Of a stretch of DNA of 64,000 nucleotides, positions 1 to 64,000 are shown piece after piece. How positions within the stretch are numbered: the first letter of the stretch is position 1; each line of letters begins with the position of its first letter. The position numbers were made by a program, and so were the translations under genes. The stretch is taken from assembly GCA_902768715.1 (NCBI GenBank), contig CACXMH010000008.1:1-64000 (forward strand). Reading direction: 5' to 3'. The notes beneath the pieces are model-generated. The model ran no database searches and was not told the DNA's origin. It worked only from the letters and a program-made list of their open reading frames with translations. The stretch is from Fibrobacter succinogenes (lineage in GTDB: Bacteria; Fibrobacterota; Fibrobacteria; Fibrobacterales; Fibrobacteraceae).

Positions 1-1
1 G

Positions 2-1615
2 ATTATCCCCGAACGTTACGCCAACAAGTATCTGGACTGGCTCGCCGAAAAGCGCGACTGGTGCATCAGCCGTCAGCTCTGGTGGGGCCACCGCATTCCC
101 ATTTGGCACACGGACGCTAGCGAAGACGAACTGAAGGCCGCATTCGCGGGCCGCGACGACATCTACTTCTACAAGGCCGAAAACGGCGGCTACCTCGTGT
201 GCAGCCAGGAAGAAGACCTCAAGGAAGACGCTGTGCCGGGTCACGAACTCAAGCAGGAAGAAGACGTGCTCGACACGTGGTTCTCCAGTGGTTTGTGGCC
301 GCATTCTACCATGGGCTGGCCGGAAAATACCGACACGCTCAAGCGCTACTACCCCACCAGCGTGCTCGTGACAAGCCGCGACATCATTACGCTGTGGGTC
401 GCCCGCATGGTGCTCTTCAGCCAGGAAAACATGGGCACGGTTCCGTTCCACACGGTGTACATCCACCCGAAGATTCTGGACGGCAATGGCCAGACCATGA
501 GCAAGTCCAAGGGCAACGGCGTGGACCCGATGGATATCGAAGAAAAGTACGGTACCGACGCTCTGCGTTTTGTGATGGCAAGCCTCTGCACCGACAACCA
601 GGACGTGCGCCTGCCGGTGAAGAAGGAAAAGCAGCCGGATGGCCGCGAAATCAATACCAGCGAAAAGTTCGAAATCGGTCGTAACTTCAGCAACAAGCTG
701 TGGAACGCCTGCCGCTTCCTTTACCCGCAGCTCGAACAGGCCGGCGCTCTCGCCGCCGAACTCCCGATGGACAAGAACTTGTTCGCCCTGGAAGACAAGT
801 GGATTCTTAGCCGCCTGCAGACGACCATCAAGGACGCCACTCGCATGCTCGAAGAATACCACTTCGCCGAACTCGCCGGGTTCCTGTACCGCTTCGTGTG
901 GGACGACGTCTGCTCCAGCTACCTTGAAATCAAGAAGGCCGTGATCAACAGCGAGACGCTCACCGCCGAGAAGAAGAACGCCATGGCCATCCTCAGCTAC
1001 GTGCTGAAGAACGTGCTCGATCTGTTGCACCCGGTGATGCCGTTCATTACCGAAGAGCTCAACAGCATTCTGTTCCAGGGTTCTGAACTGGTAATCAGCC
1101 GCGCATGGCCCAAGGCCGACGAATCCCTCATCGACGGGTCGATCGAAGCCGCATTCGACCAGGCTTTCGCCGTGGTGGAAAGCGTGCGTGGCGTGCGTGG
1201 CCGCTACAACGTGAGCCCCGCCACCAAGCTCAGCGCCGTGGTGAGCGTCGATGACGCCGCAACGGAAGCCAGCGTGAAGGACTGCATGGCAATCATCACC
1301 GAACTTTCGGGCCTCTCTGACCTGAGCGTCGCTGTGAAGGCCGCCAAGCCGAAGTTCAGCGCCAGCGCCGTGGTGCCCGGTGGCGAACTCTACATCCCGC
1401 TCGAAGGTATCCTCGACCCGGCTGCAGAAATCGCCCGCTTGGAAAAGGAAATCGAAAAGGCCAAGGCATTCGCCGCTTCGATTGAACGCAAGCTCTCGAA
1501 CGAAAAGTTCGTGAGCGGCGCCCCCGAAGCCGTGGTGAACGCCGAAAGGACGAAGCTTGCGACTCAGCAGGACATTATCGCGAAGAACGAAGCTGCGCTG
1601 AAGGAACTGCGCTAA
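2..1615 (+). CDS. valS: Valyl-tRNA synthetase, C-terminal part (5' truncated by window edge)
   Basis: Class I aminoacyl-tRNA synthetase that charges tRNA-Val in the cytoplasm. The reading frame is open from base 2 and the start lies outside the window. The first residues ([15 protein letters not shown]) belong to the catalytic Rossmann domain. The KMSKS loop is seen as MSKSKGN near base 500. It is followed by the helical anticodon-binding domain (with the [11 protein letters not shown] segment) and a C-terminal coiled-coil arm rich in Lys, Glu and Ala ([19 protein letters not shown]), as in bacterial ValRS. The coding end is intact, and a strong terminator follows within 80 bases. Recognition is secure; only the length is incomplete. 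Confidence 0.97.
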
Positions 1616-1620
1616 CTCAC

Positions 1621-1655
1621 GTCATTGCGAGGCTCCGCAAGGAGCCGTGGCAATC
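1621..1655. repeat. GTCATTGCGAGG-type palindromic dispersed repeat
   Basis: Begins GTCATTGCGAGGCTCCGC and ends with an inverted partner (GTGGCAATC); the inner part GGCTCC-GCAA-GGAGCC can form a hairpin. Related GTCAT-ended sequences recur in other gaps of this window and inside the GSCFA gene, so this is one member of a dispersed family. Confidence 0.7.
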
Positions 1656-1661
1656 AAATTT

Positions 1662-1692
1662 AAAAGAGATGTTCAAAGAACATCTCTTTTTT
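1662..1692 (+). terminator. Intrinsic terminator after valS
   Basis: A perfect 13-bp stem (AAAAGAGATGTTC / GAACATCTCTTTT) with a 3-nt loop runs into TTTTTT. It is placed 47 bases after the valS stop. Being A/T-flanked it could also act on transcripts from the minus-strand genes that end at 1709. Confidence 0.85.
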
Positions 1693-1708
1693 CGTTTTCA
1701 TTCAACGT

Positions 1709-1939
1709 TTACTTTTCCAAGCTATTCTTTTCTGTGTGTTCAGCCCAAACTTCTGTGGCCAAGTATTTGTCGCTGCGACAATGGAGATCAGCAACTCCAT
1801 CTTCTATCATCTCTGCAGTTTCAGACTCATAGTAAATGTCTGTCGCTTCCTGCAAAGAGATATGGAACATATCGCTAATACAAGCAATAACCCTAGCGCA
1901 TTTCGCACTTTTCAAGATTTGCTTGCTTGCATCAGTCAT
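1709..1939 (-). CDS. Small partner protein of the DUF3990 gene (hypothetical, 76 aa)
   Basis: Third gene of a three-gene minus-strand set; its start overlaps the end of the DUF3990 gene by 4 bases (ATGA arrangement), so the two are translationally coupled. The protein is small and acidic, with the segment EMIEDGVADLHCRSDKYLA. I recall this segment in short proteins that accompany DUF3990/DUF3791 genes, but I cannot name the family with certainty. There is no signal peptide and no membrane segment. From context it could be an antitoxin or accessory factor for the putative ADP-ribosyltransferase upstream; this is inference. Confidence 0.6.
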   Translation of the reverse strand: MTDASKQILKSAKCARVIACISDMFHISLQEATDIYYESETAEMIEDGVADLHCRSDKYLATEVWAEHTEKNSLEK

Positions 1940-2406
1940 AAACGCTCACTTTCGATATGGGCCAAGCAACGGCGAAGCATTTCTTCAGAGCGAATGCAAT
2001 ACTGAATATTCGGAGTCACAAACTCCAACAAACCCAAGGTTTCCTGCAATGAAATTTCGCCAGTCAGATATCGATCCAAAGTCAAAAAGACTCTATCATT
2101 GGCAATGCCGCCAACAACTAAATCGTAATCGCTATCATCTTCACCCGCCCGACATTTAGATATAAAATCAAGCCACGCTTTATCGTAAGCATCAAATCGG
2201 AGAATTTTCCACTCGGTTTCGTCATAGGAAAACTCATAGGCATTCAGCCACGCATCCTTTCCACGACGTTTGAAGCGATCTCCATACCTTTGAGCCTGCT
2301 CCAAAATAGATGTAAGGTAAAAACCCCGTCCAAAATCAAGATATTTACGAGAATGTTCCAAATCCGGTCGTTCAACAACAACCGACGAGGAATGATACAA
2401 TCTCAT
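1936..2406 (-). CDS. DUF3990 family protein, putative ADP-ribosyltransferase-fold toxin
   Basis: 156 residues. The start MRLYHSSSVVVERPDLEHSR and the following DFGRGFYLTSILEQAQRYG fit the DUF3990 pattern (LYHGS...DFGxGFYLT...QA). From memory this family belongs to the ADP-ribosyl superfamily: H of the YH motif and the GFYLT strand resemble NAD-binding elements, and a downstream conserved segment is DYDLVVGGIANDRVF. The gene is sandwiched, with 1- and 4-base overlaps, between two very small genes, the usual layout of a toxin-antitoxin operon. The family call is good. A toxin role that modifies a host target with NAD is inference and no target can be read from the sequence. Confidence 0.75.
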   Translation of the reverse strand: MRLYHSSSVVVERPDLEHSRKYLDFGRGFYLTSILEQAQRYGDRFKRRGKDAWLNAYEFSYDETEWKILRFDAYDKAWLDFISKCRAGEDDSDYDLVVGGIANDRVFLTLDRYLTGEISLQETLGLLEFVTPNIQYCIRSEEMLRRCLAHIESERL

Positions 2407-2621
2407 TAAGCCAGCACCCCTTTTTCCTTCATATATTCCGTAAGGTCTTCCATAAGGTAGTGGGAGCCAAACGTATGCAGGACATCGTAAGAGGGGACGA
2501 TATAATCGTATAAAATACCCGATTTTTTCAAACGCTTATAAACCTCTCGCTGAGGGAGTTTCAGCAAGAGCGAGAGCTGCCCGATGCAATAGGTCACAAA
2601 CTCAAGCGTTCTGTTGTCCAT
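2406..2621 (-). CDS. DUF3791 family small protein (71 aa), candidate antitoxin
   Basis: First gene of the minus-strand trio; its last base overlaps the first base of the DUF3990 gene. The segment KSGILYDYIVPSYDVLHTFG followed by EDLTEYMKEKG matches the DUF3791 layout (short helical protein with a YxxLHT core), a family usually found beside DUF3990. No signal peptide. It is the most likely antitoxin or chaperone of the neighbouring putative ADP-ribosyltransferase, by position only. Confidence 0.65.
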   Translation of the reverse strand: MDNRTLEFVTYCIGQLSLLLKLPQREVYKRLKKSGILYDYIVPSYDVLHTFGSHYLMEDLTEYMKEKGVLA

Positions 2622-2778
2622 ACCTTAAATATACATTATTCAAGCAAAAAACGCCAAACACCCTATATGCGGAAACACAACATCTGCCTTACAGTAAGGC
2701 TTTTCCTGGAAATTTTCATCAAAAATCCACTTTTTTGAAAACTTTTTGAATTTTTCGTCCATTTTTATGTTATTTTAT

Positions 2779-3033
2779 AAGAGTAAAAGAGTTTTTGCTC
2801 TTGCCCTCCATGCGAAATCTCGACCATTTCCCTAAACGAGGACAAGGCGAACGCTCACGCAGGTATGCCGTTTTGCGGTGTATCTCGGTTTGTCGTGACC
2901 GGCTTTTTAACCGGTTCTTGGTTGTATAACCAAGGGCAACAGCCCTTTGGGGGCGTGGGTCGTTTGCGTTTATCGCATTGAGGCATGTCTAGAGCCCCGT
3001 ACAGGTAAACGCAACGATCTGCGCCTTTTTTGT
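2779..3033 (+). ncRNA. Unidentified structured RNA candidate or long structured leader
   Basis: The 490-base gap between 2621 and 3112 has no convincing gene but several helices in a row. They are a 10-bp AAGAGTAAAA/TTTTGCTCTT hairpin (2779-2802), ACCGG/CCGGT (near 2897-2914), a 7-bp CTTGGTT-GTAT-AACCAAG hairpin (near 2917-2934), and GGGC-AACA-GCCC. A roughly 13-bp helix with one bulge pairs GTCGTTTGCGTTTA (near 2958) with TAAACGCAACGAT (near 3005). The last helix is followed by GCGCC and TTTTTT, like a terminator. I do not recognise tmRNA, RNase P, SRP or 6S signatures. It may be a stand-alone RNA or a regulatory leader of the membrane-protein gene at 3112. Confidence 0.45.
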
Positions 3034-3111
3034 TTCCTTACAAAAAATGGCATGGTTCCTTGCTGAGCAGGGGCGGAACTCCAACAACACAAACAATGGA
3101 GTTATTGCCCT

Positions 3112-3729
3112 ATGGAAAATGAAGAACTTATCAAGCGCCCCAGTTTCGTTCAAAAAATCGGACGTTTTTTCGGCTGGTGCGACAGCAAGATAATCAACAT
3201 TCATATGCGTCTTGTGAAAAATATGCTGGACAGGGAGTCGCAGGCAAGGGCGCAAGGCCTTATCGATAAAACTGGTTTCAAAACGGTTGGGGCTTTTGTA
3301 ACCTGGCTTATGGCCCTTCCATGTCATGCATCGAAATATTCCACTCGCAAGTACGCTCAGGCTTTTGTTCGCATTTTCATTTCAGCCATTCTCGCTTTCT
3401 TGCCGATGATTTTGCTGTTGGCCTTTGTTAATCAGGTTTGTCCGTCTTACAAGGATTTCTTTAAGGAAAATCTTATAATCATCTGGACCGTGATGACTGC
3501 ATTATCTCTGTTCTTCTTCATGAAGTTTGGCTTAGTCCTAATAAGGATTGTCACATGTTTGTTGATACTCGCAATCCTTATGACTTCGTCCGCGTTCCTT
3601 TTAAGTGATGCAACTCCCGAAACGCGATCGGCAATATTCATTGTAATTGAAATCGTGACGGCACTATTCTTTCTGCTATGGAACTTTTGGCCCAAGGGCA
3701 AAAAGCAGGGAAACGATGAAGCAATCTAA
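3112..3729 (+). CDS. Hypothetical multi-pass membrane protein (205 aa)
   Basis: Not recognised. The N-terminal 80 residues are basic and cytoplasmic-looking (FVQKIGRFFGWCDSKIINIH). They are followed by about four hydrophobic segments (FISAILAFLPMILLLAFV, LIIIWTVMTALSLFFFM, LIRIVTCLLILAILMTSSAF, AIFIVIEIVTALFFLLWNF) and a short Lys-rich tail. The gene sits in an AT-rich accessory block just after the structured-RNA candidate, and an imperfect GC-rich hairpin follows it. The start is supported by GGAG about 13 bases upstream. Confidence 0.7.
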   Translation: MENEELIKRPSFVQKIGRFFGWCDSKIINIHMRLVKNMLDRESQARAQGLIDKTGFKTVGAFVTWLMALPCHASKYSTRKYAQAFVRIFISAILAFLPMILLLAFVNQVCPSYKDFFKENLIIIWTVMTALSLFFFMKFGLVLIRIVTCLLILAILMTSSAFLLSDATPETRSAIFIVIEIVTALFFLLWNFWPKGKKQGNDEAI

Positions 3730-3748
3730 ACCATTTGCAAATGCAAAA

Positions 3749-3781
3749 CGCACCGTGCCGAAACCCGCGCGGCATGGTGCG
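3749..3781 (+). terminator. GC-rich hairpin between 3112 gene and first IYDE-motif gene
   Basis: A 12-bp stem (C-GCACCGTGCCG / CGGCATGGTGC-G, one G-T pair) with a 9-nt loop. No T-run follows, so it may be an attenuator or an mRNA-stability element rather than a true intrinsic terminator. Confidence 0.4.
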
Positions 3782-3822
3782 CAACAGAATGCGGGATAAC
3801 AAATCCTGATGGAGATCATATC

Positions 3823-4005
3823 ATGATATCTACGGTTAAACAAGAAGGAAGTATGTTAAGAATTTATGATGAAAACGGACAATGCAAGACAACGATATCC
3901 GCACAAGATGGACTTGTTGGCTATACTTCTTCAACCGTTTCTGTAAAACAAGGTAGTTGTACCCGAATTTATGATGAAAACGGGAACATTCAGACAACCA
4001 TTTAA
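3823..4005 (+). CDS. Small IYDENG-repeat protein (60 aa)
   Basis: Not recognised. The protein is an internal duplication: STVKQEGSMLRIYDENG...TTI and STVSVKQGSCTRIYDENG...TTI, about 34 residues apart. The same RxxIYDExG motif recurs in the next gene. The leader TGCGGGATAA ... TATC ATG is shared with the leader of the next gene, so the two genes probably arose by duplication. No signal peptide and no membrane segment; a small beta-rich cytoplasmic protein is likely. Confidence 0.6.
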   Translation: MISTVKQEGSMLRIYDENGQCKTTISAQDGLVGYTSSTVSVKQGSCTRIYDENGNIQTTI

Positions 4006-4078
4006 CTTTTTAAAGTTTTCTATGCAGGAACCTGCACTGCATGGATTGTAACAACCTGCGGGATAAATGAGGTATATC

Positions 4079-4300
4079 ATGATAAATCGTGCAGAAGTTA
4101 AGGATACTAATGGCTGGCGCCTCATCATTTATGATGAAACCGGCTACCAGTATGATGATGGCTGTTGTGGCTGCTTGAATGAAACCGCGCGAGTAGTAAA
4201 AGTCAATGACAACTATGTTGTTGTTGATTACGAATCTAATGGTCCACGCCGTGTATACTTCGATGACCATGCCCATGTTATTAAGTCTGAAATGCGGTAA
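4079..4300 (+). CDS. Small IYDE-motif protein (73 aa)
   Basis: Not recognised. Start placed at the second ATG of the open frame (the first is at 4067) because the context GAGGTATATC-ATG-ATA copies that of the preceding gene and leaves GAGG as ribosome-binding site. It carries WRLIIYDETGYQ, similar to the RxxIYDENG repeats of the 60-residue neighbour. A Gly/Cys stretch (DDGCCGCL) and an acidic, Tyr/Val-rich region follow. A perfect TGCAGG-AA-CCTGCA hairpin lies between the two genes at 4023-4036. Confidence 0.6.
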   Translation: MINRAEVKDTNGWRLIIYDETGYQYDDGCCGCLNETARVVKVNDNYVVVDYESNGPRRVYFDDHAHVIKSEMR

Positions 4301-4374
4301 AGAGCCTGATTTCGATAAAATAGGACATCTTATTCATTGGGTTAATGGATAAGTGATTCAATTTCAAAAAAAAT

Positions 4375-4411
4375 GTTCATCATATACATTTTTCCAATGT
4401 ATATGATGAAC
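4375..4411. terminator. Perfect 16-bp inverted repeat, possible bidirectional terminator
   Basis: GTTCATCATATACATT and its exact reverse complement are separated by 5 nt. On the minus strand the stem is followed by eight Ts (AAAAAAAA at 4366-4373 on plus), which fits an intrinsic terminator in that direction; on the plus strand only TTTC follows. It could equally be a large operator. Confidence 0.5.
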
Positions 4412-4442
4412 TTTCAATCCAAATTAGGGCTACAAAATAAGC

Positions 4443-4676
4443 ATGTACGAAAAAATTGTAACAAAAGATGGGAAGGTTATTGCTCCTACAGTTGAAATTG
4501 AGGATATTGAGAACCAGCAATACCGCATATATGGAGTTCTTGATCAATCAATAAATTATGAAACAAATTTTATTGGACTACGCGTCAAAAGTGACTCACA
4601 AATATTTTCGTTCGTTCGATTTTCAAAAATAGTGAGCCATAAAAATAGAATTATTTTAGAGGTGATTGCATGGTAA
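4443..4676 (+). CDS. Hypothetical protein (77 aa)
   Basis: Not recognised. A small protein without signal or membrane segment and with a beta-rich pattern (QQYRIYGVLDQS, FIGLRVKSDSQIFSFVRFSKI). Its stop codon overlaps the start of the next gene (GCATGGTAA), so the two are translationally coupled. Base composition is AT-rich like the rest of this block. Confidence 0.6.
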   Translation: MYEKIVTKDGKVIAPTVEIEDIENQQYRIYGVLDQSINYETNFIGLRVKSDSQIFSFVRFSKIVSHKNRIILEVIAW

Positions 4677-5308
4677 TACCACAAATTCGTCCTTCCGATA
4701 TATGGGAGAAAGATGCTCCTGCGGAATATGACGTTAATACAAATACAATTTATTTTCGTTTAGACTATGACCCGAACAGAGATTGCGATGGCTGGATTGT
4801 ACATGAAATGATACGTGCGTATCTCTCTTCTATTAATTTTGAAGACAATTGTAATCCCCCAATAGTAGAGTATCCTTTTAATAATGTAGAACGATATGCT
4901 TTTACATGGCAATTCGTCTATTTACTTGAAACCCACAGAATTTGTTCTATAGGCAATATTAAAAGCCTTATGCCGTGGGAATTTGAGAGATTTGGAGAAG
5001 ACTGGGCAAAAAAGTATTTCAATATTGCAAAAGAAAAAATAAGAAACGACGATGAAGACATTCCTCCATCACCCATTCATGAGGGTGGGCGTTTTGATTC
5101 TTCCGTTGACTTACAACTAGAAGAAAAATTTAGAGAAATTGTTAATAACGCTAAGAAGAAATTTTTAGCAGAATATCCGCAATGGTCTAATAAAGACCTA
5201 ATGCAAAAGGACAAAGACTCTTTGATTCAGGATAATCATGGATGTATATGGGTTTCAACCATAATTGCGATAGTTGTAATTGCAATCGTGGTTGCATACA
5301 CTCTATAG
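4670..5308 (+). CDS. Hypothetical C-tail-anchored protein (212 aa)
   Basis: Not recognised. The first 180 residues are soluble and acidic/Trp-rich. A DGWIVHEMIRAYL segment looks superficially like an HExxH metal motif but lacks the second His, so protease activity is not claimed. The last 20 residues form one hydrophobic helix (WVSTIIAIVVIAIVVAYTL), which predicts a C-terminal membrane anchor with the body in the cytoplasm. The gene is coupled to the 77-residue gene upstream. Confidence 0.65.
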   Translation: MVIPQIRPSDIWEKDAPAEYDVNTNTIYFRLDYDPNRDCDGWIVHEMIRAYLSSINFEDNCNPPIVEYPFNNVERYAFTWQFVYLLETHRICSIGNIKSLMPWEFERFGEDWAKKYFNIAKEKIRNDDEDIPPSPIHEGGRFDSSVDLQLEEKFREIVNNAKKKFLAEYPQWSNKDLMQKDKDSLIQDNHGCIWVSTIIAIVVIAIVVAYTL

Positions 5309-5351
5309 GACAACAACGGTAAGGGCTGGAAGAAAATTTCGTGGGAAAATG

Positions 5352-5393
5352 CGAGTAGATTGCTTCGGGACAATCGCCCCTCGCAATGACGAT
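5352..5393. repeat. CGCAATGAC-type dispersed repeat
   Basis: Contains GATTGCTTCGGGACAATCG and CCTCGCAATGAC, an inverted relative of the repeat at 1621. It lies in the gap before the secreted-protein gene at 5443. Confidence 0.6.
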
Positions 5394-5442
5394 GAAATTT
5401 GACAAATTCGAAACATAAAGCGATATATGAACGGAGACCTCT

Positions 5443-6063
5443 ATGAAAAAACTTCTTTTGCTGGCACTTGCCCTTTCTGCATTGGCTTTTGCCGATAAGC
5501 CGACAGGCGTGTGGCGTTTCGCCCGCACAAATTCCATGTATTCTACTGCATGGAACCATCCGGGAACCATAATCGACCTTGGCGACAAGGAGGTATGCCA
5601 TTATGTCGGACAGATTAACTTTCCGCCCAACAGGGACGGCACCTGTGACGACATACTCATCTTGCACCTAGCCAAAGCGCAAGCCATGGAAGAGAACGGG
5701 AAGATTATCGGGTTGTACTGTGCATACGACTGGTCTTTTCCCGATATGGGCGGCAATTTTCTGACCAACGACGTGTACCGTGAGAATTGCCCCGACATAC
5801 TGGCTACCGTCAATGGTGGGTTCGACGTAATTGGCGAATACTGGTTCAAACCTATGGAGAACCAGGCCATATATTACGAGGATGGTGCACCCATCAGGCA
5901 GACACTATCCAATACTCGGGATGTCCTTGACAGGTTCGACAAGAAATACGAAAACCAGATAAGGTATCGCGACACGTACGATTGGATACAGCTGAAACCC
6001 GGCTACGGATGGGACCAATGGGAACGACCAGGGAGCGTGTACGGAAAACGGATGGGTAAATGA
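5443..6063 (+). CDS. Secreted hypothetical protein (206 aa)
   Basis: Not recognised. A clear Sec signal peptide (MKKLLLLALALSALAFA|D) predicts export to the periplasm or beyond. The mature part is rich in aromatic residues and Cys and has no motif I can name. GGAG lies just upstream of the start. Its stop overlaps the ATG of the following lipoprotein gene (ATGA), so the pair is an operon and the products may act together at the envelope. Confidence 0.7.
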   Translation: MKKLLLLALALSALAFADKPTGVWRFARTNSMYSTAWNHPGTIIDLGDKEVCHYVGQINFPPNRDGTCDDILILHLAKAQAMEENGKIIGLYCAYDWSFPDMGGNFLTNDVYRENCPDILATVNGGFDVIGEYWFKPMENQAIYYEDGAPIRQTLSNTRDVLDRFDKKYENQIRYRDTYDWIQLKPGYGWDQWERPGSVYGKRMGK

Positions 6064-6500
6064 GAAAATTTATCGCCGTCTTTGCGCTTGCCCAGCTCAT
6101 TTGTGCTTGCGTTTCTACGCAAGGTGGTAAAGAACGCGTCGATGAACAAGCTTCTTCGAACTTTAACAGTGTCGCAAAAATCCATTGCCTAAATCGGACG
6201 GATCTTTCTGAGGAAACGCAAGTTGACTTTCGTGTAAAGGTCTTGCAAAACAAGGACGATCCGCTGCAGGTCTGTTATCGGATTTCTGAGTTCGAAAGGT
6301 GTTTCGATACACGCCTGGACTATCCTTACACGGAATGCCGCGAGACAACGCCACCTTACAAGCGTTGTCACGACGACCGTTTTGACGGCAACGAGATCTT
6401 GAATATTTATCACATCGGGGCGGGTGACACACTGATGCTGGGGAACAACATCTTTGTTGCAATTACAGGCGAAGGTTGCTTTGCCGCGAAAAAGCGTTAG
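6060..6500 (+). CDS. Putative lipoprotein (146 aa)
   Basis: A short hydrophobic N-terminus ending in a lipobox-like LICAC predicts lipidation at Cys17. The mature part has many Cys (RCFDTRLDYPYTECR, KRCHDD), suggesting disulphides outside the cytoplasm. It overlaps the preceding secreted-protein gene by 4 bases. Function unknown. The stop codon lies within the 11-mer GCGTTAGGGAT that recurs elsewhere in the window. Confidence 0.65.
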   Translation: MRKFIAVFALAQLICACVSTQGGKERVDEQASSNFNSVAKIHCLNRTDLSEETQVDFRVKVLQNKDDPLQVCYRISEFERCFDTRLDYPYTECRETTPPYKRCHDDRFDGNEILNIYHIGAGDTLMLGNNIFVAITGEGCFAAKKR

Positions 6501-6600
6501 GGATAGCCCACTTGTGGGCGTGACCCCCTGGGACCGACCCGCACGGGCAGTGCGGGGAACGCCCAGGGAGATCCCCGCCTTCGCGGGGATGACGGCTGGA
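6494..6600. repeat. Dispersed repeat block (GCGTTAGGGAT + CCCCGCCTTCGCGGGG)
   Basis: Starts with GCGTTAGGGAT, which contains the stop codon of the upstream gene, and ends with GATCCCCGCCTTCGCGGGGATGAC, a GTCAT-ended palindromic repeat of the type seen at 12021, 33690 and 35276. Confidence 0.65.
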
Positions 6601-6610
6601 ATAAAATTTA

Positions 6611-6643
6611 AAAGAGGTGTTCCGTGCGGAGCGCCTTTTTTCT
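6611..6643 (+). terminator. Intrinsic terminator
   Basis: The stem AGGTGTTCCG / CGGAGCGCCT (with two G-T pairs) and a 2-nt loop are flanked by AAA and TTTTTT. It ends the 5443-6500 operon. Confidence 0.75.
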
Positions 6644-6675
6644 ATTATCAAAGAGGGTAAAAGGGGGAAAGTAAA

Positions 6676-7830
6676 ATGAAAATCAGGCCTTTTCTTTTCG
6701 CGAGCATACTTTCCGCAGGTATCGGAGTCGCAAACCTGTACGCGGCAGAATGTAACGTCACCCACCACCAGGGCAGTGGCGGCAGCACCGATGTCTACTT
6801 GGGGTACCCTGCAACCGCCCTCTACCTGTTCGAAGGCGACTACCTGGACCTCTCTAAGATGGACCAGCGCGCCCCCGCCGTTCAGAACGTCTCCGGCACC
6901 GATACGGCATGGGTGTACAGGTCCGAACTGGACTCCACCATGATCGTAATCGTCACCGAGAAGGTCGTCAAGGTGGCGCGCGTTGCCTATTCCAAAGACG
7001 AGAACGCACTTGCCGACACCCTTTTCACCGTGAACCACAAAGACGTGTACAAGGATGAATTCCCGCGTCTACAGAAGGCGGGCGTTTTCAAAGGCACAGC
7101 TGCGCAGGCAGATTCCCTCGTGACCCATGTCTTTGAATTATGCCAGAAATTATACAGCAAAGCTCTCGGTTACGCCGGCTGTGAATTCAATCCGCCCGAA
7201 CAGAGAGGAAGAAACGGTGGACACGACATCGACAAGGTCGATATGCCTCTCGCACTTGCAGCCGTTGCCGGCGAATTTACCTGGCTTCTCGACACGCTGA
7301 ATTACTGCAGTGAACTAAAATACCCGTCAGCTGACACCACGGGAGACTCGACAACGACTTCGCTACCCGGTAGCAGCCAGTCATCTTCAAACGATTCAAC
7401 AAGAATAAGCCGACCTGTAGTATACAATGATTCAATAGCGAACGATCAGCCTATTGATCAGCCCATTGATCAACCTATCGACAGTCCTGTAATCGCGACG
7501 GATTCTACCGCCCCGTTCATCGGAATAGATTCCACGGCCTTCTCCCTTGATTCGGGCTATTACAAACCGCCAACAGTCAAGTCGGTGGATGCAGTCGGAG
7601 ACTCCTCTACCACAAGCCTGAAACCTATCCAGGCGAAAGCAGGCTTTATGAGGCTTGGACAAAAACGTTACCGCATAGCAAACGTCAAGCCCGGCTCCCC
7701 ATACAGGATGTTCAGCCTTAACGGTCAGCTTCTGAAAAGCGGCGTTCTCGAGGACGGCTTGTTCGAAGCGCCGACCCTTCCCATTATACTTATGTTCAAA
7801 AGCGGGCAGAAATTTTATCTGAAAGATTAA
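6676..7830 (+). CDS. Secreted protein with Ser/Thr linker and C-terminal sorting-like domain (384 aa)
   Basis: The signal peptide is MKIRPFLFASILSAGIGVANLYAA. Residues about 25-215 form an unrecognised Cys-containing domain. A low-complexity Ser/Thr/Asp linker follows with a DQPI unit repeated in tandem (four near-identical 12-base units near 7440-7490). The last about 50 residues (RYRIANVKPGSPYRMFSLNGQLLKSG, then a run ending KSGQKFYLKD) resemble the beta-sandwich sorting domains of type IX-secreted proteins. A GGGGGAAAG ribosome-binding site precedes the ATG. Export and surface location are likely; function is unknown. Confidence 0.7.
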   Translation: MKIRPFLFASILSAGIGVANLYAAECNVTHHQGSGGSTDVYLGYPATALYLFEGDYLDLSKMDQRAPAVQNVSGTDTAWVYRSELDSTMIVIVTEKVVKVARVAYSKDENALADTLFTVNHKDVYKDEFPRLQKAGVFKGTAAQADSLVTHVFELCQKLYSKALGYAGCEFNPPEQRGRNGGHDIDKVDMPLALAAVAGEFTWLLDTLNYCSELKYPSADTTGDSTTTSLPGSSQSSSNDSTRISRPVVYNDSIANDQPIDQPIDQPIDSPVIATDSTAPFIGIDSTAFSLDSGYYKPPTVKSVDAVGDSSTTSLKPIQAKAGFMRLGQKRYRIANVKPGSPYRMFSLNGQLLKSGVLEDGLFEAPTLPIILMFKSGQKFYLKD

Positions 7831-7890
7831 AGATCCCCGCCTTGGTTCGACTTCGCTCACCACAGGTCGCGGGAATGTCAAGAAAGAGCC

Positions 7891-8445
7891 TTACAGCCCT
7901 AGCGTCTTTTCGAATTCGGCCAGTATTTTACGGCCCTGTTCCCATTCGCCCAGGTTGGAGTCGGCGTTGATATGCCCGAGGCATCCCACATCCACGAACA
8001 TGGAGCCCCAGGCATCCGCAAACTGGCGGGCCCGTTCTATGGACACGTAGATGTCGTTTTCGCTAGCCACAACGCAACTGGGCACGGGCAATTTTTGCAG
8101 GGGTACAGGCGCAAAATCTTTTGCGAGGTCAAGCTTATCCACATCGGCTGGCGCTACAAGAAAAACCGCCTTGACGTTGCCGGGGACTCCGCCTTTTGCC
8201 GCCTTCTCCAAAAGCCAGCGGACCGTTGTGACCACCCCCAGGCTGTGGGACACAAGAATAGTATCCGTTTTCAGGCCAGACACGGTTTCGTCAAGGGTTG
8301 ACACCCAGTCCGCCTTTAAGGGATGGTCCCAACTGTGCTGATAGACACGGCTTGCGTCGGGCAGGCTCTTTGTCCAGTAGGTTTGCCAGTGGGTAGGTCC
8401 AGAATTGCTGTATCCAGGGACAATCAGGTAATGCATTGCAGACAA
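7891..8445 (-). CDS. RBBP9/YdeN-type alpha/beta serine hydrolase
   Basis: 184 residues, the usual size of this family of small serine hydrolases. The start MHYLIVPGYSNSGPTHWQTYW is diagnostic. The nucleophile sits in SHSLG (about residue 67), the acid is likely in ASENDIYV, and the His is in LGHIN near the end. Substrate unknown. The start could be the second ATG (MHYLIV), three codons in. It follows a 94-residue coiled-coil gene with a 9-base gap and may be the last gene of a longer minus-strand transcript. Confidence 0.85.
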   Translation of the reverse strand: MSAMHYLIVPGYSNSGPTHWQTYWTKSLPDASRVYQHSWDHPLKADWVSTLDETVSGLKTDTILVSHSLGVVTTVRWLLEKAAKGGVPGNVKAVFLVAPADVDKLDLAKDFAPVPLQKLPVPSCVVASENDIYVSIERARQFADAWGSMFVDVGCLGHINADSNLGEWEQGRKILAEFEKTLGL

Positions 8446-8454
8446 ATTTAGTAA

Positions 8455-8739
8455 TCAATCCCAGTTGATGCTGGGAGGCGGGTCCTTAAGGTCCTTATTT
8501 TGCTTGGCGGCCTCGAATTTCTTTTCCAGAAGTTCTGCACGGCTTTTCTGGGCTTCTTTGGCGGCAGCGAACTTGGCGTCCAATTCGGAACTGCGGGACT
8601 TCTGTTCTTTCAAGAAGTCGTCGAAGGACTTGAGTTCCTTCTTGAACTCCTTGTGGGAAAGAACCTCACCGGTATCGGCGTCCACCACGATTTCGCCCTT
8701 GCACATGGGGCATTCGACAGTCAGCGTTCTCACGGCCAT
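8455..8739 (-). CDS. Small CPMC-motif coiled-coil protein (94 aa)
   Basis: Not assigned to a named family. The N-terminus (TLTVECPMCKGEIVVDADTG) is a half zinc-ribbon with a single CxxC. The rest is a Lys/Glu/Ala-rich coiled coil ending DPPPSINWD. GGAGG lies 7 bases before the ATG. It sits 8 bases after the membrane-protease gene and probably shares its transcript. Confidence 0.75.
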   Translation of the reverse strand: MAVRTLTVECPMCKGEIVVDADTGEVLSHKEFKKELKSFDDFLKEQKSRSSELDAKFAAAKEAQKSRAELLEKKFEAAKQNKDLKDPPPSINWD

Positions 8740-8747
8740 AGAGCCTC

Positions 8748-9461
8748 CTAATCCCTGCGCCCGCCGATAAGGCCCGCGCGATACGCCCAGTAGAGCAGTT
8801 GCAAAATGGAGGAAATGGCGGCAGCCACATAGGTAAGCCCCGCCGCAAAGAGCACACCGGAGACGGTGTTGTATTCCCGACCCTGGGCCACGATGTCCAT
8901 ACGGGCAAGGGCCTTCTTGGCGCGGGAAGAGGCGTCAAATTCTACAGGGACGGTCACCAGGGTAAAAAACGTCGCAATGGCAAAAAGCAGCACGCCCACA
9001 ATGGCCAGAGAATACCCCAGCGCCCGACCGGCGCTCATCAAGATAATTCCGAGAATCACAAGCCAGGGTCCCAAATTGGAGCCGATATTTGCCACAGGGA
9101 CAATAAAGGAACGGAGCCACAGGGGGAAATACCCCTGGGCGTGCTGGATGGCGTGGCCCACCTCGTGGGCGGCAACGCCTGCGGCGCTGGCGTTCTGGCC
9201 GTAATAGACTTCCTTGGACAGGTTCAGAGTCTTGTTCAGGGGGTTGTAATGGTCCGACAAAAATCCCTGATGCACCAGGACCTTCACGTCGGTAATGCCC
9301 GCGTCCATCAAAATAGCCTTGGCCACGTCGGCGCCGGTAAGCCCGCTCGTAATGCGGACTTTTTGGCCCGCCGCAAAGCGGCTCTTGACCAGCATGGAAA
9401 CGGCACCGGAAAGCACCAGGGTCACAAGCAATATGGACATATACAAAGGGTCAAACATCAT
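8748..9461 (-). CDS. Membrane zinc metallopeptidase (YugP-like)
   Basis: 237 residues. HEVGHAIQHAQGY supplies the HExxH zinc site, and the SGLTGADVAKAIL and LSKEVYYGQNASAAGVAAHE segments match the YugP family of membrane-bound zinc peptidases. Hydrophobic segments are at the N-terminus and at about residues 115-170 and 195-225. Substrates of this family are poorly known. An AGGAG sequence precedes the start. It lies 33 bases downstream of the ABC-2 permease gene. Confidence 0.9.
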   Translation of the reverse strand: MMFDPLYMSILLVTLVLSGAVSMLVKSRFAAGQKVRITSGLTGADVAKAILMDAGITDVKVLVHQGFLSDHYNPLNKTLNLSKEVYYGQNASAAGVAAHEVGHAIQHAQGYFPLWLRSFIVPVANIGSNLGPWLVILGIILMSAGRALGYSLAIVGVLLFAIATFFTLVTVPVEFDASSRAKKALARMDIVAQGREYNTVSGVLFAAGLTYVAAAISSILQLLYWAYRAGLIGGRRD

Positions 9462-9494
9462 AAGCGGATCTCCTGGGAGGTAATATACAAAAAA

Positions 9495-10685
9495 CTACAT
9501 ATCTCCGGTCTTGAGTCTGGAGCCGTCCCGCAGGTGGGTAAGCGTCAGGCCTAAAACCATGTAGAATACCGCCTGGGTCGCCAGAGGCAAGAGGTAGGTA
9601 GCGGCATCGCCAATGCCTGCACCCCGCTGTTCAATGGCAAGCCACGCCGGAACGGCAAAAGTCGAGGGGAAAAAGCTGGAAAGGCCTTTCATCCAAATCG
9701 GGGCCAATTCAACAGGCCAACTGAAATTGGACAAGAACAAGAGCGGAATGGACATGTACAGGAACAGCTGCACGCTGGTTTCGCGCCGCAAGAACACCTG
9801 GGACACCACCATGCCGAAATTGATGACCGCAAGCAGGAAAATAAAGGTAAATACCGCCATGGGCAAGAATTCGCCACGACGGGGGAAGTCAAAGACATCG
9901 TAGATTACGAAATGGTAAAGCAGTATGAAGCTACAATAGTGAACAAAGTAAGCGAAGGAGCGACCAAAGTACCGATAGAACAGGCCTTCATTTTCATGAG
10001 CGGTATTGCGTTGCAACTTACGGAACTTGCGGTGGGCGCGGGCGCCCCCAAGCAGGCAAAGGCCAATCACCAAGGTCTGCTGCAATATCAGCACCAGCAC
10101 GCTTGGGACAACGTAGTTGGAATAGCTACCCGTATTGTTGTACATGGTCTGAATGCCCAGGGGAATCGGGTCACGCATGGCCATGGCCTGCGCGGCAGGG
10201 ACCTTCTTGGAAAGGGCAATGCGCTTGACCTTGGTTGTAGCCCCGAGAGTCAAGGCACAAGTGGAAAAAGCCGTAGAGATGTTTCCGTGAAGCATCACGT
10301 AGGCGCCATGGGTAAACACGTTGACCACCACATTCTCGCCCTTCTGCAAATTCGCTTCCATCCCCTTGGGAATGACCATAAATCCATATATATCTTCGTT
10401 CGCCATGGATTCTTCGGCATCGTGAATTTGGCCGAAGGTTTGCCGCACACTCACCTGCTGGGAAGCGTCTGCCATCTGGACGAGTTCGCGAGAAAGCTTG
10501 CTGTGGTCCATATCCACGACGGCTACGGGAATCTTGGAAACGGTCTGGTACTTGTAGGGCATGGGGTAATAGAACGCATAGAGCACGCCCGCCACCACCA
10601 GCAAAAGCACCGCCGCCGCATCGGTATAGAACAGTTTCCATTCCGCAACGGCCACCATGAAGAACCGCTTGAGGGCATCAATCAT
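9495..10685 (-). CDS. ABC-2 type transporter permease (YhhJ/YbhR-like)
   Basis: 396 residues. One N-terminal membrane helix (DAAAVLLLVVAGVLYAFYYP), a large periplasmic domain (YKYQTVSKIPVAVVDMDHSKLSREL and GFMVIPKGMEANLQKG), then five C-terminal helices: the fold of ABC-2 permeases paired with HlyD adaptors. Its start overlaps the end of the second permease gene by 8 bases. No ATPase gene is present in the cluster, so energy must come from a protein encoded elsewhere or the transporter is incomplete. Confidence 0.88.
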   Translation of the reverse strand: MIDALKRFFMVAVAEWKLFYTDAAAVLLLVVAGVLYAFYYPMPYKYQTVSKIPVAVVDMDHSKLSRELVQMADASQQVSVRQTFGQIHDAEESMANEDIYGFMVIPKGMEANLQKGENVVVNVFTHGAYVMLHGNISTAFSTCALTLGATTKVKRIALSKKVPAAQAMAMRDPIPLGIQTMYNNTGSYSNYVVPSVLVLILQQTLVIGLCLLGGARAHRKFRKLQRNTAHENEGLFYRYFGRSFAYFVHYCSFILLYHFVIYDVFDFPRRGEFLPMAVFTFIFLLAVINFGMVVSQVFLRRETSVQLFLYMSIPLLFLSNFSWPVELAPIWMKGLSSFFPSTFAVPAWLAIEQRGAGIGDAATYLLPLATQAVFYMVLGLTLTHLRDGSRLKTGDM

Positions 10686-12000
10686 CTGACACCTCCGGCG
10701 GTCGATTTTCTTCGCTATGGTTCATCTGCGGGTTCATCAGGTTCAGGTGCAGCCTTTCCGTATTTCGAGTCCCGTACCTGCTCCCGATTCCGTAATTCGC
10801 AGGATTCAAATCGTCGGCGACCACGCCCAGGGCCGCCTTAATCTTGTCTTTCGCAGATCCGTGCTGTCGGACCCAGTTCAATTCCTTGCGCTTGGAGGCA
10901 AACCAGCGCACATACAGGAGCCTTGTGGCCAGCAGCTGCCAGAACAGTCCCATAAAAAGAAGGGTGACGATACTATCCCAGGCGTGCGCGCTGCCGGCAG
11001 GGCCCACCAACATGGCGGACTGGACCTTGAGCAGGTGGGTCAGCGGCAACAGGTAGGCAAAACAGCGCACCACAAAGGGCATGGCCATCAGGGGGAAGGT
11101 CTGCCCCGCAAAGGCAAAGGCAGGGCCGCCAATCACACCCGCCACACTTGTAGCCATACGCATGTTTCCCGTAATGCCCACAAAGGTTGCGCCCGCCCCG
11201 GTGCAGGCCAGAATCATGGCCAGCTGGCCCGCCGATACCAAGACGAACTCCCTAAAGGTCATGGGGGTCAGCATGCTATGGGCGTAGGCATACACCGCCA
11301 TGAAGGCAAGCCACTGGATAATAATCAAGGGCAACATGGTCGCGCACATAAGGACGGCGCGGGATTTTCCGGCGCGCCTGATCATCCAGCGGACCGTATG
11401 GTCCCTGAAGGGGAAACTGAACACGTAAACCGCTCCAAGAATTGCCGCCAGATGGAAGATGGCACTGACCAGCCCCAGCCCCAAGAACCCTTGGTAGTTA
11501 CCTTCGAGATTGCCGACGGAATGGAGTTCCACCTGAACAGGATTGCCGATTCCTGCGGTAAAGAGCCCTTCGCCGATATTCGTCACTACCGCACGGATTT
11601 CTTTTAAGGCAAAGGAATTGGTCAGGTAGTTCTGCCCGCTGGAAAACACGGGAATCACAGGCGTCTCGAGGCGAAGGGCGCGGCGTTCCATATTGTACGG
11701 AATAACGAGAAACGCCTGCAGGTCTCCACGGATCACCGCATGTTCGCATTCCCCGATGTCGCTGCAGTCCTGGACCACATCCAGAACGGGATCCGACCGT
11801 AGCGCGTTTTCCAGTTTATCCGCAAGCAGGGACGCATCCTGACGGACAATACCGATGGGCACGTGCAGAATAATGCGGGCGGAGAAGAACTCCACCATGA
11901 ACACGGAGGTTCCCACGGGCAACAAGAGAATTACCAGCCACAAGACGATGTTTGGACTGAAATAAATCTTCTTGACCGTGTCTATGAACGCCCTGAACAA
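10678..12000 (-). CDS. ABC-2 type transporter permease, second subunit
   Basis: 440 residues with the same layout as its neighbour: N-terminal helix (IVLWLVILLLPVGTSVFMV), periplasmic domain (IPIGIVRQDASLLADKLENAL), then a bundle of helices from about residue 175. A charged C-terminal tail of about 70 residues is unusual for the family. The two permeases probably form a heterodimer that works with the HlyD adaptor and the TolC-type channel encoded just upstream. A palindromic repeat separates it from the HlyD gene. Confidence 0.88.
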   Translation of the reverse strand: MFRAFIDTVKKIYFSPNIVLWLVILLLPVGTSVFMVEFFSARIILHVPIGIVRQDASLLADKLENALRSDPVLDVVQDCSDIGECEHAVIRGDLQAFLVIPYNMERRALRLETPVIPVFSSGQNYLTNSFALKEIRAVVTNIGEGLFTAGIGNPVQVELHSVGNLEGNYQGFLGLGLVSAIFHLAAILGAVYVFSFPFRDHTVRWMIRRAGKSRAVLMCATMLPLIIIQWLAFMAVYAYAHSMLTPMTFREFVLVSAGQLAMILACTGAGATFVGITGNMRMATSVAGVIGGPAFAFAGQTFPLMAMPFVVRCFAYLLPLTHLLKVQSAMLVGPAGSAHAWDSIVTLLFMGLFWQLLATRLLYVRWFASKRKELNWVRQHGSAKDKIKAALGVVADDLNPANYGIGSRYGTRNTERLHLNLMNPQMNHSEENRPPEVSDD

Positions 12001-12020
12001 TTTTATTTCCTACACCAAGG

Positions 12021-12050
12021 AGATTCCCGCCTTCGCGGGAATGACAATTA
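12021..12050. repeat. GTCATTCCCGCGAAGGCGGGAATC-type repeat within efflux operon
   Basis: GAGATTCCCGCCTTCGCGGGAATGAC is a palindromic member of the GTCAT family. It occupies almost the whole gap between the HlyD and permease genes. Confidence 0.75.
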
Positions 12051-12052
12051 CG

Positions 12053-13051
12053 CTACTTCAGTTGCTCCAGCGGGAACAACACGCTCATGCCGGGCCTCAG
12101 GTTTTCCACCTCTACCGTCGGGCGCAGGCGCACTTCGAAAGTCTTCAGGTCAAAGCCGCCGCTTTCCTTGGAGCTTTTCCAGGTGGCATAGTCCCCAACG
12201 GGAGCAATGTAGGACACCTCCATCTCCACGGCGGCGTTCAATGCCGGAACCGGCAGAACAAAAGTCTTTCCCTTGGTCACGTTCTTCAAGAAATCTTCAC
12301 GCAGGTGGAACACCGCCCAGGCGTCCTTCAGGTCGGTCACGGCGATTACCGGCATGCCCGCCCCCACGACCTCGCCTTCTTCCACCACCTTCAAGGTGAC
12401 CTCGCCCGCGATGGGGCTCTTGATTTTTGTCTCTTCCAAGTAGGCGTTCACCTCGGCGTTGGCACCTTCGGCCTGCTTCACCAGGGCTTCTGCAGCCTCC
12501 TTGTCTTCGTCGCGGGCGCCTGCCAGGGCCATCTCGTACTGGGCCCGGGCCGCATCGGCAGCCCCCTGGGAGGCCTTCATCTGGGTTTCGGCCTCGTCCC
12601 GCTTCTGCAGCGGGAGCACGCCTTCGTTATAGAGTTTCTGCACCCGCTCGTAGGTGTTCTTCGCCAGGTTGGCGGCATCTTGTGCACGGGCCGCCATGGC
12701 CTTCAGGGCCTTTACGTCTTCGGAGCGGGCGCCGTTTTTCGCCTTGTTGGCCTGGGCCTTGGCCGCCCCCAGCGCTCCCTGGGCCTGCATCTTCTTGGCC
12801 TCGATTTCGGGACTGTTGATGACCGCCACCAGGGCGTTCTTCTTGACGGTCTGGCCTTCACGGACCAAAAGTTTTTCTATACGTCCGGGGACTTTTCCCG
12901 CCACCAACACGCGGCGGGCCTCCATCTGGCCCTGCAAGTACTTGTCCTTCGGCTTTGTCGCAAATTCCTGAAGTTGCAGAATAGCCGCCACCATAAGGGC
13001 CACCAGCACGACAATCGCAAAAATCTTGCTTGCAAACTTAATCTTGTCCAT
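12053..13051 (-). CDS. HlyD/EmrA-type periplasmic adaptor (membrane fusion protein)
   Basis: 332 residues. N-terminal membrane anchor (FAIVVLVALMVAAILQL), biotinyl-lipoyl half motif VPGRIEKLLVREGQTVKKN, a long Ala/Lys-rich coiled-coil hairpin (about residues 85-205), then the second lipoyl half (KIKSPIAGEVTLKVVEEGEVVGAG) and a beta-barrel domain. It links an inner-membrane ABC-2 permease pair to an outer-membrane channel. The start overlaps the stop of the TolC-type gene (TAATG), so the two are translationally coupled. Confidence 0.92.
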   Translation of the reverse strand: MDKIKFASKIFAIVVLVALMVAAILQLQEFATKPKDKYLQGQMEARRVLVAGKVPGRIEKLLVREGQTVKKNALVAVINSPEIEAKKMQAQGALGAAKAQANKAKNGARSEDVKALKAMAARAQDAANLAKNTYERVQKLYNEGVLPLQKRDEAETQMKASQGAADAARAQYEMALAGARDEDKEAAEALVKQAEGANAEVNAYLEETKIKSPIAGEVTLKVVEEGEVVGAGMPVIAVTDLKDAWAVFHLREDFLKNVTKGKTFVLPVPALNAAVEMEVSYIAPVGDYATWKSSKESGGFDLKTFEVRLRPTVEVENLRPGMSVLFPLEQLK

Positions 13052-14567
13052 TATTCCTTCCCCACAGTTTTGCTATTCAACATGGCTCCCGCCTGTTCCA
13101 CCTCGCCGCTAGCTTCCAGCAGGCCAAGCCAGGCGATGACCGCATCGTAATGGGCCTTCAAATCGGCCACCTGGAGGCGCGACAGCGCAAGCTCTGCATC
13201 CACCACGTCCAGGCCCGTAGCAAGGCCGGACTCGTAGGCCAGCTTTTGGCTGCGGAGAGCCTCGTCCGCAAGCTCCCGGGTTTTCTTCAGGCTTTCCAGA
13301 CGGCCCTTGGCATGCTCCAGCTCACGCCAGCGTTTTTCCACCAAAAGGCCGATATTGTCCAGGGTCTGCTCTTCCATGCTGGCCAGGGAGCGGTCCATGG
13401 CCTTGGCGTTTGCCACCTTGGAGCGGGTCTCGCCACCCTTGAACAAATCCCACTGGGCCTTGGCCCCTACGGCCCATTCAGGCTCCAGAATGGTCAGGTC
13501 CTTGGTGTAGAGTTCCTTGTAGGCAAAAAGCGCTACCGTCGGGAAATAGTCCGCACGGGCGGCACTCACCGCATCCTGGCTGCGCTTGCGCTCCGTACGG
13601 AGCTGTCTCAGTCCCGGATGGTTTTCCCGGGCCTTCTGCTTGATTTCTTCCATGGTCCGAACACTCTCCGGAGCTTCCACCGGAGTAACCGCCGTAATGT
13701 TCGTGTCCGTATGGAGCAGGCTTGCAAGAGCCATCCGGGCAAGGGACTGGTCCCGCAGGGCGTCGTCGTAGGCGTTTTCCGCTTCGGCCAGCGCCACTTC
13801 GGCACGGAGCCTTTCCGCCTTGCTGATCTGGCCGCTGGCCTCCAGCTTCTTGGAGCGCTCCAGGTGTTCTTCTAGGTTCTTCCTGGTGTTCTCCCGCATC
13901 ACCGCCAGTTCTTCGGCCAGCCTAAGGGTAAAGTACTTGGTGGCCACGTCCATCAAGATGGCATTTTGCGCCATGTCGAAGGCGGCCTTCCTGGCGTTTA
14001 CGTTTTCCTTGGCGGCATCGTAGGCGGAATAAATCTTGAGCCCTGTAAAGATAGGCCAGATAGCGGTCACGCGGGCGTTAAAGAACAACTCGTCCTGAAC
14101 CTTCATCCTAAATTCGGCGTCGTCAATCTGGGACTTTGCCGCATCCATCTGCTGTTGAGTAGCGGCGGCGTACTCGTCGGCCTTCTGCTGGGCGATTTCC
14201 TGGGCGGTCCCTCCGAGTCTACTTTTGGCGAAAGCGTCGGCCTGGGCTTCGGACAGCCCCTGAGCCAATGCACCGTTGTAGGCCTGGGCATACCCTGCAC
14301 TGGCCTGGTTATAGGCGTCAATGTAAGCCTTGGAATAGGCGGCAGCCGGAGCCACCGTAGATAGCCCCCCGGCAATACCGCTCAGGGCCTGCTGAATTTC
14401 ACCTAAATCAATGTAAATGGGGTCATTAATTCTCGTAACGCCTGCGCTCAGGCTTACCGTAGGCATAAAACGGGAACGGGCCTCGCCTCCAGCGCTTCTT
14501 GCAGGGTAATCGGCGCCGACCACGCCAGCGCCACCCCAAAAAGAACTGACAAAAAACACTTTCCCAT
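13051..14567 (-). pseudogene. TolC-family outer membrane channel, 5' end broken by frameshift/deletion
   Basis: The body (from EARSRFMPTVSLSAG to the stop) is a normal TolC-family efflux channel of about 475 residues with the paired helical repeats. The correct N-terminus lies in another frame. ATG at 14567 reads MGKCFLSVLFGVALAWSA, a good signal peptide, then PITLQEALEAR, the family's conserved opening, and hits a stop after about 10 more codons. The frames cross near 14478-14488. About 25 residues normally found between LxEALExA and the FLPTVSLS segment are missing, so this is a deletion of non-multiple-of-three length, not a simple base slip. A GTG-started frame from 14559 would give no signal peptide. 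It is a genuine pseudogene or an assembly error. Confidence 0.8.
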
Positions 14568-14737
14568 AACTGTAAAAGATACAAAAACAGGCACTGATAA
14601 ATCTTACGAAAAAATAATTTCGTGAAATTTGATGTATTATAAGAAAAATGAAACTTACTCCACTATCACTTCTATAGAGGGTAGCAAACAGAAAGTAGAT
14701 TTTCTATCTTCTAGACTGTAAGGAAAAAGGGTTACCC

Positions 14738-16222
14738 ATGTACGAAACTTTGAAACAAAGAATCAAATGTCCTGAACTCCATGAAAAAATCCGTTCCAGC
14801 AGCGAGGCCGCCAGTTACATTACCCCAGGCATGACCATCGGCGTTAGCGGATTCACCCTCTCAGGTTACCCAAAAGAAGTCGCCAAGGCTCTTGCCGAGC
14901 GTTCTCACCGCGGTGAAAAGCTGGAATTGACCGTATATTCAGGCGCCTCCCTGGGCGATGACTTCGACGGACTTTTGACACGGGCAGGAGCTCTCAAGTG
15001 CAGAATGCCCTACCAGACAAATACCGATTTGCGCAACGCCATCAACGAAGGCAAGGTCAAGTACGTGGATTTACCCCTTAGCCTCATGTCCAAATGGGTC
15101 CGCAGCGGATACCTGAACCATATCGACGTGGCCCTGGTAGAGGCCAGCTCCATCGACGAAAACGGAAACATCATTCCCACGGCTTCCGTGGGCGCATCCG
15201 AAGCCTATGTAGCCAGCGCTGACAAGGTGATTGTAGAAATCAACACCTACGTTCCTGAAAACATCAAGGGGATCCACGACATCTACATGACGGAACTGGC
15301 CCCCAATACCAAGCCGATTCCGCTCACCAAGGTGGCAGACCGTATCGGTACACCCTACATTCCTTGCGACCCGTCCAAGATTGTAGCCATCGTCCAAAGC
15401 GAAATTCCCGACTGCGGCATCCCAGAAAATGCCGGCGACGAAGATTACAACAAGATGAGCGAGAACCTGATCAACTTCCTAGAAAAAGACGTGGAAGCGG
15501 GCAGGCTCTGCAATCCGCTGCCGCCTATCCAGGCGGGCATCGGAGCCGTCTCCAACGCAGTGCTCTCGGGCCTGCAAAAGTCCAAGTTCGAGCACCTGAC
15601 CGTCTATTCCGAAGTCATGCAGGATTCCCTGGTGGACCTGATTGAATGCGGCAAGGTGGATGCGGCCTCTTCTACCGCCATCACCATGTCCAAAGAAAAG
15701 ATGAAGGCCTTCTTCGAGAAACTGGATTCGCTGAAGGGGAAGATCGTGCTCCGCCCCATGGAAATCAGCAACAGTCCCGAAGTGATTCGCCGCCTGAACG
15801 TGATTGCCATCAACACCATCATCGAAGCGGACCTCTACGGAAACACCAACTCCAGCTACGTGGGCGGAAGCCGCCTCATGAACGGCGTGGGCGGTTCCGG
15901 AGATTTCTGCCAGAACGGCGGTCTTTCCATTTTCATCACCAAGTCCACTGCGAAAAACGGAACTATTTCTTCTATCGTCCCGCTGGTAAGCCATATCGAC
16001 CATACCAGCAAGACAGTGCAGGTGATTGTGACAGAACAGGGCGTCGCTGACCTTCGCGGGCTCAACGTCATCGAGCGCGCCCATGCCATCATTGACAACT
16101 GCGCACACCCCAAGTTCCGGCCCGCTCTTGAAAAATACCTAAGAAAGGCCTCTGTGCTTTCGGACTACCCCGCCTACCCCTACAGCGTGGAGGCGGCACA
16201 GATGTTCCACGGATCCGTCTGA
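14738..16222 (+). CDS. Acetyl-CoA hydrolase/transferase family protein (succinate-type CoA-transferase)
   Basis: 494 residues, the size of the Cat1/Ach1 class of CoA-transferases. Family signatures are seen in order: GMTIGVSGFTLSGYPKEV near the N-terminus, VYSEVMQDS with the probable catalytic Glu292, and the Gly-rich GGVGGSGDF (N-terminal to SIFITKST) with VTEQGVADLRGL near the end. The reaction moves CoA between acetate and an acid such as succinate, which suits a fermenter that makes succinate and acetate. A 180-base gap upstream likely holds its promoter. It is coupled (TGATG) to an acyltransferase-like gene. Confidence 0.9.
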   Translation: MYETLKQRIKCPELHEKIRSSSEAASYITPGMTIGVSGFTLSGYPKEVAKALAERSHRGEKLELTVYSGASLGDDFDGLLTRAGALKCRMPYQTNTDLRNAINEGKVKYVDLPLSLMSKWVRSGYLNHIDVALVEASSIDENGNIIPTASVGASEAYVASADKVIVEINTYVPENIKGIHDIYMTELAPNTKPIPLTKVADRIGTPYIPCDPSKIVAIVQSEIPDCGIPENAGDEDYNKMSENLINFLEKDVEAGRLCNPLPPIQAGIGAVSNAVLSGLQKSKFEHLTVYSEVMQDSLVDLIECGKVDAASSTAITMSKEKMKAFFEKLDSLKGKIVLRPMEISNSPEVIRRLNVIAINTIIEADLYGNTNSSYVGGSRLMNGVGGSGDFCQNGGLSIFITKSTAKNGTISSIVPLVSHIDHTSKTVQVIVTEQGVADLRGLNVIERAHAIIDNCAHPKFRPALEKYLRKASVLSDYPAYPYSVEAAQMFHGSV

Positions 16223-17493
16223 TGTACAAATACACCCTAAACTACACAGAACAGATGTATGCCGCCAACAAGGCGGCACTACCTTGTTTTACAGTAACGT
16301 TAAAAAAGCCTGTAGATGGAAAAATACTGAGCGAGGCGGTAAACGCCGCCCTCAGTTACCACCCCCATTTCAAGACAAAACTCGTCAAAGAAAACGGGTT
16401 GTACGCCCTTGTCGAAAATTCCAAGGAACCCGTTGTCAAGGAATGCGACTGGGATAAGGAAATTGTATATGGCGGAGACGATTACAATAATTTCCCTTGG
16501 GTTATCGCCTACACCGGGAAAAAGATAAGTTTTTCGGCCATACACGCGCTCACCGATGGTGGCGGCACCCTGTGTTTCTTGTTCGCCGTGCTCCGGCAAT
16601 ACCTGGAGCGCACAGGGGTAATGTTCATGACTCCCGTGGGCCATGTGCCAGACGAAAGCATCGGGCGCACCATGGAGGACATGTTCCAAGTCAACGGGAA
16701 TCCTGCCGTCAAAAGTTTTTACAAGCCAAGCTTTGGCGCGGCCATGAACATTCCCGCAGAATTCTACGAGACCAATCCAGAAAAGGTGGCCGTTTACCGC
16801 ATAAGCCTTTCCCTCCCGGACATCAAGAAATACTCCATTGAAAGCGAGACTTCGAACTTTACCGTGGTGGCCTACATTATAGCCAAGGCCATGGAACTCG
16901 CTCTTGGTAAATCCGAGGGAATAATCAAGTTACGCATTCCCGTCAGTATGAGAGGGGTGTTCAAGAGCATCTCTGACCGAAAGAGCATCATCATTCCGCA
17001 GTTGAACTACGACATCAAGCGCATGGGCAAGCTGGACCGCAAGCTGGTGGAAACAGCCTTCAAGGGCCAGCTGTTCTTGCTTTCTGACAAGGACAACGCC
17101 ATAGAAAACTGCAACGAGATGAACAGTGCCACCCAGGCTCTCCTGGAGCACCCGGAAACCTTAGCAGCCCAGGCCAAGGCATTCGACGACGGTTGCAACG
17201 CCATGACGGCAGGCATCTCGTATTCCCAGGCCACCAACGCCCACAGTTTCGGAGAAATGGAACAGTACATGGAAAACTACGAGGTTTACCATTTCGCCGA
17301 CTGCATGCACTACATGGAAATCATCGGCAACACGTTCAACGACAGGATCAACCTATCCGTCAGCCAAAGCAGCAAGGACGATTGTCTGATAGACAAGCTA
17401 CGCAAGGTAATGGACGAAGAAAAAGTCCATTACGAAATCGAAAAGGTCCACACTCACGGCAGAATGCGGCCTGCCGAAAGCGTGTTCGCCTAG
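16222..17493 (+). CDS. Condensation/CAT-fold acyltransferase-like protein
   Basis: 423 residues. HALTDGGG (near residue 110) is the HxxxDG catalytic motif of the chloramphenicol acetyltransferase/condensation superfamily, and the layout (N-terminal YTEQMYAANKA, long C-terminal half) resembles alcohol acetyltransferase-type proteins. The acyl donor is probably a CoA or carrier-protein thioester; the acceptor is unknown. Its ATG shares one base with the stop of the CoA-transferase gene, so the two are made together, which hints at use of the acyl-CoA formed by the partner. It ends 1 base from the convergent lamin-tail gene. Confidence 0.75.
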   Translation: MYKYTLNYTEQMYAANKAALPCFTVTLKKPVDGKILSEAVNAALSYHPHFKTKLVKENGLYALVENSKEPVVKECDWDKEIVYGGDDYNNFPWVIAYTGKKISFSAIHALTDGGGTLCFLFAVLRQYLERTGVMFMTPVGHVPDESIGRTMEDMFQVNGNPAVKSFYKPSFGAAMNIPAEFYETNPEKVAVYRISLSLPDIKKYSIESETSNFTVVAYIIAKAMELALGKSEGIIKLRIPVSMRGVFKSISDRKSIIIPQLNYDIKRMGKLDRKLVETAFKGQLFLLSDKDNAIENCNEMNSATQALLEHPETLAAQAKAFDDGCNAMTAGISYSQATNAHSFGEMEQYMENYEVYHFADCMHYMEIIGNTFNDRINLSVSQSSKDDCLIDKLRKVMDEEKVHYEIEKVHTHGRMRPAESVFA

Positions 17494-17494
17494 C

Positions 17495-19114
17495 CTACTT
17501 TCCAACAGTGGGTTCAACAGCCTTCCAGGCAGAAGCCTCGTAACCCATGGTACTGTAATCCACTCGCTGTAGGCTCTTGCCAAAACCGTCCGTTTCTTCG
17601 AAACCTTTCCAGGTATCGGAATAGAGCGTGGCATCGGACCAGTCGTAGTACCATTGGACTACAGATGTTAATGTCGGATCGGTCTCGCTGTACACGGCAT
17701 CATCAAAATCGAAAGGCTCCTTTACAGCCACCGTTTCACCACGGTTCGAAAGCTTGCCCTTATAGAGGCAAATCTGCACATCGCTTGCAATCTTGTAATC
17801 GGTGCGAATGGCGCCCGTATCCTTCACCAGGGAATCAGAAAGCAGCAGCACCCTGCCACCTGCAGGCACGATAGTTCCCGAAGAGAACTCCATGTTGATG
17901 CCCTCTACCTTCCAGCCCTTGCTCTTGGCGGACTTGGTCACGTAAAGGTTCACCGCCGTATCGGCCTTGTTCACAATCTCCATAAATTCGAAAGGCACGG
18001 CACCGCCCTCCATGGGGTGGTAGTAGATCTCGTCGATAAAGAGAGGTCCCACCTTCAGGGCCGCATTGGCAGTACCCTTGGTGGCCTTTTTCATGGCGCC
18101 CTGGGCCGTAGAGCCGTCGCTCACATCTATGATACCGCTACTCAGTTTGCTGGCCGCCAGGAGCAAACTGGATTCGCCACCGGTCTTCTTGCCGCCCACC
18201 GTTTCGTACAGGTAGTAAGAACCGCCCTTGGCGTTCAAAATGATTTCTTCGCCGAACACGGACTCGTCATCGGCAGGGAGCACTAGGTAACCCTTGGCAG
18301 GAACCTTACCCTTCTTGATAGTCCATGACGCATTCTTGTACTTGGATTCAAAAATCCAGCCAGCCACATCAACTTCCTTGTCGCCAGAATTGTAAAGTTC
18401 CACCCAGCCTGCTTCTTCTGGGTCTAACACAAAGGGCTGGATTTCGTTCAAGCGAACCGTAATGGCTTCCACATATTCGTCGGCAGCACCGGGATTACCC
18501 CATTCCTTTTTGCTTGCGGCCCAGGCACTGGCCTGGCTGGGGTTTCCGCCCACGAACACCAGACTGCTACCGTTACCGTCGGCAAGGCTCGGCCAAGGCG
18601 GTTCCTTGCTGAAGGCACAGCTCACATCGCCAGCACCCGTCAGCTTCACGTCGATAACGTCACCCTCGTTAGAAAGCTTGGCGATGGAATCTGTCTTTAT
18701 GTCTTTATCCCAAGGGCCAAACAGACGACCCTTGAAATCCTTGTAGGTCTTCTTGAACAGGTCGGGGTCGTTGGTCACCACGATGTATTCGCTGGTATCC
18801 AAGGGTTCCGCCGGGAAATAGTAGGTCACCGCTCCGTCCAAATGGAGATTGAAGTACTGCATGTCGCTCATGGCAGACCCGCCGATAATCTTCAGTTCCA
18901 CCCATTCAAGAGCTGAATTTTCGGGAGCGTTGTACATGACTTCGGTAATCATCACATAGGCGCCGCCTGCCTCGGTGGAATTCTGGTCGTAGCCGCTGTC
19001 TTCGCCCTTCGGGTCATCACCGCTGCTAGAAGAACTGTCGGAACAAGCCGAAAACAAACCTGCCATGGCAAAAGCCGCCACCGCACCTACTATAGACCAT
19101 TTTTTCGAGAGCAT
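17495..19114 (-). CDS. Lipoprotein with three lamin-tail (LTD) domains
   Basis: Start set at the ATG at 19114 because GGGAGG lies 7 bases upstream and a signal follows (MLSKKWSIVGAVAAFAMAGLFSAC). The lipobox GLFSAC predicts lipidation, followed by a Ser/Asp-rich spacer. Three LTD-type modules follow, each opening with an I-T/N-E-[VIL] strand and WVEL/FMEI: ITEVMYNAPENSALEWVEL, LNEIQPFVLDPEEAGWVEL, and IDEIYYHPMEGG with FEFMEIVN. LTD domains are surface-adhesion beta-sandwiches often found with CotH and VTC proteins. It is the last gene of the DUF4956-HlyD-TolC-VTC operon, 31 bases after the VTC gene. Confidence 0.85.
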   Translation of the reverse strand: MLSKKWSIVGAVAAFAMAGLFSACSDSSSSSGDDPKGEDSGYDQNSTEAGGAYVMITEVMYNAPENSALEWVELKIIGGSAMSDMQYFNLHLDGAVTYYFPAEPLDTSEYIVVTNDPDLFKKTYKDFKGRLFGPWDKDIKTDSIAKLSNEGDVIDVKLTGAGDVSCAFSKEPPWPSLADGNGSSLVFVGGNPSQASAWAASKKEWGNPGAADEYVEAITVRLNEIQPFVLDPEEAGWVELYNSGDKEVDVAGWIFESKYKNASWTIKKGKVPAKGYLVLPADDESVFGEEIILNAKGGSYYLYETVGGKKTGGESSLLLAASKLSSGIIDVSDGSTAQGAMKKATKGTANAALKVGPLFIDEIYYHPMEGGAVPFEFMEIVNKADTAVNLYVTKSAKSKGWKVEGINMEFSSGTIVPAGGRVLLLSDSLVKDTGAIRTDYKIASDVQICLYKGKLSNRGETVAVKEPFDFDDAVYSETDPTLTSVVQWYYDWSDATLYSDTWKGFEETDGFGKSLQRVDYSTMGYEASAWKAVEPTVGK

Positions 19115-19145
19115 AGAGCCTCCCTTTTTTGCGGACACACCGCCA

Positions 19146-19964
19146 TTAAAAATTTCCCGCGAGCCTTGTCCAATAGGGGTCCTTGAAATCCTTGGGATGT
19201 TCATAGACCCTGGACCATTCTGCGGCAGCGTTTCCGAATTTAGAAAAACCGCCCTGTCGCAGGTTCAAAAAGCGAATCAAATCAATCATCCAGAAGGGCA
19301 CCTGGGAACAGGGGCACTTCAGTTCCAGCACGGCGTCGCAGCCCGGCTTGAAAAAGCGGGGCAGCCCTGTAGAATGCATGTAGTGGGAATCCACCGTATA
19401 GTCAAAACCCGTCTCCTCGCGAAAGCGCATGCCCGTATCGATGGTCACACGGGAATATTCTTCACGGAGCCCGAACCAGGCCCGGCGTTTGTACTGGGTC
19501 AAAAGTCTCGGGTGGGCGTTGTGCAGGTGGGTCTTGTACAGAAAATCTTTCAGGTACTTGCGGTCCGTATCGCTCTTGCAGGGCCAATCTTCCGGCTTCA
19601 TGTTCCAGACTTCGCCGGGGCTTATCCCCTTGACGGTGGCGCGGCTCTTGTAGCAGACCTCTTTCACCTTCCGCTTGCTTTCGAAATGGAAGGTGCCGTC
19701 TTGTGCCGGGTGTTCACCATAGGTGCGGATACGCATATTGAAGCGGTCCAGCAGCCTGGCCTTTTTCCAGCCGAGGAATGTCCAGCGGTCCGAATCCAGG
19801 TAGAGGTTCGTAATCCAGTAAAAATGACCCGGCGTAATCTGGGAGTAATGATCCTCTTCGCAATAGGGCGCAATGAATTCGCCAATACGGTCCGCCCATG
19901 CCACAGGAATGTGGTACTTGAGCTCGAATCGCTCCAACAGGCTAAAACCGCGGGCTTCGGCCAT
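19146..19964 (-). CDS. VTC-domain protein (polyphosphate polymerase-like)
   Basis: 272 residues, about one VTC tunnel domain. Diagnostic features are FELKYHIP at the N-terminus, YWITNLYLDSD, NMRIRTYG (basic strand) and HFESKRKVKEV (the ExK..K strand that lines the nucleotide-phosphate tunnel). In yeast Vtc4 this domain makes polyphosphate from ATP; bacterial members are often beside DUF4956 and CotH proteins, as here. No membrane segments, so cytoplasmic. The ATG overlaps the stop of the TolC-like gene (TAATG). Polyphosphate synthesis is likely but untested for this subfamily. Confidence 0.88.
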   Translation of the reverse strand: MAEARGFSLLERFELKYHIPVAWADRIGEFIAPYCEEDHYSQITPGHFYWITNLYLDSDRWTFLGWKKARLLDRFNMRIRTYGEHPAQDGTFHFESKRKVKEVCYKSRATVKGISPGEVWNMKPEDWPCKSDTDRKYLKDFLYKTHLHNAHPRLLTQYKRRAWFGLREEYSRVTIDTGMRFREETGFDYTVDSHYMHSTGLPRFFKPGCDAVLELKCPCSQVPFWMIDLIRFLNLRQGGFSKFGNAAAEWSRVYEHPKDFKDPYWTRLAGNF

Positions 19965-21355
19965 TACTTGAGGCCCTCGCGCAAGTGGTTTTTCACATTG
20001 GGATTTGCAAAGATACCCGTATAGGTCAGCAAGACCAGATACCGTTCAAAGATATCGTATTCCAACTTCAAGGCCTTCAGGTCGCTTTCCAGAGCGCTCT
20101 CGCGGGCACGCAAAAGCAGAAGCGGGTCCGCCCCTGCCGACTGGGCAAAGTCCTCAAAGAGGTTTCCGGCATTCACCTTCTCCACAAAGTCCTTCTGCAC
20201 CTTCCATTGGGCCACCAGGGCCACGATTTCTTCGGACAGGCGGGAAACTTTTTGGGTCAGAGTCCGCACGGCATCCAGGTAATCGCTTTCGGCGTCCAGT
20301 TCGTCAACCTGATTGCGCAAGGCGTTCCCGTTGTTGTCGTCAAAGAACGGGAGCCTTATGGCCAGGTTCACAAAGAACTTGTCCTTCAGCTGGCGGTCAT
20401 CCTTGTCAGGCACCAAAAATTCTGCCGTTCCGTCGCAGTTGATCGAAGAACACCCGGTCTTGTCCAGCCAATCCTTGTAATAGTCGTTGTAGGCACCATA
20501 GGGGCCCACATCGCCGGCATCCAGTTCCTTGTACTTTTTCATCAGGGACTCGACCTGCAAGGAATACCCCACGCCGATATGGGAAATGAAATCGTTCCCC
20601 TTGGCCAGATCCCGCTTGGACTTGGCCTGTTCGTATTCCATCTTGGACTTGGCCTTCATGACTTCGGGGAACTGGTCGTTTACCGCAATGCCGTCTTGCA
20701 GTCCCTTGGCAAGTTCATCCATGGTAGGGAGCCACGAGGTATCCAGGCCCACGGAATCAAAGTCAGGCACCCAGGACTTGAGTTTCAGTTCCGCATCTTT
20801 CAGGGCGGTACTGTCTCCCAGGAGTTCCGCACGGCGGGCGGATTCCTGCTCCAGGGCCACAATCAGGTCCTGGGAATTGAAGGTCTCGCTCCCCGCCTTC
20901 AGGTGGAGCACTTCGATTCGGTCCAGGTTCACCTGATAGAGCTGCTTGTCAATTTCGGCAATTTTCCGGCGGATGACATAGCGGAGCGCCCGCTCATAGC
21001 GGTCATAAAGCAGGTACGAACGGTCCACCGCCAGACGGGCCTTCTGGTAATCCCGAAGGGTCTCGTACTGGCGCTTGTCCGCACTCCCCACCCCAAAGGC
21101 CTTGGGCTTGAGGCGCAGTTCAAAGTCGTGCTTTGCAAAACTGAAACCGTCCAGCTGGTAACGGAATTCCAGGTTGTCCCACAGCTTGGTTCCCACCTCC
21201 TGGGAAGCCGCCTGGGAGCGCTTCTCCGACGTCTGGTAAACCGGGTCCTTATCTACGGACTCCACCAGCTGCTCCCAGGTCAAGGGGGCGGCAACGGCGG
21301 CAGCGGAAAGGAACGCCGCAAAAGACGCAGTAATAAAAAACCTATTATCGTACAT
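19964..21355 (-). CDS. TolC-like outer membrane channel protein of the VTC operon
   Basis: 463 residues. Signal peptide MYDNRFFITASFAAFLSAAAVAA, then PLTWEQLVESVDKDPVYQTS, the divergent but recognisable opening of outer-membrane efflux proteins, and long amphipathic helices with Gln/Glu/Ala-rich repeats (residues about 120-210 and 310-430). It is more divergent than the channel gene at 13051. It lies 29 bases after the HlyD gene and is coupled to the VTC gene, so a trans-envelope conduit appears to be part of the VTC/DUF4956 system. Confidence 0.75.
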   Translation of the reverse strand: MYDNRFFITASFAAFLSAAAVAAPLTWEQLVESVDKDPVYQTSEKRSQAASQEVGTKLWDNLEFRYQLDGFSFAKHDFELRLKPKAFGVGSADKRQYETLRDYQKARLAVDRSYLLYDRYERALRYVIRRKIAEIDKQLYQVNLDRIEVLHLKAGSETFNSQDLIVALEQESARRAELLGDSTALKDAELKLKSWVPDFDSVGLDTSWLPTMDELAKGLQDGIAVNDQFPEVMKAKSKMEYEQAKSKRDLAKGNDFISHIGVGYSLQVESLMKKYKELDAGDVGPYGAYNDYYKDWLDKTGCSSINCDGTAEFLVPDKDDRQLKDKFFVNLAIRLPFFDDNNGNALRNQVDELDAESDYLDAVRTLTQKVSRLSEEIVALVAQWKVQKDFVEKVNAGNLFEDFAQSAGADPLLLLRARESALESDLKALKLEYDIFERYLVLLTYTGIFANPNVKNHLREGLK

Positions 21356-21384
21356 TCACAAACCTATACATTACTCACAACTCA

Positions 21385-22476
21385 TCACTCATCGCCGTTC
21401 CCGAAAAGGGCTTCCATAATCCGGGTCGCCAGGTCCTTGATCTTGCCTTCTTCGGAAATGGCCACCATCTCCCCCAGCAAGAAGGAATTTTCTTCAGGAA
21501 TCTTGATGGTCACTTCGCGGCCATACACCGGCATGTCGGGCATTTTCCACATGCGGTCCGGGAACACCACGATACGGCTAGAAAGGCCGACCACCTCACC
21601 CTTGATGGGCTTGCCCTTGCCGCCCAGAGTGCGGATTTCCACGTCCTTGCCCAGGTTCATGCGCTGGTAAACCTGCTCGTTGATATAGCCGCGGATTAAA
21701 GATGGGGACTTGTGGGTCAAGGTCACGATAGGCGTAAAGCTGGAAACTTTTTCACCTTCACGCACATTCACGCTGCCCACCACCCAGTTTTCCTTGGCAA
21801 TCTGCACCAGGTCCGCCTGTTCCTTTTTGAGCTGTTCCAGTTCCTTGTGCAAGGTGGCGGCCTCGGTAACGCCGCTTTTCCTTTGAAGGCTACGGCTCCC
21901 CTGCAAGAGGGCAATCTGCTCGTTGGCGTTTTTCTCGGCCAGGGCCAGTTCGTCTTTCAGGTTCTTGATCTGCATGGCCATGCCGTCGTTGCCGCCAGCC
22001 TTGGCGTTGTTTCCGCTCAGGCTTTTCAACTTAGAAGAAATTTCCTTGTTCTTCTGGTATTCCGTTTCCAGCCTGTTGATTTCGAACCGGAGCGCCGCAC
22101 TGCGGGTAGCGAGGTCCGCCTTTACAGAGGCCACACGCTGGTCGATATCCGCCTTGTTCAGGCTGCTACGGCCCTCGATGGCGTCCAGTTCCCGGGTCAC
22201 TTCGTTAATGCGAAGAGTCAGGTCGGGGCGGTTCAGTTCCACGATGGTGTCCCCCGCCTTGATTTCTTGACCAGGCATCACGTGGACCTTCACGATTTCT
22301 GTGGCACTGGGCACGCTGATGATGGTTTCAGAAGCTTCGGCAATGCCCTGGAACAGGGCGACGTTTCCCTGGTAAAAATACCCCAGACCCACCACGGCCA
22401 CTACGGCCAGAATCCAGGCGATAGATAACTTGCGCTTGTAAATAGAAGAAATGAGGAATGTGTTTTTCAGAGCCAT
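21385..22476 (-). CDS. HlyD-family periplasmic adaptor of the VTC operon
   Basis: 363 residues. N-terminal membrane helix (LSIAWILAVVAVVGLGYFY), lipoyl half motif (VKVHVMPGQEIKAGDTIVELNRPDL), coiled-coil segment (about residues 105-235), a second lipoyl half (NWVVGSVNVREGEKVSSF) and a barrel domain. It pairs by position with the TolC-like gene downstream and the DUF4956 gene 13 bases upstream. Its own stop codon (GATGAGTGA) lies inside an ACTCA-type word repeat that fills the 29-base gap to the next gene. Confidence 0.88.
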   Translation of the reverse strand: MALKNTFLISSIYKRKLSIAWILAVVAVVGLGYFYQGNVALFQGIAEASETIISVPSATEIVKVHVMPGQEIKAGDTIVELNRPDLTLRINEVTRELDAIEGRSSLNKADIDQRVASVKADLATRSAALRFEINRLETEYQKNKEISSKLKSLSGNNAKAGGNDGMAMQIKNLKDELALAEKNANEQIALLQGSRSLQRKSGVTEAATLHKELEQLKKEQADLVQIAKENWVVGSVNVREGEKVSSFTPIVTLTHKSPSLIRGYINEQVYQRMNLGKDVEIRTLGGKGKPIKGEVVGLSSRIVVFPDRMWKMPDMPVYGREVTIKIPEENSFLLGEMVAISEEGKIKDLATRIMEALFGNGDE

Positions 22477-22489
22477 TTTCGTTCCTCCC

Positions 22490-23173
22490 CTACATTTCCG
22501 TGGTGGCGTCCTGCATCATGAACTGGATGTCAGAAAGCCCCTCCACCTTGGAGAGTTCCGCAAGAACCTCGGCCGCAGGCTTAGACGCCTTCAGCTTTAT
22601 CTGGTAGGCCACGTCTATGCGCTCGCCGCCGTTCACCTCCCGCATGGTTATCAAGATAAACGTCTTCAGGTTTTTCCGCAAGATCTTTTCTGTTTCCAGG
22701 CGGGGTTCAGAAGTATTGGGCATGGCAAAGCGGAGCATGCCGTCAAAGAAATGCTTGGTGCCAAGACCCGTGCGAGAAAGCAAGAAGGCAACAACACAGA
22801 AGGCCAAAGTTCCGCCTACGGCGGCGCCCCAGGCATACACGCCGCAACCGATGCCTGCGCCCAAGGCCGCAAAGATGAACATGATGTCGCGAGGGTCCTT
22901 GAAGCTGGTGCGGAAGCGGACAATGGAAAGAGCGCCTAGCATTCCGAGACCGCGGCCCACGTTGTCGCCGATGGCCTGCATCACCGTAGCGGCCACCACC
23001 GAACTGAGCACCAGAGCCTGCACATAGTTCCTGGAATAAGAAAGCCCCAAGAAAGTCCGTTCGTAGGTCCAACCGATAATGGAAGAAAGCACAAAGGCCA
23101 GCAATAGGGTATAGGCCAAGGTGATGATAGTGGCGTTAGCCGTACTGGATTGAACAGCCAATAAGTCGAGCAT
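22490..23173 (-). CDS. DUF4956 membrane protein
   Basis: Start placed at the ATG at 23173 (MLDLLAVQSST), which has GGAG 7 bases upstream; a longer frame would need a TTG start. About 227 residues with four membrane helices (TIITLAYTLLLAFVLSSIIGW, VQALVLSSVVAATVMQAIG, DIMFIFAALGAGIGCGVYAWG, GGTLAFCVVAFLLSRTG) and the conserved loop GLGMLGALSIVRFRTSFKDPRD typical of DUF4956, followed by a cytoplasmic C-terminal domain. DUF4956 is known to co-occur with VTC-domain and CotH proteins. It is the first gene of the five-gene operon. Confidence 0.87.
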   Translation of the reverse strand: MLDLLAVQSSTANATIITLAYTLLLAFVLSSIIGWTYERTFLGLSYSRNYVQALVLSSVVAATVMQAIGDNVGRGLGMLGALSIVRFRTSFKDPRDIMFIFAALGAGIGCGVYAWGAAVGGTLAFCVVAFLLSRTGLGTKHFFDGMLRFAMPNTSEPRLETEKILRKNLKTFILITMREVNGGERIDVAYQIKLKASKPAAEVLAELSKVEGLSDIQFMMQDATTEM

Positions 23174-23345
23174 AGAAACTCCGTTGTTTATTCCATTAAA
23201 AGATACTTTTTTAGGGGAATAATCCGCCAAGAATTATGGTAAAATTTCGCCTAACAAAAAGCCGCCCGGGGCATAAATTCCCAAAGCGGGAAATTTCACC
23301 CCTATTTTTCGGCCTGCGTGACAATCTTTGATAATTTCTGAATAC

Positions 23346-23372
23346 GAAAAATCCCCGACTTTGCCGGGGATT
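23346..23372 (-). terminator. Intrinsic terminator of the SLC13 transporter gene
   Basis: Read on the minus strand: AATCCCCG, 7-nt loop, CGGGGATT, then TTTTTCG. It lies 50 bases after the stop of the transporter gene. Confidence 0.8.
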
Positions 23373-23415
23373 CCAGAGTCTTTGCCAAATCCCGGGCCTA
23401 GGCCCGGGATGACGT
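23373..23415. repeat. GTCAT-ended repeat with perfect 22-nt palindrome
   Basis: ATCCCGGGCCTAGGCCCGGGAT is a perfect palindrome followed by GAC, giving the GTCATCCCGGG end typical of the dispersed family. Confidence 0.75.
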
Positions 23416-23422
23416 AAAAGAG

Positions 23423-25099
23423 TTACTTCGCGGCGGCAGAGTCTGCCACTTCAACCTTGGCGGCGCTATCAACAGCAGGAGCAGCGACCGTAGAATCGGC
23501 GGCGATAGCAGCGGCACTGTCAGCAGGCACGGCCACGGTACTGTCAACAGCAGGTGCTGCCGTTTCGGCAGGCTCTGCGACCTTTTCCACAGCAGCAGGG
23601 GCGGCAGGAACAGCCTCGGCAGCCTTGGGAGCAGGAGTCCCGAAGAAGGCGATCTTCGCGAGGAAAATCATCATGATCCAAGAAACGATCAAGCCAAGAA
23701 TACCCATGACAACGCCGGTAATGGCCATGCCGCGGGTATCGGTGTAGCCCGTGGCGTGGGCAAGTGCGTTAGGCGGCGTAGAGATAGGCAGGCTCATGCC
23801 GAGAGAGCTTGCGAAGGCCACAGAAACGAGCAGGGCGGTCACGCCACCCAGGCCAATCAGGTTGTCCTGGCAGGCAATGCCCACGGCACAAAGGATAGGA
23901 ACAAGCAATGTAGCCGTAGAAGTATGGCTCATGAAGTTCGCCATGAAGAGGCAGATGATACCGCAGCCGATCATGAGAGCAATCGGAGACCAGCTTGCAA
24001 ACGGGATAGTCTTGATCAAGTGAGCGGCAAGGCCCGTAGCGTTCAGGCCCACGCCCAGGGCAAAACCACCGGCCACGAGCCAGAGCACGTCCCAGCTCAT
24101 GGCGTTCAGGTCTTTCTTGGTAATCACACCGGTCAAGGCGAACACGGCCATGGGGATCATGGCGATAGCGTTGTCGTTGATACCGTGGACATTCTTACCG
24201 GTCACCCACAAGATCACGCAAAGGACAAAGGTAATATAGACGATAATCGCCTTGGGGCTGGTGTCGAACTTGCCCGCACCTTCGATGTTCAGGACCATCT
24301 CCTTCATCTTGATGGGGTAAATCTTGAGGAGGAGAATCCAGGCCACCACCATGAGGATAATCACGTAGGGGATACCGAAGGCCATCCACTGGCCAAATGT
24401 CACGGGGTTAGCCACCAGGTCGCCACGGGCCACGGCGTCGTTCAGTGCACCGAGGGCGATAGCGTTAGGAGGCGTACCGATGGGGGTACCCATGCCGCCG
24501 ATGTTGGCGCCAAGAGGAATAGCAAGAGCAAAGGCAGCCTTACCGCGGTCATCGGGTTCAAAGAGCTTGAGCACCGGGGCGAGAATAGCAAGCATCATGG
24601 CGGCGGTGGCGGTATTGCTCATGAACATGGAGAATACGGCGGTAATGAGCATAAGGCCCAAAAGCACGAACTTCGGGTTCTTGCCGAAGGGCTTCAGGAG
24701 AACGCGGGCCAGGTTCAAGTCCATCTTGTACTTGGTGGCTGCAGCAGCGAGGAAGAAGCCGCCCAAGAAAAGCATGATGATGGGGTTTGCGAAGGTGGCC
24801 ATAATGGACTTGTGGCTGATCATGGTCACGCCGTCCACGCGGAAAGGCGTCAGGGAAGAGTCGGACATGGTCACGATCATGAGCACGATGACCAGCACCG
24901 ACGTGGACCAAATCGGGAACGGTTGGAGAATCCAGAAAAGAGCGGCCATCACGAATACGCCGATGACGCGGATTTCGAGGGGATTCAAGATTCCCATGGG
25001 GCTTGCGGCATCGAACCCGAGGGATTCGTAGGGCAAGAAGAGGGCGACAATCGCAAGGATCGACGCGATGATGAACTTGATGAATTTTGCCTTTGTCAT
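23423..25099 (-). CDS. SLC13/DASS-family anion:sodium symporter with Ala/Val-rich C-terminal tail
   Basis: Start set at ATG 25099 (MTKAKFIKF); the longer frame begins with TTG. The protein has about 12 membrane segments and the paired family motifs MSNTATAAMML and MSHTSTATLLVP, in which Ser-Asn-Thr and Ser-(His)-Thr bind Na+ and substrate. Members import dicarboxylates, citrate, phosphate or sulphate; the substrate cannot be told from the sequence. After the last helix comes an unusual 70-residue tail of near-repeats (APAVDSTVA, PADSAAA, AADSTVA) with alternating acidic and Ala residues, not part of the family fold. Confidence 0.9.
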   Translation of the reverse strand: MTKAKFIKFIIASILAIVALFLPYESLGFDAASPMGILNPLEIRVIGVFVMAALFWILQPFPIWSTSVLVIVLMIVTMSDSSLTPFRVDGVTMISHKSIMATFANPIIMLFLGGFFLAAAATKYKMDLNLARVLLKPFGKNPKFVLLGLMLITAVFSMFMSNTATAAMMLAILAPVLKLFEPDDRGKAAFALAIPLGANIGGMGTPIGTPPNAIALGALNDAVARGDLVANPVTFGQWMAFGIPYVIILMVVAWILLLKIYPIKMKEMVLNIEGAGKFDTSPKAIIVYITFVLCVILWVTGKNVHGINDNAIAMIPMAVFALTGVITKKDLNAMSWDVLWLVAGGFALGVGLNATGLAAHLIKTIPFASWSPIALMIGCGIICLFMANFMSHTSTATLLVPILCAVGIACQDNLIGLGGVTALLVSVAFASSLGMSLPISTPPNALAHATGYTDTRGMAITGVVMGILGLIVSWIMMIFLAKIAFFGTPAPKAAEAVPAAPAAVEKVAEPAETAAPAVDSTVAVPADSAAAIAADSTVAAPAVDSAAKVEVADSAAAK

Positions 25100-25139
25100 A
25101 GTGGGCCCAAATGTAGAAATTATGGGCCCCGGTGGCAAT

Positions 25140-25169
25140 GAAAAAAAGCCCCCGATTTAGGCGGGGGCT
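25140..25169 (-). terminator. Intrinsic terminator of the 1,913-residue secreted protein gene
   Basis: Minus strand: AGCCCCCG, 7-nt loop, CGGGGGCT, then seven Ts. It starts 28 bases after the stop at 25197. Confidence 0.9.
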
Positions 25170-25196
25170 ACTTTGTAAGTCAAATGTAAGAGAGCG

Positions 25197-28100
25197 TCAC
25201 TTGATGGCGACAGAGCCGGCGGCCTGCTTAGAGCCCACGCGTACACGGACCATGTAGAGTCCGGACTTGGGGGTCTGCAGGGTCATGACGTTGGAACCGG
25301 ACACGGCCGTTCCCGAAACAGAGGACAGGACCTTGCCCTTCATGTCGAGAATTTCCACATAGGCCCTGACTCCTGCCAGGCTTTCGGAGACCTGGAAGCC
25401 CACCTGCAGGGAGTTACCCGCCTGGAAGGCACGGAGCCCGTTCAGCTTCTGGGCCACCACGGTACGGGCGGAGGGCGCCACACGGACCACGGCTGTCTTG
25501 GCCATGCTCCCGATGGAAACCTTCAGGGTGTCTCTTTCTGCCATCTGGGTGGTGATTCCGTCAACCGTCACGAACACCTTGAGGCCCGATGCCCTGAGAG
25601 CGTCGATACCTTCGAAGTGCAGGTAGCCCGTGCGGTCGCCAGAGGCTTCCAGAGAGACGGTCCATTCGTAGCTGTCGCCGGCGGCCTTCTTGAAGGACTT
25701 GGCCAGGGACTTTTTGCCGTCCTTGATAGAGAGGTTCACATGGTCACCCATGCCGGAAGGCGGCTCTTCGGAGGCCCATCCGGACTCAGAGACGCCCATG
25801 AAGTTCCAGCTGTCCCGTTTGCCCTTGGCGTCGCGAAGCACGGCTCGAATCGCCCAGCCCTTGCCGCCGGAGGCAAGCTCGACAGTCTTCTTCAGGGGTT
25901 TCATCAAAGAGTCGTTTCCATTCTCATCGACTGTCGCCACGAAGGCGGGCTTAGAGGGAAGCTTCCACCGGCTCGGGCCCTTGACCTTCGCCCATACGGC
26001 CTCGTAGGGGCCTACCACATCCACCGGTTCGTAGTCGCCAAGGCTGTCGTTCCAGCTGTAGAACTCCACCTTGGATTCTTCGGTAGCGGTCTTTTTCTCG
26101 TTCGGGTTTTCGCCATAGAGGTCCACGTACCAGCCGTAGGGGTTTGCCACCATGTTCCAGCCGGTATAGACGCTGTCCATGTTCCAGACCACGGCCGTGC
26201 TGGGCTGTTTCACATCCTTACGGGTCACGAGAGGACGACCTTCCATGGAGCTATACCAGTATCCTGTAAGGGGCTGAATGTCGCGTTCATTGGTCAGCCT
26301 CTGGTAGCGCCAGAAGTATCCGTAGTCCTTTGCATCATCCCACCAGTAAATCCGCACATCGTCATCGGCCAACATGCTGGAATCTACAACCATGTTGGAA
26401 AGGGCGACCATGCGCCAACCGTCCTTGACCGAAGCAAATTTCGCCTTGATTTCGAAATCCTGTTCAAACAGGGCACTACCCCTGCCATTGGAAAGTGTTG
26501 CCGTCAACAGGTAATTGCCTGCCGGTAAGGGGAAATGTTCCCAAGAATCCGTGAAAGGCGTTTCCGAAATGGCAATCGTGGTATCGACAACTGAGTCTCC
26601 GACATCGTTCTCGATAACAATCCTAAGTTCTGCGCCGCTGGCATTGAATTCTGTAGTCGCGAAATCAAAGCGGACCGCATTACCGGACTGCAACAGCTTC
26701 GCCCTGGTAAATTCCACGGGGGTGCTGTTGTCTATTGCGAAGTAAGCCTGGAACACGGCCTTGGAGATGTCTCCAGAAAGCGTATCCCCTTCGTGATAAA
26801 CAAAGGTTTCTCCCTCAAGAGTCATCACGATAGAATCAAGAACAAAGCCTGTTTCTGGCACGGCATGGACAACATAGACAGAATTTTCTTTGCCCGAAGG
26901 CAAAAGCATGGTGCTGTCTTCCGCGAATCCATGAACCTGCACAATCGGCTCTCCGTCTTCGCTTTCCATAATTTCTTCAAGCTCGATCGATCCGTTCTCG
27001 GCCACCAAGGTTGCCTGTCCATAACCCAGCCTATTCACGCAGGTTGCGGCATCGGTCCACTTGGCGTACACGGAGTACTCCTCTATGTTGGCGTTATCCC
27101 AAACCAACATTTCAGACAATTCAAAGTTGAACGCCTTGAACACCCACCAACGTTCATTTTCGCGCTGTTCACAGGCGGGGTCACCTTCGCATTCGATATC
27201 CTCAGGAACAGGCTCTTCGTCCTCAAATTCGGGACGAGCCGTCCAACCCTCCACGCATCGATCCGAAGTATAGACCAACATGGGGAAATCGATGGAATCT
27301 TCTTCGTTCCGAAGCTTGTAGGTTTCCTTCAGAACCGGGGTCTCGCCGTAGAATACGTTTTCCATGCCTGTTTCAAATGTCAAATTATAGGTCTTGAGGA
27401 CAAAGTTTGCGGATAGTTCCATGTTGTCGTACATTTCAGGCGTAATGACAATGGTCGCTCCATCCTTGAGCTTTTTCGTCGTTTCGGTTTCAGTCTTGTC
27501 TTCGGGGCTCATATCCAGGTACTTAAAGGTGATGGAGTCGGCCAACTCATAACCGGGGTACGGAGCGGCAACCACGTTGAGGGTAAAGTTCTGACCGGCC
27601 CAAGGAATCAGGAATCCATAAGAACCATTGTAGTTGCCCTCGTTGATATTGGTGGGCAAATGGACCAACGTATCGCCCCTCCACACCTGCTGCAAACGAA
27701 TCTCGCCATGGCTATCCTCCGCCTTGTGGGCAATCAAACGGTTACCTCTGGATTCGCAAAAATCACCGCTCGGATCCCAGACCGCATAAAGATTCAGGGC
27801 CATAGCGCCATCTTCTTGCTCCTCAACAAGAGAGGGTAATTGCGTCCTAATGCTGTCGTTCCCAAAACTCCAGATAGAGTAAATCATTTTCTCTTCGAAG
27901 CTGTAACTGGAATCCAATTCCAGTTCCGGAGAGGTGGACCAACCACCTGTAAAGCAGGCGTCAGTCCTGTAGAAGGGGAATTCTTCAAAGAAAATTTCAC
28001 TTTCGGTATTGACAGAAAAATCCTTCGTCAGCGAAAAATCTTCAGAAAGTCCTTCATCGGTTATAAACAGGTTAAAGGCATCAGCCGTGTTCACATCAAA

Positions 28101-30938
28101 GGATATACGGTACATGATTTCGGTATGGATCGGTGCGAACCCGATAAAGAAGGGGTTGTCCTCTGCATGCCTACGGTAGGGAGCAATCGCTCTAAACAGA
28201 TTTTCCAAATTTAGAGTTCCATCTGCGCTCAAGCGAACATAACGGGCATATTTGAAAGCCGTCAAAGAATACTGCGACATTTCCGCAATAATCTCTTCAA
28301 CAGATCCCAATTCTGTCAGCGTATCCTGAAGAAGCGGGTGTCTCTGAAGAAGCGAGGATCCCGACGTGTCCACGCTCGCCAGAATTTCAACAGCATCAGA
28401 TATTGATCTTCTAGAGTCAGAAGATCCTTCCGACCAGTTTCCGCCTACAACGACAAGGGCGACCACTCCGGAAACCTCGTTCCAAATGTCTGAACTGTAA
28501 TTGACCTTCAAATACGGGGAGAACGGGATACTATCAGAATAAGAAACTATGCTAGAAAGCCCATCTGCATCGCCCGTCGGCAAATCAAACGTCGCTTCAG
28601 TAGGAACGATTTCGCCGTTCACATCGACGGCCATCACCTGGATGGTGGCCGGTTCTTGACTATTGTCTCCAACTTGCAGATCGGCTACAAAAAGAGCACC
28701 TTTGGATTGAGTGGAAGACTGCTGGCCATACACCACATAAATATCGCCCCCATCACTCAATCCGGCAATACTAAAGTACTCCGATGCATAGAACGGAGAC
28801 CTATTAAGACTGAGTTCGCTAAAGGAGCAAACTTGCTGCGTAGCGCCCTCCTGCGTAGCACATCTCCTGATTTGGACGGTATATCTTTGATAGGCATAAT
28901 AAGTCCCATCTGCAGTGCTGCTAATCACGGCCAGTTCCGGGAAAGCATCCCACACATCCGTACTGGAAAGCGTTTCAAAGGGTTGTCCCAAGAAATAGAA
29001 ATCTCCTCCGACGGTTTCCATGTACTCGGCCACTGAAACAAAGCTGGGCGCATCTGCGTCACCCCTGAGGAACCCATAATGGACATTTACCGTCACGTTT
29101 TTCATAAGGTCCAACACCTTATCAGAATTAAACGCGGTGGAGGATTTCAGATTAAAGGGACGGCCATCCGAGAAGTCTTCCCAGTAGAAGCCATCCTCTT
29201 TAAGTCCGAGCGCATATTCCATCCAATTCTCGTCGGGGATTTTTCCCGCATAGTCGGTATAAACCGAAAGCGATAAACCATCCCTATCTTCCGTAGCACC
29301 AGCAGCAAGCCATATTTGTTTATCTATCGTCGAATCGTTTTCGTAGAGCTGGATGCCTGCCTTAAAATCAATCCTATAAATAGGCATTAACTCGGAAGTG
29401 GCAAACACGGGCATGCCATTGTTCACGCCGTCCTTGCGGGACCATTCCGACACATCATAGTCTTGCAGATCCTCCTTTTTAAATTCAATCAGGGCCTTAG
29501 CAAAAGCACCTTTTTGCATAAGGTCTGCGGGAATCGCCCCGCCATTCGCGCCATCCCAGATATAGGACGTGCTATCAAAATCGGTTTCGTCGAAAGGAAT
29601 CTTCCCATCTATACTGTTGCGGTAATTGCGACCGCCAAGGTAGGCATAAACCCATTCGCTCGCCTCTACATTTTCACCTCCTAGCTCTAAAAGACCAGCA
29701 ATGTTTGCCGCCTGGGAGTCGGTTGCACCATAGTGGTAGTTGTTCGCAATGGTATATGCCGCATTCTCACCAAAGGACAATACGCCGGCAAGGAACCCAG
29801 CATAGTAATCCCCTCCCTTATAGGAAATATCGCCAGACGTGTAGGTGTTGGCTACAGAAACCTCCGAGTACTCAGACAACAAGGAGCCCACCAGGCCGCC
29901 TATGTATCCTGAGATATCCTGGGATGATTCGCAATCGTTATCATTGCATTCCTCCTGATTTTCAGGTGTCAGCAATACGGATTCCACATCGGAATGAACC
30001 TTGAGTCCCGTAATTCCCACGTTGAGAATCGACACCCCCGAACTAGCCTTACCGACCAAACCGCCCAAGTGGACTTTCAGCTCTTCTTCATATGTGGAAT
30101 AATCAGGGGCCACCATAGAAGATACAATCGTACCCTTGGCGGCAAAAATTTCCACATTCTCGCCCGAGACGTTCTGAATGAGTGGTGAGGTATCTTCGCC
30201 GATAAGACCAACAAGGCCGCCCGCCTGGGCCGCCACGATTTTCACGTTCTTGAGACTGATGTTCCTGAACGAACACCCGAATTCCGTATGGTCCAGACTA
30301 CCCGTAACCACGCCTACCGGAGCTGTGGAGAACGAGCTGACATTTTCCACCTTAAAATAAACATTTTCAAACTTCAGGCTATAAAAATCCATGTCTATCG
30401 CGCTGGAAAAAAATCCCACAGGAGAACTTTCGTTTTTAGCTATATAGCACAAGTTCTTGATGGTATATGTTGAACCAAAGAAAGAGGCGTATTTTATGAA
30501 AGAAATAGGCTTAAAGGATGCCACGCAGGAATTGCTGTCCGCAGAGACACCGCCAAAATCAAGGTCCGATTCCAGATACAGCGGGATATGCATTAAGCCA
30601 TCACCACCGACACTCGACAAGAAGGAGTAAACATCATTAGATTCACCCGAAGGGTCATACCACAAGTCGAAACATTCTTCGTGATGATCAATCGTGTAAT
30701 CGTCAACTGATTCCGTAGAGTCGCCCTGGGGTACGTAGGAGTAGGACTTCTGGCTTAGCCAAAGCTGCCCTACTACTCTATCTTCTACAGTCCACCTCGC
30801 ACAGAACTTTTTGCCGGGAACAGCCCCCGGTATCGATTCCTGCTCCTGAACAGGATTCGTGTCCGCAGCGGCGACCGTAGTTGCCAGAAATAGCAAAGCA
30901 AGGCCCATCAAGCTGGCCAGGTTCAATCTACGTTCCAT
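25197..30938 (-). CDS. Giant secreted surface protein with GLUG-like and InlB-B-like regions and sorting domain (1,913 aa)
   Basis: Signal peptide MERRLNLASLMGLALLFLATTVAA. Residues about 100-480 hold repeated GGLVG/GLVGS strands (AHLGGLVGKASSG-like and GYIGGLVGSLLSE), typical of GLUG-type beta-helix repeats, as in IgA-peptidase-like surface proteins. The central part has InlB B-repeat-like units (YNLTFETGMENVFYGE...VYAKWTD; YAVWDPSGDFCE). About 300 residues of Trp-rich beta domains follow (YTGWNMVANPYGWYVDLYG). The end (GVRAYVEILDMKGKVLSS...SGLYMVRVRVGSKQ) looks like a type IX sorting domain. It is a probable cell-surface adhesin or cellulose/host-contact protein, with a single-gene transcript and its own terminator. 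Confidence 0.8.
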   Translation of the reverse strand: MERRLNLASLMGLALLFLATTVAAADTNPVQEQESIPGAVPGKKFCARWTVEDRVVGQLWLSQKSYSYVPQGDSTESVDDYTIDHHEECFDLWYDPSGESNDVYSFLSSVGGDGLMHIPLYLESDLDFGGVSADSNSCVASFKPISFIKYASFFGSTYTIKNLCYIAKNESSPVGFFSSAIDMDFYSLKFENVYFKVENVSSFSTAPVGVVTGSLDHTEFGCSFRNISLKNVKIVAAQAGGLVGLIGEDTSPLIQNVSGENVEIFAAKGTIVSSMVAPDYSTYEEELKVHLGGLVGKASSGVSILNVGITGLKVHSDVESVLLTPENQEECNDNDCESSQDISGYIGGLVGSLLSEYSEVSVANTYTSGDISYKGGDYYAGFLAGVLSFGENAAYTIANNYHYGATDSQAANIAGLLELGGENVEASEWVYAYLGGRNYRNSIDGKIPFDETDFDSTSYIWDGANGGAIPADLMQKGAFAKALIEFKKEDLQDYDVSEWSRKDGVNNGMPVFATSELMPIYRIDFKAGIQLYENDSTIDKQIWLAAGATEDRDGLSLSVYTDYAGKIPDENWMEYALGLKEDGFYWEDFSDGRPFNLKSSTAFNSDKVLDLMKNVTVNVHYGFLRGDADAPSFVSVAEYMETVGGDFYFLGQPFETLSSTDVWDAFPELAVISSTADGTYYAYQRYTVQIRRCATQEGATQQVCSFSELSLNRSPFYASEYFSIAGLSDGGDIYVVYGQQSSTQSKGALFVADLQVGDNSQEPATIQVMAVDVNGEIVPTEATFDLPTGDADGLSSIVSYSDSIPFSPYLKVNYSSDIWNEVSGVVALVVVGGNWSEGSSDSRRSISDAVEILASVDTSGSSLLQRHPLLQDTLTELGSVEEIIAEMSQYSLTAFKYARYVRLSADGTLNLENLFRAIAPYRRHAEDNPFFIGFAPIHTEIMYRISFDVNTADAFNLFITDEGLSEDFSLTKDFSVNTESEIFFEEFPFYRTDACFTGGWSTSPELELDSSYSFEEKMIYSIWSFGNDSIRTQLPSLVEEQEDGAMALNLYAVWDPSGDFCESRGNRLIAHKAEDSHGEIRLQQVWRGDTLVHLPTNINEGNYNGSYGFLIPWAGQNFTLNVVAAPYPGYELADSITFKYLDMSPEDKTETETTKKLKDGATIVITPEMYDNMELSANFVLKTYNLTFETGMENVFYGETPVLKETYKLRNEEDSIDFPMLVYTSDRCVEGWTARPEFEDEEPVPEDIECEGDPACEQRENERWWVFKAFNFELSEMLVWDNANIEEYSVYAKWTDAATCVNRLGYGQATLVAENGSIELEEIMESEDGEPIVQVHGFAEDSTMLLPSGKENSVYVVHAVPETGFVLDSIVMTLEGETFVYHEGDTLSGDISKAVFQAYFAIDNSTPVEFTRAKLLQSGNAVRFDFATTEFNASGAELRIVIENDVGDSVVDTTIAISETPFTDSWEHFPLPAGNYLLTATLSNGRGSALFEQDFEIKAKFASVKDGWRMVALSNMVVDSSMLADDDVRIYWWDDAKDYGYFWRYQRLTNERDIQPLTGYWYSSMEGRPLVTRKDVKQPSTAVVWNMDSVYTGWNMVANPYGWYVDLYGENPNEKKTATEESKVEFYSWNDSLGDYEPVDVVGPYEAVWAKVKGPSRWKLPSKPAFVATVDENGNDSLMKPLKKTVELASGGKGWAIRAVLRDAKGKRDSWNFMGVSESGWASEEPPSGMGDHVNLSIKDGKKSLAKSFKKAAGDSYEWTVSLEASGDRTGYLHFEGIDALRASGLKVFVTVDGITTQMAERDTLKVSIGSMAKTAVVRVAPSARTVVAQKLNGLRAFQAGNSLQVGFQVSESLAGVRAYVEILDMKGKVLSSVSGTAVSGSNVMTLQTPKSGLYMVRVRVGSKQAAGSVAIK

Positions 30939-31084
30939 AAATACCTCTCTCCAGGGGAAGCGGTCTTCCCCCTATCATTTTTCATAAAAATAATATAATT
31001 GTATGCATTCCATGCTGCGATTTCCGTCACATGTTGCCGAAAATCACATTTTAGGGGCTAGAGACATTACTCCTGTTTCCGTCG

Positions 31085-31118
31085 GACCTAAAACCTACAA
31101 CCTACGACCTAAAACCTC
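31085..31118. repeat. TAGGT/ACCTA-type word repeat
   Basis: GACCTAAAACCTACAACCTACGACCTAAAACCT: five degenerate copies of a 7-8 base word (CCTAnAA/CCTACAA). Relatives lie at 32034, 32107 and inside mnmE. Confidence 0.8.
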
Positions 31119-31124
31119 TTTTAC

Positions 31125-31130
31125 TATATT
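31125..31130 (+). promoter_or_regulatory. -10 element (TATATT) of the FHA-GGDEF gene
   Basis: TTTTACTATATT with the same TATATT box seen before many genes in this window, 21 bases before the ATG. GGAG at 31142-31145 serves as ribosome-binding site. Confidence 0.5.
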
Positions 31131-31151
31131 AAACGTGTCATTGGAGAAAAT

Positions 31152-32033
31152 ATGCAGGATTTGGACCAAACCATCGTCACCCCAGGCAACACTATCCCCT
31201 TTAGGGTCATGGAGTTACATCCACACCTGATAATTCTGTACCCCCAGACTCAATTCAAGCAGATTGCCCTGGAAAAAGGCACCGTAGTCCTTGGTCGCGG
31301 GGCCGATGCCGACATCCGCCTGGACGACGAACTGGTGAGCCGCAAGCACTGCAGCCTGACCTTTGACGGCAAGAACGTCACGGTCCAGGACCTGGGCAGC
31401 ACCAACGGCACCTATGTAGATGGGAATCCGGTGAGCCAGATGGTCTTGGATTCCGACAACCGCCTGCAGCTTGGCAAGCACGTGCTGAAAATCGACTTCA
31501 AGGATGCCAGCGAAGAGGCCTTTGACCGGGAACTCTACGAGGCGGCCACCATGGACCCGCTGACCAAGATTTCCAACCGCCGGAACTTCTTTGACCGGAG
31601 CCTAGGCGAGCTTGCCCTTGCCCGCCGGAACAACTTCTTTGTGCACGCCATCATGGTAGATGCCGACCACTTCAAGCACGTGAACGACACCTGGGGCCAC
31701 CAGTGCGGCGACATGGTTCTGAAAGAAATCGCCCGCATTCTCAAAGAAGAAAAGCGGGAATCGGACCTGCTGGCCCGTTACGGCGGCGAGGAATTCGTGC
31801 TCTTGCTCAGCGGAATCGGTGTAGAAGACGCCAAAAAGAGCGCAGAGCGTCTCCGTATGGCGGTAGAACGCCACCGCTTCTCCTGGAAGGATACCATTAT
31901 CCCCGTGACCATTTCCCTCGGGCTCGCAAGCAAGCAGGGTGAAAATATCGGGAAAATCGAGGACCTGATTGCGGAATGCGACCGTCTTTTGTACGTAGCC
32001 AAGGAAGGCGGACGGAATCAGGTGGCGTTCTAG
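31152..32033 (+). CDS. FHA-domain diguanylate cyclase
   Basis: 293 residues. Residues about 38-120 form a forkhead-associated domain with its phosphothreonine-binding loops (LGRGADADIRL, SRKHC, DLGSTNGTYVDG). Residues about 130-290 form a GGDEF domain with an intact active site RYGGEEFVLLL, substrate-binding DADHFKHVND, and TISLGLAS. It should make c-di-GMP under control of binding to a phosphorylated partner. I see no RxxD inhibitory site in the usual place. No membrane segment, so cytoplasmic. Its stop TAG is the first unit of a TAGGT-type repeat. Confidence 0.93.
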   Translation: MQDLDQTIVTPGNTIPFRVMELHPHLIILYPQTQFKQIALEKGTVVLGRGADADIRLDDELVSRKHCSLTFDGKNVTVQDLGSTNGTYVDGNPVSQMVLDSDNRLQLGKHVLKIDFKDASEEAFDRELYEAATMDPLTKISNRRNFFDRSLGELALARRNNFFVHAIMVDADHFKHVNDTWGHQCGDMVLKEIARILKEEKRESDLLARYGGEEFVLLLSGIGVEDAKKSAERLRMAVERHRFSWKDTIIPVTISLGLASKQGENIGKIEDLIAECDRLLYVAKEGGRNQVAF

Positions 32034-32066
32034 GTAATAGGTATTAGGTGTTAGGTATTAGGTGAA
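32031..32066. repeat. TAGGT-type word repeat starting at a stop codon
   Basis: TAGGTAATAGGTATTAGGTGTTAGGTATTAGGTG: five TAGG words; the first TAG is the stop codon of the FHA-GGDEF gene. Confidence 0.85.
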
Positions 32067-32106
32067 TTATCGCGGCTACGCCGCCTTAATAAGATGTCCT
32101 TGACAT

Positions 32107-32143
32107 AATTCTCCCTAAAACCTACAACCTGTAGCCTACAACC
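32107..32143. repeat. ACCTA-type word repeat
   Basis: CCTAAAACCTACAACCTGTAGCCTACAACCT, the inverted orientation of the TAGGT word repeat 40 bases upstream; the two could pair in RNA across the gap. Confidence 0.8.
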
Positions 32144-32216
32144 TTGTCTTCACTTGCATAAACGCATATAGCTTGGCGTGGCCAACGTAAGCGTTGTCAT
32201 AGCACTCGCCTTTTGC

Positions 32217-32222
32217 TATATT
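32217..32222 (+). promoter_or_regulatory. -10 element (TATATT) of the MATE gene, near-leaderless
   Basis: TTTTGCTATATTTGG ends 10 bases before the ATG and no Shine-Dalgarno sequence fits, so the transcript probably starts at or next to the start codon. Confidence 0.5.
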
Positions 32223-32232
32223 TGGCGCCGCA

Positions 32233-33618
32233 ATGTCCACTTTGAACTCCCAGCGCCTCAATTCCTTCGGGACTGCAAGCATCCCGAAACTGGTGCTGCA
32301 GTTTTCGGTTCCTGCCATCATCAGCATGCTGGTGAACGCCCTCTATAATATAGTGGACCGCTTTTTCGTGGGCCAGGGTGTAGGTAGTCTCGGTATTGCG
32401 GGCATTACCCTGTGTTTCCCTATTTGCCTCTTTATTATGGCCATGTCCATGATGATCGGCGTGGGCGGCAACACCCTCTTTGCCATCCGTCTCGGACAAA
32501 AGAAGTACATACAAGCTAGCATCATCTTGAACAACTCCTTTACGTTGCTCATACTGATGGCGGTCAGCACCTTCGCCCTGGGCGAAATTTTCATGGTGCC
32601 GCTCCTGAAACTGTTCGGGGCTAGCGAACAGACCCTGCCGGTAGCATCCAGCTACATGCGCATCTTGCTTTTCGGGGCGGTTTTCCAGACCATTGCACCG
32701 GGCATGAACCACTTTATCCGCTCCATGGGCCACCCCAAAACGGCCATGTTCCGCGAAGTCATCGGAGCGGTGTCCAACATCATCCTGGACTGGCTGTTTA
32801 TCATGAAGTTCCACTGGGGAATCGAAGGGGCCGCCTGGGCCACCATTTCCTCCCAGCTTATCGCCAGCGCCCTCATTACCCAGTTCTTCGTGAAAAAGGA
32901 CACGCCCATCAAGATCCGCTGGCGGCACATGAAGCTCCGGTTCCCCTACGTGCGAAAGATTATCATCTTGGGTATCCCGCCATCACTGATGCAGCTGTGC
33001 AACAGCCTGATGAACGCCATTTTGGCCTGGAGCCTCACCACCTACGGAAACATCAGCCTTCACGACACCGGGGTGCTTTCCGGCGGGGACATGGCCATTT
33101 CGGCTTTCGGTATAGTGAACAGCATCGCCTCCTTTATTTTGCTCCCGCTGCTGGGATTCGTCCACGGCACCCAACCTATCATCGGTTACAACTACGGCGC
33201 CCGCCTGAACGCACGAGTCAAGGCAACCCTGAAGTTCACCTTCATCTACGCCTTCGGATTTATGATTGTGGCCTGGGCACTCATGATGTGGCAGGCAGAA
33301 GCGCTGGTTGCTCCTTTCGCGCCCAACGACCTTAAATTGCAGGAGACCGCCGCCTGGGCCATGCGGATTTTCGGGGCGGCTTTCTTCATGATTCCCCTGG
33401 GACTTGTTTCGGGAAGTTTCTTCCAGGGCACGGGAAAGGCCCTCAGGTCCATGTTCCTGAACGGGTGCCGTCAGGTGATTCTGCTCATACCCTTTTTGCT
33501 GGTACTGCCCCACTTCCTTGAACTGAAGGGGGTGTTCATGGCCCAGCCCATTGCCGACGCAGGTGCCGCCTTCATCGGGCTTGCCATGCTGCTGCACGAA
33601 TTGAAGAAGTTGAAGTGA
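32233..33618 (+). CDS. MATE-family multidrug/Na+ efflux transporter
   Basis: 461 residues, the normal size, with about 12 membrane helices in two similar halves. Family signatures are IPKLVLQFSVPAIISMLVNALYNIVDRFFVGQGVG near the N-terminus, LGANTLFA-like GVGGNTLFAIRLGQ, and in the second half SFILLPLLGFVHGTQPIIGYNYGA. It is an inner-membrane exporter of cationic compounds coupled to H+ or Na+. Monocistronic, with a long repeat-filled gap downstream. Confidence 0.93.
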   Translation: MSTLNSQRLNSFGTASIPKLVLQFSVPAIISMLVNALYNIVDRFFVGQGVGSLGIAGITLCFPICLFIMAMSMMIGVGGNTLFAIRLGQKKYIQASIILNNSFTLLILMAVSTFALGEIFMVPLLKLFGASEQTLPVASSYMRILLFGAVFQTIAPGMNHFIRSMGHPKTAMFREVIGAVSNIILDWLFIMKFHWGIEGAAWATISSQLIASALITQFFVKKDTPIKIRWRHMKLRFPYVRKIIILGIPPSLMQLCNSLMNAILAWSLTTYGNISLHDTGVLSGGDMAISAFGIVNSIASFILLPLLGFVHGTQPIIGYNYGARLNARVKATLKFTFIYAFGFMIVAWALMMWQAEALVAPFAPNDLKLQETAAWAMRIFGAAFFMIPLGLVSGSFFQGTGKALRSMFLNGCRQVILLIPFLLVLPHFLELKGVFMAQPIADAGAAFIGLAMLLHELKKLK

Positions 33619-33850
33619 AGCAGTGATTAGTGGTTAGTAGGGCGTAGCCCGTTGGTGATTAGGGGTTAGGATTGCTGGATTCAAGAAGTGTCATTCTCGC
33701 GAAGGCGAGAATCCACTACAGAAAAGCAAGCGGATCCTCACTTTCGTGAGGATGACGAAGATGAACTTTTCAAAAATCATTATTCATACCCCAAAGGGCC
33801 ATAGGCCCGAGCCTCAAGCCTCGAACCTCAAAGCGCCGAAGGCGCGACCT
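33619..33850. repeat. Repeat-filled gap: TTAG words, 67-nt composite element, CCTCAA words
   Basis: Begins right after the MATE stop with GTGATTAGTGGTTAG and GTGATTAGGGGTTAGG. Next is a 67-base element (33690-33756) made of GTCATTCTCGCGAAGGCGAG, a 20-base linker and GGATCCTCACTTTCGTGAGG-ATGAC, with inverted GTCAT ends. Then come CCTCAAGCCTCGAACCTCAAAG words up to the next stop. No gene is visible. Confidence 0.8.
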
Positions 33851-33855
33851 CACTG

Positions 33856-34341
33856 TTAGAACAGCTTCTTTGCGGAGGTGAGTTCGCCGTTCTTCTCGTG
33901 GAAGAGGATCAGAGAACCGCCGTCCACCTTGATGAAAATGTTCTTCAGGGTTTCCACCACGTGGTTTTCGTCAAAGCCGATTTCGTTGTAGGCGGTTTCG
34001 CCGATGACGATGCCGAAGTTCACCATATCGGGCGAAGTAAAGCGCAGATACTTGAGCAGGTCTTCGGGGCTGTTCACCACGTCGGTAGCAGTGAGTCGTT
34101 CGATTTCTTGCGGGTCGCGGGTGCTCACCAGCAGGGGGAACAGGTTGTCGCCAATTACCTGCTTGCTGTTCAGGTACAGGGTGTTGCCGATCATGAGGCT
34201 GATGGAGTCGTTCAGCACCTGGCGGACTTCGATGATGATGTCGCGGCTAGAAGACATTTCCTGCATTTCCAGCTTGGAAGGGCCGCAGGCGACGAACATG
34301 GCAGAGGCCATGGCAACAACGAGAATCAAAAGCTTTTTCAT
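33856..34341 (-). CDS. Putative lipoprotein (161 aa)
   Basis: Lipoprotein signal MKKLLILVVAMASAMFVAC with the lipobox MFVAC, so probably anchored in the outer or inner membrane. The mature part (about 140 residues) is mixed alpha/beta, with the segment DIIIEVRQVLNDSISLMIGNTLYL. I do not recognise a family. GGAACACATCTT precedes the ATG. Function unknown. Confidence 0.75.
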   Translation of the reverse strand: MKKLLILVVAMASAMFVACGPSKLEMQEMSSSRDIIIEVRQVLNDSISLMIGNTLYLNSKQVIGDNLFPLLVSTRDPQEIERLTATDVVNSPEDLLKYLRFTSPDMVNFGIVIGETAYNEIGFDENHVVETLKNIFIKVDGGSLILFHEKNGELTSAKKLF

Positions 34342-34378
34342 AAGATGTGTTCCTTTTTTGAGGGAAAATATACAATTT

Positions 34379-35197
34379 TTAAGAATGTTCTTTTTTTAGG
34401 ATTCCGAGGGCGCGGTCAACTAAGTCCGGCGAAATGTGGAAAACTTCGCTGAGCTTTTCCACACGGAGCTCTTCGGGAATGCGTTCCATACGGGAGCCGT
34501 CCTTGTCGCGGATGACCAGGTTGCCTTTCTGGTAGTAATACTGCACACCCCGTTCCCGGTCCAAGCGGTTGAGCACCGGGTAGGTCATCATCTCCCGGTA
34601 GAAACTTTCGGACCAGTGCTGCTTGAATTCTTCGACGGAAACACCTTCTAGCGGATACTCGAAACGGAGCTTCATAGGGCCGCCTGCGCCGCCGGTCCAG
34701 AGTTCCAGGGCATCGGCGGCAGGCCGCACTAACTTTACGCAGTTGGGAACCAGCGGAAAAAACGCCTCGCCGGAACCAAACGGTTGGGGTGCAGGCAAAG
34801 GGAGCGGATCAAAGATGAGATAACCGGGGTCGAAGAGGAATTCGGAATTCGGAGTTCGGAATTCGGAATTAATTCTGAAATCCGAATTCTTAAATCCGAA
34901 CTGATCCGGTAGGATCAAAGCGCAGTGGATGTTTTTTTCTTTGCGCTTATGGCCCATGACCAGACGGGGCGAAAGTCCCATGTCAGAAAGCGCCTGGTAC
35001 AGGTGCCAAGTCATGCTGAAGCAGGTGCCGCCACCCATCCAGGAATCTACATCATTCTGAAAACTGTCATCCAGATTGCGGGCACGAGTGGCAGAACCCG
35101 CCGATTCCAGGCGGATAATCTTTGTGAGGTTCTCGTAGGTGACAGTGGAAAGTCTGTTGCACAGCTCGAGAATCTTTTGCCAAGTAGATTGTTCCAC
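34379..35197 (-). CDS. Arylamine N-acetyltransferase-like (Cys-His-Asp) protein with in-frame repeat insertion
   Basis: 272 residues. VTYENLTKII, GGGTCFSMTWHLYQALSDMG, NIHCALILPD and FLFDPGYLIFDP match the fold of arylamine N-acetyltransferases and related transglutaminase-like enzymes. The triad would be Cys (GGTCF), His (NIHCAL) and Asp (LFDPGY). About 20 residues between the His strand and the Asp strand (FKNSDFRINSEFRTPNSEF, residues about 99-120) are the translation of an AATTCGG-type word repeat, absent in normal family members. The insertion sits at a beta-hairpin turn and may be tolerated. Substrate unknown. Confidence 0.7.
   Translation of the reverse strand: MEQSTWQKILELCNRLSTVTYENLTKIIRLESAGSATRARNLDDSFQNDVDSWMGGGTCFSMTWHLYQALSDMGLSPRLVMGHKRKEKNIHCALILPDQFGFKNSDFRINSEFRTPNSEFLFDPGYLIFDPLPLPAPQPFGSGEAFFPLVPNCVKLVRPAADALELWTGGAGGPMKLRFEYPLEGVSVEEFKQHWSESFYREMMTYPVLNRLDRERGVQYYYQKGNLVIRDKDGSRMERIPEELRVEKLSEVFHISPDLVDRALGILKKEHS
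34838..34901. repeat. AATTCGG word repeat inside the NAT-like gene
   Basis: GAATTCGGAATTCGGAGTTCGG and onwards: tandem degenerate AATTCGGA/GTTCGGA words followed by the inverted TCCGAATTCTTAAATCCGAA. It is translated in frame as the residues NSEFRTPNSEF. Confidence 0.85.
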
Positions 35198-35211
35198 AGA
35201 CGGAAAGATAG

Positions 35212-35412
35212 TAATTAGGATTTAGGGGATAGGATCTAGGGGCTAGGGGTTTGAGGTCGCTTTGCTTTGAGGGATGTCATCCTCGCGAAGGCGAGGATCT
35301 GCTAGATTGCAGTAAGCGGATCCTCACCTGCGTGAGGATGACAACTCACACCTCACAACTCGCAACTCACAACTCATACCTCATAACTCACTACTCACCA
35401 CTCACCACTATT
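35212..35412. repeat. Repeat-filled gap: TAGG words, 67-nt composite element, ACTCA words
   Basis: Three repeat types follow one another. First come TTAGGATTTAGGGGATAGG-type words (35214-35250). The second copy of the 67-base GTCAT...ATGAC element follows (35276-35342), the same length as the copy at 33690. Then come about ten ACTCACAACTCA words (35343-35408). An open frame running through this (from 35251) is an artefact of the repeats lacking stops. Confidence 0.85.
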
Positions 35413-35415
35413 TAC

Positions 35416-35421
35416 TATATT
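35416..35421 (+). promoter_or_regulatory. -10 element (TATATT), leaderless start
   Basis: TTTACTATATT ends only 6 bases before ATG at 35428. Transcription would start at the start codon itself; no ribosome-binding site is present. Confidence 0.5.
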
Positions 35422-35427
35422 GTGGCT

Positions 35428-36330
35428 ATGCTGGGAATCGAACAGAAAAAAGGAAACGACCAGCGCCTGTGCGGGCGCATGATTGCCTACGCCAAGATTT
35501 TGCCCTCCCCCGATGCGGAGCGAAGCGGCACGCCTTTTGACGACATGGTGAAAAACGGTCTTTTCGCACTGGAAGGAGATTTCCGCCAGCAGCCCAAGAT
35601 GCCTAACCGCAGGACCATCAACAAGGCCGTGGATTCAAAGATCGACAACCTGCTGGAAACCATGGAAGAAGACGGCGTGGAACTGCCCGAAGACATGGAC
35701 GTGGATTCCCTGCGGGAGCGCCTTCACGAACTGGCCAACATGGAAGTCATTCCCATTCCTGCCCGCATCTGCAATTTTGCCAGCGAAGAAGATATTCTGA
35801 ACGAAGACGCCGACGTGTATTACATTGGCGAGTTCATCGGCATGAACCAGGCCCACTTTTGCATGACCACGCTGCCCGTCTTTTATCAGGCCCGTTACCG
35901 CGAACAGGCCAAGGTCGAAGAAATCAACCTGCTGAACGAGATGCTTTCCCAGTTCGAAAACGGCGAGATTATGGACAACGACGACATCCAGCGGGAAACT
36001 GAAGAACTGTTCCCCGAAGGAGCGAGCCTCAATACCTTCGTGGGCGACCTGAACAACCTGCTGAATACCAGGGTGGTGCCCTTCTTGCTCGCCTGCGAAA
36101 CCGACAGCGACTACGAAAATCAGATTGCCCTGTTCTACAAGTTCATGAAAAATTATCCCGAACAGCGCGACATCAAGCTTATCGACGGCGCTATCAGGGA
36201 ACTGCGCAGGCAAAGCGACAACCAAGGAGCCCGCAGGCTCTTGGAACTGGGCTGCAAGAAGGTGAACGCCATCTACAACGAAGACATCAAGGGCGCCGAA
36301 GAAATTAACCAGGAAATCGCCGCCATCTAG
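35428..36330 (+). CDS. Hypothetical acidic cytoplasmic protein (300 aa)
   Basis: Not recognised. Start chosen at ATG 35428 (MLGIEQKKGNDQRLCGRMIAYAKI), just after a TATATT box; the frame extends upstream only into repeats. The protein is acidic and mainly helical, with no signal or membrane segment. It opens with a small beta-like part and an AKILPSPD segment, and continues with Asn/Glu-rich helices. Probably leaderless. It converges with the sugar-permease gene, 22 bases away. Confidence 0.75.
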   Translation: MLGIEQKKGNDQRLCGRMIAYAKILPSPDAERSGTPFDDMVKNGLFALEGDFRQQPKMPNRRTINKAVDSKIDNLLETMEEDGVELPEDMDVDSLRERLHELANMEVIPIPARICNFASEEDILNEDADVYYIGEFIGMNQAHFCMTTLPVFYQARYREQAKVEEINLLNEMLSQFENGEIMDNDDIQRETEELFPEGASLNTFVGDLNNLLNTRVVPFLLACETDSDYENQIALFYKFMKNYPEQRDIKLIDGAIRELRRQSDNQGARRLLELGCKKVNAIYNEDIKGAEEINQEIAAI

Positions 36331-36352
36331 GGCGATTCCTTTACCCAAATCA

Positions 36353-37219
36353 CTACATCTTGGAGAGGGTCAAAAGGACCGCTCCAATCAAGATGACCAC
36401 CGTGGACATGGCAAGCTTGATGCGGCCTCCGCGGGAAGCATATTCGCCGAACACGAACACGCCCCACAGCTGGTTTACCACCAGGTTCAACTGCAAAAGC
36501 GGGTAACCTACCGCGTAGCCGAACATGCCGTCGTCGGCAATAGTCCAGAAAATGGCCAGGGTACCGAACATCCACATGACGCCCGACGCCATAGAAAGGA
36601 GGGTGGGCACAATGTTTGAATGCCTGATGTCCTTTCGGCGGCGAAATGTCACCAGGCCCACCAGCACGAGACTCCCGATGCAGACCCCGAAGGAGAAGGG
36701 GAACAGGAATTCCATGTCGCCCATGCCGCTGAACTTGAAGGGAATCAGGTAGGTGCCGAACACCGCTCCCGACAAGAGGGAGCGCCAGTTTTTCCAGATG
36801 GATTTTTTCTTGCTGGCAGGAATCCAGATGCCGATAATCATGCAGGCAATAGCCGGGATGGAATAGTACAGCAGGGTCTTTTCCTGGAAAATGACCACCC
36901 CGCTAAAGAACGAAAGCAGAATGCTTACGCTCATGGACCGTAGGCCGGTCCCTGCCAGGTCCGCTTCGGCCTGCACCGCCCAGAAACACAGCGCACCGCC
37001 CAGCACCCAGAGGAGACCGCAACCGATGCCTACGGGGTGGAAGTTGAACTGCCCCGTAACGCAGGTGATGCCCACAGAACAGATGAGAGCCCCGATGGAC
37101 ATGAAGGCCAGATAGGACCAGGAGGAATAAGCGGGATACTTTTTCAGCGGGACCATGTAGGTTCCGAAGGCGAAAATCCCGATAAAGACGCCGATAAGGC
37201 TGAGAGTGCTACTTTCCAA
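36353..37219 (-). CDS. GRP/RhaT-type drug/metabolite-superfamily permease (sugar uptake-like)
   Basis: 288 residues with ten hydrophobic helices in two five-helix halves. The N-terminus (LIGVFIGIFAFGTYMVPLKKYP) and the second-half copy (SGAVFGTYLIPFKFSGMG) repeat the G-T-Y-x-[VI]-P-[LF]-K motif of glucose/ribose porter-type members of the DMT superfamily. Solute unknown; a sugar is likely. It overlaps the end of mnmE by 11 bases and so probably shares its transcript. Confidence 0.82.
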   Translation of the reverse strand: MESSTLSLIGVFIGIFAFGTYMVPLKKYPAYSSWSYLAFMSIGALICSVGITCVTGQFNFHPVGIGCGLLWVLGGALCFWAVQAEADLAGTGLRSMSVSILLSFFSGVVIFQEKTLLYYSIPAIACMIIGIWIPASKKKSIWKNWRSLLSGAVFGTYLIPFKFSGMGDMEFLFPFSFGVCIGSLVLVGLVTFRRRKDIRHSNIVPTLLSMASGVMWMFGTLAIFWTIADDGMFGYAVGYPLLQLNLVVNQLWGVFVFGEYASRGGRIKLAMSTVVILIGAVLLTLSKM

Positions 37220-38579
37220 TGCAGAACCCCGCGAAAATAGATTGTAAAATATCTTCAGAAGAAATTTCGCCCACCACGCTCTGGAGGGAGCGGCGCACCA
37301 GCTGCATCTCGAAGGCGAGAAGTTCTACGGCGGGCTGTTTCTGGAGCAGGTCCAGGGCCCGTTTCACCCCTTCGAAGGCTTCGGCGAGGCAGGCCCGTTC
37401 CCGTTCGCTGGTAATCCAGATGTCTTCGGGGCTGCGACCTTCGGTAAACAGGGCGGCGTCCATCTTTTGCCGGAGTTCGGCCAGACCCTCGCCGGTCTTG
37501 GAGGAGATTAGTAGGTTGTAGGTGTTAGGTTGTAGGTTGTAGGCCGTTCTCTCATCCAGCAAATCACACTTGCTGATGACGGTAACATCGGAATCTGTTG
37601 TAGATTTTTGATTTCCAACTCCGAATTCCGAATTCCGAACTCCGAATTCACACCCGTCCACCACGTGAATCTTCAGGTCCGCCTCTTTCAGAATCTCACG
37701 GCTCTTTTCCATACTGAGGGCGTCCAGCTCGTCGGTGGCCCGGTCGGCAATGCCTGCGGTATCCACCAGACGGATTTCCCCGCCGGGCAAAAACAGCCGG
37801 ACCTCCACGAAGTCCCGAGTGGTGCCGGGGACGCTGCTCACGAGAATGCGGTCTTCGCCCAGGAGGGCGTTTACCAGGCTGGACTTGCCCGCGTTGGGAG
37901 CACCGTAGAGCACTACCAGCGGGAGGCGGCTCAGGTTTTCCTTGCCGCGGAAGCTCTGGAGAATTTCCGAAATCTTTTCGCCGATGGCCACAATCCTCTT
38001 GCGCCAGGAATCGTAATCCGGGTCGGCCTCCTCTTCGGCAAAATCTACATCCAGTTCCAGCCGGGCGGACATGTCCTTCACCTGTTCATTCAGTTCCTGA
38101 ATCTTTTTCGAGAGCGTTCCCGAAAGCAAGCGGTGGGCGTTTTTCAGTTCTGCGCGGTTCGCGCTGTGAATCACGTCGGCTACGGATTCCGCCTGGACCA
38201 GGTCCATCTTGCCGTTCAGAAAGGCCCTGCGGGTAAATTCACCAGGTTCTGCCAGACGAACGCCTTGTACCTTGCGGATGGCCAGAATCAGTTCCCGCAC
38301 GATCAGCGGGTTTCCGTGGGGGTAAAGTTCCAGCGTGTCTTCGCCGGTATAGGAATTGGGCCCTTCGAAAAACAGGTAAAGCAGGCTATCGACGGTTTCG
38401 CCGGTTTTAGGGTCACGGGCCGTTCCAAGACGCGCCTTGTGGCTTTCCAGTCGGGCCACAGCCCTTTCGCCGAACAGGGCCAGAACTACGTCACGCACCT
38501 GAGGGCCGCTTACGCGGATGGCCGCCACGGCGCTAACGCCTGCGGGAGTCATGGGTGCGACAATGGTTCTTTGGTCCAT
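37209..38579 (-). CDS. mnmE: tRNA modification GTPase MnmE with two in-frame repeat insertions
   Basis: 456 residues. With MnmG it makes the 5-carboxymethylaminomethyl group on wobble U34. N-terminal formyl-THF domain (TIVAPMTPAGVSAVAAIRVSG), G domain with G1 GAPNAGKSS, G2 GTTRD, G3 DTAGI, G4 SKCD (usually NKxD) and G5 SSKTGEG, and the C-terminal CIGK with its essential Cys. Two stretches in the G domain are foreign. CEFGVRNSEFGVGN (about residues 309-323, between G3 and G4) and AYNLQPNTYNL (about 346-356, between G4 and G5) are translations of AATTCGG and TAGGT word repeats. A TATATT box ends 7 bases before the ATG. Confidence 0.96.
   Translation of the reverse strand: MDQRTIVAPMTPAGVSAVAAIRVSGPQVRDVVLALFGERAVARLESHKARLGTARDPKTGETVDSLLYLFFEGPNSYTGEDTLELYPHGNPLIVRELILAIRKVQGVRLAEPGEFTRRAFLNGKMDLVQAESVADVIHSANRAELKNAHRLLSGTLSKKIQELNEQVKDMSARLELDVDFAEEEADPDYDSWRKRIVAIGEKISEILQSFRGKENLSRLPLVVLYGAPNAGKSSLVNALLGEDRILVSSVPGTTRDFVEVRLFLPGGEIRLVDTAGIADRATDELDALSMEKSREILKEADLKIHVVDGCEFGVRNSEFGVGNQKSTTDSDVTVISKCDLLDERTAYNLQPNTYNLLISSKTGEGLAELRQKMDAALFTEGRSPEDIWITSERERACLAEAFEGVKRALDLLQKQPAVELLAFEMQLVRRSLQSVVGEISSEDILQSIFAGFCIGK
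37508..37543. repeat. TAGGT word repeat inside mnmE
   Basis: TTAGTAGGTTGTAGGTGTTAGG and on: five TAGGT/TAGGTTG words, open in the mnmE frame on the minus strand, encoding YNLQPNTYNLL. Confidence 0.88.
37613..37649. repeat. AATTCGG word repeat inside mnmE
   Basis: TCCGAATTCCGAATTCCGAA with flanking degenerate copies; the same words as in the NAT-like gene at 34838. Translated as EFGVRNSEFGVGN. Confidence 0.88.
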
Positions 38580-38606
38580 GCCGTTAAATATAAATTTTAG
38601 TTTTTA

Positions 38607-41600
38607 TTATCTGCCGCCCACCAGTTCCTGGGCCAGCTTTTTCATGCCGTTAAAATCCCACTTGCCGCTCCCTAGCTTGGGCACACTCTCTACGCAGAAA
38701 ACGGAACCGGGCAGCATCAGGGGCGGGATTCCCGACTTGCGGAGCCTGCGGGAAATGTCTTCGGCGTCGCCGCCCTTGACCAGCAGCACAATGCGTTCGC
38801 CCTTCACGGAATCGGGAACGGCGGTGACGGCGAATTCCTGACCGTCGAGAATCTTGGTTTCGGCAATGCGGAGTTCCACCGCCGTCAAAGAAATCATCTC
38901 GCCGCCCAGTTTTGCAAAGCGGCTGTAGCGGCCGAGAATCTGCACGAAACCTTCGTCGGTAATCACGCACTTGTCACCGGTCTTGTACCAACGGCGGCCC
39001 TCTTTTTCAATGATTACGGACGCAGTCTTTTCGCCATCTTTCAGGTAGCCCTTCATGACCTGAGGGCCAGACACCACAAGCATACCTTCGCTGCCCTGGG
39101 GCAAAACCTCGTCGGTTTCGGGGTCGATAATGGCGGCCACGGTTCCCGGAGGCGGAAGCCCGATACTCGAATGGTCGCTGCACTTTTCCATGGTCAAGAA
39201 GTCGTCCAGCAGCACGTTGGGCGCGTTGATGGTAGCCAACGGCGTAAGTTCGGTACAGCCGTAGCCTTCGTAAATGTCCTTGCCGAACTTGAGCTTGAAA
39301 GTTTCCCGCATTTCGGGGCGAAGCTTTTCGGCACCCGCGATAATGTAGCGTAGGGAATCCAGACACATGGGGTGAACCCAGCGGTTGATGGCGATGGCAC
39401 GCAAGAAGGTGGGAGTGCCCATGAGGATGGTGGTCTTGTACTGGGCGCAAACACGGGCAAGGGTCTTGATGTCGGTGGGATCCGGGCAGAGCACCATGGG
39501 CACGCCGTCCAAAAGGGGCATCATGAAGGTCAAGGTAAACCCGAAGGAATGGAACAGCGGAAGCAACGCCGTCATCACGTCGGTTCGGCTAAGCTTGATA
39601 ACATGGTCTCCCTGCTGGGCGTTGGAAATCACGTTCTTGTGGGTCAGTTCCACCCCCTTCGGCGTGCCTTCGGAACCGGAACTGAACAAGATGACGGCAT
39701 CGTCTTCCAGCTTGGCGGAACTGAACCAGAGCCTGCGAAGGATTGCCGCAGGGCAAGTCAAAATGACAAGCGTCGCCAACAGACGGCCAAGAGTCGAAAC
39801 CTTCTGTTCCTCTTCGTCCAAATAAATCAGGCGACACTTCTCGGCGACCTGGGCAAAGGCCGGATTCTTGCCGCACAGTTTCTCGAAAAACGCTCGGGTC
39901 GTGACGACGGTAGAAAGCTCCGCCTTTTCCATACAGCCAAGAATGGTATCCACCGGGGCGGTATAGTTCAGGTTGACAGACGTCTTGCCCGCGCCCAAGA
40001 TGGAAATAATCCCGAGAGCGGCATCGCGGCTGGTGGGAATCATGAACCCTACGTTCTTTTCGCCCTTCGCCACGGCCCGAATCTTGCGACCAAAGTAACG
40101 GCACAGACGAATCATGCCAAAGCCGTTCACATGTCGGCCCGCAGGGTCTATGAGAATCGGGCGGAAGCGACGTTTTTCCATAGCCTTGAACCAGAGCGGC
40201 ACAATGCTTTCGGAATGGTCCATGGCAAGGTTCCAGATGTCTGCCGCCAAGAACTGCAGGTCGCTGCGGATTTTCTGTTCGGAAGCATCCGTCGGGAGCG
40301 GCCTCGAAAAACCAACGCTAATCACACGGTTAAAGGATTGCGGGCGGTTCACACTTTCAGAGGCATGGCTATAACGGCTCCCCCACAGCCCCTGGATGTA
40401 GAACGGCACAATCTGCGCGCCCGTCCCTTCAATGGCCTTGGAATAGTCCAGCGAGAACTTCGAGACAAAGGGCGTCTTGGAAACTTCGCCTTCGGGGAAA
40501 ATCACCACCGCCTCGCCGTTCAAAAGGGCCTTGCGGATTTGCTCCATGGCAGGCGCCGGGTCGCGACGGTTGATGCTAATCAAAAAGTTCCCGTGAAAGA
40601 ACCAGCGCTGGTACCAGTCGGCAAAGGTGTTGCGGTTACTGGCAATGCGGAGCGGCCTGGGCGAAGACATCTGCAGAACCGCCCAGTCGATAAAGCTGAA
40701 GTGGGGTCCAATCAAGAGCAGCGGCCCAGATTCCGGAATGTTCTGCACGCCAATCACCTTCACCCGGTAACGGAACACGAAGGCAAAGGCAAAACGGAGC
40801 GTCGCCCGCAAAAGAGTCATGGGGGTCTGCCGCAGGTTCATGATAAAGCACAGGGCAAGAATCACCGACAAGATCATGAAGCAATGGTCGATGGTCACCG
40901 GCGTAAAAATCAGAAGCAGGGTCTGCCCGCCCATAATCAGGGCCAAAAACGCCATCTGGATTGCGTTTGCCACCGCATGAATCCGCCCTGCCGTATCGGG
41001 CCTGGTAAAGTTCTGGATCACCGTCCGCAAAATCACGTAGGCAGATCCTGCGCTCCAGCCGATGACGCCGTAAAGCACAGCCTCCAGCCAGTCGTTACCC
41101 ACAAAGGGCAACGAGAACATGGTCACGGCAGACACCGCCGCCGAAAAAGGAATCAGGCCCGTCTCCACAAATCCCTTGGAGGCACGGCTCGCCGTCAAGG
41201 CGCCCGCCACATAACCCACGGTAGCGCTGAACATGGACACGGGAATCACCGCCGTATGCAACATATCGTTCATGCGCTGGATAAGAATCAAGAAAATCTG
41301 GGTCACGCCCCAGAACGCCGAAAGCCCGAGAATCGAAAGCCGTACAATGGGGTGACTCCAGGTGGCCGAAAAATCCCGCACCGGAGAGCGCATCTTCAGG
41401 GAATCGTGGGACTCCCCCACCCGAATGCAGAAGGCAGCCACAGTGGTCACCACCGAAAGCCCCAGGTAAATCCACAGGGTCAAATCGATACTCACCGGAG
41501 AATTCTCGTGGCCCGAAAGCCCCATGGCAAAAAACGCCGCCCCCGCTGTACCCAGCACCGACAGTGCCATGTACCAGGAATTGATTTTCACCAGGTCCTC

Positions 41601-41996
41601 GCCCGCCACCATCTCCTTCATGATGCCCAGTTTTGCAGGACTCAGAATCGAAAGGAAAATACCATACAAAAGCAACAAACCATACGCCACCCATTCGGCG
41701 CCGGCCACATAGCACACCACCACGGCAATGACAGAAGCCAGCATGCCCACCGAGGCCCAGGCCATAACGCGGCCCTTGCGGAAATGCCCCGCAAAGTAGC
41801 TAGCCGCGGGCAGCATAAAGATGCTGGGAACAAAGATGGCGAACTGCAGCAACATGCTGCGCCACCAGAACGCCGAACCTTCGAAGGAGAACGAGAGCCA
41901 CCGTTGAAAGTGGACAAACAGCCCCATCTGCACAAAAATACTGCAAAAAACCAGAATGAAATAGGGCACCACGCTAGGGTAACGGCAAAGCTTCAT
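38607..41996 (-). CDS. MFS-PlsC-acyl-ACP synthetase fusion (LplT-Aas type)
   Basis: 1,129 residues, three modules. Residues about 1-410 form an MFS transporter of the lysophospholipid flippase (LplT) type with about 12 helices. Residues about 415-620 form a PlsC acyltransferase with the catalytic HFSFID (HX4D) and the FPEGEV motif. Residues about 630-1115 form an AMP-forming ligase with FSSGSEGTPKGVELTHKNV and a YKTGDKCVITDEGFVQILGR hinge region. In E. coli, LplT and Aas are separate proteins that flip and re-acylate lysophosphatidylethanolamine; here one polypeptide should do the whole repair cycle in the inner membrane. Monocistronic. Confidence 0.93.
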   Translation of the reverse strand: MKLCRYPSVVPYFILVFCSIFVQMGLFVHFQRWLSFSFEGSAFWWRSMLLQFAIFVPSIFMLPAASYFAGHFRKGRVMAWASVGMLASVIAVVVCYVAGAEWVAYGLLLLYGIFLSILSPAKLGIMKEMVAGEDLVKINSWYMALSVLGTAGAAFFAMGLSGHENSPVSIDLTLWIYLGLSVVTTVAAFCIRVGESHDSLKMRSPVRDFSATWSHPIVRLSILGLSAFWGVTQIFLILIQRMNDMLHTAVIPVSMFSATVGYVAGALTASRASKGFVETGLIPFSAAVSAVTMFSLPFVGNDWLEAVLYGVIGWSAGSAYVILRTVIQNFTRPDTAGRIHAVANAIQMAFLALIMGGQTLLLIFTPVTIDHCFMILSVILALCFIMNLRQTPMTLLRATLRFAFAFVFRYRVKVIGVQNIPESGPLLLIGPHFSFIDWAVLQMSSPRPLRIASNRNTFADWYQRWFFHGNFLISINRRDPAPAMEQIRKALLNGEAVVIFPEGEVSKTPFVSKFSLDYSKAIEGTGAQIVPFYIQGLWGSRYSHASESVNRPQSFNRVISVGFSRPLPTDASEQKIRSDLQFLAADIWNLAMDHSESIVPLWFKAMEKRRFRPILIDPAGRHVNGFGMIRLCRYFGRKIRAVAKGEKNVGFMIPTSRDAALGIISILGAGKTSVNLNYTAPVDTILGCMEKAELSTVVTTRAFFEKLCGKNPAFAQVAEKCRLIYLDEEEQKVSTLGRLLATLVILTCPAAILRRLWFSSAKLEDDAVILFSSGSEGTPKGVELTHKNVISNAQQGDHVIKLSRTDVMTALLPLFHSFGFTLTFMMPLLDGVPMVLCPDPTDIKTLARVCAQYKTTILMGTPTFLRAIAINRWVHPMCLDSLRYIIAGAEKLRPEMRETFKLKFGKDIYEGYGCTELTPLATINAPNVLLDDFLTMEKCSDHSSIGLPPPGTVAAIIDPETDEVLPQGSEGMLVVSGPQVMKGYLKDGEKTASVIIEKEGRRWYKTGDKCVITDEGFVQILGRYSRFAKLGGEMISLTAVELRIAETKILDGQEFAVTAVPDSVKGERIVLLVKGGDAEDISRRLRKSGIPPLMLPGSVFCVESVPKLGSGKWDFNGMKKLAQELVGGR

Positions 41997-42133
41997 AAAT
42001 CCTCAAATTTCGGCAAATGTAGCTTTCTTGGGGATTTATCCCTAGGCTTTGCAATAGAGTAAAAAACTTACAATTTGCTCACAAAACAGGCGAAAGATTT
42101 GGATTTTCGGATTTTTTAGTATAGATTCAATAT

Positions 42134-44107
42134 ATGGAGAAATTTGGGTATCTATGCAAGGCCAAAACTTTGGCCGTCTTTGGCGCAGCGTGCCTAGCCA
42201 CTGCCACATCAGCATTCACAGCAAACACTGTGGTACAGCCGCTGGACTACACCGACCAACTGCAAAGTTTCTACAATCCGGACCGGGGCTTTTACAGGCC
42301 CCAGGTGATTCACTTTCGGCCTGAAGCCATAGAGGTGGATCCATATTACAAAAACCGCCTTATGCACCTGCGGGCGGAAATTTCCGCCTTCTCCAGCAAC
42401 GCCGTCTGGAACGACACTGCTGCCGACGGTCACGGCACCACCCAGGACCTGACCGAGGCCATGCTGAATTCTTTCCGCGCCTACCTGGATAAGATACGTG
42501 CCACAAACTCCACCGTCATTGTCCGCTTTTCCTACGACCCCTGGTACAACGGCAAGGGCAACATGGAGCCGCCCCAGGAATGGATCCTGAAACACGTCAA
42601 GCAGCTGAGCACCGTCTTCAACGAATACAAGGACGTGATTACCTTCGTGGAGCAGGGCATGTATGGCCCATACGGGGAACAACATACCAGCACCATCAGT
42701 AACCCGCTCTACGTGGGCGAAGGTCTTGCCACACTTTTACAAAACACGGACCACGACGTGGACGTAGGTCCGCGAAATCCCGGCGTTCTTGCCCGCGGGC
42801 TCGGGTTCAGCCCAACAACAGAGCTGAACGACGCAGGTGACACCACCGCCTGGAACTACAACGTTTCTTTCAACATCGAGCACCCCTATTTCAAGATGAA
42901 GGCGGACTCTCTGGGCAAAGACATCTACCGGACGGGATTCTACAATGACTGCTATGTAGGCACCGAATATGACTACGGCACCTGGGGTGGCAACTGCAAA
43001 AGCAGCGTCTGTCGCGAAGAAGGGGTGGCGTTTATGGAGAACTACGCCCATCATGTTCCCTACGGCGGCGAGGCCTGCTCCCCTCCCAGCGGCTATGCTA
43101 AAATCAATACCGCAAAATTCATTTCTTACGAAGCTTTCCGCACCCACACTTCTTACCTGAACTACGAGCACACCTGGGCCCTGACAAGGCCCGACGGCGG
43201 CGAATGGCGGCTGGAGGAATTCCACCCTCGGGACACCATCGACAAGGCCTACGAATCTTACACCGACGGTAACGGCGTATTGCAGAATTCCGCCTTCAAG
43301 TACATCGATGACCATCTGGGTTACCGCTACGTACTGCGCCGGTCATCCATGATGGATTCTCTCGGGCCCGGCAGCCTGCTACAGCTGGACATGAAAATCC
43401 AGAACGTGGGCTTTGGCAACATGACCAAGAAACGTCCCGTCACCGTCGTGCTCAGGAGCGTCACCGAATCCGCAGGCAACACCGTCTATGGCGCGCCGCT
43501 GGAACTCAAGCAGGCAGGGAACTTCGACCCGCAGGACATTCTCTGCCGAAAGGTTGTGCTGAAGTCGGCGTTTGACGCCAACGGGAACATCGCCGACTAC
43601 AGCAACGTGCAATCCGAAACCGTCTCCGACGGCATCAACGACGTGAAGGTGGCGGCCCAGCTTCCCGACACGCTGGCCGAAGGAAAGTACGCCGTCTACC
43701 TCCGAATTTCCCAGTACGGGAACTGGCCCGCCGACAGCAACTATTCCGTAGTCCGCTTCGCCAACGATTCCGCCTACTACGACAAGGAGACTGGCGCAAA
43801 CCTGGTAGGCCGTTTCGTGCTGAGCAAGAAGGCTCCCGTAGTCAAGCCGCCGACCAGTAGCTCTTCTGCCGCACAACCAAAATCAAGCAGTAGCGGGAAC
43901 GCAACGACCATCTATCAGGCAAGGAACATTCCTGGCAAAACCATCCGCCTGGAAAATCACGGCCAGACCCTTACGGTCCAAAACGCCCGCCGTGTGGAAA
44001 TTTTCGACCTGATGGGACACAGGCTTATGGCTCAGGATTTGCAGGGAACGACAACCATTTCCCTGAAAAACTTGCCAAGGACCTCGCTAATTATCAGGAC
44101 ACGCTAG
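42134..44107 (+). CDS. Secreted DUF4874/DUF4832 protein with Ser-rich linker and sorting-like C-terminus
   Basis: 657 residues. Signal peptide (AVFGAACLATATSAFTA). Residues about 40-215 are DUF4874-like, with YNPDRGFYRPQ at the start of a TIM-barrel-like domain. Residues about 220-540 are DUF4832-like (GFYNDCYVGTEYDYGTW, FISYEAFRTHTSYLNYEHTW, HLGYRYVLRRSSM). A Ser-rich linker (SSSSAAQPKSSSSGN) and a C-terminal beta domain (VEIFDLMGHRLMAQDLQG) resemble Fibrobacter-type secreted enzymes. DUF4832 proteins are thought to be carbohydrate-active; activity is unproven. A -10-like TATAGA lies 8 bases before the ATG. Its stop starts the repeat at 44104. Confidence 0.83.
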   Translation: MEKFGYLCKAKTLAVFGAACLATATSAFTANTVVQPLDYTDQLQSFYNPDRGFYRPQVIHFRPEAIEVDPYYKNRLMHLRAEISAFSSNAVWNDTAADGHGTTQDLTEAMLNSFRAYLDKIRATNSTVIVRFSYDPWYNGKGNMEPPQEWILKHVKQLSTVFNEYKDVITFVEQGMYGPYGEQHTSTISNPLYVGEGLATLLQNTDHDVDVGPRNPGVLARGLGFSPTTELNDAGDTTAWNYNVSFNIEHPYFKMKADSLGKDIYRTGFYNDCYVGTEYDYGTWGGNCKSSVCREEGVAFMENYAHHVPYGGEACSPPSGYAKINTAKFISYEAFRTHTSYLNYEHTWALTRPDGGEWRLEEFHPRDTIDKAYESYTDGNGVLQNSAFKYIDDHLGYRYVLRRSSMMDSLGPGSLLQLDMKIQNVGFGNMTKKRPVTVVLRSVTESAGNTVYGAPLELKQAGNFDPQDILCRKVVLKSAFDANGNIADYSNVQSETVSDGINDVKVAAQLPDTLAEGKYAVYLRISQYGNWPADSNYSVVRFANDSAYYDKETGANLVGRFVLSKKAPVVKPPTSSSSAAQPKSSSSGNATTIYQARNIPGKTIRLENHGQTLTVQNARRVEIFDLMGHRLMAQDLQGTTTISLKNLPRTSLIIRTR

Positions 44108-44143
44108 CCCCTAGATCCCAATCCCTAGATCCTAGCCCCTAAT
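44104..44143. repeat. CTAGGG word repeat supplying the stop codons of both flanking genes
   Basis: CTAGCCCCTAGATCCCAATC, CCTAGATCCTAGCCCCTAAT: five CTAG-type words. The first TAG is the stop of the DUF4832 gene on plus. On minus, the CTA at 44132-44134 is the stop of cysS, whose last two codons are also repeat. Confidence 0.85.
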
Positions 44144-45586
44144 TTCCCAGGTCGTGCCTTCCTTGCTGTCCTTGATGACAACATTCATCGCGGCGAGTTC
44201 GTCGCGGATGCGGTCACTTTCGGCCCAGTTCTTGGCGGCACGGGCTTCCTTACGGGCGGCAAGCAGCGCTTCAATCTTTGCGACATCCACGCCGTCGTTC
44301 GCACCCTTCTTGGCGTATTCTTCGCGAGGTTCATCGAGCTTCAGACCGAAAATCTGGTCGAAGTCTGCCACCAGGGCGGCCTTTTCGCCGTCGCCGATAT
44401 CGCTCTTGAGCATCGTGTTCATGATGCCGAGGGCGCGCGGCATGTTCAGGTCGTCACCGATAGCGTCCTTGAATTCGTTTTGGAAAGCCTTGGCGGCTTC
44501 GCTAGTGATAGCAGTAGCCTTACCGATCAGCGGGTCCGTCTTCTTGTGCAAGCTCTTGAGGCCTTCCTTGGCGCCTTCCAAGGCTTCCCACGTGAAGTTC
44601 AGGTAGTTGCGGTAGTGGCTGCCGATGGCGAAGAAGCGGTAGTCCAGCGGGTTGAAGCCGCGGTCCATCAGGAGAGATACTGTCAGGAACTCGCCGCTGG
44701 ACTTGCTCATCTTGCCGAACTTCTGCTCGGTCGTGCCGTCTTCCAGTTTTTCTTCGCTAGCGGTGCGCAGGAATTCCCCGTGCATCCAGAAGCGTGCGAA
44801 GGTCACGCCGTTGGCGCATTCGCTCTGGGCGATTTCGTTGGTGTGGTGCACGCGGATGTGGTCGGTACCGCCGCAGTGGATGTCGAGCGTCGGGCCATTG
44901 TACTTCATAGCCATAGCGGAGCATTCAATGTGCCAGCCGGGGAAACCAACGCCCCACGGGCTGTCCCATTCCATGGCGCGTTTCTTGTCCTTCGGGCTGA
45001 ACTTCCACAGAGCGAAGTCGGTGGCGTTCTTCTTTTCGCCCATGTCGATGCGGCTACCTTTGCGGAGGTTTTCCACGTCGAGGCGGGCAAAGTCGGCGTA
45101 GCGCGGGAACTTGAGGCTGTCGAAGTAGATGCCGTCGCTGGTGCGGTAGGTGTAACCCTTTTCTTCCAGGGTCTTCACCAGGTCAATCTGTTCCTGGATG
45201 TGCTGCGTGGCTGGCGTCCAGCGGGTCGGTTCCTGGATGTTCAAACGGTGCCAGTCGGCCATGAACGCGTCGGTGTAGAACTTCGCGATGTCCCAGACGG
45301 ACTTGCCTTCGCGGGCGGCGCCCTTTTCCATCTTGTCGTCGCCGGAGTCGGCGTCGCTGGTCAAGTGACCCACGTCGGTGATGTTCACGATGTGGTTCAC
45401 CTTGTAACCGTAATACTTGAGCGTACGGACCAAAAAGTCTTCGAAAATGTAGGTGCGGAGGTTGCCGATGTGGGCGAAATGATAGACAGTCGGGCCACAA
45501 CAGTACATGCGCACGGCGGGAACGCCTTCGGGGAGTGTGAATACTTCTTTCTTGCGCGATGCGGTGTTGTAGAACTGTAGAGCCAT
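44132..45586 (-). CDS. cysS: Cysteinyl-tRNA synthetase
   Basis: 484 residues, the usual length. Zinc/HIGH region YCCGPTVYHFAHIGNLRTY near the N-terminus (Cys in CCGP and the HIGN form of HIGH), GFPGWHIECSAMAMKY with zinc ligands, and KMSKSSGEF. Charges tRNA-Cys. GGAG lies 7 bases before the ATG. The last residues IRG and the stop are written by a CTAGGG word repeat, so the natural C-terminus (usually basic, TxWxRK) has been replaced by a few residues. Confidence 0.97.
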   Translation of the reverse strand: MALQFYNTASRKKEVFTLPEGVPAVRMYCCGPTVYHFAHIGNLRTYIFEDFLVRTLKYYGYKVNHIVNITDVGHLTSDADSGDDKMEKGAAREGKSVWDIAKFYTDAFMADWHRLNIQEPTRWTPATQHIQEQIDLVKTLEEKGYTYRTSDGIYFDSLKFPRYADFARLDVENLRKGSRIDMGEKKNATDFALWKFSPKDKKRAMEWDSPWGVGFPGWHIECSAMAMKYNGPTLDIHCGGTDHIRVHHTNEIAQSECANGVTFARFWMHGEFLRTASEEKLEDGTTEQKFGKMSKSSGEFLTVSLLMDRGFNPLDYRFFAIGSHYRNYLNFTWEALEGAKEGLKSLHKKTDPLIGKATAITSEAAKAFQNEFKDAIGDDLNMPRALGIMNTMLKSDIGDGEKAALVADFDQIFGLKLDEPREEYAKKGANDGVDVAKIEALLAARKEARAAKNWAESDRIRDELAAMNVVIKDSKEGTTWEIRG

Positions 45587-45663
45587 TTTAGCCTCCGTTA
45601 ATGCGGCGCAACCTGCGCTGCCGGCGCCAAATATAGAAAATACGCGACTCTAAGCCGCCAAAA

Positions 45664-46458
45664 CTATTCCTGCGGCTCCCCTTCCACAGACATTTTCCGC
45701 TGGCCCGTAATGAACTGGTGCACGTAGGGGTTGGCGGTATTCTTGATTTCATCTACCGTCCCCACCTCGATAATGCGACCGTTGTAAAGCATGGCAATGC
45801 GGTCTGCCACCTTGAAGGCACTCACCATGTCGTGGGTCACCACCACAGAGGTAACGCCCAGCTTGCTCTGCATGTCCAGAATCAGGTCGTTGATCACGTC
45901 GCTGGTAATGGGGTCCAGACCGGTGGTGGGTTCGTCGTACAGAAGGATTTCAGGGTTCAGGGCGATGGCGCGGGCAAGGGCCACACGCTTTTTCATACCG
46001 CCCGAAAGTTCCGAGGGCATCTTGGTGCGGAATTCCGGCACCAGATTGATCATCTTGAGCTTTTCGGTAACCACGTTCTGGATCTGCCTCTCGGAAAGTT
46101 CCGGATGGTGTTCCCGCAGGGCAAAGGCGATGTTCTCGCCGGTGGTCATGGAGTCGAACAGCGCCCCCATCTGGAAAAGCATGCCCATCTTGCGGCGGAT
46201 AGTATGGGTGTCAAAGAACTTGGGCGTACTGATGGTCACGCCATCTACCGACACCTCGCCACCGTCGGGCTGCAGAAGCCCAATCATGTGTTTCAGGATC
46301 ACGGACTTTCCACCGCCGGACTTACCGATAATCACCATGGTCTCCCCACGGCGAATATCCAAATTCACGTCTTCCAAGACGGTCTGAGCGCCAAAGGACT
46401 TCCGAAGTCCCTTCAAGCGAATGGCAATATCGTTCGGGTCAATCTTTACATTGGGCAT
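45664..46458 (-). CDS. mlaF: MlaF-type ABC transporter ATPase (lipid asymmetry)
   Basis: 264 residues. Walker A GKSGGGKS, signature LSGGMKKRVALARA, Walker B ILLYDEPTTGLDP, H-loop VVTHD. The IGLLQPDGGEVSVDG segment and pairing with an MlaE permease identify the Mla type, which moves phospholipids between the membranes. The gene follows mlaE by 16 bases in the dnaB-mlaE-mlaF operon. No mlaD/MCE gene is in the window, so the substrate-binding part is encoded elsewhere. Confidence 0.92.
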   Translation of the reverse strand: MPNVKIDPNDIAIRLKGLRKSFGAQTVLEDVNLDIRRGETMVIIGKSGGGKSVILKHMIGLLQPDGGEVSVDGVTISTPKFFDTHTIRRKMGMLFQMGALFDSMTTGENIAFALREHHPELSERQIQNVVTEKLKMINLVPEFRTKMPSELSGGMKKRVALARAIALNPEILLYDEPTTGLDPITSDVINDLILDMQSKLGVTSVVVTHDMVSAFKVADRIAMLYNGRIIEVGTVDEIKNTANPYVHQFITGQRKMSVEGEPQE

Positions 46459-46474
46459 AACGTTACCTATAATC

Positions 46475-47254
46475 CTAGAAGAACATCACCGCATCCAGGG
46501 CAAAGTCCGCAATCAAAATCATGAGGCAGCTGGACACCACCACGTTCATGGTAGCAAGGCCCACGCCACGGGCGCCAGGCTTCGCATTCACTCCGTTGTA
46601 GTAGGCCAGCGCAAAAATCAGGGTTCCAAACACGAAGGACTTGATAATACCCGCCCACAAATCCATGGAGTCGAACAGGTACTGCATACCCGTATAGTAG
46701 GTGTAGGTGGTAATATCCAGGGCGAGCACGCACACGATCCAGCCACCAATCAGGGCAAGCGCGTTAGAAATGGCGGTAAGGCAAGGGATCATGGTAATGA
46801 AGGCCACAAAGCGGGGCAAGGCCAAATAGCGGTACGGCTCAAGCCCAAGCACCGTGTAGGCCATCAGTTCCTCTTTCTCCTTCATGGAGCCAAGCTCCGC
46901 GGCCACGGCGCTGCCTACACGGCCCGCCAGCACGATGGCGGTCAGCAGGGGTCCAAGCTCGATCAGCACCATCTTGCAGGCGGCTGTCCCCACAAACTTG
47001 TCCGACACCAGGTTGTGGAACTCGAACTCCGCCATGATGGTGGCCACCATGCCCGTAAAGATAGACGTCACAAAGAGCAGGGGCAGAGACGACACGCCGA
47101 TGGAAATCATCTGCTTCACAATCAGGTCCGGGTTCTTGTACACGTGGGGCAGCTGCTTCAGGGTCGAAAGCAGCAGGCACACGATCTCGCCGACGCTGGC
47201 GATACCCTGGACAATGACCTTACCGATCCAAATGATAGGGCTGAGCAGAATCAT
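46475..47254 (-). CDS. mlaE: MlaE-type ABC permease
   Basis: 259 residues with about five helices and the MlaE signatures LTAIVLAGRVGSAVAAELGSMK and FVAFITMIPCLTAISNALALIGGW. Works with MlaF in phospholipid transport across the inner membrane. Its ATG overlaps the dnaB stop (ATGA), so dnaB, mlaE and mlaF are one transcript; coupling a replication helicase with lipid transport genes is presumably accidental. Confidence 0.92.
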   Translation of the reverse strand: MILLSPIIWIGKVIVQGIASVGEIVCLLLSTLKQLPHVYKNPDLIVKQMISIGVSSLPLLFVTSIFTGMVATIMAEFEFHNLVSDKFVGTAACKMVLIELGPLLTAIVLAGRVGSAVAAELGSMKEKEELMAYTVLGLEPYRYLALPRFVAFITMIPCLTAISNALALIGGWIVCVLALDITTYTYYTGMQYLFDSMDLWAGIIKSFVFGTLIFALAYYNGVNAKPGARGVGLATMNVVVSSCLMILIADFALDAVMFF

Positions 47255-48678
47255 GGGCCGAAATCTCCAAAGCCGACAGGTTCAGAGCCGCCACCGTAAT
47301 CGTCGTAAGAGTACGGCTGGTCGCCGCCCTCGTCGCCACCGTCTGGTGAAGCATTGTAGAAGGTGGTGTATTCCGGTATAAAAGCCATGGGAATGTCCTT
47401 CACCGAACCGTTGCGGTGCTTGGCCACAATCAGTTCCGCCACGTTCTTGTCTTCTTCCTTGTGGGTGCGCACGTAGGGGCGCTCCACGAACCACACCATA
47501 TCGGCGTCCTGTTCGATAGAGCCCGATTCACGAAGGTCACTGAGCTGAGGCCGGTCACGGCCCTTCTCCTCTACCTTTCGGCTCAGCTGGGCAAGGGCAA
47601 TCACCGGGATGTGCAGTTCCTTGGCCAGAATCTTGAGCCCGCGGGAAATATTGCCGATGGCCACCGCGCGGTTCTCTTCGTTGCCGGTCTTCATCAGCTG
47701 CAGGTAGTCCACCACCAGCAGGTCCAGCTGGCCCCTGTGCTTGAGCTGACGGGCCTTGCTCATGAGCTCCATGATGCCCAGGTCGGCGTTGTCATCTACA
47801 TACAGCGGGGACTGGTTGATAGGGGCCACCTTCGCGATAATCTTGTTCATCTCGTCACGGTTCAGCTTGCCGTTGCGGAGCTTGGACTGGTCCACCTCGG
47901 CCCTGGAGCAAAGCAGACGCTGGGCCAGCTGCATGCCGTCCATTTCCAGGCTAAAGAAGGCCACATGCTTGTTGTAGTCGATGGCGGCGTTGGCGGCAAT
48001 AGTCAGAGCAAAGGAGGTCTTTCCCACGCCCGGGCGGGCCGCCAAGATAATCAGGTCCGAATTCTGGAGGCCGTTGGTCAGCTCGTCCAACTCTTTGATA
48101 CCCGTGGGGATTCCCGTGATGCCGTCCTTGCGGTTGTTGAGCCGCTCCAGCAGGGGCGAAACGAAATTCTCGATGGGCTTTACAGCACCCTTCACCTGCT
48201 TGTCGGCGATGGCGAAAATGTCCCGCTCCGCATCCTGGATCACATCGTCCGGATTGAAGGAAGGGTCCATGGCCTTCTTGATGGTCTCCGAGGCCGACTT
48301 GATCATCCTGCGCAGGGTGGACTTGTTCTTCAGGTGTTCCAGGTTCCACTCCACGTTGGCCGAAGACGCCACCGACTCCATCAGGTCGAAAAGGTATTCC
48401 CGGCCGCCCGCCTCGGCGAGCTTGCCGTAGCTTTCCAGTTCCGTCGAAAGGGTCAGAAGGTCGATGGGAGTACCCTTGCGGTATAGCCCGCTCAGGCCGC
48501 GCCAAATGAGCTTGTGCCGTTCGTAGTAGAAAAAGTCCTCTTCGGTAACCACCATAATGACGGTCCCCATGACTTCGGGGTCACGGAGGATACCGCCCAG
48601 CAAAAAGCGTTCCGCCTCTAGGTCGTTGGGCACCTGGCGGCTTTCAAAATTCCTGTTGTCACTTACATTTTCAGACAT
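47251..48678 (-). CDS. dnaB: Replicative DNA helicase DnaB
   Basis: 475 residues. N-terminal domain (VPNDLEAERFLLGGILRDPEVM), linker, and RecA-type C-terminal domain with Walker A ARPGVGKTSFAL, FFSLEMDGMQLAQRLLCSRA, DYLQLM (Walker B) and LSDLRESGSIEQDADMVWFVER. It forms the hexamer that unwinds the fork. No intein seen. It ends with a Gly/Asp-rich tail. First gene of the dnaB-mlaEF operon. Confidence 0.97.
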   Translation of the reverse strand: MSENVSDNRNFESRQVPNDLEAERFLLGGILRDPEVMGTVIMVVTEEDFFYYERHKLIWRGLSGLYRKGTPIDLLTLSTELESYGKLAEAGGREYLFDLMESVASSANVEWNLEHLKNKSTLRRMIKSASETIKKAMDPSFNPDDVIQDAERDIFAIADKQVKGAVKPIENFVSPLLERLNNRKDGITGIPTGIKELDELTNGLQNSDLIILAARPGVGKTSFALTIAANAAIDYNKHVAFFSLEMDGMQLAQRLLCSRAEVDQSKLRNGKLNRDEMNKIIAKVAPINQSPLYVDDNADLGIMELMSKARQLKHRGQLDLLVVDYLQLMKTGNEENRAVAIGNISRGLKILAKELHIPVIALAQLSRKVEEKGRDRPQLSDLRESGSIEQDADMVWFVERPYVRTHKEEDKNVAELIVAKHRNGSVKDIPMAFIPEYTTFYNASPDGGDEGGDQPYSYDDYGGGSEPVGFGDFGP

Positions 48679-48729
48679 AACTATTCACGATAAAGATAAA
48701 ATTTTTGCCTGAAAAAATGCCTTGCGAAG

Positions 48730-48872
48730 CATCCAATTGGGCGTTCCCTAGCCCCTGTTCCCGAAAGGTCCGCAAAAAACGGGCTAGGTCGGGCTCTGCT
48801 CGCCCCCTCGTCACCTCGGCGGCTCATCGAGCCGCTACGCGTCTCGCCGCACGGCGCGACGATCCCTAACGC
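48730..48872. repeat. GC-rich block ending in ATCCCTAACGC (candidate dispersed element)
   Basis: The gap between dnaB and the WYL gene (48679-48945) holds a GC-rich block with short inverted parts (GGCGGCTCATCGAGCCGC; CGGGCTCTGCTCGCCC; CGCCGCACGGCGCG) and no open frame of note. It ends with ATCCCTAACGC, the reverse complement of the 11-mer at 6494, also found at 58048. Confidence 0.45.
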
Positions 48873-48893
48873 AATCACGGGAAAAGAAGCCCG

Positions 48894-48925
48894 CGACAAT
48901 TATTGTCGTCCGCTTTTTGTATATT
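48894..48925 (+). promoter_or_regulatory. WYL-regulon operator 1 and -10 box (WYL gene)
   Basis: Perfect palindrome CGACAATTATTGTCG (48894-48908); its inner half TTGTCG is followed after exactly 11 bases by TATATT (48920-48925), 20 bases before the ATG. Same geometry as the four other sites; suggests autoregulation. Confidence 0.75.
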
Positions 48926-48945
48926 GGGACAAAAATGGAGGCCCT

Positions 48946-49971
48946 ATGGCAGAACAGACCCGCGGCGAACGAATGATACGCATTTTCGCCTACCTGATGG
49001 CGCACTACAACAACCGCTACAGCGTAGCCGACATCATGAACCGCCTGGAAATACCCGAAAGCGACCTGAGGAGCGTCCAGCGCGACATGCAGGCGCTGGC
49101 AGACATCGACGGGGGCTACATCCGGCGCATCGTCGATAGCGGCAAGACCGAGTACCAGGTGGCCCTCGAACGGGCAGGCAAGCTCGTGTTCCCCGAATTC
49201 GGCGACACACTTTTGCATTTCATGTTCCTACAGCGCATCGCGAACATCTACCCGGCCATTTCAAGCCTCATCGAAAACCTTACCGGAAGGATTATGCAGG
49301 ACCTGCCCGCACGAGAACAGGCCACCCTGGCAAGTTACGCAAAGGAACTGAACGGGCGGATTCTCTTTACAGGCACGCCGCCCGACGTTGACGAGAATGT
49401 AGGCAAGAACCTGCCCGTCATCCTTGACGCCATCCGCAAAAAGCAGAAGGTTCAAATCGCCTACACCGACAACTGGGGGAACTTTTCCGACAAGCCCCGC
49501 GTACCGTTGCTGGTCGCCATCCACCAGGGAGAAATTTATGTAGGCTGCGTCTCACAAAGATTCCCCGGCAAGACATACACCCTCAAGCTTAGGCGCATCG
49601 AATCGGTAAAGCCCCTGCGCGAACAATTCGTCGAAGACCCGAAGGTAGTCGAAATCCTCCGCAGGCGCATCCGCTCGGGCACGCTGCTGTCCGGCGATCA
49701 GGACCAGCCTTGCGAAAAGGTGGTCATCTATTTTCCAAAGTACATCAAGAACATCTTGCAGGAACGGCCCTACCACCCCAGCATGAAAATCAAGGAACTG
49801 GAATGCGGAGACTTGCACGTGACAATGAATGTCGCAGTCAACGACCTGCTCAAGCAGTGGGTCATGTACTTCGGGCCGATTGCCGAGGTGCTAAAGCCAG
49901 TCAAGCTCCGTCAGATGGTGCTGGACTCCGCGAAGGAACTGGTGGGGATGTACGAACGGGGATTTACTTAA
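48946..49971 (+). CDS. WYL-domain transcriptional regulator
   Basis: 341 residues. N-terminal winged helix-turn-helix (RMIRIFAYLMAHYNNRYSVADIMNRL...LRSVQRDMQALADI), then a WYL-type Sm-like domain (ILDAIRKKQKVQIAYTDNWGNFSDKPRVPLLVAIHQGEIYVGCVS...YTLKLRRIESVKPL) and a C-terminal extension (WCX-like). WYL proteins of the BrxR/CapW type repress anti-phage genes by binding palindromes at promoters. Here a palindrome lies in its own promoter and in four promoters of the adjacent island, so it is the obvious regulator. GGAGG lies 5 bases before the ATG. Confidence 0.9.
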   Translation: MAEQTRGERMIRIFAYLMAHYNNRYSVADIMNRLEIPESDLRSVQRDMQALADIDGGYIRRIVDSGKTEYQVALERAGKLVFPEFGDTLLHFMFLQRIANIYPAISSLIENLTGRIMQDLPAREQATLASYAKELNGRILFTGTPPDVDENVGKNLPVILDAIRKKQKVQIAYTDNWGNFSDKPRVPLLVAIHQGEIYVGCVSQRFPGKTYTLKLRRIESVKPLREQFVEDPKVVEILRRRIRSGTLLSGDQDQPCEKVVIYFPKYIKNILQERPYHPSMKIKELECGDLHVTMNVAVNDLLKQWVMYFGPIAEVLKPVKLRQMVLDSAKELVGMYERGFT

Positions 49972-50282
49972 TCCTGTCGTCGCAGAATTCATGCTGGCTA
50001 CACTTTTTTCAATGCGAACTCATCCAGAGTGTATCGATCGGTTCAATAGCAGGCTCAACAAGCGCAGGGTCGTTCGCATGAATCCGGCGAACACCGACCC
50101 CACGTTTTAAATGCGCAGCAAGCTGTCCAAGCAACGGGATTGCGTCGCCATCTTGTTTCACATAAGCAACCTTAATATCGGCGGTTCCAATCCACATTTT
50201 TTGTGGACCGACATAATTTGCGATATCTCTTCGGAGTAATGTTCCCCGTTCTGGATGTTCTTGGTGAAAACGGACATCATTG
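49968..50282 (-). pseudogene. Decayed copy of the PLD-type HKD protein gene
   Basis: Read on minus, it begins MSVFTKNIQNGEHYSEEIS, like MPAFTKYIQNEEHYSEVVS of the intact gene at 55657. After a frameshift it continues WIGTADIKVAYVKQDGDAIPLLGQLAAHLKRGVGVR(R)IHA. It then jumps over the HKD region to NDPALVEPAIEPIDTLWMSSH, and ends with TGA where the intact copy has Cys, followed by KKCSQHEFCDDRIK. So it has a frameshift, an internal deletion that removes the catalytic motif, and a nonsense codon. It abuts the end of the WYL gene. Confidence 0.88.
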
Positions 50283-50306
50283 TAAATATAGATTTTCAGT
50301 CAACGC

Positions 50307-51320
50307 CTAAACTTTTTTTTGCTTTGCTCTTGGTAAATTCGCTAATGTTTCCAACTGTTCAACAATTATGCGTAGCAAAGCTTCTCTACTGTCAAGTTTC
50401 TTTCGCAACTCAGCGAGTTTACTTTCTGCAAGGCTAATTTCCGATTCAACATCACTTGCCGCAATATCTAAAAAAGATAATTTTTTAAGATACTTATTTT
50501 GCTCTTCATCAAAACCCATACTGGAACCAAATTCCTGAAAGTCCTTAAATTTTTTCAATCGTTTTATATTTACAGGAATGTCTTGCAGGAATATCTTTTT
50601 CGCTTTAAGACAATGCAACTTCTTCTTTATTTCCTCAACATCCCAGACGAGAATCTTCCGTAAACATTCAATTCGATGATCAACCCACATTCCAAGAATT
50701 TGTGCAAACGAAAGTTCCTCCACTTTCTCGCCAGTCCAAACAGGAAAACTTCTAGATTCGCCCAGCAAAGGATGACGCATTTGTGGGGCAGCATCACAGC
50801 AATTTTGCACACAAGCAATAACATCCGAAAAATCATGCGGAGGAACGCTAGCGCGCTCACCATTAAATCCATTCACAAGCAGATTAGGGAACATCGACGG
50901 CAAATAACATGGTTCTTTAAATGTGCCATTGAAATTATCGTACAAAGGTACCGCATTTTTCTCAACCCCATCCAGCATAGCCCTTCCAAAACAAGAAATT
51001 TTCACTTCAGTAAAGCGCATTGCCGCATACGAATTTCGGTCAGTTCGAGAGCCAAAATTTCCTTGACCATAAACAAGGGGATCTTTCTCCGTAAGTTGAA
51101 CCATATTGACCAAACCTTTGTAAATGCAGTCGGCATTATATGGATAAAAATGGCCCATTACATAACCAACAATTTTTGCAGATTTCACGAATTGATTCAA
51201 TTCTTTTTGGGGACGTGTTCTAAACGACCAAAGAATTTTTCTCTGCACAGAAATCAAGCCATCCCGCACATCGGGATATAATTCCATCTGTTTTACTTCG
51301 TTCTCGTTTATCATGTTCAT
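50307..51320 (-). CDS. Compact GyrA/ParC-like topoisomerase-A domain protein with Tyr-to-Phe active site
   Basis: 337 residues against more than 750 in GyrA/ParC. YPDVRDGLISVQRKILWSF, KSAKIVGYVMGHFYPYNADCIYKGLV, YGQGNFGS, SYAAMRFTE, FPNLLVNGFNGE and VPPHDFSDVI follow the GyrA winged-helix domain in order. The catalytic Tyr of AAMRYTE is Phe103 (TTT at 51012-51014), and the PHG motif is PYN. The tower domain is mostly missing; a coiled-coil segment like GyrA's (SFAQILGMWVDHRIECLRK) is followed by a Lys/Glu/Leu coiled coil, and there is no beta-pinwheel. It should bind or bend DNA but not cut it. AAGGAGG precedes the ATG; promoter has WYL operator 2. Confidence 0.88.
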   Translation of the reverse strand: MNMINENEVKQMELYPDVRDGLISVQRKILWSFRTRPQKELNQFVKSAKIVGYVMGHFYPYNADCIYKGLVNMVQLTEKDPLVYGQGNFGSRTDRNSYAAMRFTEVKISCFGRAMLDGVEKNAVPLYDNFNGTFKEPCYLPSMFPNLLVNGFNGERASVPPHDFSDVIACVQNCCDAAPQMRHPLLGESRSFPVWTGEKVEELSFAQILGMWVDHRIECLRKILVWDVEEIKKKLHCLKAKKIFLQDIPVNIKRLKKFKDFQEFGSSMGFDEEQNKYLKKLSFLDIAASDVESEISLAESKLAELRKKLDSREALLRIIVEQLETLANLPRAKQKKV

Positions 51321-51339
51321 AAAAGCCTCCTTTTTCTTG

Positions 51340-51370
51340 AAGATAGACTACACTCATGACAATAAACGTC
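51340..51370 (-). promoter_or_regulatory. WYL-regulon operator 2 and -10 box (GyrA-like gene)
   Basis: Minus strand: GACGTTTATTGTC (51358-51370), weaker palindrome; TTGTCA is followed after 11 bases by TATCTT (51340-51345). Confidence 0.7.
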
Positions 51371-51394
51371 GCCTACTAAAAGGGTTGCTTTTTT

Positions 51395-53698
51395 CTACAG
51401 CCCTAGTTTGCGACCTTGGTGTTCGTCTTTATTGGCGAGTTCTTCGAGCATGTTCTGCAAGATGAGTTCCTTCGTACGCAACTCGGCAGGCACATATTCT
51501 AGCTTGCGGCACACATTCTGAAAGTCGCTAATCGCCACATTGTCGCAGCGGCAAATCTCTTCGGGGCAATGGTTCCCGAAAAAAAATGTCCACGCTTTTG
51601 AAATCTGCTGCGAATTCATATACCCAAAAGCCAATTTCAACTGGAAACGCCTACGGACAGCCCAATCCAAGACTTTTTCATAGTTCGTCGCCGCAATGAG
51701 CATGCCGTTGAACGAATCCATCTGGCAAATGAACTCGTTCACCAACGTCACCTCCCACTGGTTACTGGTGGAATCCCGATTTTCAAAAAAGCTATCCGCT
51801 TCGTCAATAAAGAGAACAGCCTCTCTTTGCTCCGCCTCGCGGAACACCCCACGAATTCGCCGCTCGGACTCACCCACAAACATCGCCAAGATATCGCTTG
51901 GCCGCACCACCATAATCTCATGACAAAGGATGTCGCGTGCAATGTGCCTTGCAAAGGAGGTCTTCCCCGTTCCTGGCGGTCCGTAAAGGAAAATATTCAA
52001 ATTCACCTTTTTACCGCACATTTGCCTCTTTTTCCACTGTAAATCGAAGTTTTTCAGCATCGGAACGACAAAATCAGGACTTTGAATATCTCCATTGGAA
52101 ATGTTCACATAATCGGCATTGTATTTTTCATTGCCAAGACCCGACTGAACCATGGGTACGCCCAAGAGTTTGGCATGTGAAGAAGCCACTTCGCGAATGA
52201 TGCGCGAGGGTGGCATTTGGGCCGACTGCATACGCCCCGCTAACTGAACTGACAAAACAGAACTACGAGCAAGAACTGGTATTTCCTCGGATATCTGCTC
52301 GATATCATCATTACACAAGATGTTTTCTAGTTTTTGATTCTTGAGAACAGTGTGCCAAATGGCCATGCGTTCATCTTTTCCAAACGAGAAAAATTCTAGA
52401 GAATAGTCAAACCTGCTCCGCGTGCTGTTTTCTATGTCACCAATTCGATTCGTTATCCAAATAACGGGCGATTTCAGGCTTTCAAAAAAAACATTTAGCA
52501 GGCCTTTTTCAGCCTTGTTCAGAACCAGGTCCGCCTCGTCCATCAAGATGACGCCTCCACTCCGTTCGCACTCCCAGTCGGCAAGACGCAAAGAACGCAA
52601 ACGGGTCTGTAAAAGCGACTCTTCATTCTGCATTTCATCGCCAGTGCCCACCGATATCAGGGAAACGCCAAGTTCTTGAGCCAAGGCCTTGGCCATTTCG
52701 GTTTTTCCTGTTCCCTCACGGCCGTAGAAGAGAATGTTCAGCGGAGTTCCCTTTTGATGAGTTTTCAGCATTTGCAAGACAAACGGAACTTGACGGTTTG
52801 TCTTGGCTATTTGCGCATAGGAAACAGACGGTTTTGCGGCAGGACAAAAATCCATAATTCTCGAAATATCGGAAAATCCATACAGATAATCGCCGATCTC
52901 ACTTGCCAAAGTCAGTTCCCGCGGTTTAACGCGAAGAACCGCATTTCGGCAAACATCTTCCATCTGCACCAGGCTAAACTTCACAAGCGGACTCTCTTTT
53001 GAACAAAGCTCATGAAGAACTGAAGGTTCCAGCCCCGTAATTAACGAAGTTCGCCGAAAGGAGCCGCTGCCGAGAGAGTTAAAGAAGTTGGGCAACCCCG
53101 TAGTTGCCTTAACATTAAAAGCCATGTCTTGATGGTCCCGTAACCACAGGTACAAAATCAGTTCTATGGCCTCATCAGAAAGATGAAAAATTCTTTTTAA
53201 TTCAAATGTTCGGCGCAAGGAGACGTCATCCACTCCACAACCCTTGGCAATCCAGTCAGTGGCACATTCGTCCATTACCTGCAATAGCAAGTGACGTACG
53301 CGAGAATCTACAAGCCCAAAATTCGAAGAACACTTTAAAAATTTCTGCGCAAAAATAATTTCCCGACCCTTGTGAAATGCATCAAGAAGTTCCTTTTCGG
53401 TGTATTTCTTTCTATCTGTCCCTAAATAGACATAGTCCTTAAAATCAACATTGTCACGGATAGCATACACCCTATCCGCAAATTCAGCAGTACGCTCTTC
53501 GGTCATGTACTTGTTGCAAAAAAGTTCACAATCCCCGTCCGGGCAGACCCGCAGAAAACGCCGCCAGAACTCGATAATTTTCAAGTCCATAAAAGATGGA
53601 GATGAATGAACAAAATTTTCATCAACTTGCTCTCGTGCAAGTGTTTTTTCCTTATTCTGAAAATAGTTGGCGGGAGTATTACGATAATGTAACTGCAT
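51395..53698 (-). CDS. Tandem AAA+ ATPase (767 aa)
   Basis: Residues 1-300 form a helical N-domain with no motif I know. D1 has Walker A GREGTGKT (326-333), Walker B ILMDEAD (384-390), sensor-1 ITNR and Arg-finger region STRSRFD (424-430). D2 has Walker A GPPGTGKT (573-580), Walker B LFIDEAD (629-635), AATN sensor 1 and RRRF (682-685). D2 is of the Cdc48/FtsH-like type. Both ATP sites look active. It probably remodels a partner, perhaps the GyrA-like protein encoded 75 bases downstream. It has its own promoter with WYL operator 3. Confidence 0.9.
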   Translation of the reverse strand: MQLHYRNTPANYFQNKEKTLAREQVDENFVHSSPSFMDLKIIEFWRRFLRVCPDGDCELFCNKYMTEERTAEFADRVYAIRDNVDFKDYVYLGTDRKKYTEKELLDAFHKGREIIFAQKFLKCSSNFGLVDSRVRHLLLQVMDECATDWIAKGCGVDDVSLRRTFELKRIFHLSDEAIELILYLWLRDHQDMAFNVKATTGLPNFFNSLGSGSFRRTSLITGLEPSVLHELCSKESPLVKFSLVQMEDVCRNAVLRVKPRELTLASEIGDYLYGFSDISRIMDFCPAAKPSVSYAQIAKTNRQVPFVLQMLKTHQKGTPLNILFYGREGTGKTEMAKALAQELGVSLISVGTGDEMQNEESLLQTRLRSLRLADWECERSGGVILMDEADLVLNKAEKGLLNVFFESLKSPVIWITNRIGDIENSTRSRFDYSLEFFSFGKDERMAIWHTVLKNQKLENILCNDDIEQISEEIPVLARSSVLSVQLAGRMQSAQMPPSRIIREVASSHAKLLGVPMVQSGLGNEKYNADYVNISNGDIQSPDFVVPMLKNFDLQWKKRQMCGKKVNLNIFLYGPPGTGKTSFARHIARDILCHEIMVVRPSDILAMFVGESERRIRGVFREAEQREAVLFIDEADSFFENRDSTSNQWEVTLVNEFICQMDSFNGMLIAATNYEKVLDWAVRRRFQLKLAFGYMNSQQISKAWTFFFGNHCPEEICRCDNVAISDFQNVCRKLEYVPAELRTKELILQNMLEELANKDEHQGRKLGL

Positions 53699-53724
53699 AA
53701 CAGAACCTGTTTATTCTGTCTTGC

Positions 53725-53757
53725 AATATAAAATTGGCGTACGACAATAGATGTCGT
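53725..53757 (-). promoter_or_regulatory. WYL-regulon operator 3 and -10 box (AAA+ gene)
   Basis: ACGACAATAGATGTCGT (53741-53757); on minus TTGTCG is followed after 11 bases by TATATT (53725-53730), 26 bases before the ATG. Confidence 0.75.
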
Positions 53758-53777
53758 GCATGAAGTAGATTTAAAAA

Positions 53778-54902
53778 CTATTTATTTACAGATTTCACGA
53801 TTTCATTCAATTGGCGACACATACTATATAATTTTTCAGCAATTTCTTCGGGGGATGTATTTTCTCCCAACGGATCAAATTTCAGTTCCCACTTAGTATT
53901 ATCACAATTATAAGAACTTCTGCCATGTAACTTAATCAACTCACCACGATAATTTTCTAGTATCTCGGGCCATTTATAAGGTTGCCAAATTGTAATTTGA
54001 ATATTATAGCGTCCTTTAATATCAAAACCCGATTCCAATCCAATTCCCTCTTTAATTGTAATCCCTAAATCAGTATTGGCATAAATCCACCATTCATCAT
54101 TAGGCTCTTTCTTTTTTAAAAGTTCCTTAATTTCTTCTAGCCGGCTATGTTGTATCTTTTCAATTTCTTTAACAAATTCATTTCGTCTATTTATCAAAGT
54201 TTCTAGAGACGCATTGTTGTCAATAAAGAAAGCTATTTCTTCGGGAGTAAAATTAGACATACGTCCTCCTTTTCTGTCTAGAAATTGGATGAAATCCGTT
54301 AGAATTGCGAGATACTTAGCATTACAAGATGCAACATACTCTCCTAAATTCTGTTTCAATTTCGCTACAAATTCTCGATAAAAAACAACCTTATATTTAT
54401 CCTTATGCACCGAACTATGTTTCAACAATTCGTCTTCCACATCTTCGCGCATAGAAATGATAATATATAAGGCTCTTCGCTCTCCTTTTTCTCCTTCAAC
54501 ATATTTATAATAATCATCTAAAGGGTTGTCTAAGGGGGCCCACAGTTTATTTTCAATACAAACGACAAGATTTTCACTTACCAAAAGCAGGTCTATCCGT
54601 CCTTCTTTCGTATGAACTTCACATTCGGCACAGCAACTGAGAGCCGCCCCTATATCTATTTTTTCATTCGCTTTTTCGCAATACAATTCAAGAAGGCTAT
54701 TCAAGAAAAGAGTTCCCATCCCATGAGGGTTGCGAGTATTAAAGAAGAAGGACAATAGTCTTGAGCAGATTTCCTCAGTTCGTCTCCCTGGATATTCACA
54801 AATTTCTAGACAGGACGGTTCATACACGGGTTTGGGAGGGAATGTTTTAAACTTCTCAAGGATTTTCTTAAATTCTTCAATCTGTTCTTGTTCTTCTGTC
54901 AT
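53778..54902 (-). CDS. PD-(D/E)XK nuclease superfamily protein (374 aa)
   Basis: The core is RIDLLLVSENLVVCIENK: Asp104, then Glu117-x-Lys119, the D...ExK signature of the PD-(D/E)XK fold, preceded by an EEICSRLLSFFF helix with a possible fourth ligand Glu. The N-terminal half is the nuclease-like domain. The C-terminal half (from about residue 215) is a separate domain with Trp-rich strands (WWIYANTDLGITI, WQPYKWPEIL) that may recognise a substrate. I recall PDDEXK_4-type defence proteins with this layout. Its promoter (GGTATATTT) has no WYL site, so it may be controlled independently. AT-rich. Confidence 0.8.
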   Translation of the reverse strand: MTEEQEQIEEFKKILEKFKTFPPKPVYEPSCLEICEYPGRRTEEICSRLLSFFFNTRNPHGMGTLFLNSLLELYCEKANEKIDIGAALSCCAECEVHTKEGRIDLLLVSENLVVCIENKLWAPLDNPLDDYYKYVEGEKGERRALYIIISMREDVEDELLKHSSVHKDKYKVVFYREFVAKLKQNLGEYVASCNAKYLAILTDFIQFLDRKGGRMSNFTPEEIAFFIDNNASLETLINRRNEFVKEIEKIQHSRLEEIKELLKKKEPNDEWWIYANTDLGITIKEGIGLESGFDIKGRYNIQITIWQPYKWPEILENYRGELIKLHGRSSYNCDNTKWELKFDPLGENTSPEEIAEKLYSMCRQLNEIVKSVNK

Positions 54903-55078
54903 AAGCGGCCCCTTTTATCACAAATATACCCTAAATAATTTCAAAAGAGAATAGTAATTTTCTCTCATGCTCAAAATTTGAAACAACTATCGACCCAACG
55001 CCAGGAAATGTAGCCACATCTCGTTGCTTTTTTATCAATATGGCCCAAACCTACGTCAACAGGTGTCGCCGCCAAGTT

Positions 55079-55579
55079 TCACGCCCCACCGCCCCATAAA
55101 CGCAGAGGAAGTTCCTGCCATAGGTGGAGCGGGATCAACATAAAGCGAGACGATCCCGAAGAACCGTCCTTGATGTATTCTGAAACTCCATTCGGAAAAA
55201 ACCTGAGCGTCCGCTCCATATAGATCTCCGGCTGGTTCATTATCCAGGACACCGATTCCTCCTCTTCGGTCCGGAACATATTGAAAAAACGCCGAACGGT
55301 CTCCGTACTTAAGCCATGCTCCGAAAGCACGAAATCCTTATCTACAGGAGCACAATAGATGATTGTATACTGCGTGTTGCTGCTGCAGGCTTTTCTGAGT
55401 TTGCGGTACTGCGCCGAGCGGGTTATCCCCCTCCATTCATCGCCTATGATGGATTGGACCTCATCTGCCGTCTTGCAAAGCGGTCGTCCACTAAGAGCGA
55501 CAACAATCTTATCGTAAAGTTCCCCGTCCTGGGCAATGAAAAACTGCCCTTCCAATTTAATCATGTCGATAATAGCCAT
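55079..55579 (-). CDS. Hypothetical protein of the WYL regulon (167 aa)
   Basis: Not recognised. Start set at ATG 55579 (MAIIDMIKLEGQFFIAQDG), which lies 26 bases after a TATATT box; the frame upstream would run through the operator. A mixed alpha/beta cytoplasmic protein with YTIIYCAPVDKDFVL and SWIMNQPEIYMERTLRFFP segments. It has WYL operator 4 in its promoter, so it is expressed together with the AAA+ and GyrA-like genes. Confidence 0.7.
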   Translation of the reverse strand: MAIIDMIKLEGQFFIAQDGELYDKIVVALSGRPLCKTADEVQSIIGDEWRGITRSAQYRKLRKACSSNTQYTIIYCAPVDKDFVLSEHGLSTETVRRFFNMFRTEEEESVSWIMNQPEIYMERTLRFFPNGVSEYIKDGSSGSSRFMLIPLHLWQELPLRLWGGGA

Positions 55580-55604
55580 ATAAAAATCCCTGTTGACTAT
55601 CAGG

Positions 55605-55637
55605 AATATAGAATGAGCCCACGACAATTAGCGTCGT
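55605..55637 (-). promoter_or_regulatory. WYL-regulon operator 4 and -10 box (167-aa gene)
   Basis: ACGACAATTAGCGTCGT (55621-55637); on minus TTGTCG, 11 bases, TATATT (55605-55610). Confidence 0.75.
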
Positions 55638-55656
55638 TTGCCCAATCTCTGCAATT

Positions 55657-56178
55657 TTACTTAATGCGGTCGCCGCAGAATTCCTGACGTCCACAATTCT
55701 TGCAATGGGTTCCCATCCAAAGGGTATCAAACTGTTTGATGGCCGCCTCAACAAGGGCCGGCTCGTTGGTAAGGATTCCCGACTCAAAGTTCCTTCGAAG
55801 GGAACTTTTCATGCCGATGCCGGCACCGGTGAGGTTTGCAGATCCGATATAGGCGGTTTCCAAATCAAAAATCATCATCTTGAAATGTACCCGCGGGCAC
55901 ATGACCCGCTCCAAGTCCGTCGCAAGAATCTTGAAACGGTCAAAATCTTCGCGAAAGTTAGGGCCCGGTTCCTTGGCGTGTATCAGCCGCACACCTACAC
56001 CTCGTTTCAAAAGAGCGGCAAGTTGCCCCAACAAAGGAATCGCTTCGCCATCATGTTTAACATAGACGTCCTTGATATCGGCGGTTCCAATCCACAGCGT
56101 ATTACGAACTTTCGCGATACGCGAGACAACCTCGGAGTAATGCTCCTCATTCTGGATGTACTTAGTAAAGGCGGGCAT
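55657..56178 (-). CDS. PLD-family (HKD) nuclease-like protein (173 aa)
   Basis: Single HKD motif HFKMMIFD (His98, Lys100, Asp105) followed by YIGSANLTGAG, the signature of phospholipase D-type nucleases that act as dimers (Nuc, BfiI type). The N-terminal part (LWIGTADIKDVYV, LKRGVGVRLIHA) is the usual sandwich. A Cys-rich tail (HCKNCGRQEFCGDR) may bind zinc. A decayed paralogue lies at 49968. Promoter with a CTATATT box and no WYL site. Confidence 0.88.
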   Translation of the reverse strand: MPAFTKYIQNEEHYSEVVSRIAKVRNTLWIGTADIKDVYVKHDGEAIPLLGQLAALLKRGVGVRLIHAKEPGPNFREDFDRFKILATDLERVMCPRVHFKMMIFDLETAYIGSANLTGAGIGMKSSLRRNFESGILTNEPALVEAAIKQFDTLWMGTHCKNCGRQEFCGDRIK

Positions 56179-56226
56179 TAGGCAAAATATAGTTTTGCAC
56201 CATTCCAGTGCATTTTATTCGGCAAA

Positions 56227-56270
56227 ATGGACTAAAATACAGAAAATAATCCAATATAATGGACTAAAAT
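56227..56270. repeat. Direct repeat ATGGACTAAAAT, 32-base period
   Basis: Two exact copies (56227-56238, 56259-56270), each followed by a short A-rich stretch with ACA. They lie between the PLD gene's promoter and the DUF1232 stop; possibly operator sites of another regulator. Confidence 0.45.
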
Positions 56271-56284
56271 GTACAAAAAGTCAC

Positions 56285-56623
56285 TTATTTCACAATCAGC
56301 GCCACAATCGCAGCAATAAGCCCGCCGAGCAACAGCGCGACAATTACAACGGCAATGACCATAAACCATTTGGCGTATTTCAGGATTTTCACCATGGCGG
56401 AGTCCTGGTTTTTCGCGAACTGCTGCACGGCATTCATGGTTGCAGTAATGAGGAATCCGATGTCGTCAATCCAGCCCACTACGGGGATAGCATCGGGCGC
56501 CAGGTCAATGGGCGACGCCGTGTACAAAAGCGACATGATCATCAAAAAAACGGCGAGCCCCTTTTGCAATGGGGACGCACCGTTCAAATTCTTCATATCT
56601 AAAACTTCTGGTTCTTTATCCAT
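56285..56623 (-). CDS. DUF1232 (YkvA-type) membrane protein
   Basis: 112 residues. ASPIDLAPDAIPVVGWIDD is the DUF1232 signature (SPIDLIPDxIPxxGxxDD), within a hydrophobic helix pair, and a second strong membrane segment (WFMVIAVVIVALLLGGLIAAIVALIV) ends the protein. An inner-membrane protein of unknown role, common in defence and cell-envelope contexts. Promoter GGATATATTTC; no WYL operator. Confidence 0.85.
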   Translation of the reverse strand: MDKEPEVLDMKNLNGASPLQKGLAVFLMIMSLLYTASPIDLAPDAIPVVGWIDDIGFLITATMNAVQQFAKNQDSAMVKILKYAKWFMVIAVVIVALLLGGLIAAIVALIVK

Positions 56624-56724
56624 ATCTTACCCTCTCTATGAAGAGAAATATATCCTATTTTCTACATAATGGAACTAATAAAAAACAAAAAAATAGGTTA
56701 GAAAGTCATTTTTTCTTTAAGCCC

Positions 56725-57087
56725 CTACTCCTCGCTATCAACTCTGTACTCCACACCGAGCCCCCAGTAGGTGCACCTATACTTTTTATCAAAAGTGATA
56801 AACCCCAGGCTCACCGTCTCCTCGATTTCCTGGCGGTGGATGTCGATGACATTGTCAATATAGACCTTGTTTCTTTCCGTCCCCACATACTTATTGATGA
56901 AATTGATTTCGGTGCAGGGCAGGACTGATTCGTAATACTCGTTCAACCGCACAAAACCCACAACTTCTAGCGGTCTGTTGGCGACCGTATCAAGGTTCGG
57001 CGAAGTTTCTACAAGGCGTCTGCTGGTGCACCCCGCAAACATGCTTGACATGACAACGGACAAAGCTACAGCTATTATCGTTTTCAT
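56725..57087 (-). CDS. Small lipoprotein of the WYL regulon (120 aa)
   Basis: Lipoprotein signal with lipobox MFAGC, then an unrecognised beta-rich mature part (LEVVGFVRLNEYYESVL, FITFDKKYRCTYWGLGVEYR) reminiscent of TRL/Bor-type small lipoproteins. A GGAG-like sequence precedes the ATG. Its promoter carries WYL operator 5, which ties an envelope protein to the island's regulation. Confidence 0.78.
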   Translation of the reverse strand: MKTIIAVALSVVMSSMFAGCTSRRLVETSPNLDTVANRPLEVVGFVRLNEYYESVLPCTEINFINKYVGTERNKVYIDNVIDIHRQEIEETVSLGFITFDKKYRCTYWGLGVEYRVDSEE

Positions 57088-57108
57088 AGGCGATCTCCAT
57101 TTTTTACG

Positions 57109-57141
57109 AATGTAGATTCACCACACGACAATAGATGTCGT
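57109..57141 (-). promoter_or_regulatory. WYL-regulon operator 5 and -10 box (lipoprotein gene)
   Basis: ACGACAATAGATGTCGT (57125-57141), identical over 17 bases to operator 3; on minus TTGTCG, 11 bases, TACATT (57109-57114). Confidence 0.75.
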
Positions 57142-57172
57142 GAGTCTCGTCTTTTTTCACATCCAATGCCGT

Positions 57173-57730
57173 TTAGGCCACGATGTCCATCAAGTCATAG
57201 TACATGAGGCGCGTATGCGGGTCGTTGTCCTCAGCATTCATAAAGCGGAAGCCATTCTTCACGTAGAATGGCACGGCATCCAAGTAGGCATCTACAGTCA
57301 AGAACCTGCACCCAGTCTTATTCTCGATAACGAACATCCCTTTGATGTAGTCCAGCACCGTCGTCCCTATTTGTTGGCCCTTCGCTGTTTCATCAACCCC
57401 TAAGCGACACAACTTCACGGCAGGATAGCTTTTCAAACGTTTTTCGTTCGGAAACCCGCGTTTCTTGCGAAACCGATTGAACTCCACCTTATCCTTGAAA
57501 TCTGTTATAGAGACCTTATCATTCGCAAGGCTGCAATAAGCAAGAATACGACCGGAACTAGCATTCACATAAGCATAGCTAACCGAGAGCAGGTGTTTCT
57601 GAAAAGCGGAAGCACGATGAAGAATAAAATCATCTAAATCAGCATCGCCACAACTGAAATTTTCAACGGAATAGGATGGCTTCAATCTAATAAAAGCCAG
57701 ATTCAGCCGATCTATACGTGTTTGAACCAT
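57173..57730 (-). CDS. GNAT-family N-acetyltransferase, likely toxin of a toxin-antitoxin pair
   Basis: 185 residues. FSCGDADLDDFIL at the N-terminus and KLCRLGVDETAKGQQIGTTVLDYI (acetyl-CoA-binding R/Q-x-x-G-x-G/A loop form GQQIG) are typical of TacT/AtaT-type toxins, which acetylate aminoacyl-tRNA. The end FYVKNGFRFMN is also typical. It overlaps the small upstream gene by 19 bases. Because the partner is not a classic RHH protein, a normal metabolic acetyltransferase cannot be excluded. Confidence 0.82.
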   Translation of the reverse strand: MVQTRIDRLNLAFIRLKPSYSVENFSCGDADLDDFILHRASAFQKHLLSVSYAYVNASSGRILAYCSLANDKVSITDFKDKVEFNRFRKKRGFPNEKRLKSYPAVKLCRLGVDETAKGQQIGTTVLDYIKGMFVIENKTGCRFLTVDAYLDAVPFYVKNGFRFMNAEDNDPHTRLMYYDLMDIVA

Positions 57731-57930
57731 GGATCAACACCTCCGTTGGCTGCTTCTCGGACGCGCTGTTCTGCCATGCCTCGTTCGTAAGCCTTTTTCA
57801 TGAGTTCGTAATTCCGCAGGATGCGGGCACGAACTTCCGGAGGTTCCGGGTGCCGCTCTTCCATACGGGCTAAAAACCGGCGAGCATCCTCGCCGAACAA
57901 AATCGGGGTCTCTCGTATTTCGCGAGCCAT
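57712..57930 (-). CDS. Small helical protein preceding the GNAT gene, candidate antitoxin (72 aa)
   Basis: Start at ATG 57930 (MAREIRETPILFGEDARRFLARM), with AGAGG 7 bases upstream. ETPILFGEDARRFL recurs in small proteins encoded before GNAT toxins, as far as I recall. Strongly charged and helical. Its 3' end overlaps the GNAT gene. Confidence 0.72.
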   Translation of the reverse strand: MAREIRETPILFGEDARRFLARMEERHPEPPEVRARILRNYELMKKAYERGMAEQRVREAANGGVDPWFKHV

Positions 57931-58051
57931 GATTCCTCTTTTGTTATACCATATAGAAAACTGGCCTAGGGCCAGGCGGCAACCAGTCAAGTCGGTTCCA
58001 TTGTTCAAAATATACAAATTAATAAAACAAAAGGCAATAGGGCTAACATCC

Positions 58052-58897
58052 CTAACGCTTAAAGTAAGAGCACTTGGGCAAGTGGGTTTTCCAGGTCAGC
58101 AGCTTGAGCTGCTTGTCGCCTTCCATGGCGAAGGCATCTACCAGCGCGCAGGTCTTGACGCCTGCGAATTCCATGTCCGTACCGGCGGATTCCATGAAGT
58201 TCTTGCCCTTGCCGAATACCTGATGGAACAGGGGCTCCCCGAAGGTCACCATGGTGGAAGGCGCGAGCAGGGAGAGTTCCTTGGCGAGCATCTTGCGGAG
58301 CGCCGCCTCCAGCAGGGGCGGGAAATTCCTGGATTCCGGCAGCTTGTAGAAGAAGGTGACCCCGATGGATTCGGGGGCGACATTTAGGCTAGCAAACATA
58401 CGTTTGAGCATTTCCGCTACGGAACTTTCGAAGAAATGCCCTGCCGGGATTTCGACGTGAGGGGCCTGGAACAGGAGCAATACCGCCGGATGCTCAGGGC
58501 CCTCATAACGGTAGAGGGTCTTGCCTGTATAAATCTTTTCGTTGTTAATTTGTGCGTAAAAGTCCTGGAGGGAAGAGGCCGATTCGAAGGGACTTGCAGT
58601 CCGGGAAACGGAACGGGGGGCAGGCATCGCGTCGGACATGAAGACTGGTGGCTGGGGTTGCGATGGCTGCACCACTTGCGGCCTTGAAGCCGGCCTCGTA
58701 GGCGGCACAGCGGAAGCGGCGGAAACTGCGGGAGCAGAGAATGCGGCGGGTCTGGAGGTCGCCGCTGCAGGAGCAGCGGGAGTGGCCACGCGTTTCTTGG
58801 GCGTCCAGGGTTCGTCCAGATACACCTCGGAATCCCCCAGGTCCATCTGTCCCTGGAGGTAACTGCGGAGGGCACTGAAATCGAATTCCTCAGCCAT
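58052..58897 (-). CDS. Uracil-DNA glycosylase-like protein with Pro/Ala-rich N-terminal region
   Basis: 281 residues. The first about 110 residues are Pro/Ala/Ser-rich linker. The C-terminal domain has the UDG layout: AVLLLFQAPHVEIPAGHFFE (in place of GEAPGxxEDxxGxPFVG), AEMLKRMFASLNV, FFYKLPESRNFPPLLEAALRKMLAKELSLLAPSTMVTFG (the TNxxKxRPP...P.....LxPxxxxxLG region). The usual catalytic and Fe-S Cys residues are not visible, so activity is doubtful. It overlaps coaBC by 8 bases and is transcribed with it. The stop lies in GCGTTAGGGAT. Confidence 0.65.
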   Translation of the reverse strand: MAEEFDFSALRSYLQGQMDLGDSEVYLDEPWTPKKRVATPAAPAAATSRPAAFSAPAVSAASAVPPTRPASRPQVVQPSQPQPPVFMSDAMPAPRSVSRTASPFESASSLQDFYAQINNEKIYTGKTLYRYEGPEHPAVLLLFQAPHVEIPAGHFFESSVAEMLKRMFASLNVAPESIGVTFFYKLPESRNFPPLLEAALRKMLAKELSLLAPSTMVTFGEPLFHQVFGKGKNFMESAGTDMEFAGVKTCALVDAFAMEGDKQLKLLTWKTHLPKCSYFKR

Positions 58898-60203
58898 GGC
58901 GCTCTTCCAACTTGCGATTCACAAAATCTACAATAGTTTCCGACAGTTCCACCTTGGACCCCATCTGCATTTCGGGAACTTTTTCGCCCGGAGTCACCAG
59001 GGCGTAATTCACATTGTCGAAACCGAACCCGCTGTCCTTGGCCACCGGGGCGTTCAACAGCAGGGCGTCGGCGCCACTCTTGCGCAACTTTTCCTGGGCG
59101 TGTTCTTCAAAATGGTCCGTCTCCAGGGCGAAGCCCACCACCACCTGGCTTGGCTTCTTGGCGGCGACGCTGTCCCGCAGAATGTTCGGGTTGGGCACCA
59201 GTTCCAGCACCAGCTGGCTCCTGCTGTCCTTGATCTTGCTTTGGGCGGGGTCTTTCGGGCGGTAGTCGGCCACGGCGGCGCAATGCACCAGGGCATCTGC
59301 ACCGGAGAGGCGTTCCATGACGGCCTGGTGCATTTCGCAGGCACTGCGAACACGGTGCACCGTGGCGCCGCCCGGGAACTGGGCTTCCATGGGACCTGCC
59401 ACTACCTCTATGGAATATCCGTTGGCGAGGAACACGGAGGCGAGAGCCACCGCCGTCTTGCCGCTGCTGCGGTTAGAGATGTAGCGCACCGGGTCGATGG
59501 CCTCTTCGGTACGGCCCGCCGTAATGAGCACCCGGCGTCCGTGCCCGGGGAGGGACGGGTCCTGCTCGGGGAGGGCGTCGCTTGCGAGAGGGGCCGCGGG
59601 GGTTTTAGGGGCTGCTCCCCTAGGAGAGGGGGTAGCAGGAGCCGAGGCGGATGCGAAGGGGAGGCTTCCCCCCTCAATGAAAGAAACGATGTCTGCCGGT
59701 TCTAAAAGGCGGCCAGAGCCAACCTCGCCACAGGCCAGTTCGCCCGCGGGGGATTCCAGCACGTAGGTGTTCTCGAAGGAGCGGAGGGTTTCGATGTTCC
59801 GCTTGACTGCCGGGGAGTTGTACATGGCGACATTCATGGCGGGGGCCAGGAGTCGGGGGCAGGTGCAGCTCATGAAGCAGAGGGACACAGGGTCGTCGGC
59901 CAGGCCGTAAGCGAATTTTCCGATGGCGTTGGCGGTGCAGGGGACCACCAGGTAGAGGTCCGCCCAGCGGGGAAAGTCGATGTGCTGGAAGGGGCGAGCC
60001 TCGACGGCGCCGTCCTTGAGGTAGACGGGGCACTTGGAAAGCGACGCGAAGGTCAGGGGAGCGACAAAGCGGGTGGCCTCTTCGGTCATGGCCACGCGGA
60101 CCTGGGCGCCTTTCTTCTGCAGCAGGCGCAAGAGTTCACAACTCTTGTAGGCGGCGATTCCGCCGGTGACTCCCAGGAGGATTTTCTTTCCGTTCAGGTC
60201 CAT
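58890..60203 (-). CDS. coaBC: Bifunctional phosphopantothenoylcysteine decarboxylase/synthetase
   Basis: 437 residues. CoaC half: LGVTGGIAAYKSCELLRLLQK, FQHIDFPRWADLYLVVP with the catalytic His, CTANAIGKFAYGLADD, and APAMNVAMYNSP (substrate clamp AMN). CoaB half: RVLITAGRTEEAIDPVRYISNRSSGK and DALVHCAAVADYRP. Both steps of CoA synthesis from phosphopantothenate. About 45 residues of Pro/Ala/Ser-rich sequence separate the halves, longer than usual. The upstream gap is filled by word repeats. Confidence 0.95.
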   Translation of the reverse strand: MDLNGKKILLGVTGGIAAYKSCELLRLLQKKGAQVRVAMTEEATRFVAPLTFASLSKCPVYLKDGAVEARPFQHIDFPRWADLYLVVPCTANAIGKFAYGLADDPVSLCFMSCTCPRLLAPAMNVAMYNSPAVKRNIETLRSFENTYVLESPAGELACGEVGSGRLLEPADIVSFIEGGSLPFASASAPATPSPRGAAPKTPAAPLASDALPEQDPSLPGHGRRVLITAGRTEEAIDPVRYISNRSSGKTAVALASVFLANGYSIEVVAGPMEAQFPGGATVHRVRSACEMHQAVMERLSGADALVHCAAVADYRPKDPAQSKIKDSRSQLVLELVPNPNILRDSVAAKKPSQVVVGFALETDHFEEHAQEKLRKSGADALLLNAPVAKDSGFGFDNVNYALVTPGEKVPEMQMGSKVELSETIVDFVNRKLEERHG

Positions 60204-60210
60204 AAAATCA

Positions 60211-60330
60211 ATGTGTAGTGTGGAGTGTGTGTGGTGAGTGATTTTAAACGGAATGTATTAAGAATTAAAAATTAAGAATTCTTCATTTTTAATTTTTCAT
60301 TTTTAATTTCACATCCCACATTCCACATTC
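60211..60330. repeat. Repeat-filled gap between GGGPS and coaBC (GTGTGG, AATTAAAAA and ACATTCCAC words)
   Basis: Three degenerate word types: GTGTAGTGTGGAGTGTG, TTAAGAATTAAAAATTAAG with its inverted relative, and CACATCCCACATTCCACATTC. The last begins 5 bases after the GGGPS stop when read on minus. No gene or clear promoter seen. Confidence 0.8.
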
Positions 60331-60333
60331 GCT

Positions 60334-61089
60334 TTATCCCTTGACGTGGATAGCCGCGGCGAATTCCTTGAGGAGGGCGGGGTCTTCCACCTTTTCCCAG
60401 AGGGTGCCGGTGACGATGATGTTGGCGCCTGCGGCCACGCGGACAGCCGCCGTTTGCGGGTCCTTGATGCCGCCGCCGGTGATGATGGTCATCTCGGTGG
60501 CCTTGCGGGTGTAGGCGATGTGTTCCACGGGCACGGGCTCCTCGGCGCCGCTGCCCGCTTCAAGGTAAACGTAACGCATGCCCATGAGTTCTGCGGCGAT
60601 GGAGTTCACCATGCTGAGCTTGGGCTTGTTGGCGGGTACCGGCATGGTGCCGCTGATGTATTCCACCGTGGTGCGCTTGCCGCTGTTGATGAGCTGGTAG
60701 GCCGTGGGGATGGCTTCCATGTTGAGGGCACGGACCAGGGCGCCGCCGCGAACCTGCTCGTCAATGAGGTAGTTGGGGTTACGACCGCTCACCAGGGTCA
60801 TGAAAAGCATGGCATCAAAGCCGGGCACCACCTGTGAAGCTCCACCCGGGAACAGCACCACAGGCAGATCCACGTGGGCCTTGAGGGCGGCCACCTGCTT
60901 GGGGAGCGTGAAGTTCCCCAGGTACGAACCGCCTACCAAGAGCAGGTCGGCCCCGTTTTCGGCAGCCATGGCCCCAGCCTTCACAAAGGCGGCCTCGTCA
61001 GAGGTATCGGGGTCCAGCAGTACTGCAAACAGTGCGCCCCGTTTCTCGATTTCGGCATTCAGACGGAGTTCGGTCTTTCCTGGTTTCAT
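60334..61089 (-). CDS. Geranylgeranylglyceryl phosphate synthase-like (GGGPS/PcrB family)
   Basis: Start at ATG 61089 (MKPGKTELRLNAEIEKRG) with AAAAGGA upstream; 251 residues. A TIM-barrel prenyltransferase: ALFAVLLDPDTSDEAAFV, DLLLVGGSYL, LFPGGASQV, YVYLEAGSGAEEPVP, TIITGGGIKDPQTA and NIIVTGTLWE are family segments, with the phosphate-binding GSGA and GGGI loops. It joins a polyprenyl diphosphate to glycerol-1-phosphate, the first step of ether lipids in Archaea; group II enzymes occur in FCB bacteria, where the product is less clear. The chain-length limiter cannot be read with confidence. Confidence 0.9.
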   Translation of the reverse strand: MKPGKTELRLNAEIEKRGALFAVLLDPDTSDEAAFVKAGAMAAENGADLLLVGGSYLGNFTLPKQVAALKAHVDLPVVLFPGGASQVVPGFDAMLFMTLVSGRNPNYLIDEQVRGGALVRALNMEAIPTAYQLINSGKRTTVEYISGTMPVPANKPKLSMVNSIAAELMGMRYVYLEAGSGAEEPVPVEHIAYTRKATEMTIITGGGIKDPQTAAVRVAAGANIIVTGTLWEKVEDPALLKEFAAAIHVKG

Positions 61090-61156
61090 AAAAATCCTTT
61101 TGCCAAAGTGGCTAGTATCATAAAGATACAAAAAACAAGGAGTGCCCGCTTGCTAC

Positions 61157-61162
61157 TATATT
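61157..61162 (+). promoter_or_regulatory. -10 element (TATATT), leaderless start of the GSCFA gene
   Basis: CTACTATATT ends 6 bases before ATG 61169; no ribosome-binding site. Confidence 0.5.
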
Positions 61163-61168
61163 TACGGC

Positions 61169-62296
61169 ATGGAGTTTTTCACGAAGATTGACATTCCAAG
61201 GCCAGGTTTTGGCATCGACTACACCAAGAAACTGGCGTTTTTCGGGTCCTGCTTTGCCGACAACATCTCGGCGCAGTTCAGCAGCCGGAAATTCCAGGTG
61301 CTCTCCAACCCCTTCGGGACGGTGTACAACCCGGTTTCTTTGGCGGCACAAGTCAAGGCGGTTGCCGAAGGGCGTGTTTTCGGGGATGGGGATGTTTTTC
61401 AGGACACGCGATGCGACGGACTTTGGCACTGCTGGGATGCCCACAGCTCGCTCTCCGGAAAGACTCGCGAAGAATGTATCGACAAGCTGAATGCCGCTGC
61501 GGCGAAGGCCCGGGATTTTTTGCAGAAGGCAGATGTCGTCTTTATTACGCTCGGCACCGCGTTCGTGTACTATTTAAAGGACAGCGGTAAGCCTGTATCG
61601 AACTGCCACAGGCAAGACCCGAGTCTGTTCACCCGCAGGATGATTTCCGTAGAAGAGGTGGCGGAGGCCCTGGAAAGTATTGCAGATAGTTTACGCAGGT
61701 TAAGGTCGCAGGACTGGATTCCTCGCTCCGCTCGGAATGACGCAGGAAAGGACTCCCGCGACATGCACATCGTCTTTACCGTGTCGCCGCTTAGGCACAT
61801 GGCCGACGGCGCCCACCAAAACAGCCTTTCCAAGGCGACGCTGATGCTGGCCGTCGAGAAAGTTATGAAACGCGGGACTGAGATTGCCATGGTCGCATCG
61901 CTCCCTCGCAATGACATCGCAAGTCGAGCAAGCGCGGGAGTTTACTCACGCATTTGCGAGGCGCAGCAGTCATGCGCCCTGCGCAATGACAACACCCATT
62001 ATTTCCCCAGTTACGAAATCGTGATGGACGAACTGCGAGACTACCGCTTTTACGCCGACGACATGGTTCATTTGTCCAAAACGGCAGAAGAGTACATCTT
62101 TGAGCGCATGGTCGACACCTACTGCAGCGACGCCACCCGCGAAAACATCGCCCGCGTGGAAAAATTCCTGAAAATGGCGAACCACCGGATTGTGAATGCC
62201 GACTCCCCCGCTACCGCCGAGTTCCAGAAAAAGCTCGCAGCACAAGCCGCGAGCCTTGAAAAAATGATTCCTGGACTTAATCTAAGCGATTACTAG
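61169..62296 (+). CDS. GSCFA-domain protein with two in-frame repeat insertions
   Basis: Start at ATG 61169 (MEFFTKIDIPRPGFGIDYTKKLAFFGSCFADNIS). FFGSCFADN is the family motif; NPFGTVYNP, ITLGTAFVY, HIVFTVSPLRHMADGAHQNSLSKATLMLAV, FPSYEIVMDELRDYRFY and DDMVHLS complete the GSCFA (SGNH-like hydrolase) pattern. Two stretches do not belong. SQDWIPRSARNDAGKDSRD (about 180-200) and the region with ASLPRNDIASRASAG and QSCALRNDN (about 240-274) are translations of GTCATTGCGAGG-type repeats. Frame is kept. Its stop shares the CTAG at 62293-62296 with the alaS stop. Confidence 0.88.
   Translation: MEFFTKIDIPRPGFGIDYTKKLAFFGSCFADNISAQFSSRKFQVLSNPFGTVYNPVSLAAQVKAVAEGRVFGDGDVFQDTRCDGLWHCWDAHSSLSGKTREECIDKLNAAAAKARDFLQKADVVFITLGTAFVYYLKDSGKPVSNCHRQDPSLFTRRMISVEEVAEALESIADSLRRLRSQDWIPRSARNDAGKDSRDMHIVFTVSPLRHMADGAHQNSLSKATLMLAVEKVMKRGTEIAMVASLPRNDIASRASAGVYSRICEAQQSCALRNDNTHYFPSYEIVMDELRDYRFYADDMVHLSKTAEEYIFERMVDTYCSDATRENIARVEKFLKMANHRIVNADSPATAEFQKKLAAQAASLEKMIPGLNLSDY
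61710..61990. repeat. Three GTCATT-type repeat copies inside the GSCFA gene
   Basis: GGATTCCTCGCTCCGCTCGG-AATGACGC (about 61718-61744), CATCGCTCCCTCGCAATGAC (about 61897-61916) and GCGAGGCGCAGCAGTCATGC with CTGCGCAATGAC (about 61955-61990). All read in frame and give the recurring residues RND. Confidence 0.8.
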
Positions 62297-64000
62297 CCCA
62301 GCTTCGCTCTGATCCAGTTGTTGGCGTTAGCGATAGCACCGGCAATCTTGTCGACTTCCTTGGTGCCGGCCTGAGCGCGGTCCGGACGTCCACCGCCGCG
62401 GCCACCGCAAGCAGCGGCGAGGTCTTTGACGAGGTCACCGGCCTTGATGCCCTTGGCCTGCACATCCTTGCCAACCAGCACGGCGATGCTGCCAGAACCG
62501 TTATCCTTATTGGCAATCACGGCCACAGAGTCGGTCGCAAGTTTGTTCTGAACGCCGTCGAGCAAATTCTTGTACTTTTCGTCCGGCAAAGCGAGTTCGC
62601 GAACGTAGAGGTTCACGCCCATCACGTTGATGCCGCCGTTCAAGAGTTCGGCAGCGGCGAGGGTCGCAAGTTCCAGCTTCACGGACTGCAGGCTCTTTTC
62701 GAGGTTCTGCGTCTTGGCGAAGCTCTGCTGAATGCGGTCAAGAACTTCGGCGTCCTTGCAGCGGAGCTGTTCGCGGAGAGCCGTGAGAATCTGCGTACCG
62801 GCGCGGAGAAGGCTCAAGGCGCCACGGCCAGAAACAGCTTCGATACGGCGCACACCAGCGGACACACTAGATTCAGAGATAATCTTCACGAGACCGATGT
62901 TACCGGTGTTCTGCACGTGCAAGCCACCGCAGAGTTCCTTGGAGAATTCTTCGTTAGCGCAGCCCATCTTAACCACGCGGACTTCGTCGCCGTACTTTTC
63001 GCCGAACAGTGCCATGGCACCGCTGGCCTTGGCTTCATCAACCCCCATCACCTGGGTGTTGACCGGCAGGCATTCCATCACCTTCGCGTTCACGATGTCT
63101 TCCACCTTCTGGATTTCTTCGGCAGTCATGGCGTTGAAGTGGCTGAAGTCGAAGCGGAGGAGTTCGTTGGAAACGAAGCTACCCTGCTGCTGCACGTGAG
63201 TGCCGAGCACCTGACGGAGAGCGGCCTGCAGCAAGTGCGTGGCGGAGTGGTTCTTGCGGATGTCGTTACGGCGGTCGTTATCGACGGTAGCCATGAACAC
63301 AGCACCCATCGTTTCTTCGTTGGCCGTACCCTTCTTCACCTTGCCGCGGCAGAGGGCGGTGTCGTTCACCTTCACGGTGTCGAACACGTCAATTTCCAAA
63401 TCGGCAGAAACCAGCGTTCCCTTGTCGCCGACCTGGCCACCCATTTCGGCGTAGAACGGAGAGGTCTCAAGAACGATGCTGAGCACGCCCTTGTCTTCAC
63501 GCCAGCGCACAACCTTCGTTTCGCAAGCGGAAAGCTCATAGCCCACGAACTTGGTGCTTTCTTCGCTGTACTGCGTCCAGCCTTCGGTACCCATCGTGTT
63601 GATGCCCTGCTTCATGTTGGCGCGGGCGCGGGCCTTCTGTTCTTCCATGCACTTTGAGGCCCTTTTCTTCGGCGAGAATACCGGTGAGGTCCGGCGGGAA
63701 TCCGTAGGTATCGTAAAGCAGGAACACCTTGTCGCCCGGCACGGTTTTTGCACCGGCACCCAACTCCTGCACGATGCCGGCGAAGCGTTCGAGGCCGGCG
63801 TCCAGCGTACGGATAAAGCTTTCTTCTTCGCTCTTGATGACGCTTGCAACGAATTCCTTGCGTTCGCGGATTTCGGGGAAGGCATCGCCCATCGTGTCGG
63901 CAAGCACCTGCACGAGTTGGCAAATGAACGGCTTCTTCTGGCCAAGCAGGCGGGCAAAGCGGCTTGCGCGGCGGAGGATGCGGCGGAGCACGTAGCCACG
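62293..64000 (-). pseudogene. alaS: Alanyl-tRNA synthetase, 5' truncated by the window and broken by a frameshift
   Basis: Most of the gene is normal AlaRS. From the window edge, frame A reads VLRRILRRASRFARLLGQ to LLYDTYGFPPDLTGILAEEKGLKV; frame B carries on with CMEEQKARARANMKQG, the editing domain (HSATHLLQAALRQVLG, CGGLHVQNTG) and the C-Ala domain to the stop. Frames change near 63649-63655 at AAAGTGC. Family members have about six residues between GLKV and MEEQ (xxAGFE), which are lost here along with the frame, so a short deletion is likely. An essential gene; assembly error is the first suspect. Confidence 0.88.

Follow-up and report, generated by a model that had tools for sequence, protein, structure and literature searches.

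A WYL-domain regulator as the probable activator of a mobile multi-promoter island in Fibrobacter

Five promoters of a Fibrobacter succinogenes island, among them that of a gene for a WYL-domain regulator, carry a palindromic operator at one exact distance from the -10 hexamer. We consider it likely (probability roughly 0.7) that this regulator is a homodimeric, ssDNA-sensing activator of the DriD type, which turns on a mobile, defence-like island through several promoters together with its own gene. The evidence lies in the geometry of the promoters, in their conservation among relatives and in the association of operator sequence with regulator subtype.

Five promoters in a single register

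The window, meaning the whole 64,000-nucleotide stretch that was analysed, contains five sites that all fit the composite GACR-N4-TTGTCR-N11-TANNTT. On re-scanning, the five palindromes of the original prediction were each present directly upstream of the island gene named for it. The operator-promoter of the WYL gene occupies 48893..48925 on the forward strand (GCGACAATTATTGTCGT, 17-mer at 48893-48909), with its -10, TATATT, at 48920-48925. The remaining four are on the reverse strand and precede the genes for a GyrA-like protein (51340..51372, GCGACGTTTATTGTCAT, 17-mer at 51356-51372, -10 TATCTT at 51340-51345), a tandem AAA+ ATPase (53725..53757, ACGACATCTATTGTCGT, 17-mer at 53741-53757, -10 TATATT at 53725-53730), a 166-aa protein (55605..55637, ACGACGCTAATTGTCGT, 17-mer at 55621-55637, -10 TATATT at 55605-55610) and a predicted small lipoprotein (57109..57141, again ACGACATCTATTGTCGT, 17-mer at 57125-57141, -10 TACATT at 57109-57114). 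In gene orientation the promoters read GACAATTATTGTCGTCCGCTTTTTGTATATT for the WYL gene, GACGTTTATTGTCATGAGTGTAGTCTATCTT for the GyrA-like gene, GACATCTATTGTCGTACGCCAATTTTATATT for the AAA+ gene, GACGCTAATTGTCGTGGGCTCATTCTATATT for the 166-aa gene and GACATCTATTGTCGTGTGGTGAATCTACATT for the lipoprotein gene, and start codons follow 19 to 26 bp after them.

The constant spacer that had been proposed was found exactly as described, with 11 bp between the proximal half-site and the -10 at 5/5 sites; the gap from the end of the palindrome to the -10 is 10 bp, also in all five. The proximal half is TTGTCG at four sites and TTGTCA at 51356-51372. Three of the positions first given (53741, 55621 and 57125) were correct, whilst 48894 and 51358 had to be moved to 48893 and 51356. 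Moreover, the form ACGACA-N5-TGTCGT, which had been ascribed to every site, is perfect in only two; two others have one mismatch to it, and the weakest of the five, that of the GyrA-like gene at 51356, has three. Two additional palindrome matches in the window, at 51920 and 55053, have no -10 and were taken as chance.

The window is part of contig C8 (64,490 bp) of a draft genome of 2.84 Mb in 114 contigs. Across this genome the composite with its 11-bp spacer has seven perfect matches and the reversed control none. Five of these are in the window and two on contig C6, all within two WYL islands. The C6 pair adjoins paralogues of the WYL gene (42% identity) and of the AAA+ gene (33%), and the promoter of the WYL paralogue is a third C6 site with one mismatch to the composite. 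The scan for palindrome plus spacer thus returned few other sites, none of them perfect outside the two islands, and the genome does not hold many unlinked ones. The palindrome alone was rejected as a genome-wide test, as it is not special (65 matches with up to two mismatches, versus 106 for the reversed control). In 80 genomes of the genus, the N11 spacer gave 235 matches against 2 for the reversed control, and an N12 spacer 56 against 6. N10 was discarded as an alternative register, since 20 of its 30 matches in the same genomes are one conserved coding sequence. Over 111 genomes of the family the composite recurs often, with hardly any match to the reversed pattern.

The register was assessed in 22 Fibrobacter island loci with every exact CGAC-N7-GTCG palindrome, chosen blind to the -10. 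In 64/67 palindromes, one or both sides have TANN[TC]T at a distance of exactly 11 bp; 72 sides in all have it at this offset, against 10 at the next. Eight palindromes have a -10 at 11 bp to the left and to the right and serve a divergent pair of genes. All 71 promoters have the -10 and a TTGTCG between -29 and -24 in common, and the remainder varies, the half-sites being conserved and the flanks and spacer not, with the proximal half stricter than the distal one. The palindrome covers the -35 region, in which no -35 hexamer is recognisable (best match to TTGACA at most 2/6 in 69/71 promoters). A site is carried by 17/17 A-type AAA+ orthologues and by 6/7 members of the 166-aa protein family. 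The exceptions are some F-type WYL genes, whose own promoter has 9 bp or no palindrome, and therefore autoregulation may differ in some F-type islands. The exact register, the conservation and the reversed-control counts all favour the earlier claim of a real operator serving a multi-promoter regulon.

The regulator and the island genes

The WYL regulator (341 aa, 48946..49971, forward strand) comprises a wHTH (approximately residues 6-72), a three-helix bundle (85-136), a WYL domain (139-227) and a WCX domain (256-339). Pfam matches over the cut-off are WCX (6.9e-10) and WYL (8.5e-5). The AF2 model is of moderate quality (pLDDT 77, pTM 0.56), with an uncertain domain arrangement, and it places the bundle between the wHTH and the WYL domain. 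The DriD counterpart, residues 79-133, is the part of that protein touching polymerase. A Foldseek search with the model ranked DriD (4e-15) above PafBC (1e-11), CapW (3e-7) and BrxR (3e-6), at a sequence identity to DriD of about 17%. A profile built from 23 WYL proteins of such islands matched PafC (0.0018) and DriD (0.05-0.16) in the PDB; BrxR and CapW are absent from its list at E ≤10, which is still compatible with kinship. The single-sequence PDB search returned only PafC, at E 1.1. All 23 homologues retain the basic residues K214 and R217 of the WYL domain, and these have the spacing of the ssDNA residues R204 and R207 of SiwR; CapW and BrxR have a basic pocket too. Relatives of the protein were found by contig scan only in Fibrobacter and its family, mostly in rumen metagenome assemblies. 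There is one WYL gene per island, and an adjacent paralogous pair of the PafBC kind was not found. A literature search for WYL in Fibrobacter found only unrelated papers.

The island lies between dnaB and coaBC. Among the loci compared, the dnaB flank recurs only in the closest relative, and the island is not confined to one chromosomal place. Judged by sequence, its genes resemble parts of defence systems. The tandem AAA+ ATPase (767 aa, 51395..53698, reverse strand) has IetA, the ATPase of IetAS, as its closest defence model, with similarity in the AAA+ domain (E 1e-40). It is not a full-length member of that family, as it has two AAA domains and scores 128 bits against a family cut-off of 510; no IetS protease was found in the island of the window. 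The GyrA-like protein (337 aa, 50307..51320, reverse strand; Pfam PF00521, 1.9e-49) corresponds to the N-terminal part of topoisomerase A and has Phe for the catalytic Tyr of the RYTE motif (AAMRFTE), a replacement kept in both relatives found. A PD-(D/E)XK nuclease-like protein (374 aa, 53778..54902, reverse strand), a PDC-S26 candidate, has no site of its own in the window, although relatives in two other genomes do. A PLD-family protein (173 aa, 55657..56178, reverse strand) is also without its own site in the window; in several genomes the orthologue and the WYL gene are oriented divergently around one shared palindrome. The 166-aa protein (55079..55579, reverse strand) yielded an AF2 model of pLDDT 82, for which a fold search returned no solved relative, and the lipoprotein (120 aa, 56725..57087, reverse strand) has no relative among the island loci compared. 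Further island genes encode a DUF1232 protein and a GNAT protein. PADLOC gave single-gene matches only for the island (IetA-like, PDC-S26-like and DrmC-like), with no complete defence system and no link to BREX, CBASS or another known system.

The binding protein and the sign of control

Sites near A-type WYL genes have A at -30 in 84/89 cases, and those near F-type WYL genes have T in 50/57 (Fisher p 1e-31, which is too small given that the sites are related by descent). The match runs in the same direction in 14/14 genomes that contain both WYL types, a within-genome comparison from which a single site bearing A at -30 (G037 C151) was omitted; the complete counts are those given above. Moreover, genus genomes with a WYL homologue have a mean of 4.18 sites, versus 0.87 in those without one (p 4e-9, again too small owing to shared descent). 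Because the -30 base of the operator changes with the subtype of the linked WYL gene, we take the product of that gene as the very probable binder. This match and the site counts are the best available in-silico evidence for that role, which had been suggested originally and which also agrees with the lack of perfect sites outside the two WYL islands.

Two accounts would deprive the island regulator of this role. Were another protein the binder, such as a core WYL protein or a LexA-like factor, the island WYL gene would be merely a target. N11/N12 sites before radA, sbcD-like and recQ-like genes do occur also in genomes lacking an island WYL, and the core WYL protein, whose nearest solved relative is DriD, is in most family genomes tested. 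However, the -30 base follows the linked subtype even within single genomes, the perfect sites of this genome are confined to its two WYL islands and WYL-free genomes have few sites, and we regard another binder as very improbable. The possibility that the sites are chance matches or copies of one duplicated promoter, devoid of regulatory meaning, is negligible. Many sites are indeed orthologous across genomes, but non-homologous genes carry them, half-sites and -10 are conserved where flanks and spacer are not, the reversed pattern is almost unmatched and the 11 bp are kept on both sides of divergent pairs; the controls already contradict this account.

The sign of control was considered by comparison with known WYL regulators, of which DriD, PafBC, SiwR and CapW sense ssDNA. 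DriD of Caulobacter crescentus, a homodimeric activator of an SOS-independent damage response, recognises the consensus ATACGAC-N7-GTCGTAT; its sites cover the -35 and keep a fixed spacing to the -10 (PMC12340889). From the three DriD promoters printed there we computed N11 and a conserved G at -14. The Fibrobacter sites have the same operator, ACGAC-N7-GTCGT, the same position over the -35 and the same 11 bp from proximal half to -10, and the modelled protein appears to have the same layout of wHTH, three-helix bundle, WYL and WCX, with DriD as its best fold match. DriD differs in that it controls didA, bapE, recJ and dnaG, as opposed to a mobile defence-like island, and self-activation is not known for it, whereas the island WYL gene is within its own regulon. 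PafBC, the mycobacterial WYL heterodimer acting by sigma adaptation, has the promoter tTGTCRgtg-8-TannnT (PMC5656591). This is TTGTCR-N11-TANNNT, equal to the 11-bp register of Fibrobacter, and the -26 element likewise occupies the same position. In contrast to the Fibrobacter islands, with both half-sites conserved and a single WYL gene each, PafBC is a heterodimer that touches a single half-site and whose binding depends on polymerase; the island WYL protein is PafBC-like in register but is not PafBC. The Fibrobacter promoters combine the palindrome of DriD with the register of PafBC, without a -35 hexamer. SiwR of M. smegmatis, a further homodimeric WYL activator, is similar in its palindrome (19 bp, between -35 and -10), in controlling neighbouring genes and in its basic WYL pair three residues apart, but only one operon is known for it, compared with the multi-promoter island of Fibrobacter.

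The opposite sign would make the protein a BrxR/CapW-type autorepressor that blocks polymerase at the five promoters until released by ssDNA or another ligand. BrxR and CapW are likewise WYL regulators of defence islands with palindromic operators and reported ssDNA sensing, a 5-bp gap separates the BrxR half-sites as well, and the place of the WYL gene within its own regulon and the defence-like look of the island genes would suit such a repressor. Repression by blocking polymerase would also be possible from an operator over the -35, and the protein match alone leaves the sign unset because CapW also senses ssDNA and shares the basic WYL pocket. However, the CapW palindromes in published cases overlap the -10 (PMC9122588), and for E. 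fergusonii BrxR the operator is located downstream of this hexamer (PMC9122601), positions occupied at none of the five sites. A blocking site would need no single exact register, yet 64/67 palindromes keep one; a recognisable -35 is absent, and DriD and PafBC are the better fold matches. We therefore find autorepression unlikely and an activator probable, because the promoter geometry is that of DriD/PafBC and the fold matches these better than CapW/BrxR. Of the autoregulation first proposed on the BrxR/CapW model, the inclusion of the WYL gene in its own regulon holds, but promoter geometry and fold ranking speak against the autorepressor.

As an activator of the DriD/PafBC kind, the island WYL protein would act as a homodimer. 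Lacking a -35 hexamer to accompany their -10, the promoters would be weak in the resting cell. Single-stranded DNA from damage, or from phage or plasmid replication, would be bound by the WYL domain, and the ssDNA-bound dimer would settle on the palindrome over the -35 region, proximal half at -29 to -24, and hold RNA polymerase at the -10, precisely 11 bp downstream of that half. The outcome would be expression of its own gene and of the four other promoters (tandem AAA+, GyrA-like, 166-aa protein and lipoprotein). Since the fixed operator distance is the layout of known ssDNA-sensing activators, DNA damage or infection probably turns on the island, which presumably serves defence and would not simply be kept silent by a repressor.

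Wider occurrence and sites at repair genes

More tentatively, Fibrobacter may possess a family of mobile defence-like islands, built on WYL, tandem AAA+ ATPase and PLD genes with changing cargo (e.g. Fic, PD-(D/E)XK or a GyrA-like protein without the catalytic tyrosine), in which an ssDNA-sensing WYL activator switches on several promoters at once, and one operator-to--10 register may be common to WYL activators of three phyla. The sign would be opposite to that of the damage-triggered immune-island regulators in the literature consulted (CapW/BrxR, CapH with CapP and CapK with CapS), all of which are repressors (PMC13373217). If activator-run, such islands would have a control logic different from that of repressor-run immune islands, with a fail-silent state. 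Moreover, the 11-bp register common to the Caulobacter, mycobacterial and Fibrobacter WYL promoters could offer a simple sequence rule for WYL-activated genes elsewhere.

Lastly, the register points to an unstudied Fibrobacter DNA-damage response. Outside the islands, related N11/N12 sites lie before radA in many genomes. In some genomes they are found before sbcD-like, recQ-like and cinA-like genes, three names that rest on the first 110-150 residues and on Pfam superfamily matches. Such sites before repair genes fit a damage-responsive operator class, and the core WYL protein may run this set. In the genome studied here, the radA promoter carries a degenerate version of the site with 12 bp.

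A second island and variant operator layouts

The source genome carries a second WYL island on another contig (L027; G000 C6:1-7000), consisting of a gene for a 373-aa unknown protein, a WYL paralogue and a tandem AAA+ paralogue. All three genes have their own site, and the operator is of the F-type. In one F-type subgroup the WYL genes' own promoter has 9 bp between the half-site and TATATT (loci L146, L182, L184, L189 and L195). Moreover, a single palindrome can be shared by two divergent genes, with a -10 box at 11 bp on either side (L101, 8883-8931; L103, 2062-2110; L110, 4832-4880).

Palindromes at core repair genes

Related palindromes were also found in other Fibrobacteraceae genomes, 11 or 12 bp before the -10 box of radA, sbcD-like, recQ-like and cinA-like genes (L111-L117, L125, L128, L130, L204, L205, L207-L209, L211, L212, L214 and L217-L220). 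These may represent a core DNA-damage regulon, perhaps controlled by the core WYL protein, which is separate from the island regulator.

Other genes in or near the islands

The GyrA-like protein (50307-51320) has phenylalanine in place of the catalytic tyrosine (motif AAMRFTE), a change found in both relatives (L094 and L098), and YPYN where the HPHG motif is expected; it is possibly a decoy or a DNA-binding remnant of a topoisomerase. A fragment at 50009-50197 resembles the PLD protein (55657-56178) with the inner parts absent, and is presumably either what is left of another copy or the relic of a rearrangement. In many A-type islands a Fic/DOC-domain protein belongs to the regulon (e.g. L097, 11561-12091), the site being present for 9/11 such proteins. 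Lastly, a GNAT protein and its small, overlapping upstream partner (57173-57939) are arranged in a manner resembling a toxin-antitoxin pair.

Follow-up and report, generated by a model that had tools for sequence, protein, structure and literature searches.

A tower-less GyrA/ParC relative with phenylalanine at the catalytic tyrosine position in a defence-like locus of Fibrobacter succinogenes

The window, that is, the whole 64-kb stretch analysed, is part of contig C8 of a Fibrobacter succinogenes assembly. The conserved left edge of the locus was the gene of a WYL-domain regulator (48946–49971, plus strand), and its stop codon marked the end of synteny with G032, the nearest relative. The genes that followed were on the minus strand: an internally deleted remnant (49972–50306) of the PLD-family gene found beside a cargo slot in relatives; the gene considered here, mini-GyrA or pseudo-GyrA (50307–51320); an intergenic leader with a strong Shine-Dalgarno sequence (51321–51394); a double AAA+ ATPase, the conserved core gene, with mini-GyrA directly downstream of it (51395–53698); and a PDDEXK_4 nuclease-family gene (53778–54902), variable upstream cargo that PADLOC placed in the candidate defence family PDC-S26. 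An intact PLD-family protein, weakly DrmC-like and 87–91% identical to the PLD proteins at the same locus in relatives, was encoded at 55657–56178, also on the minus strand. The remnant at the slot together with this intact copy indicated that the locus was rearranged. Elsewhere in the window, a 1913-aa ORF (25197–30938, minus strand) had no Pfam match.

The mini-GyrA ORF encoded 337 aa in an intact frame, and its ATG was preceded by the Shine-Dalgarno sequence AAGGAGG, so the good ribosome-binding site and intact frame reported in the preliminary description of this DNA were both found. An in-frame stop lay 10 codons 5′ of the ATG, and therefore no N-terminal arm is hidden upstream. The GC content was 38.6%, compared with 52.7% for the window. 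DNA_topoisoIV (PF00521, E = 1.9e-49) was the only Pfam domain, and ParC/GyrA were the best matches in a phmmer search of the PDB (E about 1e-33), in which aa 11–175 matched the winged-helix part and aa 203–326 matched residues 364–494 of S. aureus ParC, the coiled coil. The full-length equivalog TIGR01063 scored 158 bits against a cut-off of 877. Mini-GyrA is a relative of the type IIA topoisomerase A subunit (GyrA/ParC), and the earlier claim of a stand-alone protein with the winged-helix motifs in order was borne out. No gyrB or parE gene was present within the 64-kb window, again as described before; in this genome, gyrB/parE were on contigs C3, C89, and C62, gyrA was on C63, and parC was on C62. 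The sole gyrA copy found in the assembly (G000:C63 9114–9588, L166) carried an 11-bp deletion relative to G032, which breaks the frame just past the catalytic-tyrosine region; in an essential gene, this frame break is probably an assembly error.

Few bacterial proteins are as conserved as the A subunits of type IIA enzymes, whose catalytic tyrosine is, to our knowledge, nearly universal. In an alignment that included GyrA and ParC sequences from Fibrobacter, Firmicutes, Bacteroides, and phages, mini-GyrA comprised a winged-helix DNA gate (aa 14–178), a linker/beta hairpin (aa 179–204), and a retained coiled coil with C-gate (aa 205–330). In the winged-helix core (aa 14–137; 50910–51281, minus strand), the active site was dismantled. 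The position of the catalytic tyrosine was occupied by Phe103 in AAMRFTE (canonical AAxRYTE), the HPHG of GyrA/ParC read YPYN (PHG to PYN), and both active-site histidines were thereby replaced. In E. coli numbering, H78, H80, and G81 correspond to Y59, Y61, and N62, R121 is retained as R102, and Y122 has become F103. The frame QGNFGS/AAMR was kept along with R102. The loop of the wedge isoleucine (I174) was four residues shorter, with NGERASVPPHD replacing SGIAVGMATNIPPHN. The protein began just before PDVRDGL without the N-terminal arm, the tower was missing (about 25 residues vs. about 150–170 in canonical A subunits), and the sequence ended after the coiled coil without the C-terminal domain/pinwheel and its GyrA box. 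The canonical C-gate motif DMRLxRLTGLE was replaced by KKLSFLDIAASD.

The alignment confirmed the tyrosine and PHG changes and the absence of tower and pinwheel that had been described, and it extended the loss to both histidines, the wedge loop, and the N-terminal arm; the retained coiled coil and C-gate had been overlooked. Every canonical GyrA/ParC retrieved whose catalytic site was readable, viral or cellular, had tyrosine, including three A subunits without the exact motif (AQQRYTE, ASMRYTE, and AHMRYTE). With the tyrosine, the histidine pair, the wedge, and the tower all lost, mini-GyrA should neither cut nor bend DNA. The winged-helix part had a net charge of zero (19 K+R, 19 D+E) and so lends no support to strong DNA binding.

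The AF2 model of mini-GyrA from a 36-row alignment reached a pLDDT of 86.5 and a pTM of 0.85, with pLDDT of 85–97 in the coiled coil/C-gate block; canonical GyrA rows were included in this confident model. From the two mini sequences alone, AF2 gave the coiled coil (pLDDT about 84) and a poor winged-helix half, which indicated that the placement of the two halves rests on the canonical rows. Foldseek ranked gyrase cores first (E about 3e-18), and VIA-align with gyrase gave Z = 31.1 over 332 residues at an rmsd of 3.0. The GyrA winged-helix fold was recovered in the model.

Full-length orthologues were found only in G019 and G059 among 111 family genomes and 168 phylum genomes, so that 3/168 phylum genomes carried mini-GyrA. 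The G019 DNA matched Fibrobacterales bacterium Fibro_02 (L130). The window protein was 67% identical to the two orthologues, and F103 and PYN were invariant in all three proteins; each direct homologue found had phenylalanine and none had the tyrosine. The other changes at the catalytic site were likewise common to both orthologues. Neither outcome that the preliminary description named as refuting, tyrosine in most homologues or a model lacking the GyrA winged-helix fold, was observed. In G076, a scar (L291:11984–12358) consisted of the last 63 mini-GyrA codons fused to the 5′ part of a glycosylase-like gene after a deletion, and the AAA gene was absent beside it. The sample comprised two independent sequences and one scar, all from draft assemblies.

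Decay or sequencing error was rejected on account of the intact frames, a dN/dS of 0.27 (dS 0.76) between the window and G019 genes, and the Phe codons, which differ (TTT in the window, TTC in L130) and yet hold F103 across the synonymous change. The preliminary description had likewise argued that the gene was not decaying. From the substitution pattern, mini-GyrA is evidently under purifying selection. Identity between the orthologues peaked at the DNA-gate face (84.8% at aa 46–91) and was lowest in the outgoing coiled-coil helix (52.4%) and at aa 111–140 (50%); the C-gate, at 59%, was among the less conserved parts. The conservation enrichment of aa 46–110 had p = 0.004 in a permutation test, for a stretch picked after inspection.

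The core of the locus, seen in ~18 genomes, consisted of the double AAA+ ATPase, usually with the PLD protein and the divergent WYL regulator. The cargo upstream of the AAA gene varied and included PDDEXK_4/PDC-S26, GmrSD, and glycosylase-like proteins. The slot between the AAA and PLD genes was empty in four loci (L147, L148, L149, and L151), held an antitoxin with a PIN toxin in another four (L150, L154, L155, and L156), held PDDEXK_2 or YhgA-like genes in five (L140, L141, L142, L145, and L146), and in the window, as in G019 and G059, held mini-GyrA. Mini-GyrA therefore shares its slot with toxin-antitoxin and nuclease-type genes, near PDC-S26/GmrSD, an association seen in four genomes only. 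This type of double AAA+ locus looks defence-like.

The double AAA+ family (window 51395–53698; G000:C6 4619–6400) had several paralogues per Fibrobacter genome, often beside a WYL regulator, and the window-type copy of the locus was the one with variable nuclease/GmrSD cargo. The glycosylase-like cargo beside the AAA gene (L141:7376–8089, L145:8674–9357, and L142:7416–8507) had an LLVGESHY-type motif, and the two such proteins tested had no Pfam match.

Between G019 and G059, which are two different species, mini-GyrA was 98.9% and its leader 100% identical, compared with 89.8% for the AAA gene and 89.6% for the WYL gene, and the sliding identity profile fell where the AAA gene ends. This indicated that the cassette was recently exchanged by itself, and on these sequence comparisons mini-GyrA is an independently moving, AT-rich cargo cassette. 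The AAA gene of G059 (L159, G059:C7) had a one-base insertion that splits it into ORFs of 346 and 438 aa, and the adjacent mini-GyrA was intact; if the frameshift is real, this argues against strict dependence on AAA. An obligate partnership with AAA was therefore weakened, as the cassette was exchanged without the AAA gene and mini-GyrA was kept beside a frameshifted one.

The leader of G019 and G059 contained a perfect 33-nt palindrome (2 × 16 + 1 nt), which occurred once per genome. An operator had been proposed earlier for the window copy; this did not hold, as no inverted repeat of at least 8 nt was present upstream of mini-GyrA in the window, where only a degenerate half was found, and the palindrome was confined to the two orthologues.

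The search for relatives was extended beyond the phylum. The AAMRFTE DNA pattern, by which alone phyla other than Fibrobacterota were covered, gave 67 stretches in 84,980 species, and the only topoisomerase relative among them was the G019 locus (Fibro_02). A protein-pattern search of the species-wide genome collection revealed no mini-GyrA relative, and no match in phages or plasmids spanned 80% of the protein. In viral contigs, the same DNA pattern gave 18 stretches and no topoisomerase, a profile search gave one distant normal topoisomerase, and the PYN motif was not found; phenylalanine occurred in no stretch at the canonical spacing and in one at the mini spacing, which did not read as a topoisomerase. 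The tyrosine form of the canonical pattern matched in 76 of the loci examined. In the tree, the three mini-GyrA proteins formed their own branch of 3.85 changes/site, away from any GyrA or ParC, and the tree gave no placement of their source. Descent from the host gyrA or parC was not supported, given this very long branch and the host ParC, which reads AAAPRYIE. In the open-access literature searched, no description of a cleavage-dead, tower-less GyrA protein was found.

Here, we propose that mini-GyrA branched off from the type IIA A subunit, is itself non-catalytic, and is carried as mobile cargo in a defence-like locus, with a DNA-binding clamp or regulator as its likeliest role rather than a topoisomerase subunit; we give this reading a probability of about 0.5. 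The protein would form a homodimer through the gate and the C-gate, and its winged-helix face would bind DNA without cutting, bending, or wrapping it. It would not work with GyrB, and as a clamp or regulator it may target the promoter region of its own gene, invading DNA, or both; a grip on another protein is also conceivable. The canonical G-segment groove is formed by the winged helix, tower, and TOPRIM (PMC6078968), which counts against DNA binding by mini-GyrA. The Tyr-to-Phe change is known as the laboratory change that disables the GyrA nucleophile (PMC11164529). Defence systems are abundant in Fibrobacterota (PMC11834463), and a defence role of mini-GyrA is a guess from its neighbourhood. 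A bolder version, which we offer only tentatively, is that a type IIA DNA gate was turned into a non-cutting, ring-like clamp or topology reader within a mobile anti-invader cassette, as the type IIA counterpart of the type IIB reuse in Wadjet.

Other explanations were weighed against the proposed clamp or regulator. Mini-GyrA might be a decoy or antidote that soaks up attackers of gyrase/topo IV, such as phage inhibitors or CcdB-like toxins, and is itself not poisonable. The winged-helix and C-gate parts contacted by known inhibitors are retained, CcdB binds the C-gate cavity of gyrase (PMC6078968), and the slot elsewhere carries toxin-antitoxin genes. However, the C-gate motif is replaced and the C-gate is less conserved, and CcdB fails to bind apo-gyrase, its preferred target being the strand-passage state (PMC6078968). 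We consider a decoy unlikely, and no result here favoured it over a plain DNA-binding role. The preliminary description had suggested a decoy for phage topoisomerase or a sensor of DNA topology, and neither gained support from the analysis. Equally doubtful is a cassette-specific transcription regulator, in which a winged-helix dimer on the leader palindrome controls its own and neighbouring genes; the palindrome lies directly 5′ of the gene in G019/G059 and is 100% identical inside the exchanged block, but the window copy lacks it, and the locus already has a likely regulator in the WYL protein. Slightly less probable still is a dominant-negative subunit, which would pair with GyrA/ParC monomers of the host or a phage, or with their GyrB, and poison the invader's enzyme. 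The retained parts are the GyrA dimer interfaces, GyrA/ParC of phages are common among viral contigs, and a single Tyr-to-Phe subunit alters cleavage by gyrase heterodimers (PMC11164529). This reading is opposed by the absent N-terminal arm and tower, the diverged C-gate, and the long branch, which lies near no GyrA or ParC.

Two further explanations are very improbable. The rarity of the gene, its AT-richness, and the G076 lineage, which holds a scar only, would suit a functionless gyrA fragment that is decaying or was misassembled. Against this, the frame is intact in three genomes with a dN/dS of 0.27, the clean tower deletion is common to all, phenylalanine is kept with different codons, and gyrA and parC are present at separate loci in the same genome. 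An active topoisomerase or nuclease with another nucleophile, or with the host GyrB as partner, could explain the retention of R102 and of the QGNFGS/AAMR frame, but it is at odds with the loss of the tyrosine, both histidines, wedge loop, N-terminal arm, and tower, and with the absence of a GyrB partner from the locus.

A natural, selected A subunit that is cleavage-dead and tower-less would reveal what the gate and the C-gate can do without cutting, and mini-GyrA would serve as a ready tool for tests of DNA-gate binding. Type IIA topoisomerases would also join the enzymes with reused dead copies, possibly in genome conflict.

Among known systems, mini-GyrA is most like the GyrA59/ParC55 breakage-reunion core (e.g., 4z2c, 2inr, and 1ab4), which has the winged-helix gate and the coiled coil/C-gate in the same order (Z 29–31 over 314–332 residues). 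It differs from this core in lacking the catalytic tyrosine, the histidine pair, the wedge isoleucine, the N-terminal arm, the tower, the C-terminal domain, and a GyrB partner, and its 337 aa compare with about 800–900 in a canonical A subunit. Phage topoisomerase A genes and fragments (PHROG 551 and PHROG 20354; PMC9348778) are likewise A-subunit relatives beyond the host gyrA/parC, and some are short; however, each one read at the site had tyrosine and none covers 80% of mini-GyrA. PDC-S26, GmrSD, and toxin-antitoxin modules occupy the same loci and slots, whereas mini-GyrA itself matches no PADLOC model. MksG/JetD of MksBEFG/Wadjet is of type IIB (Topo VI/Spo11-like, with a TOPRIM nuclease), belongs to an SMC-like complex, and is not homologous to mini-GyrA, in which PF00521 was the sole domain, without TOPRIM, and whose neighbours (AAA+, PDDEXK, and PLD) include no SMC-like partner. 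The likeness lies in the reuse of a topoisomerase A-subunit relative outside topoisomerase work: MksG departs from Topo VI at the catalytic-tyrosine position and serves defence (PMC10123090).
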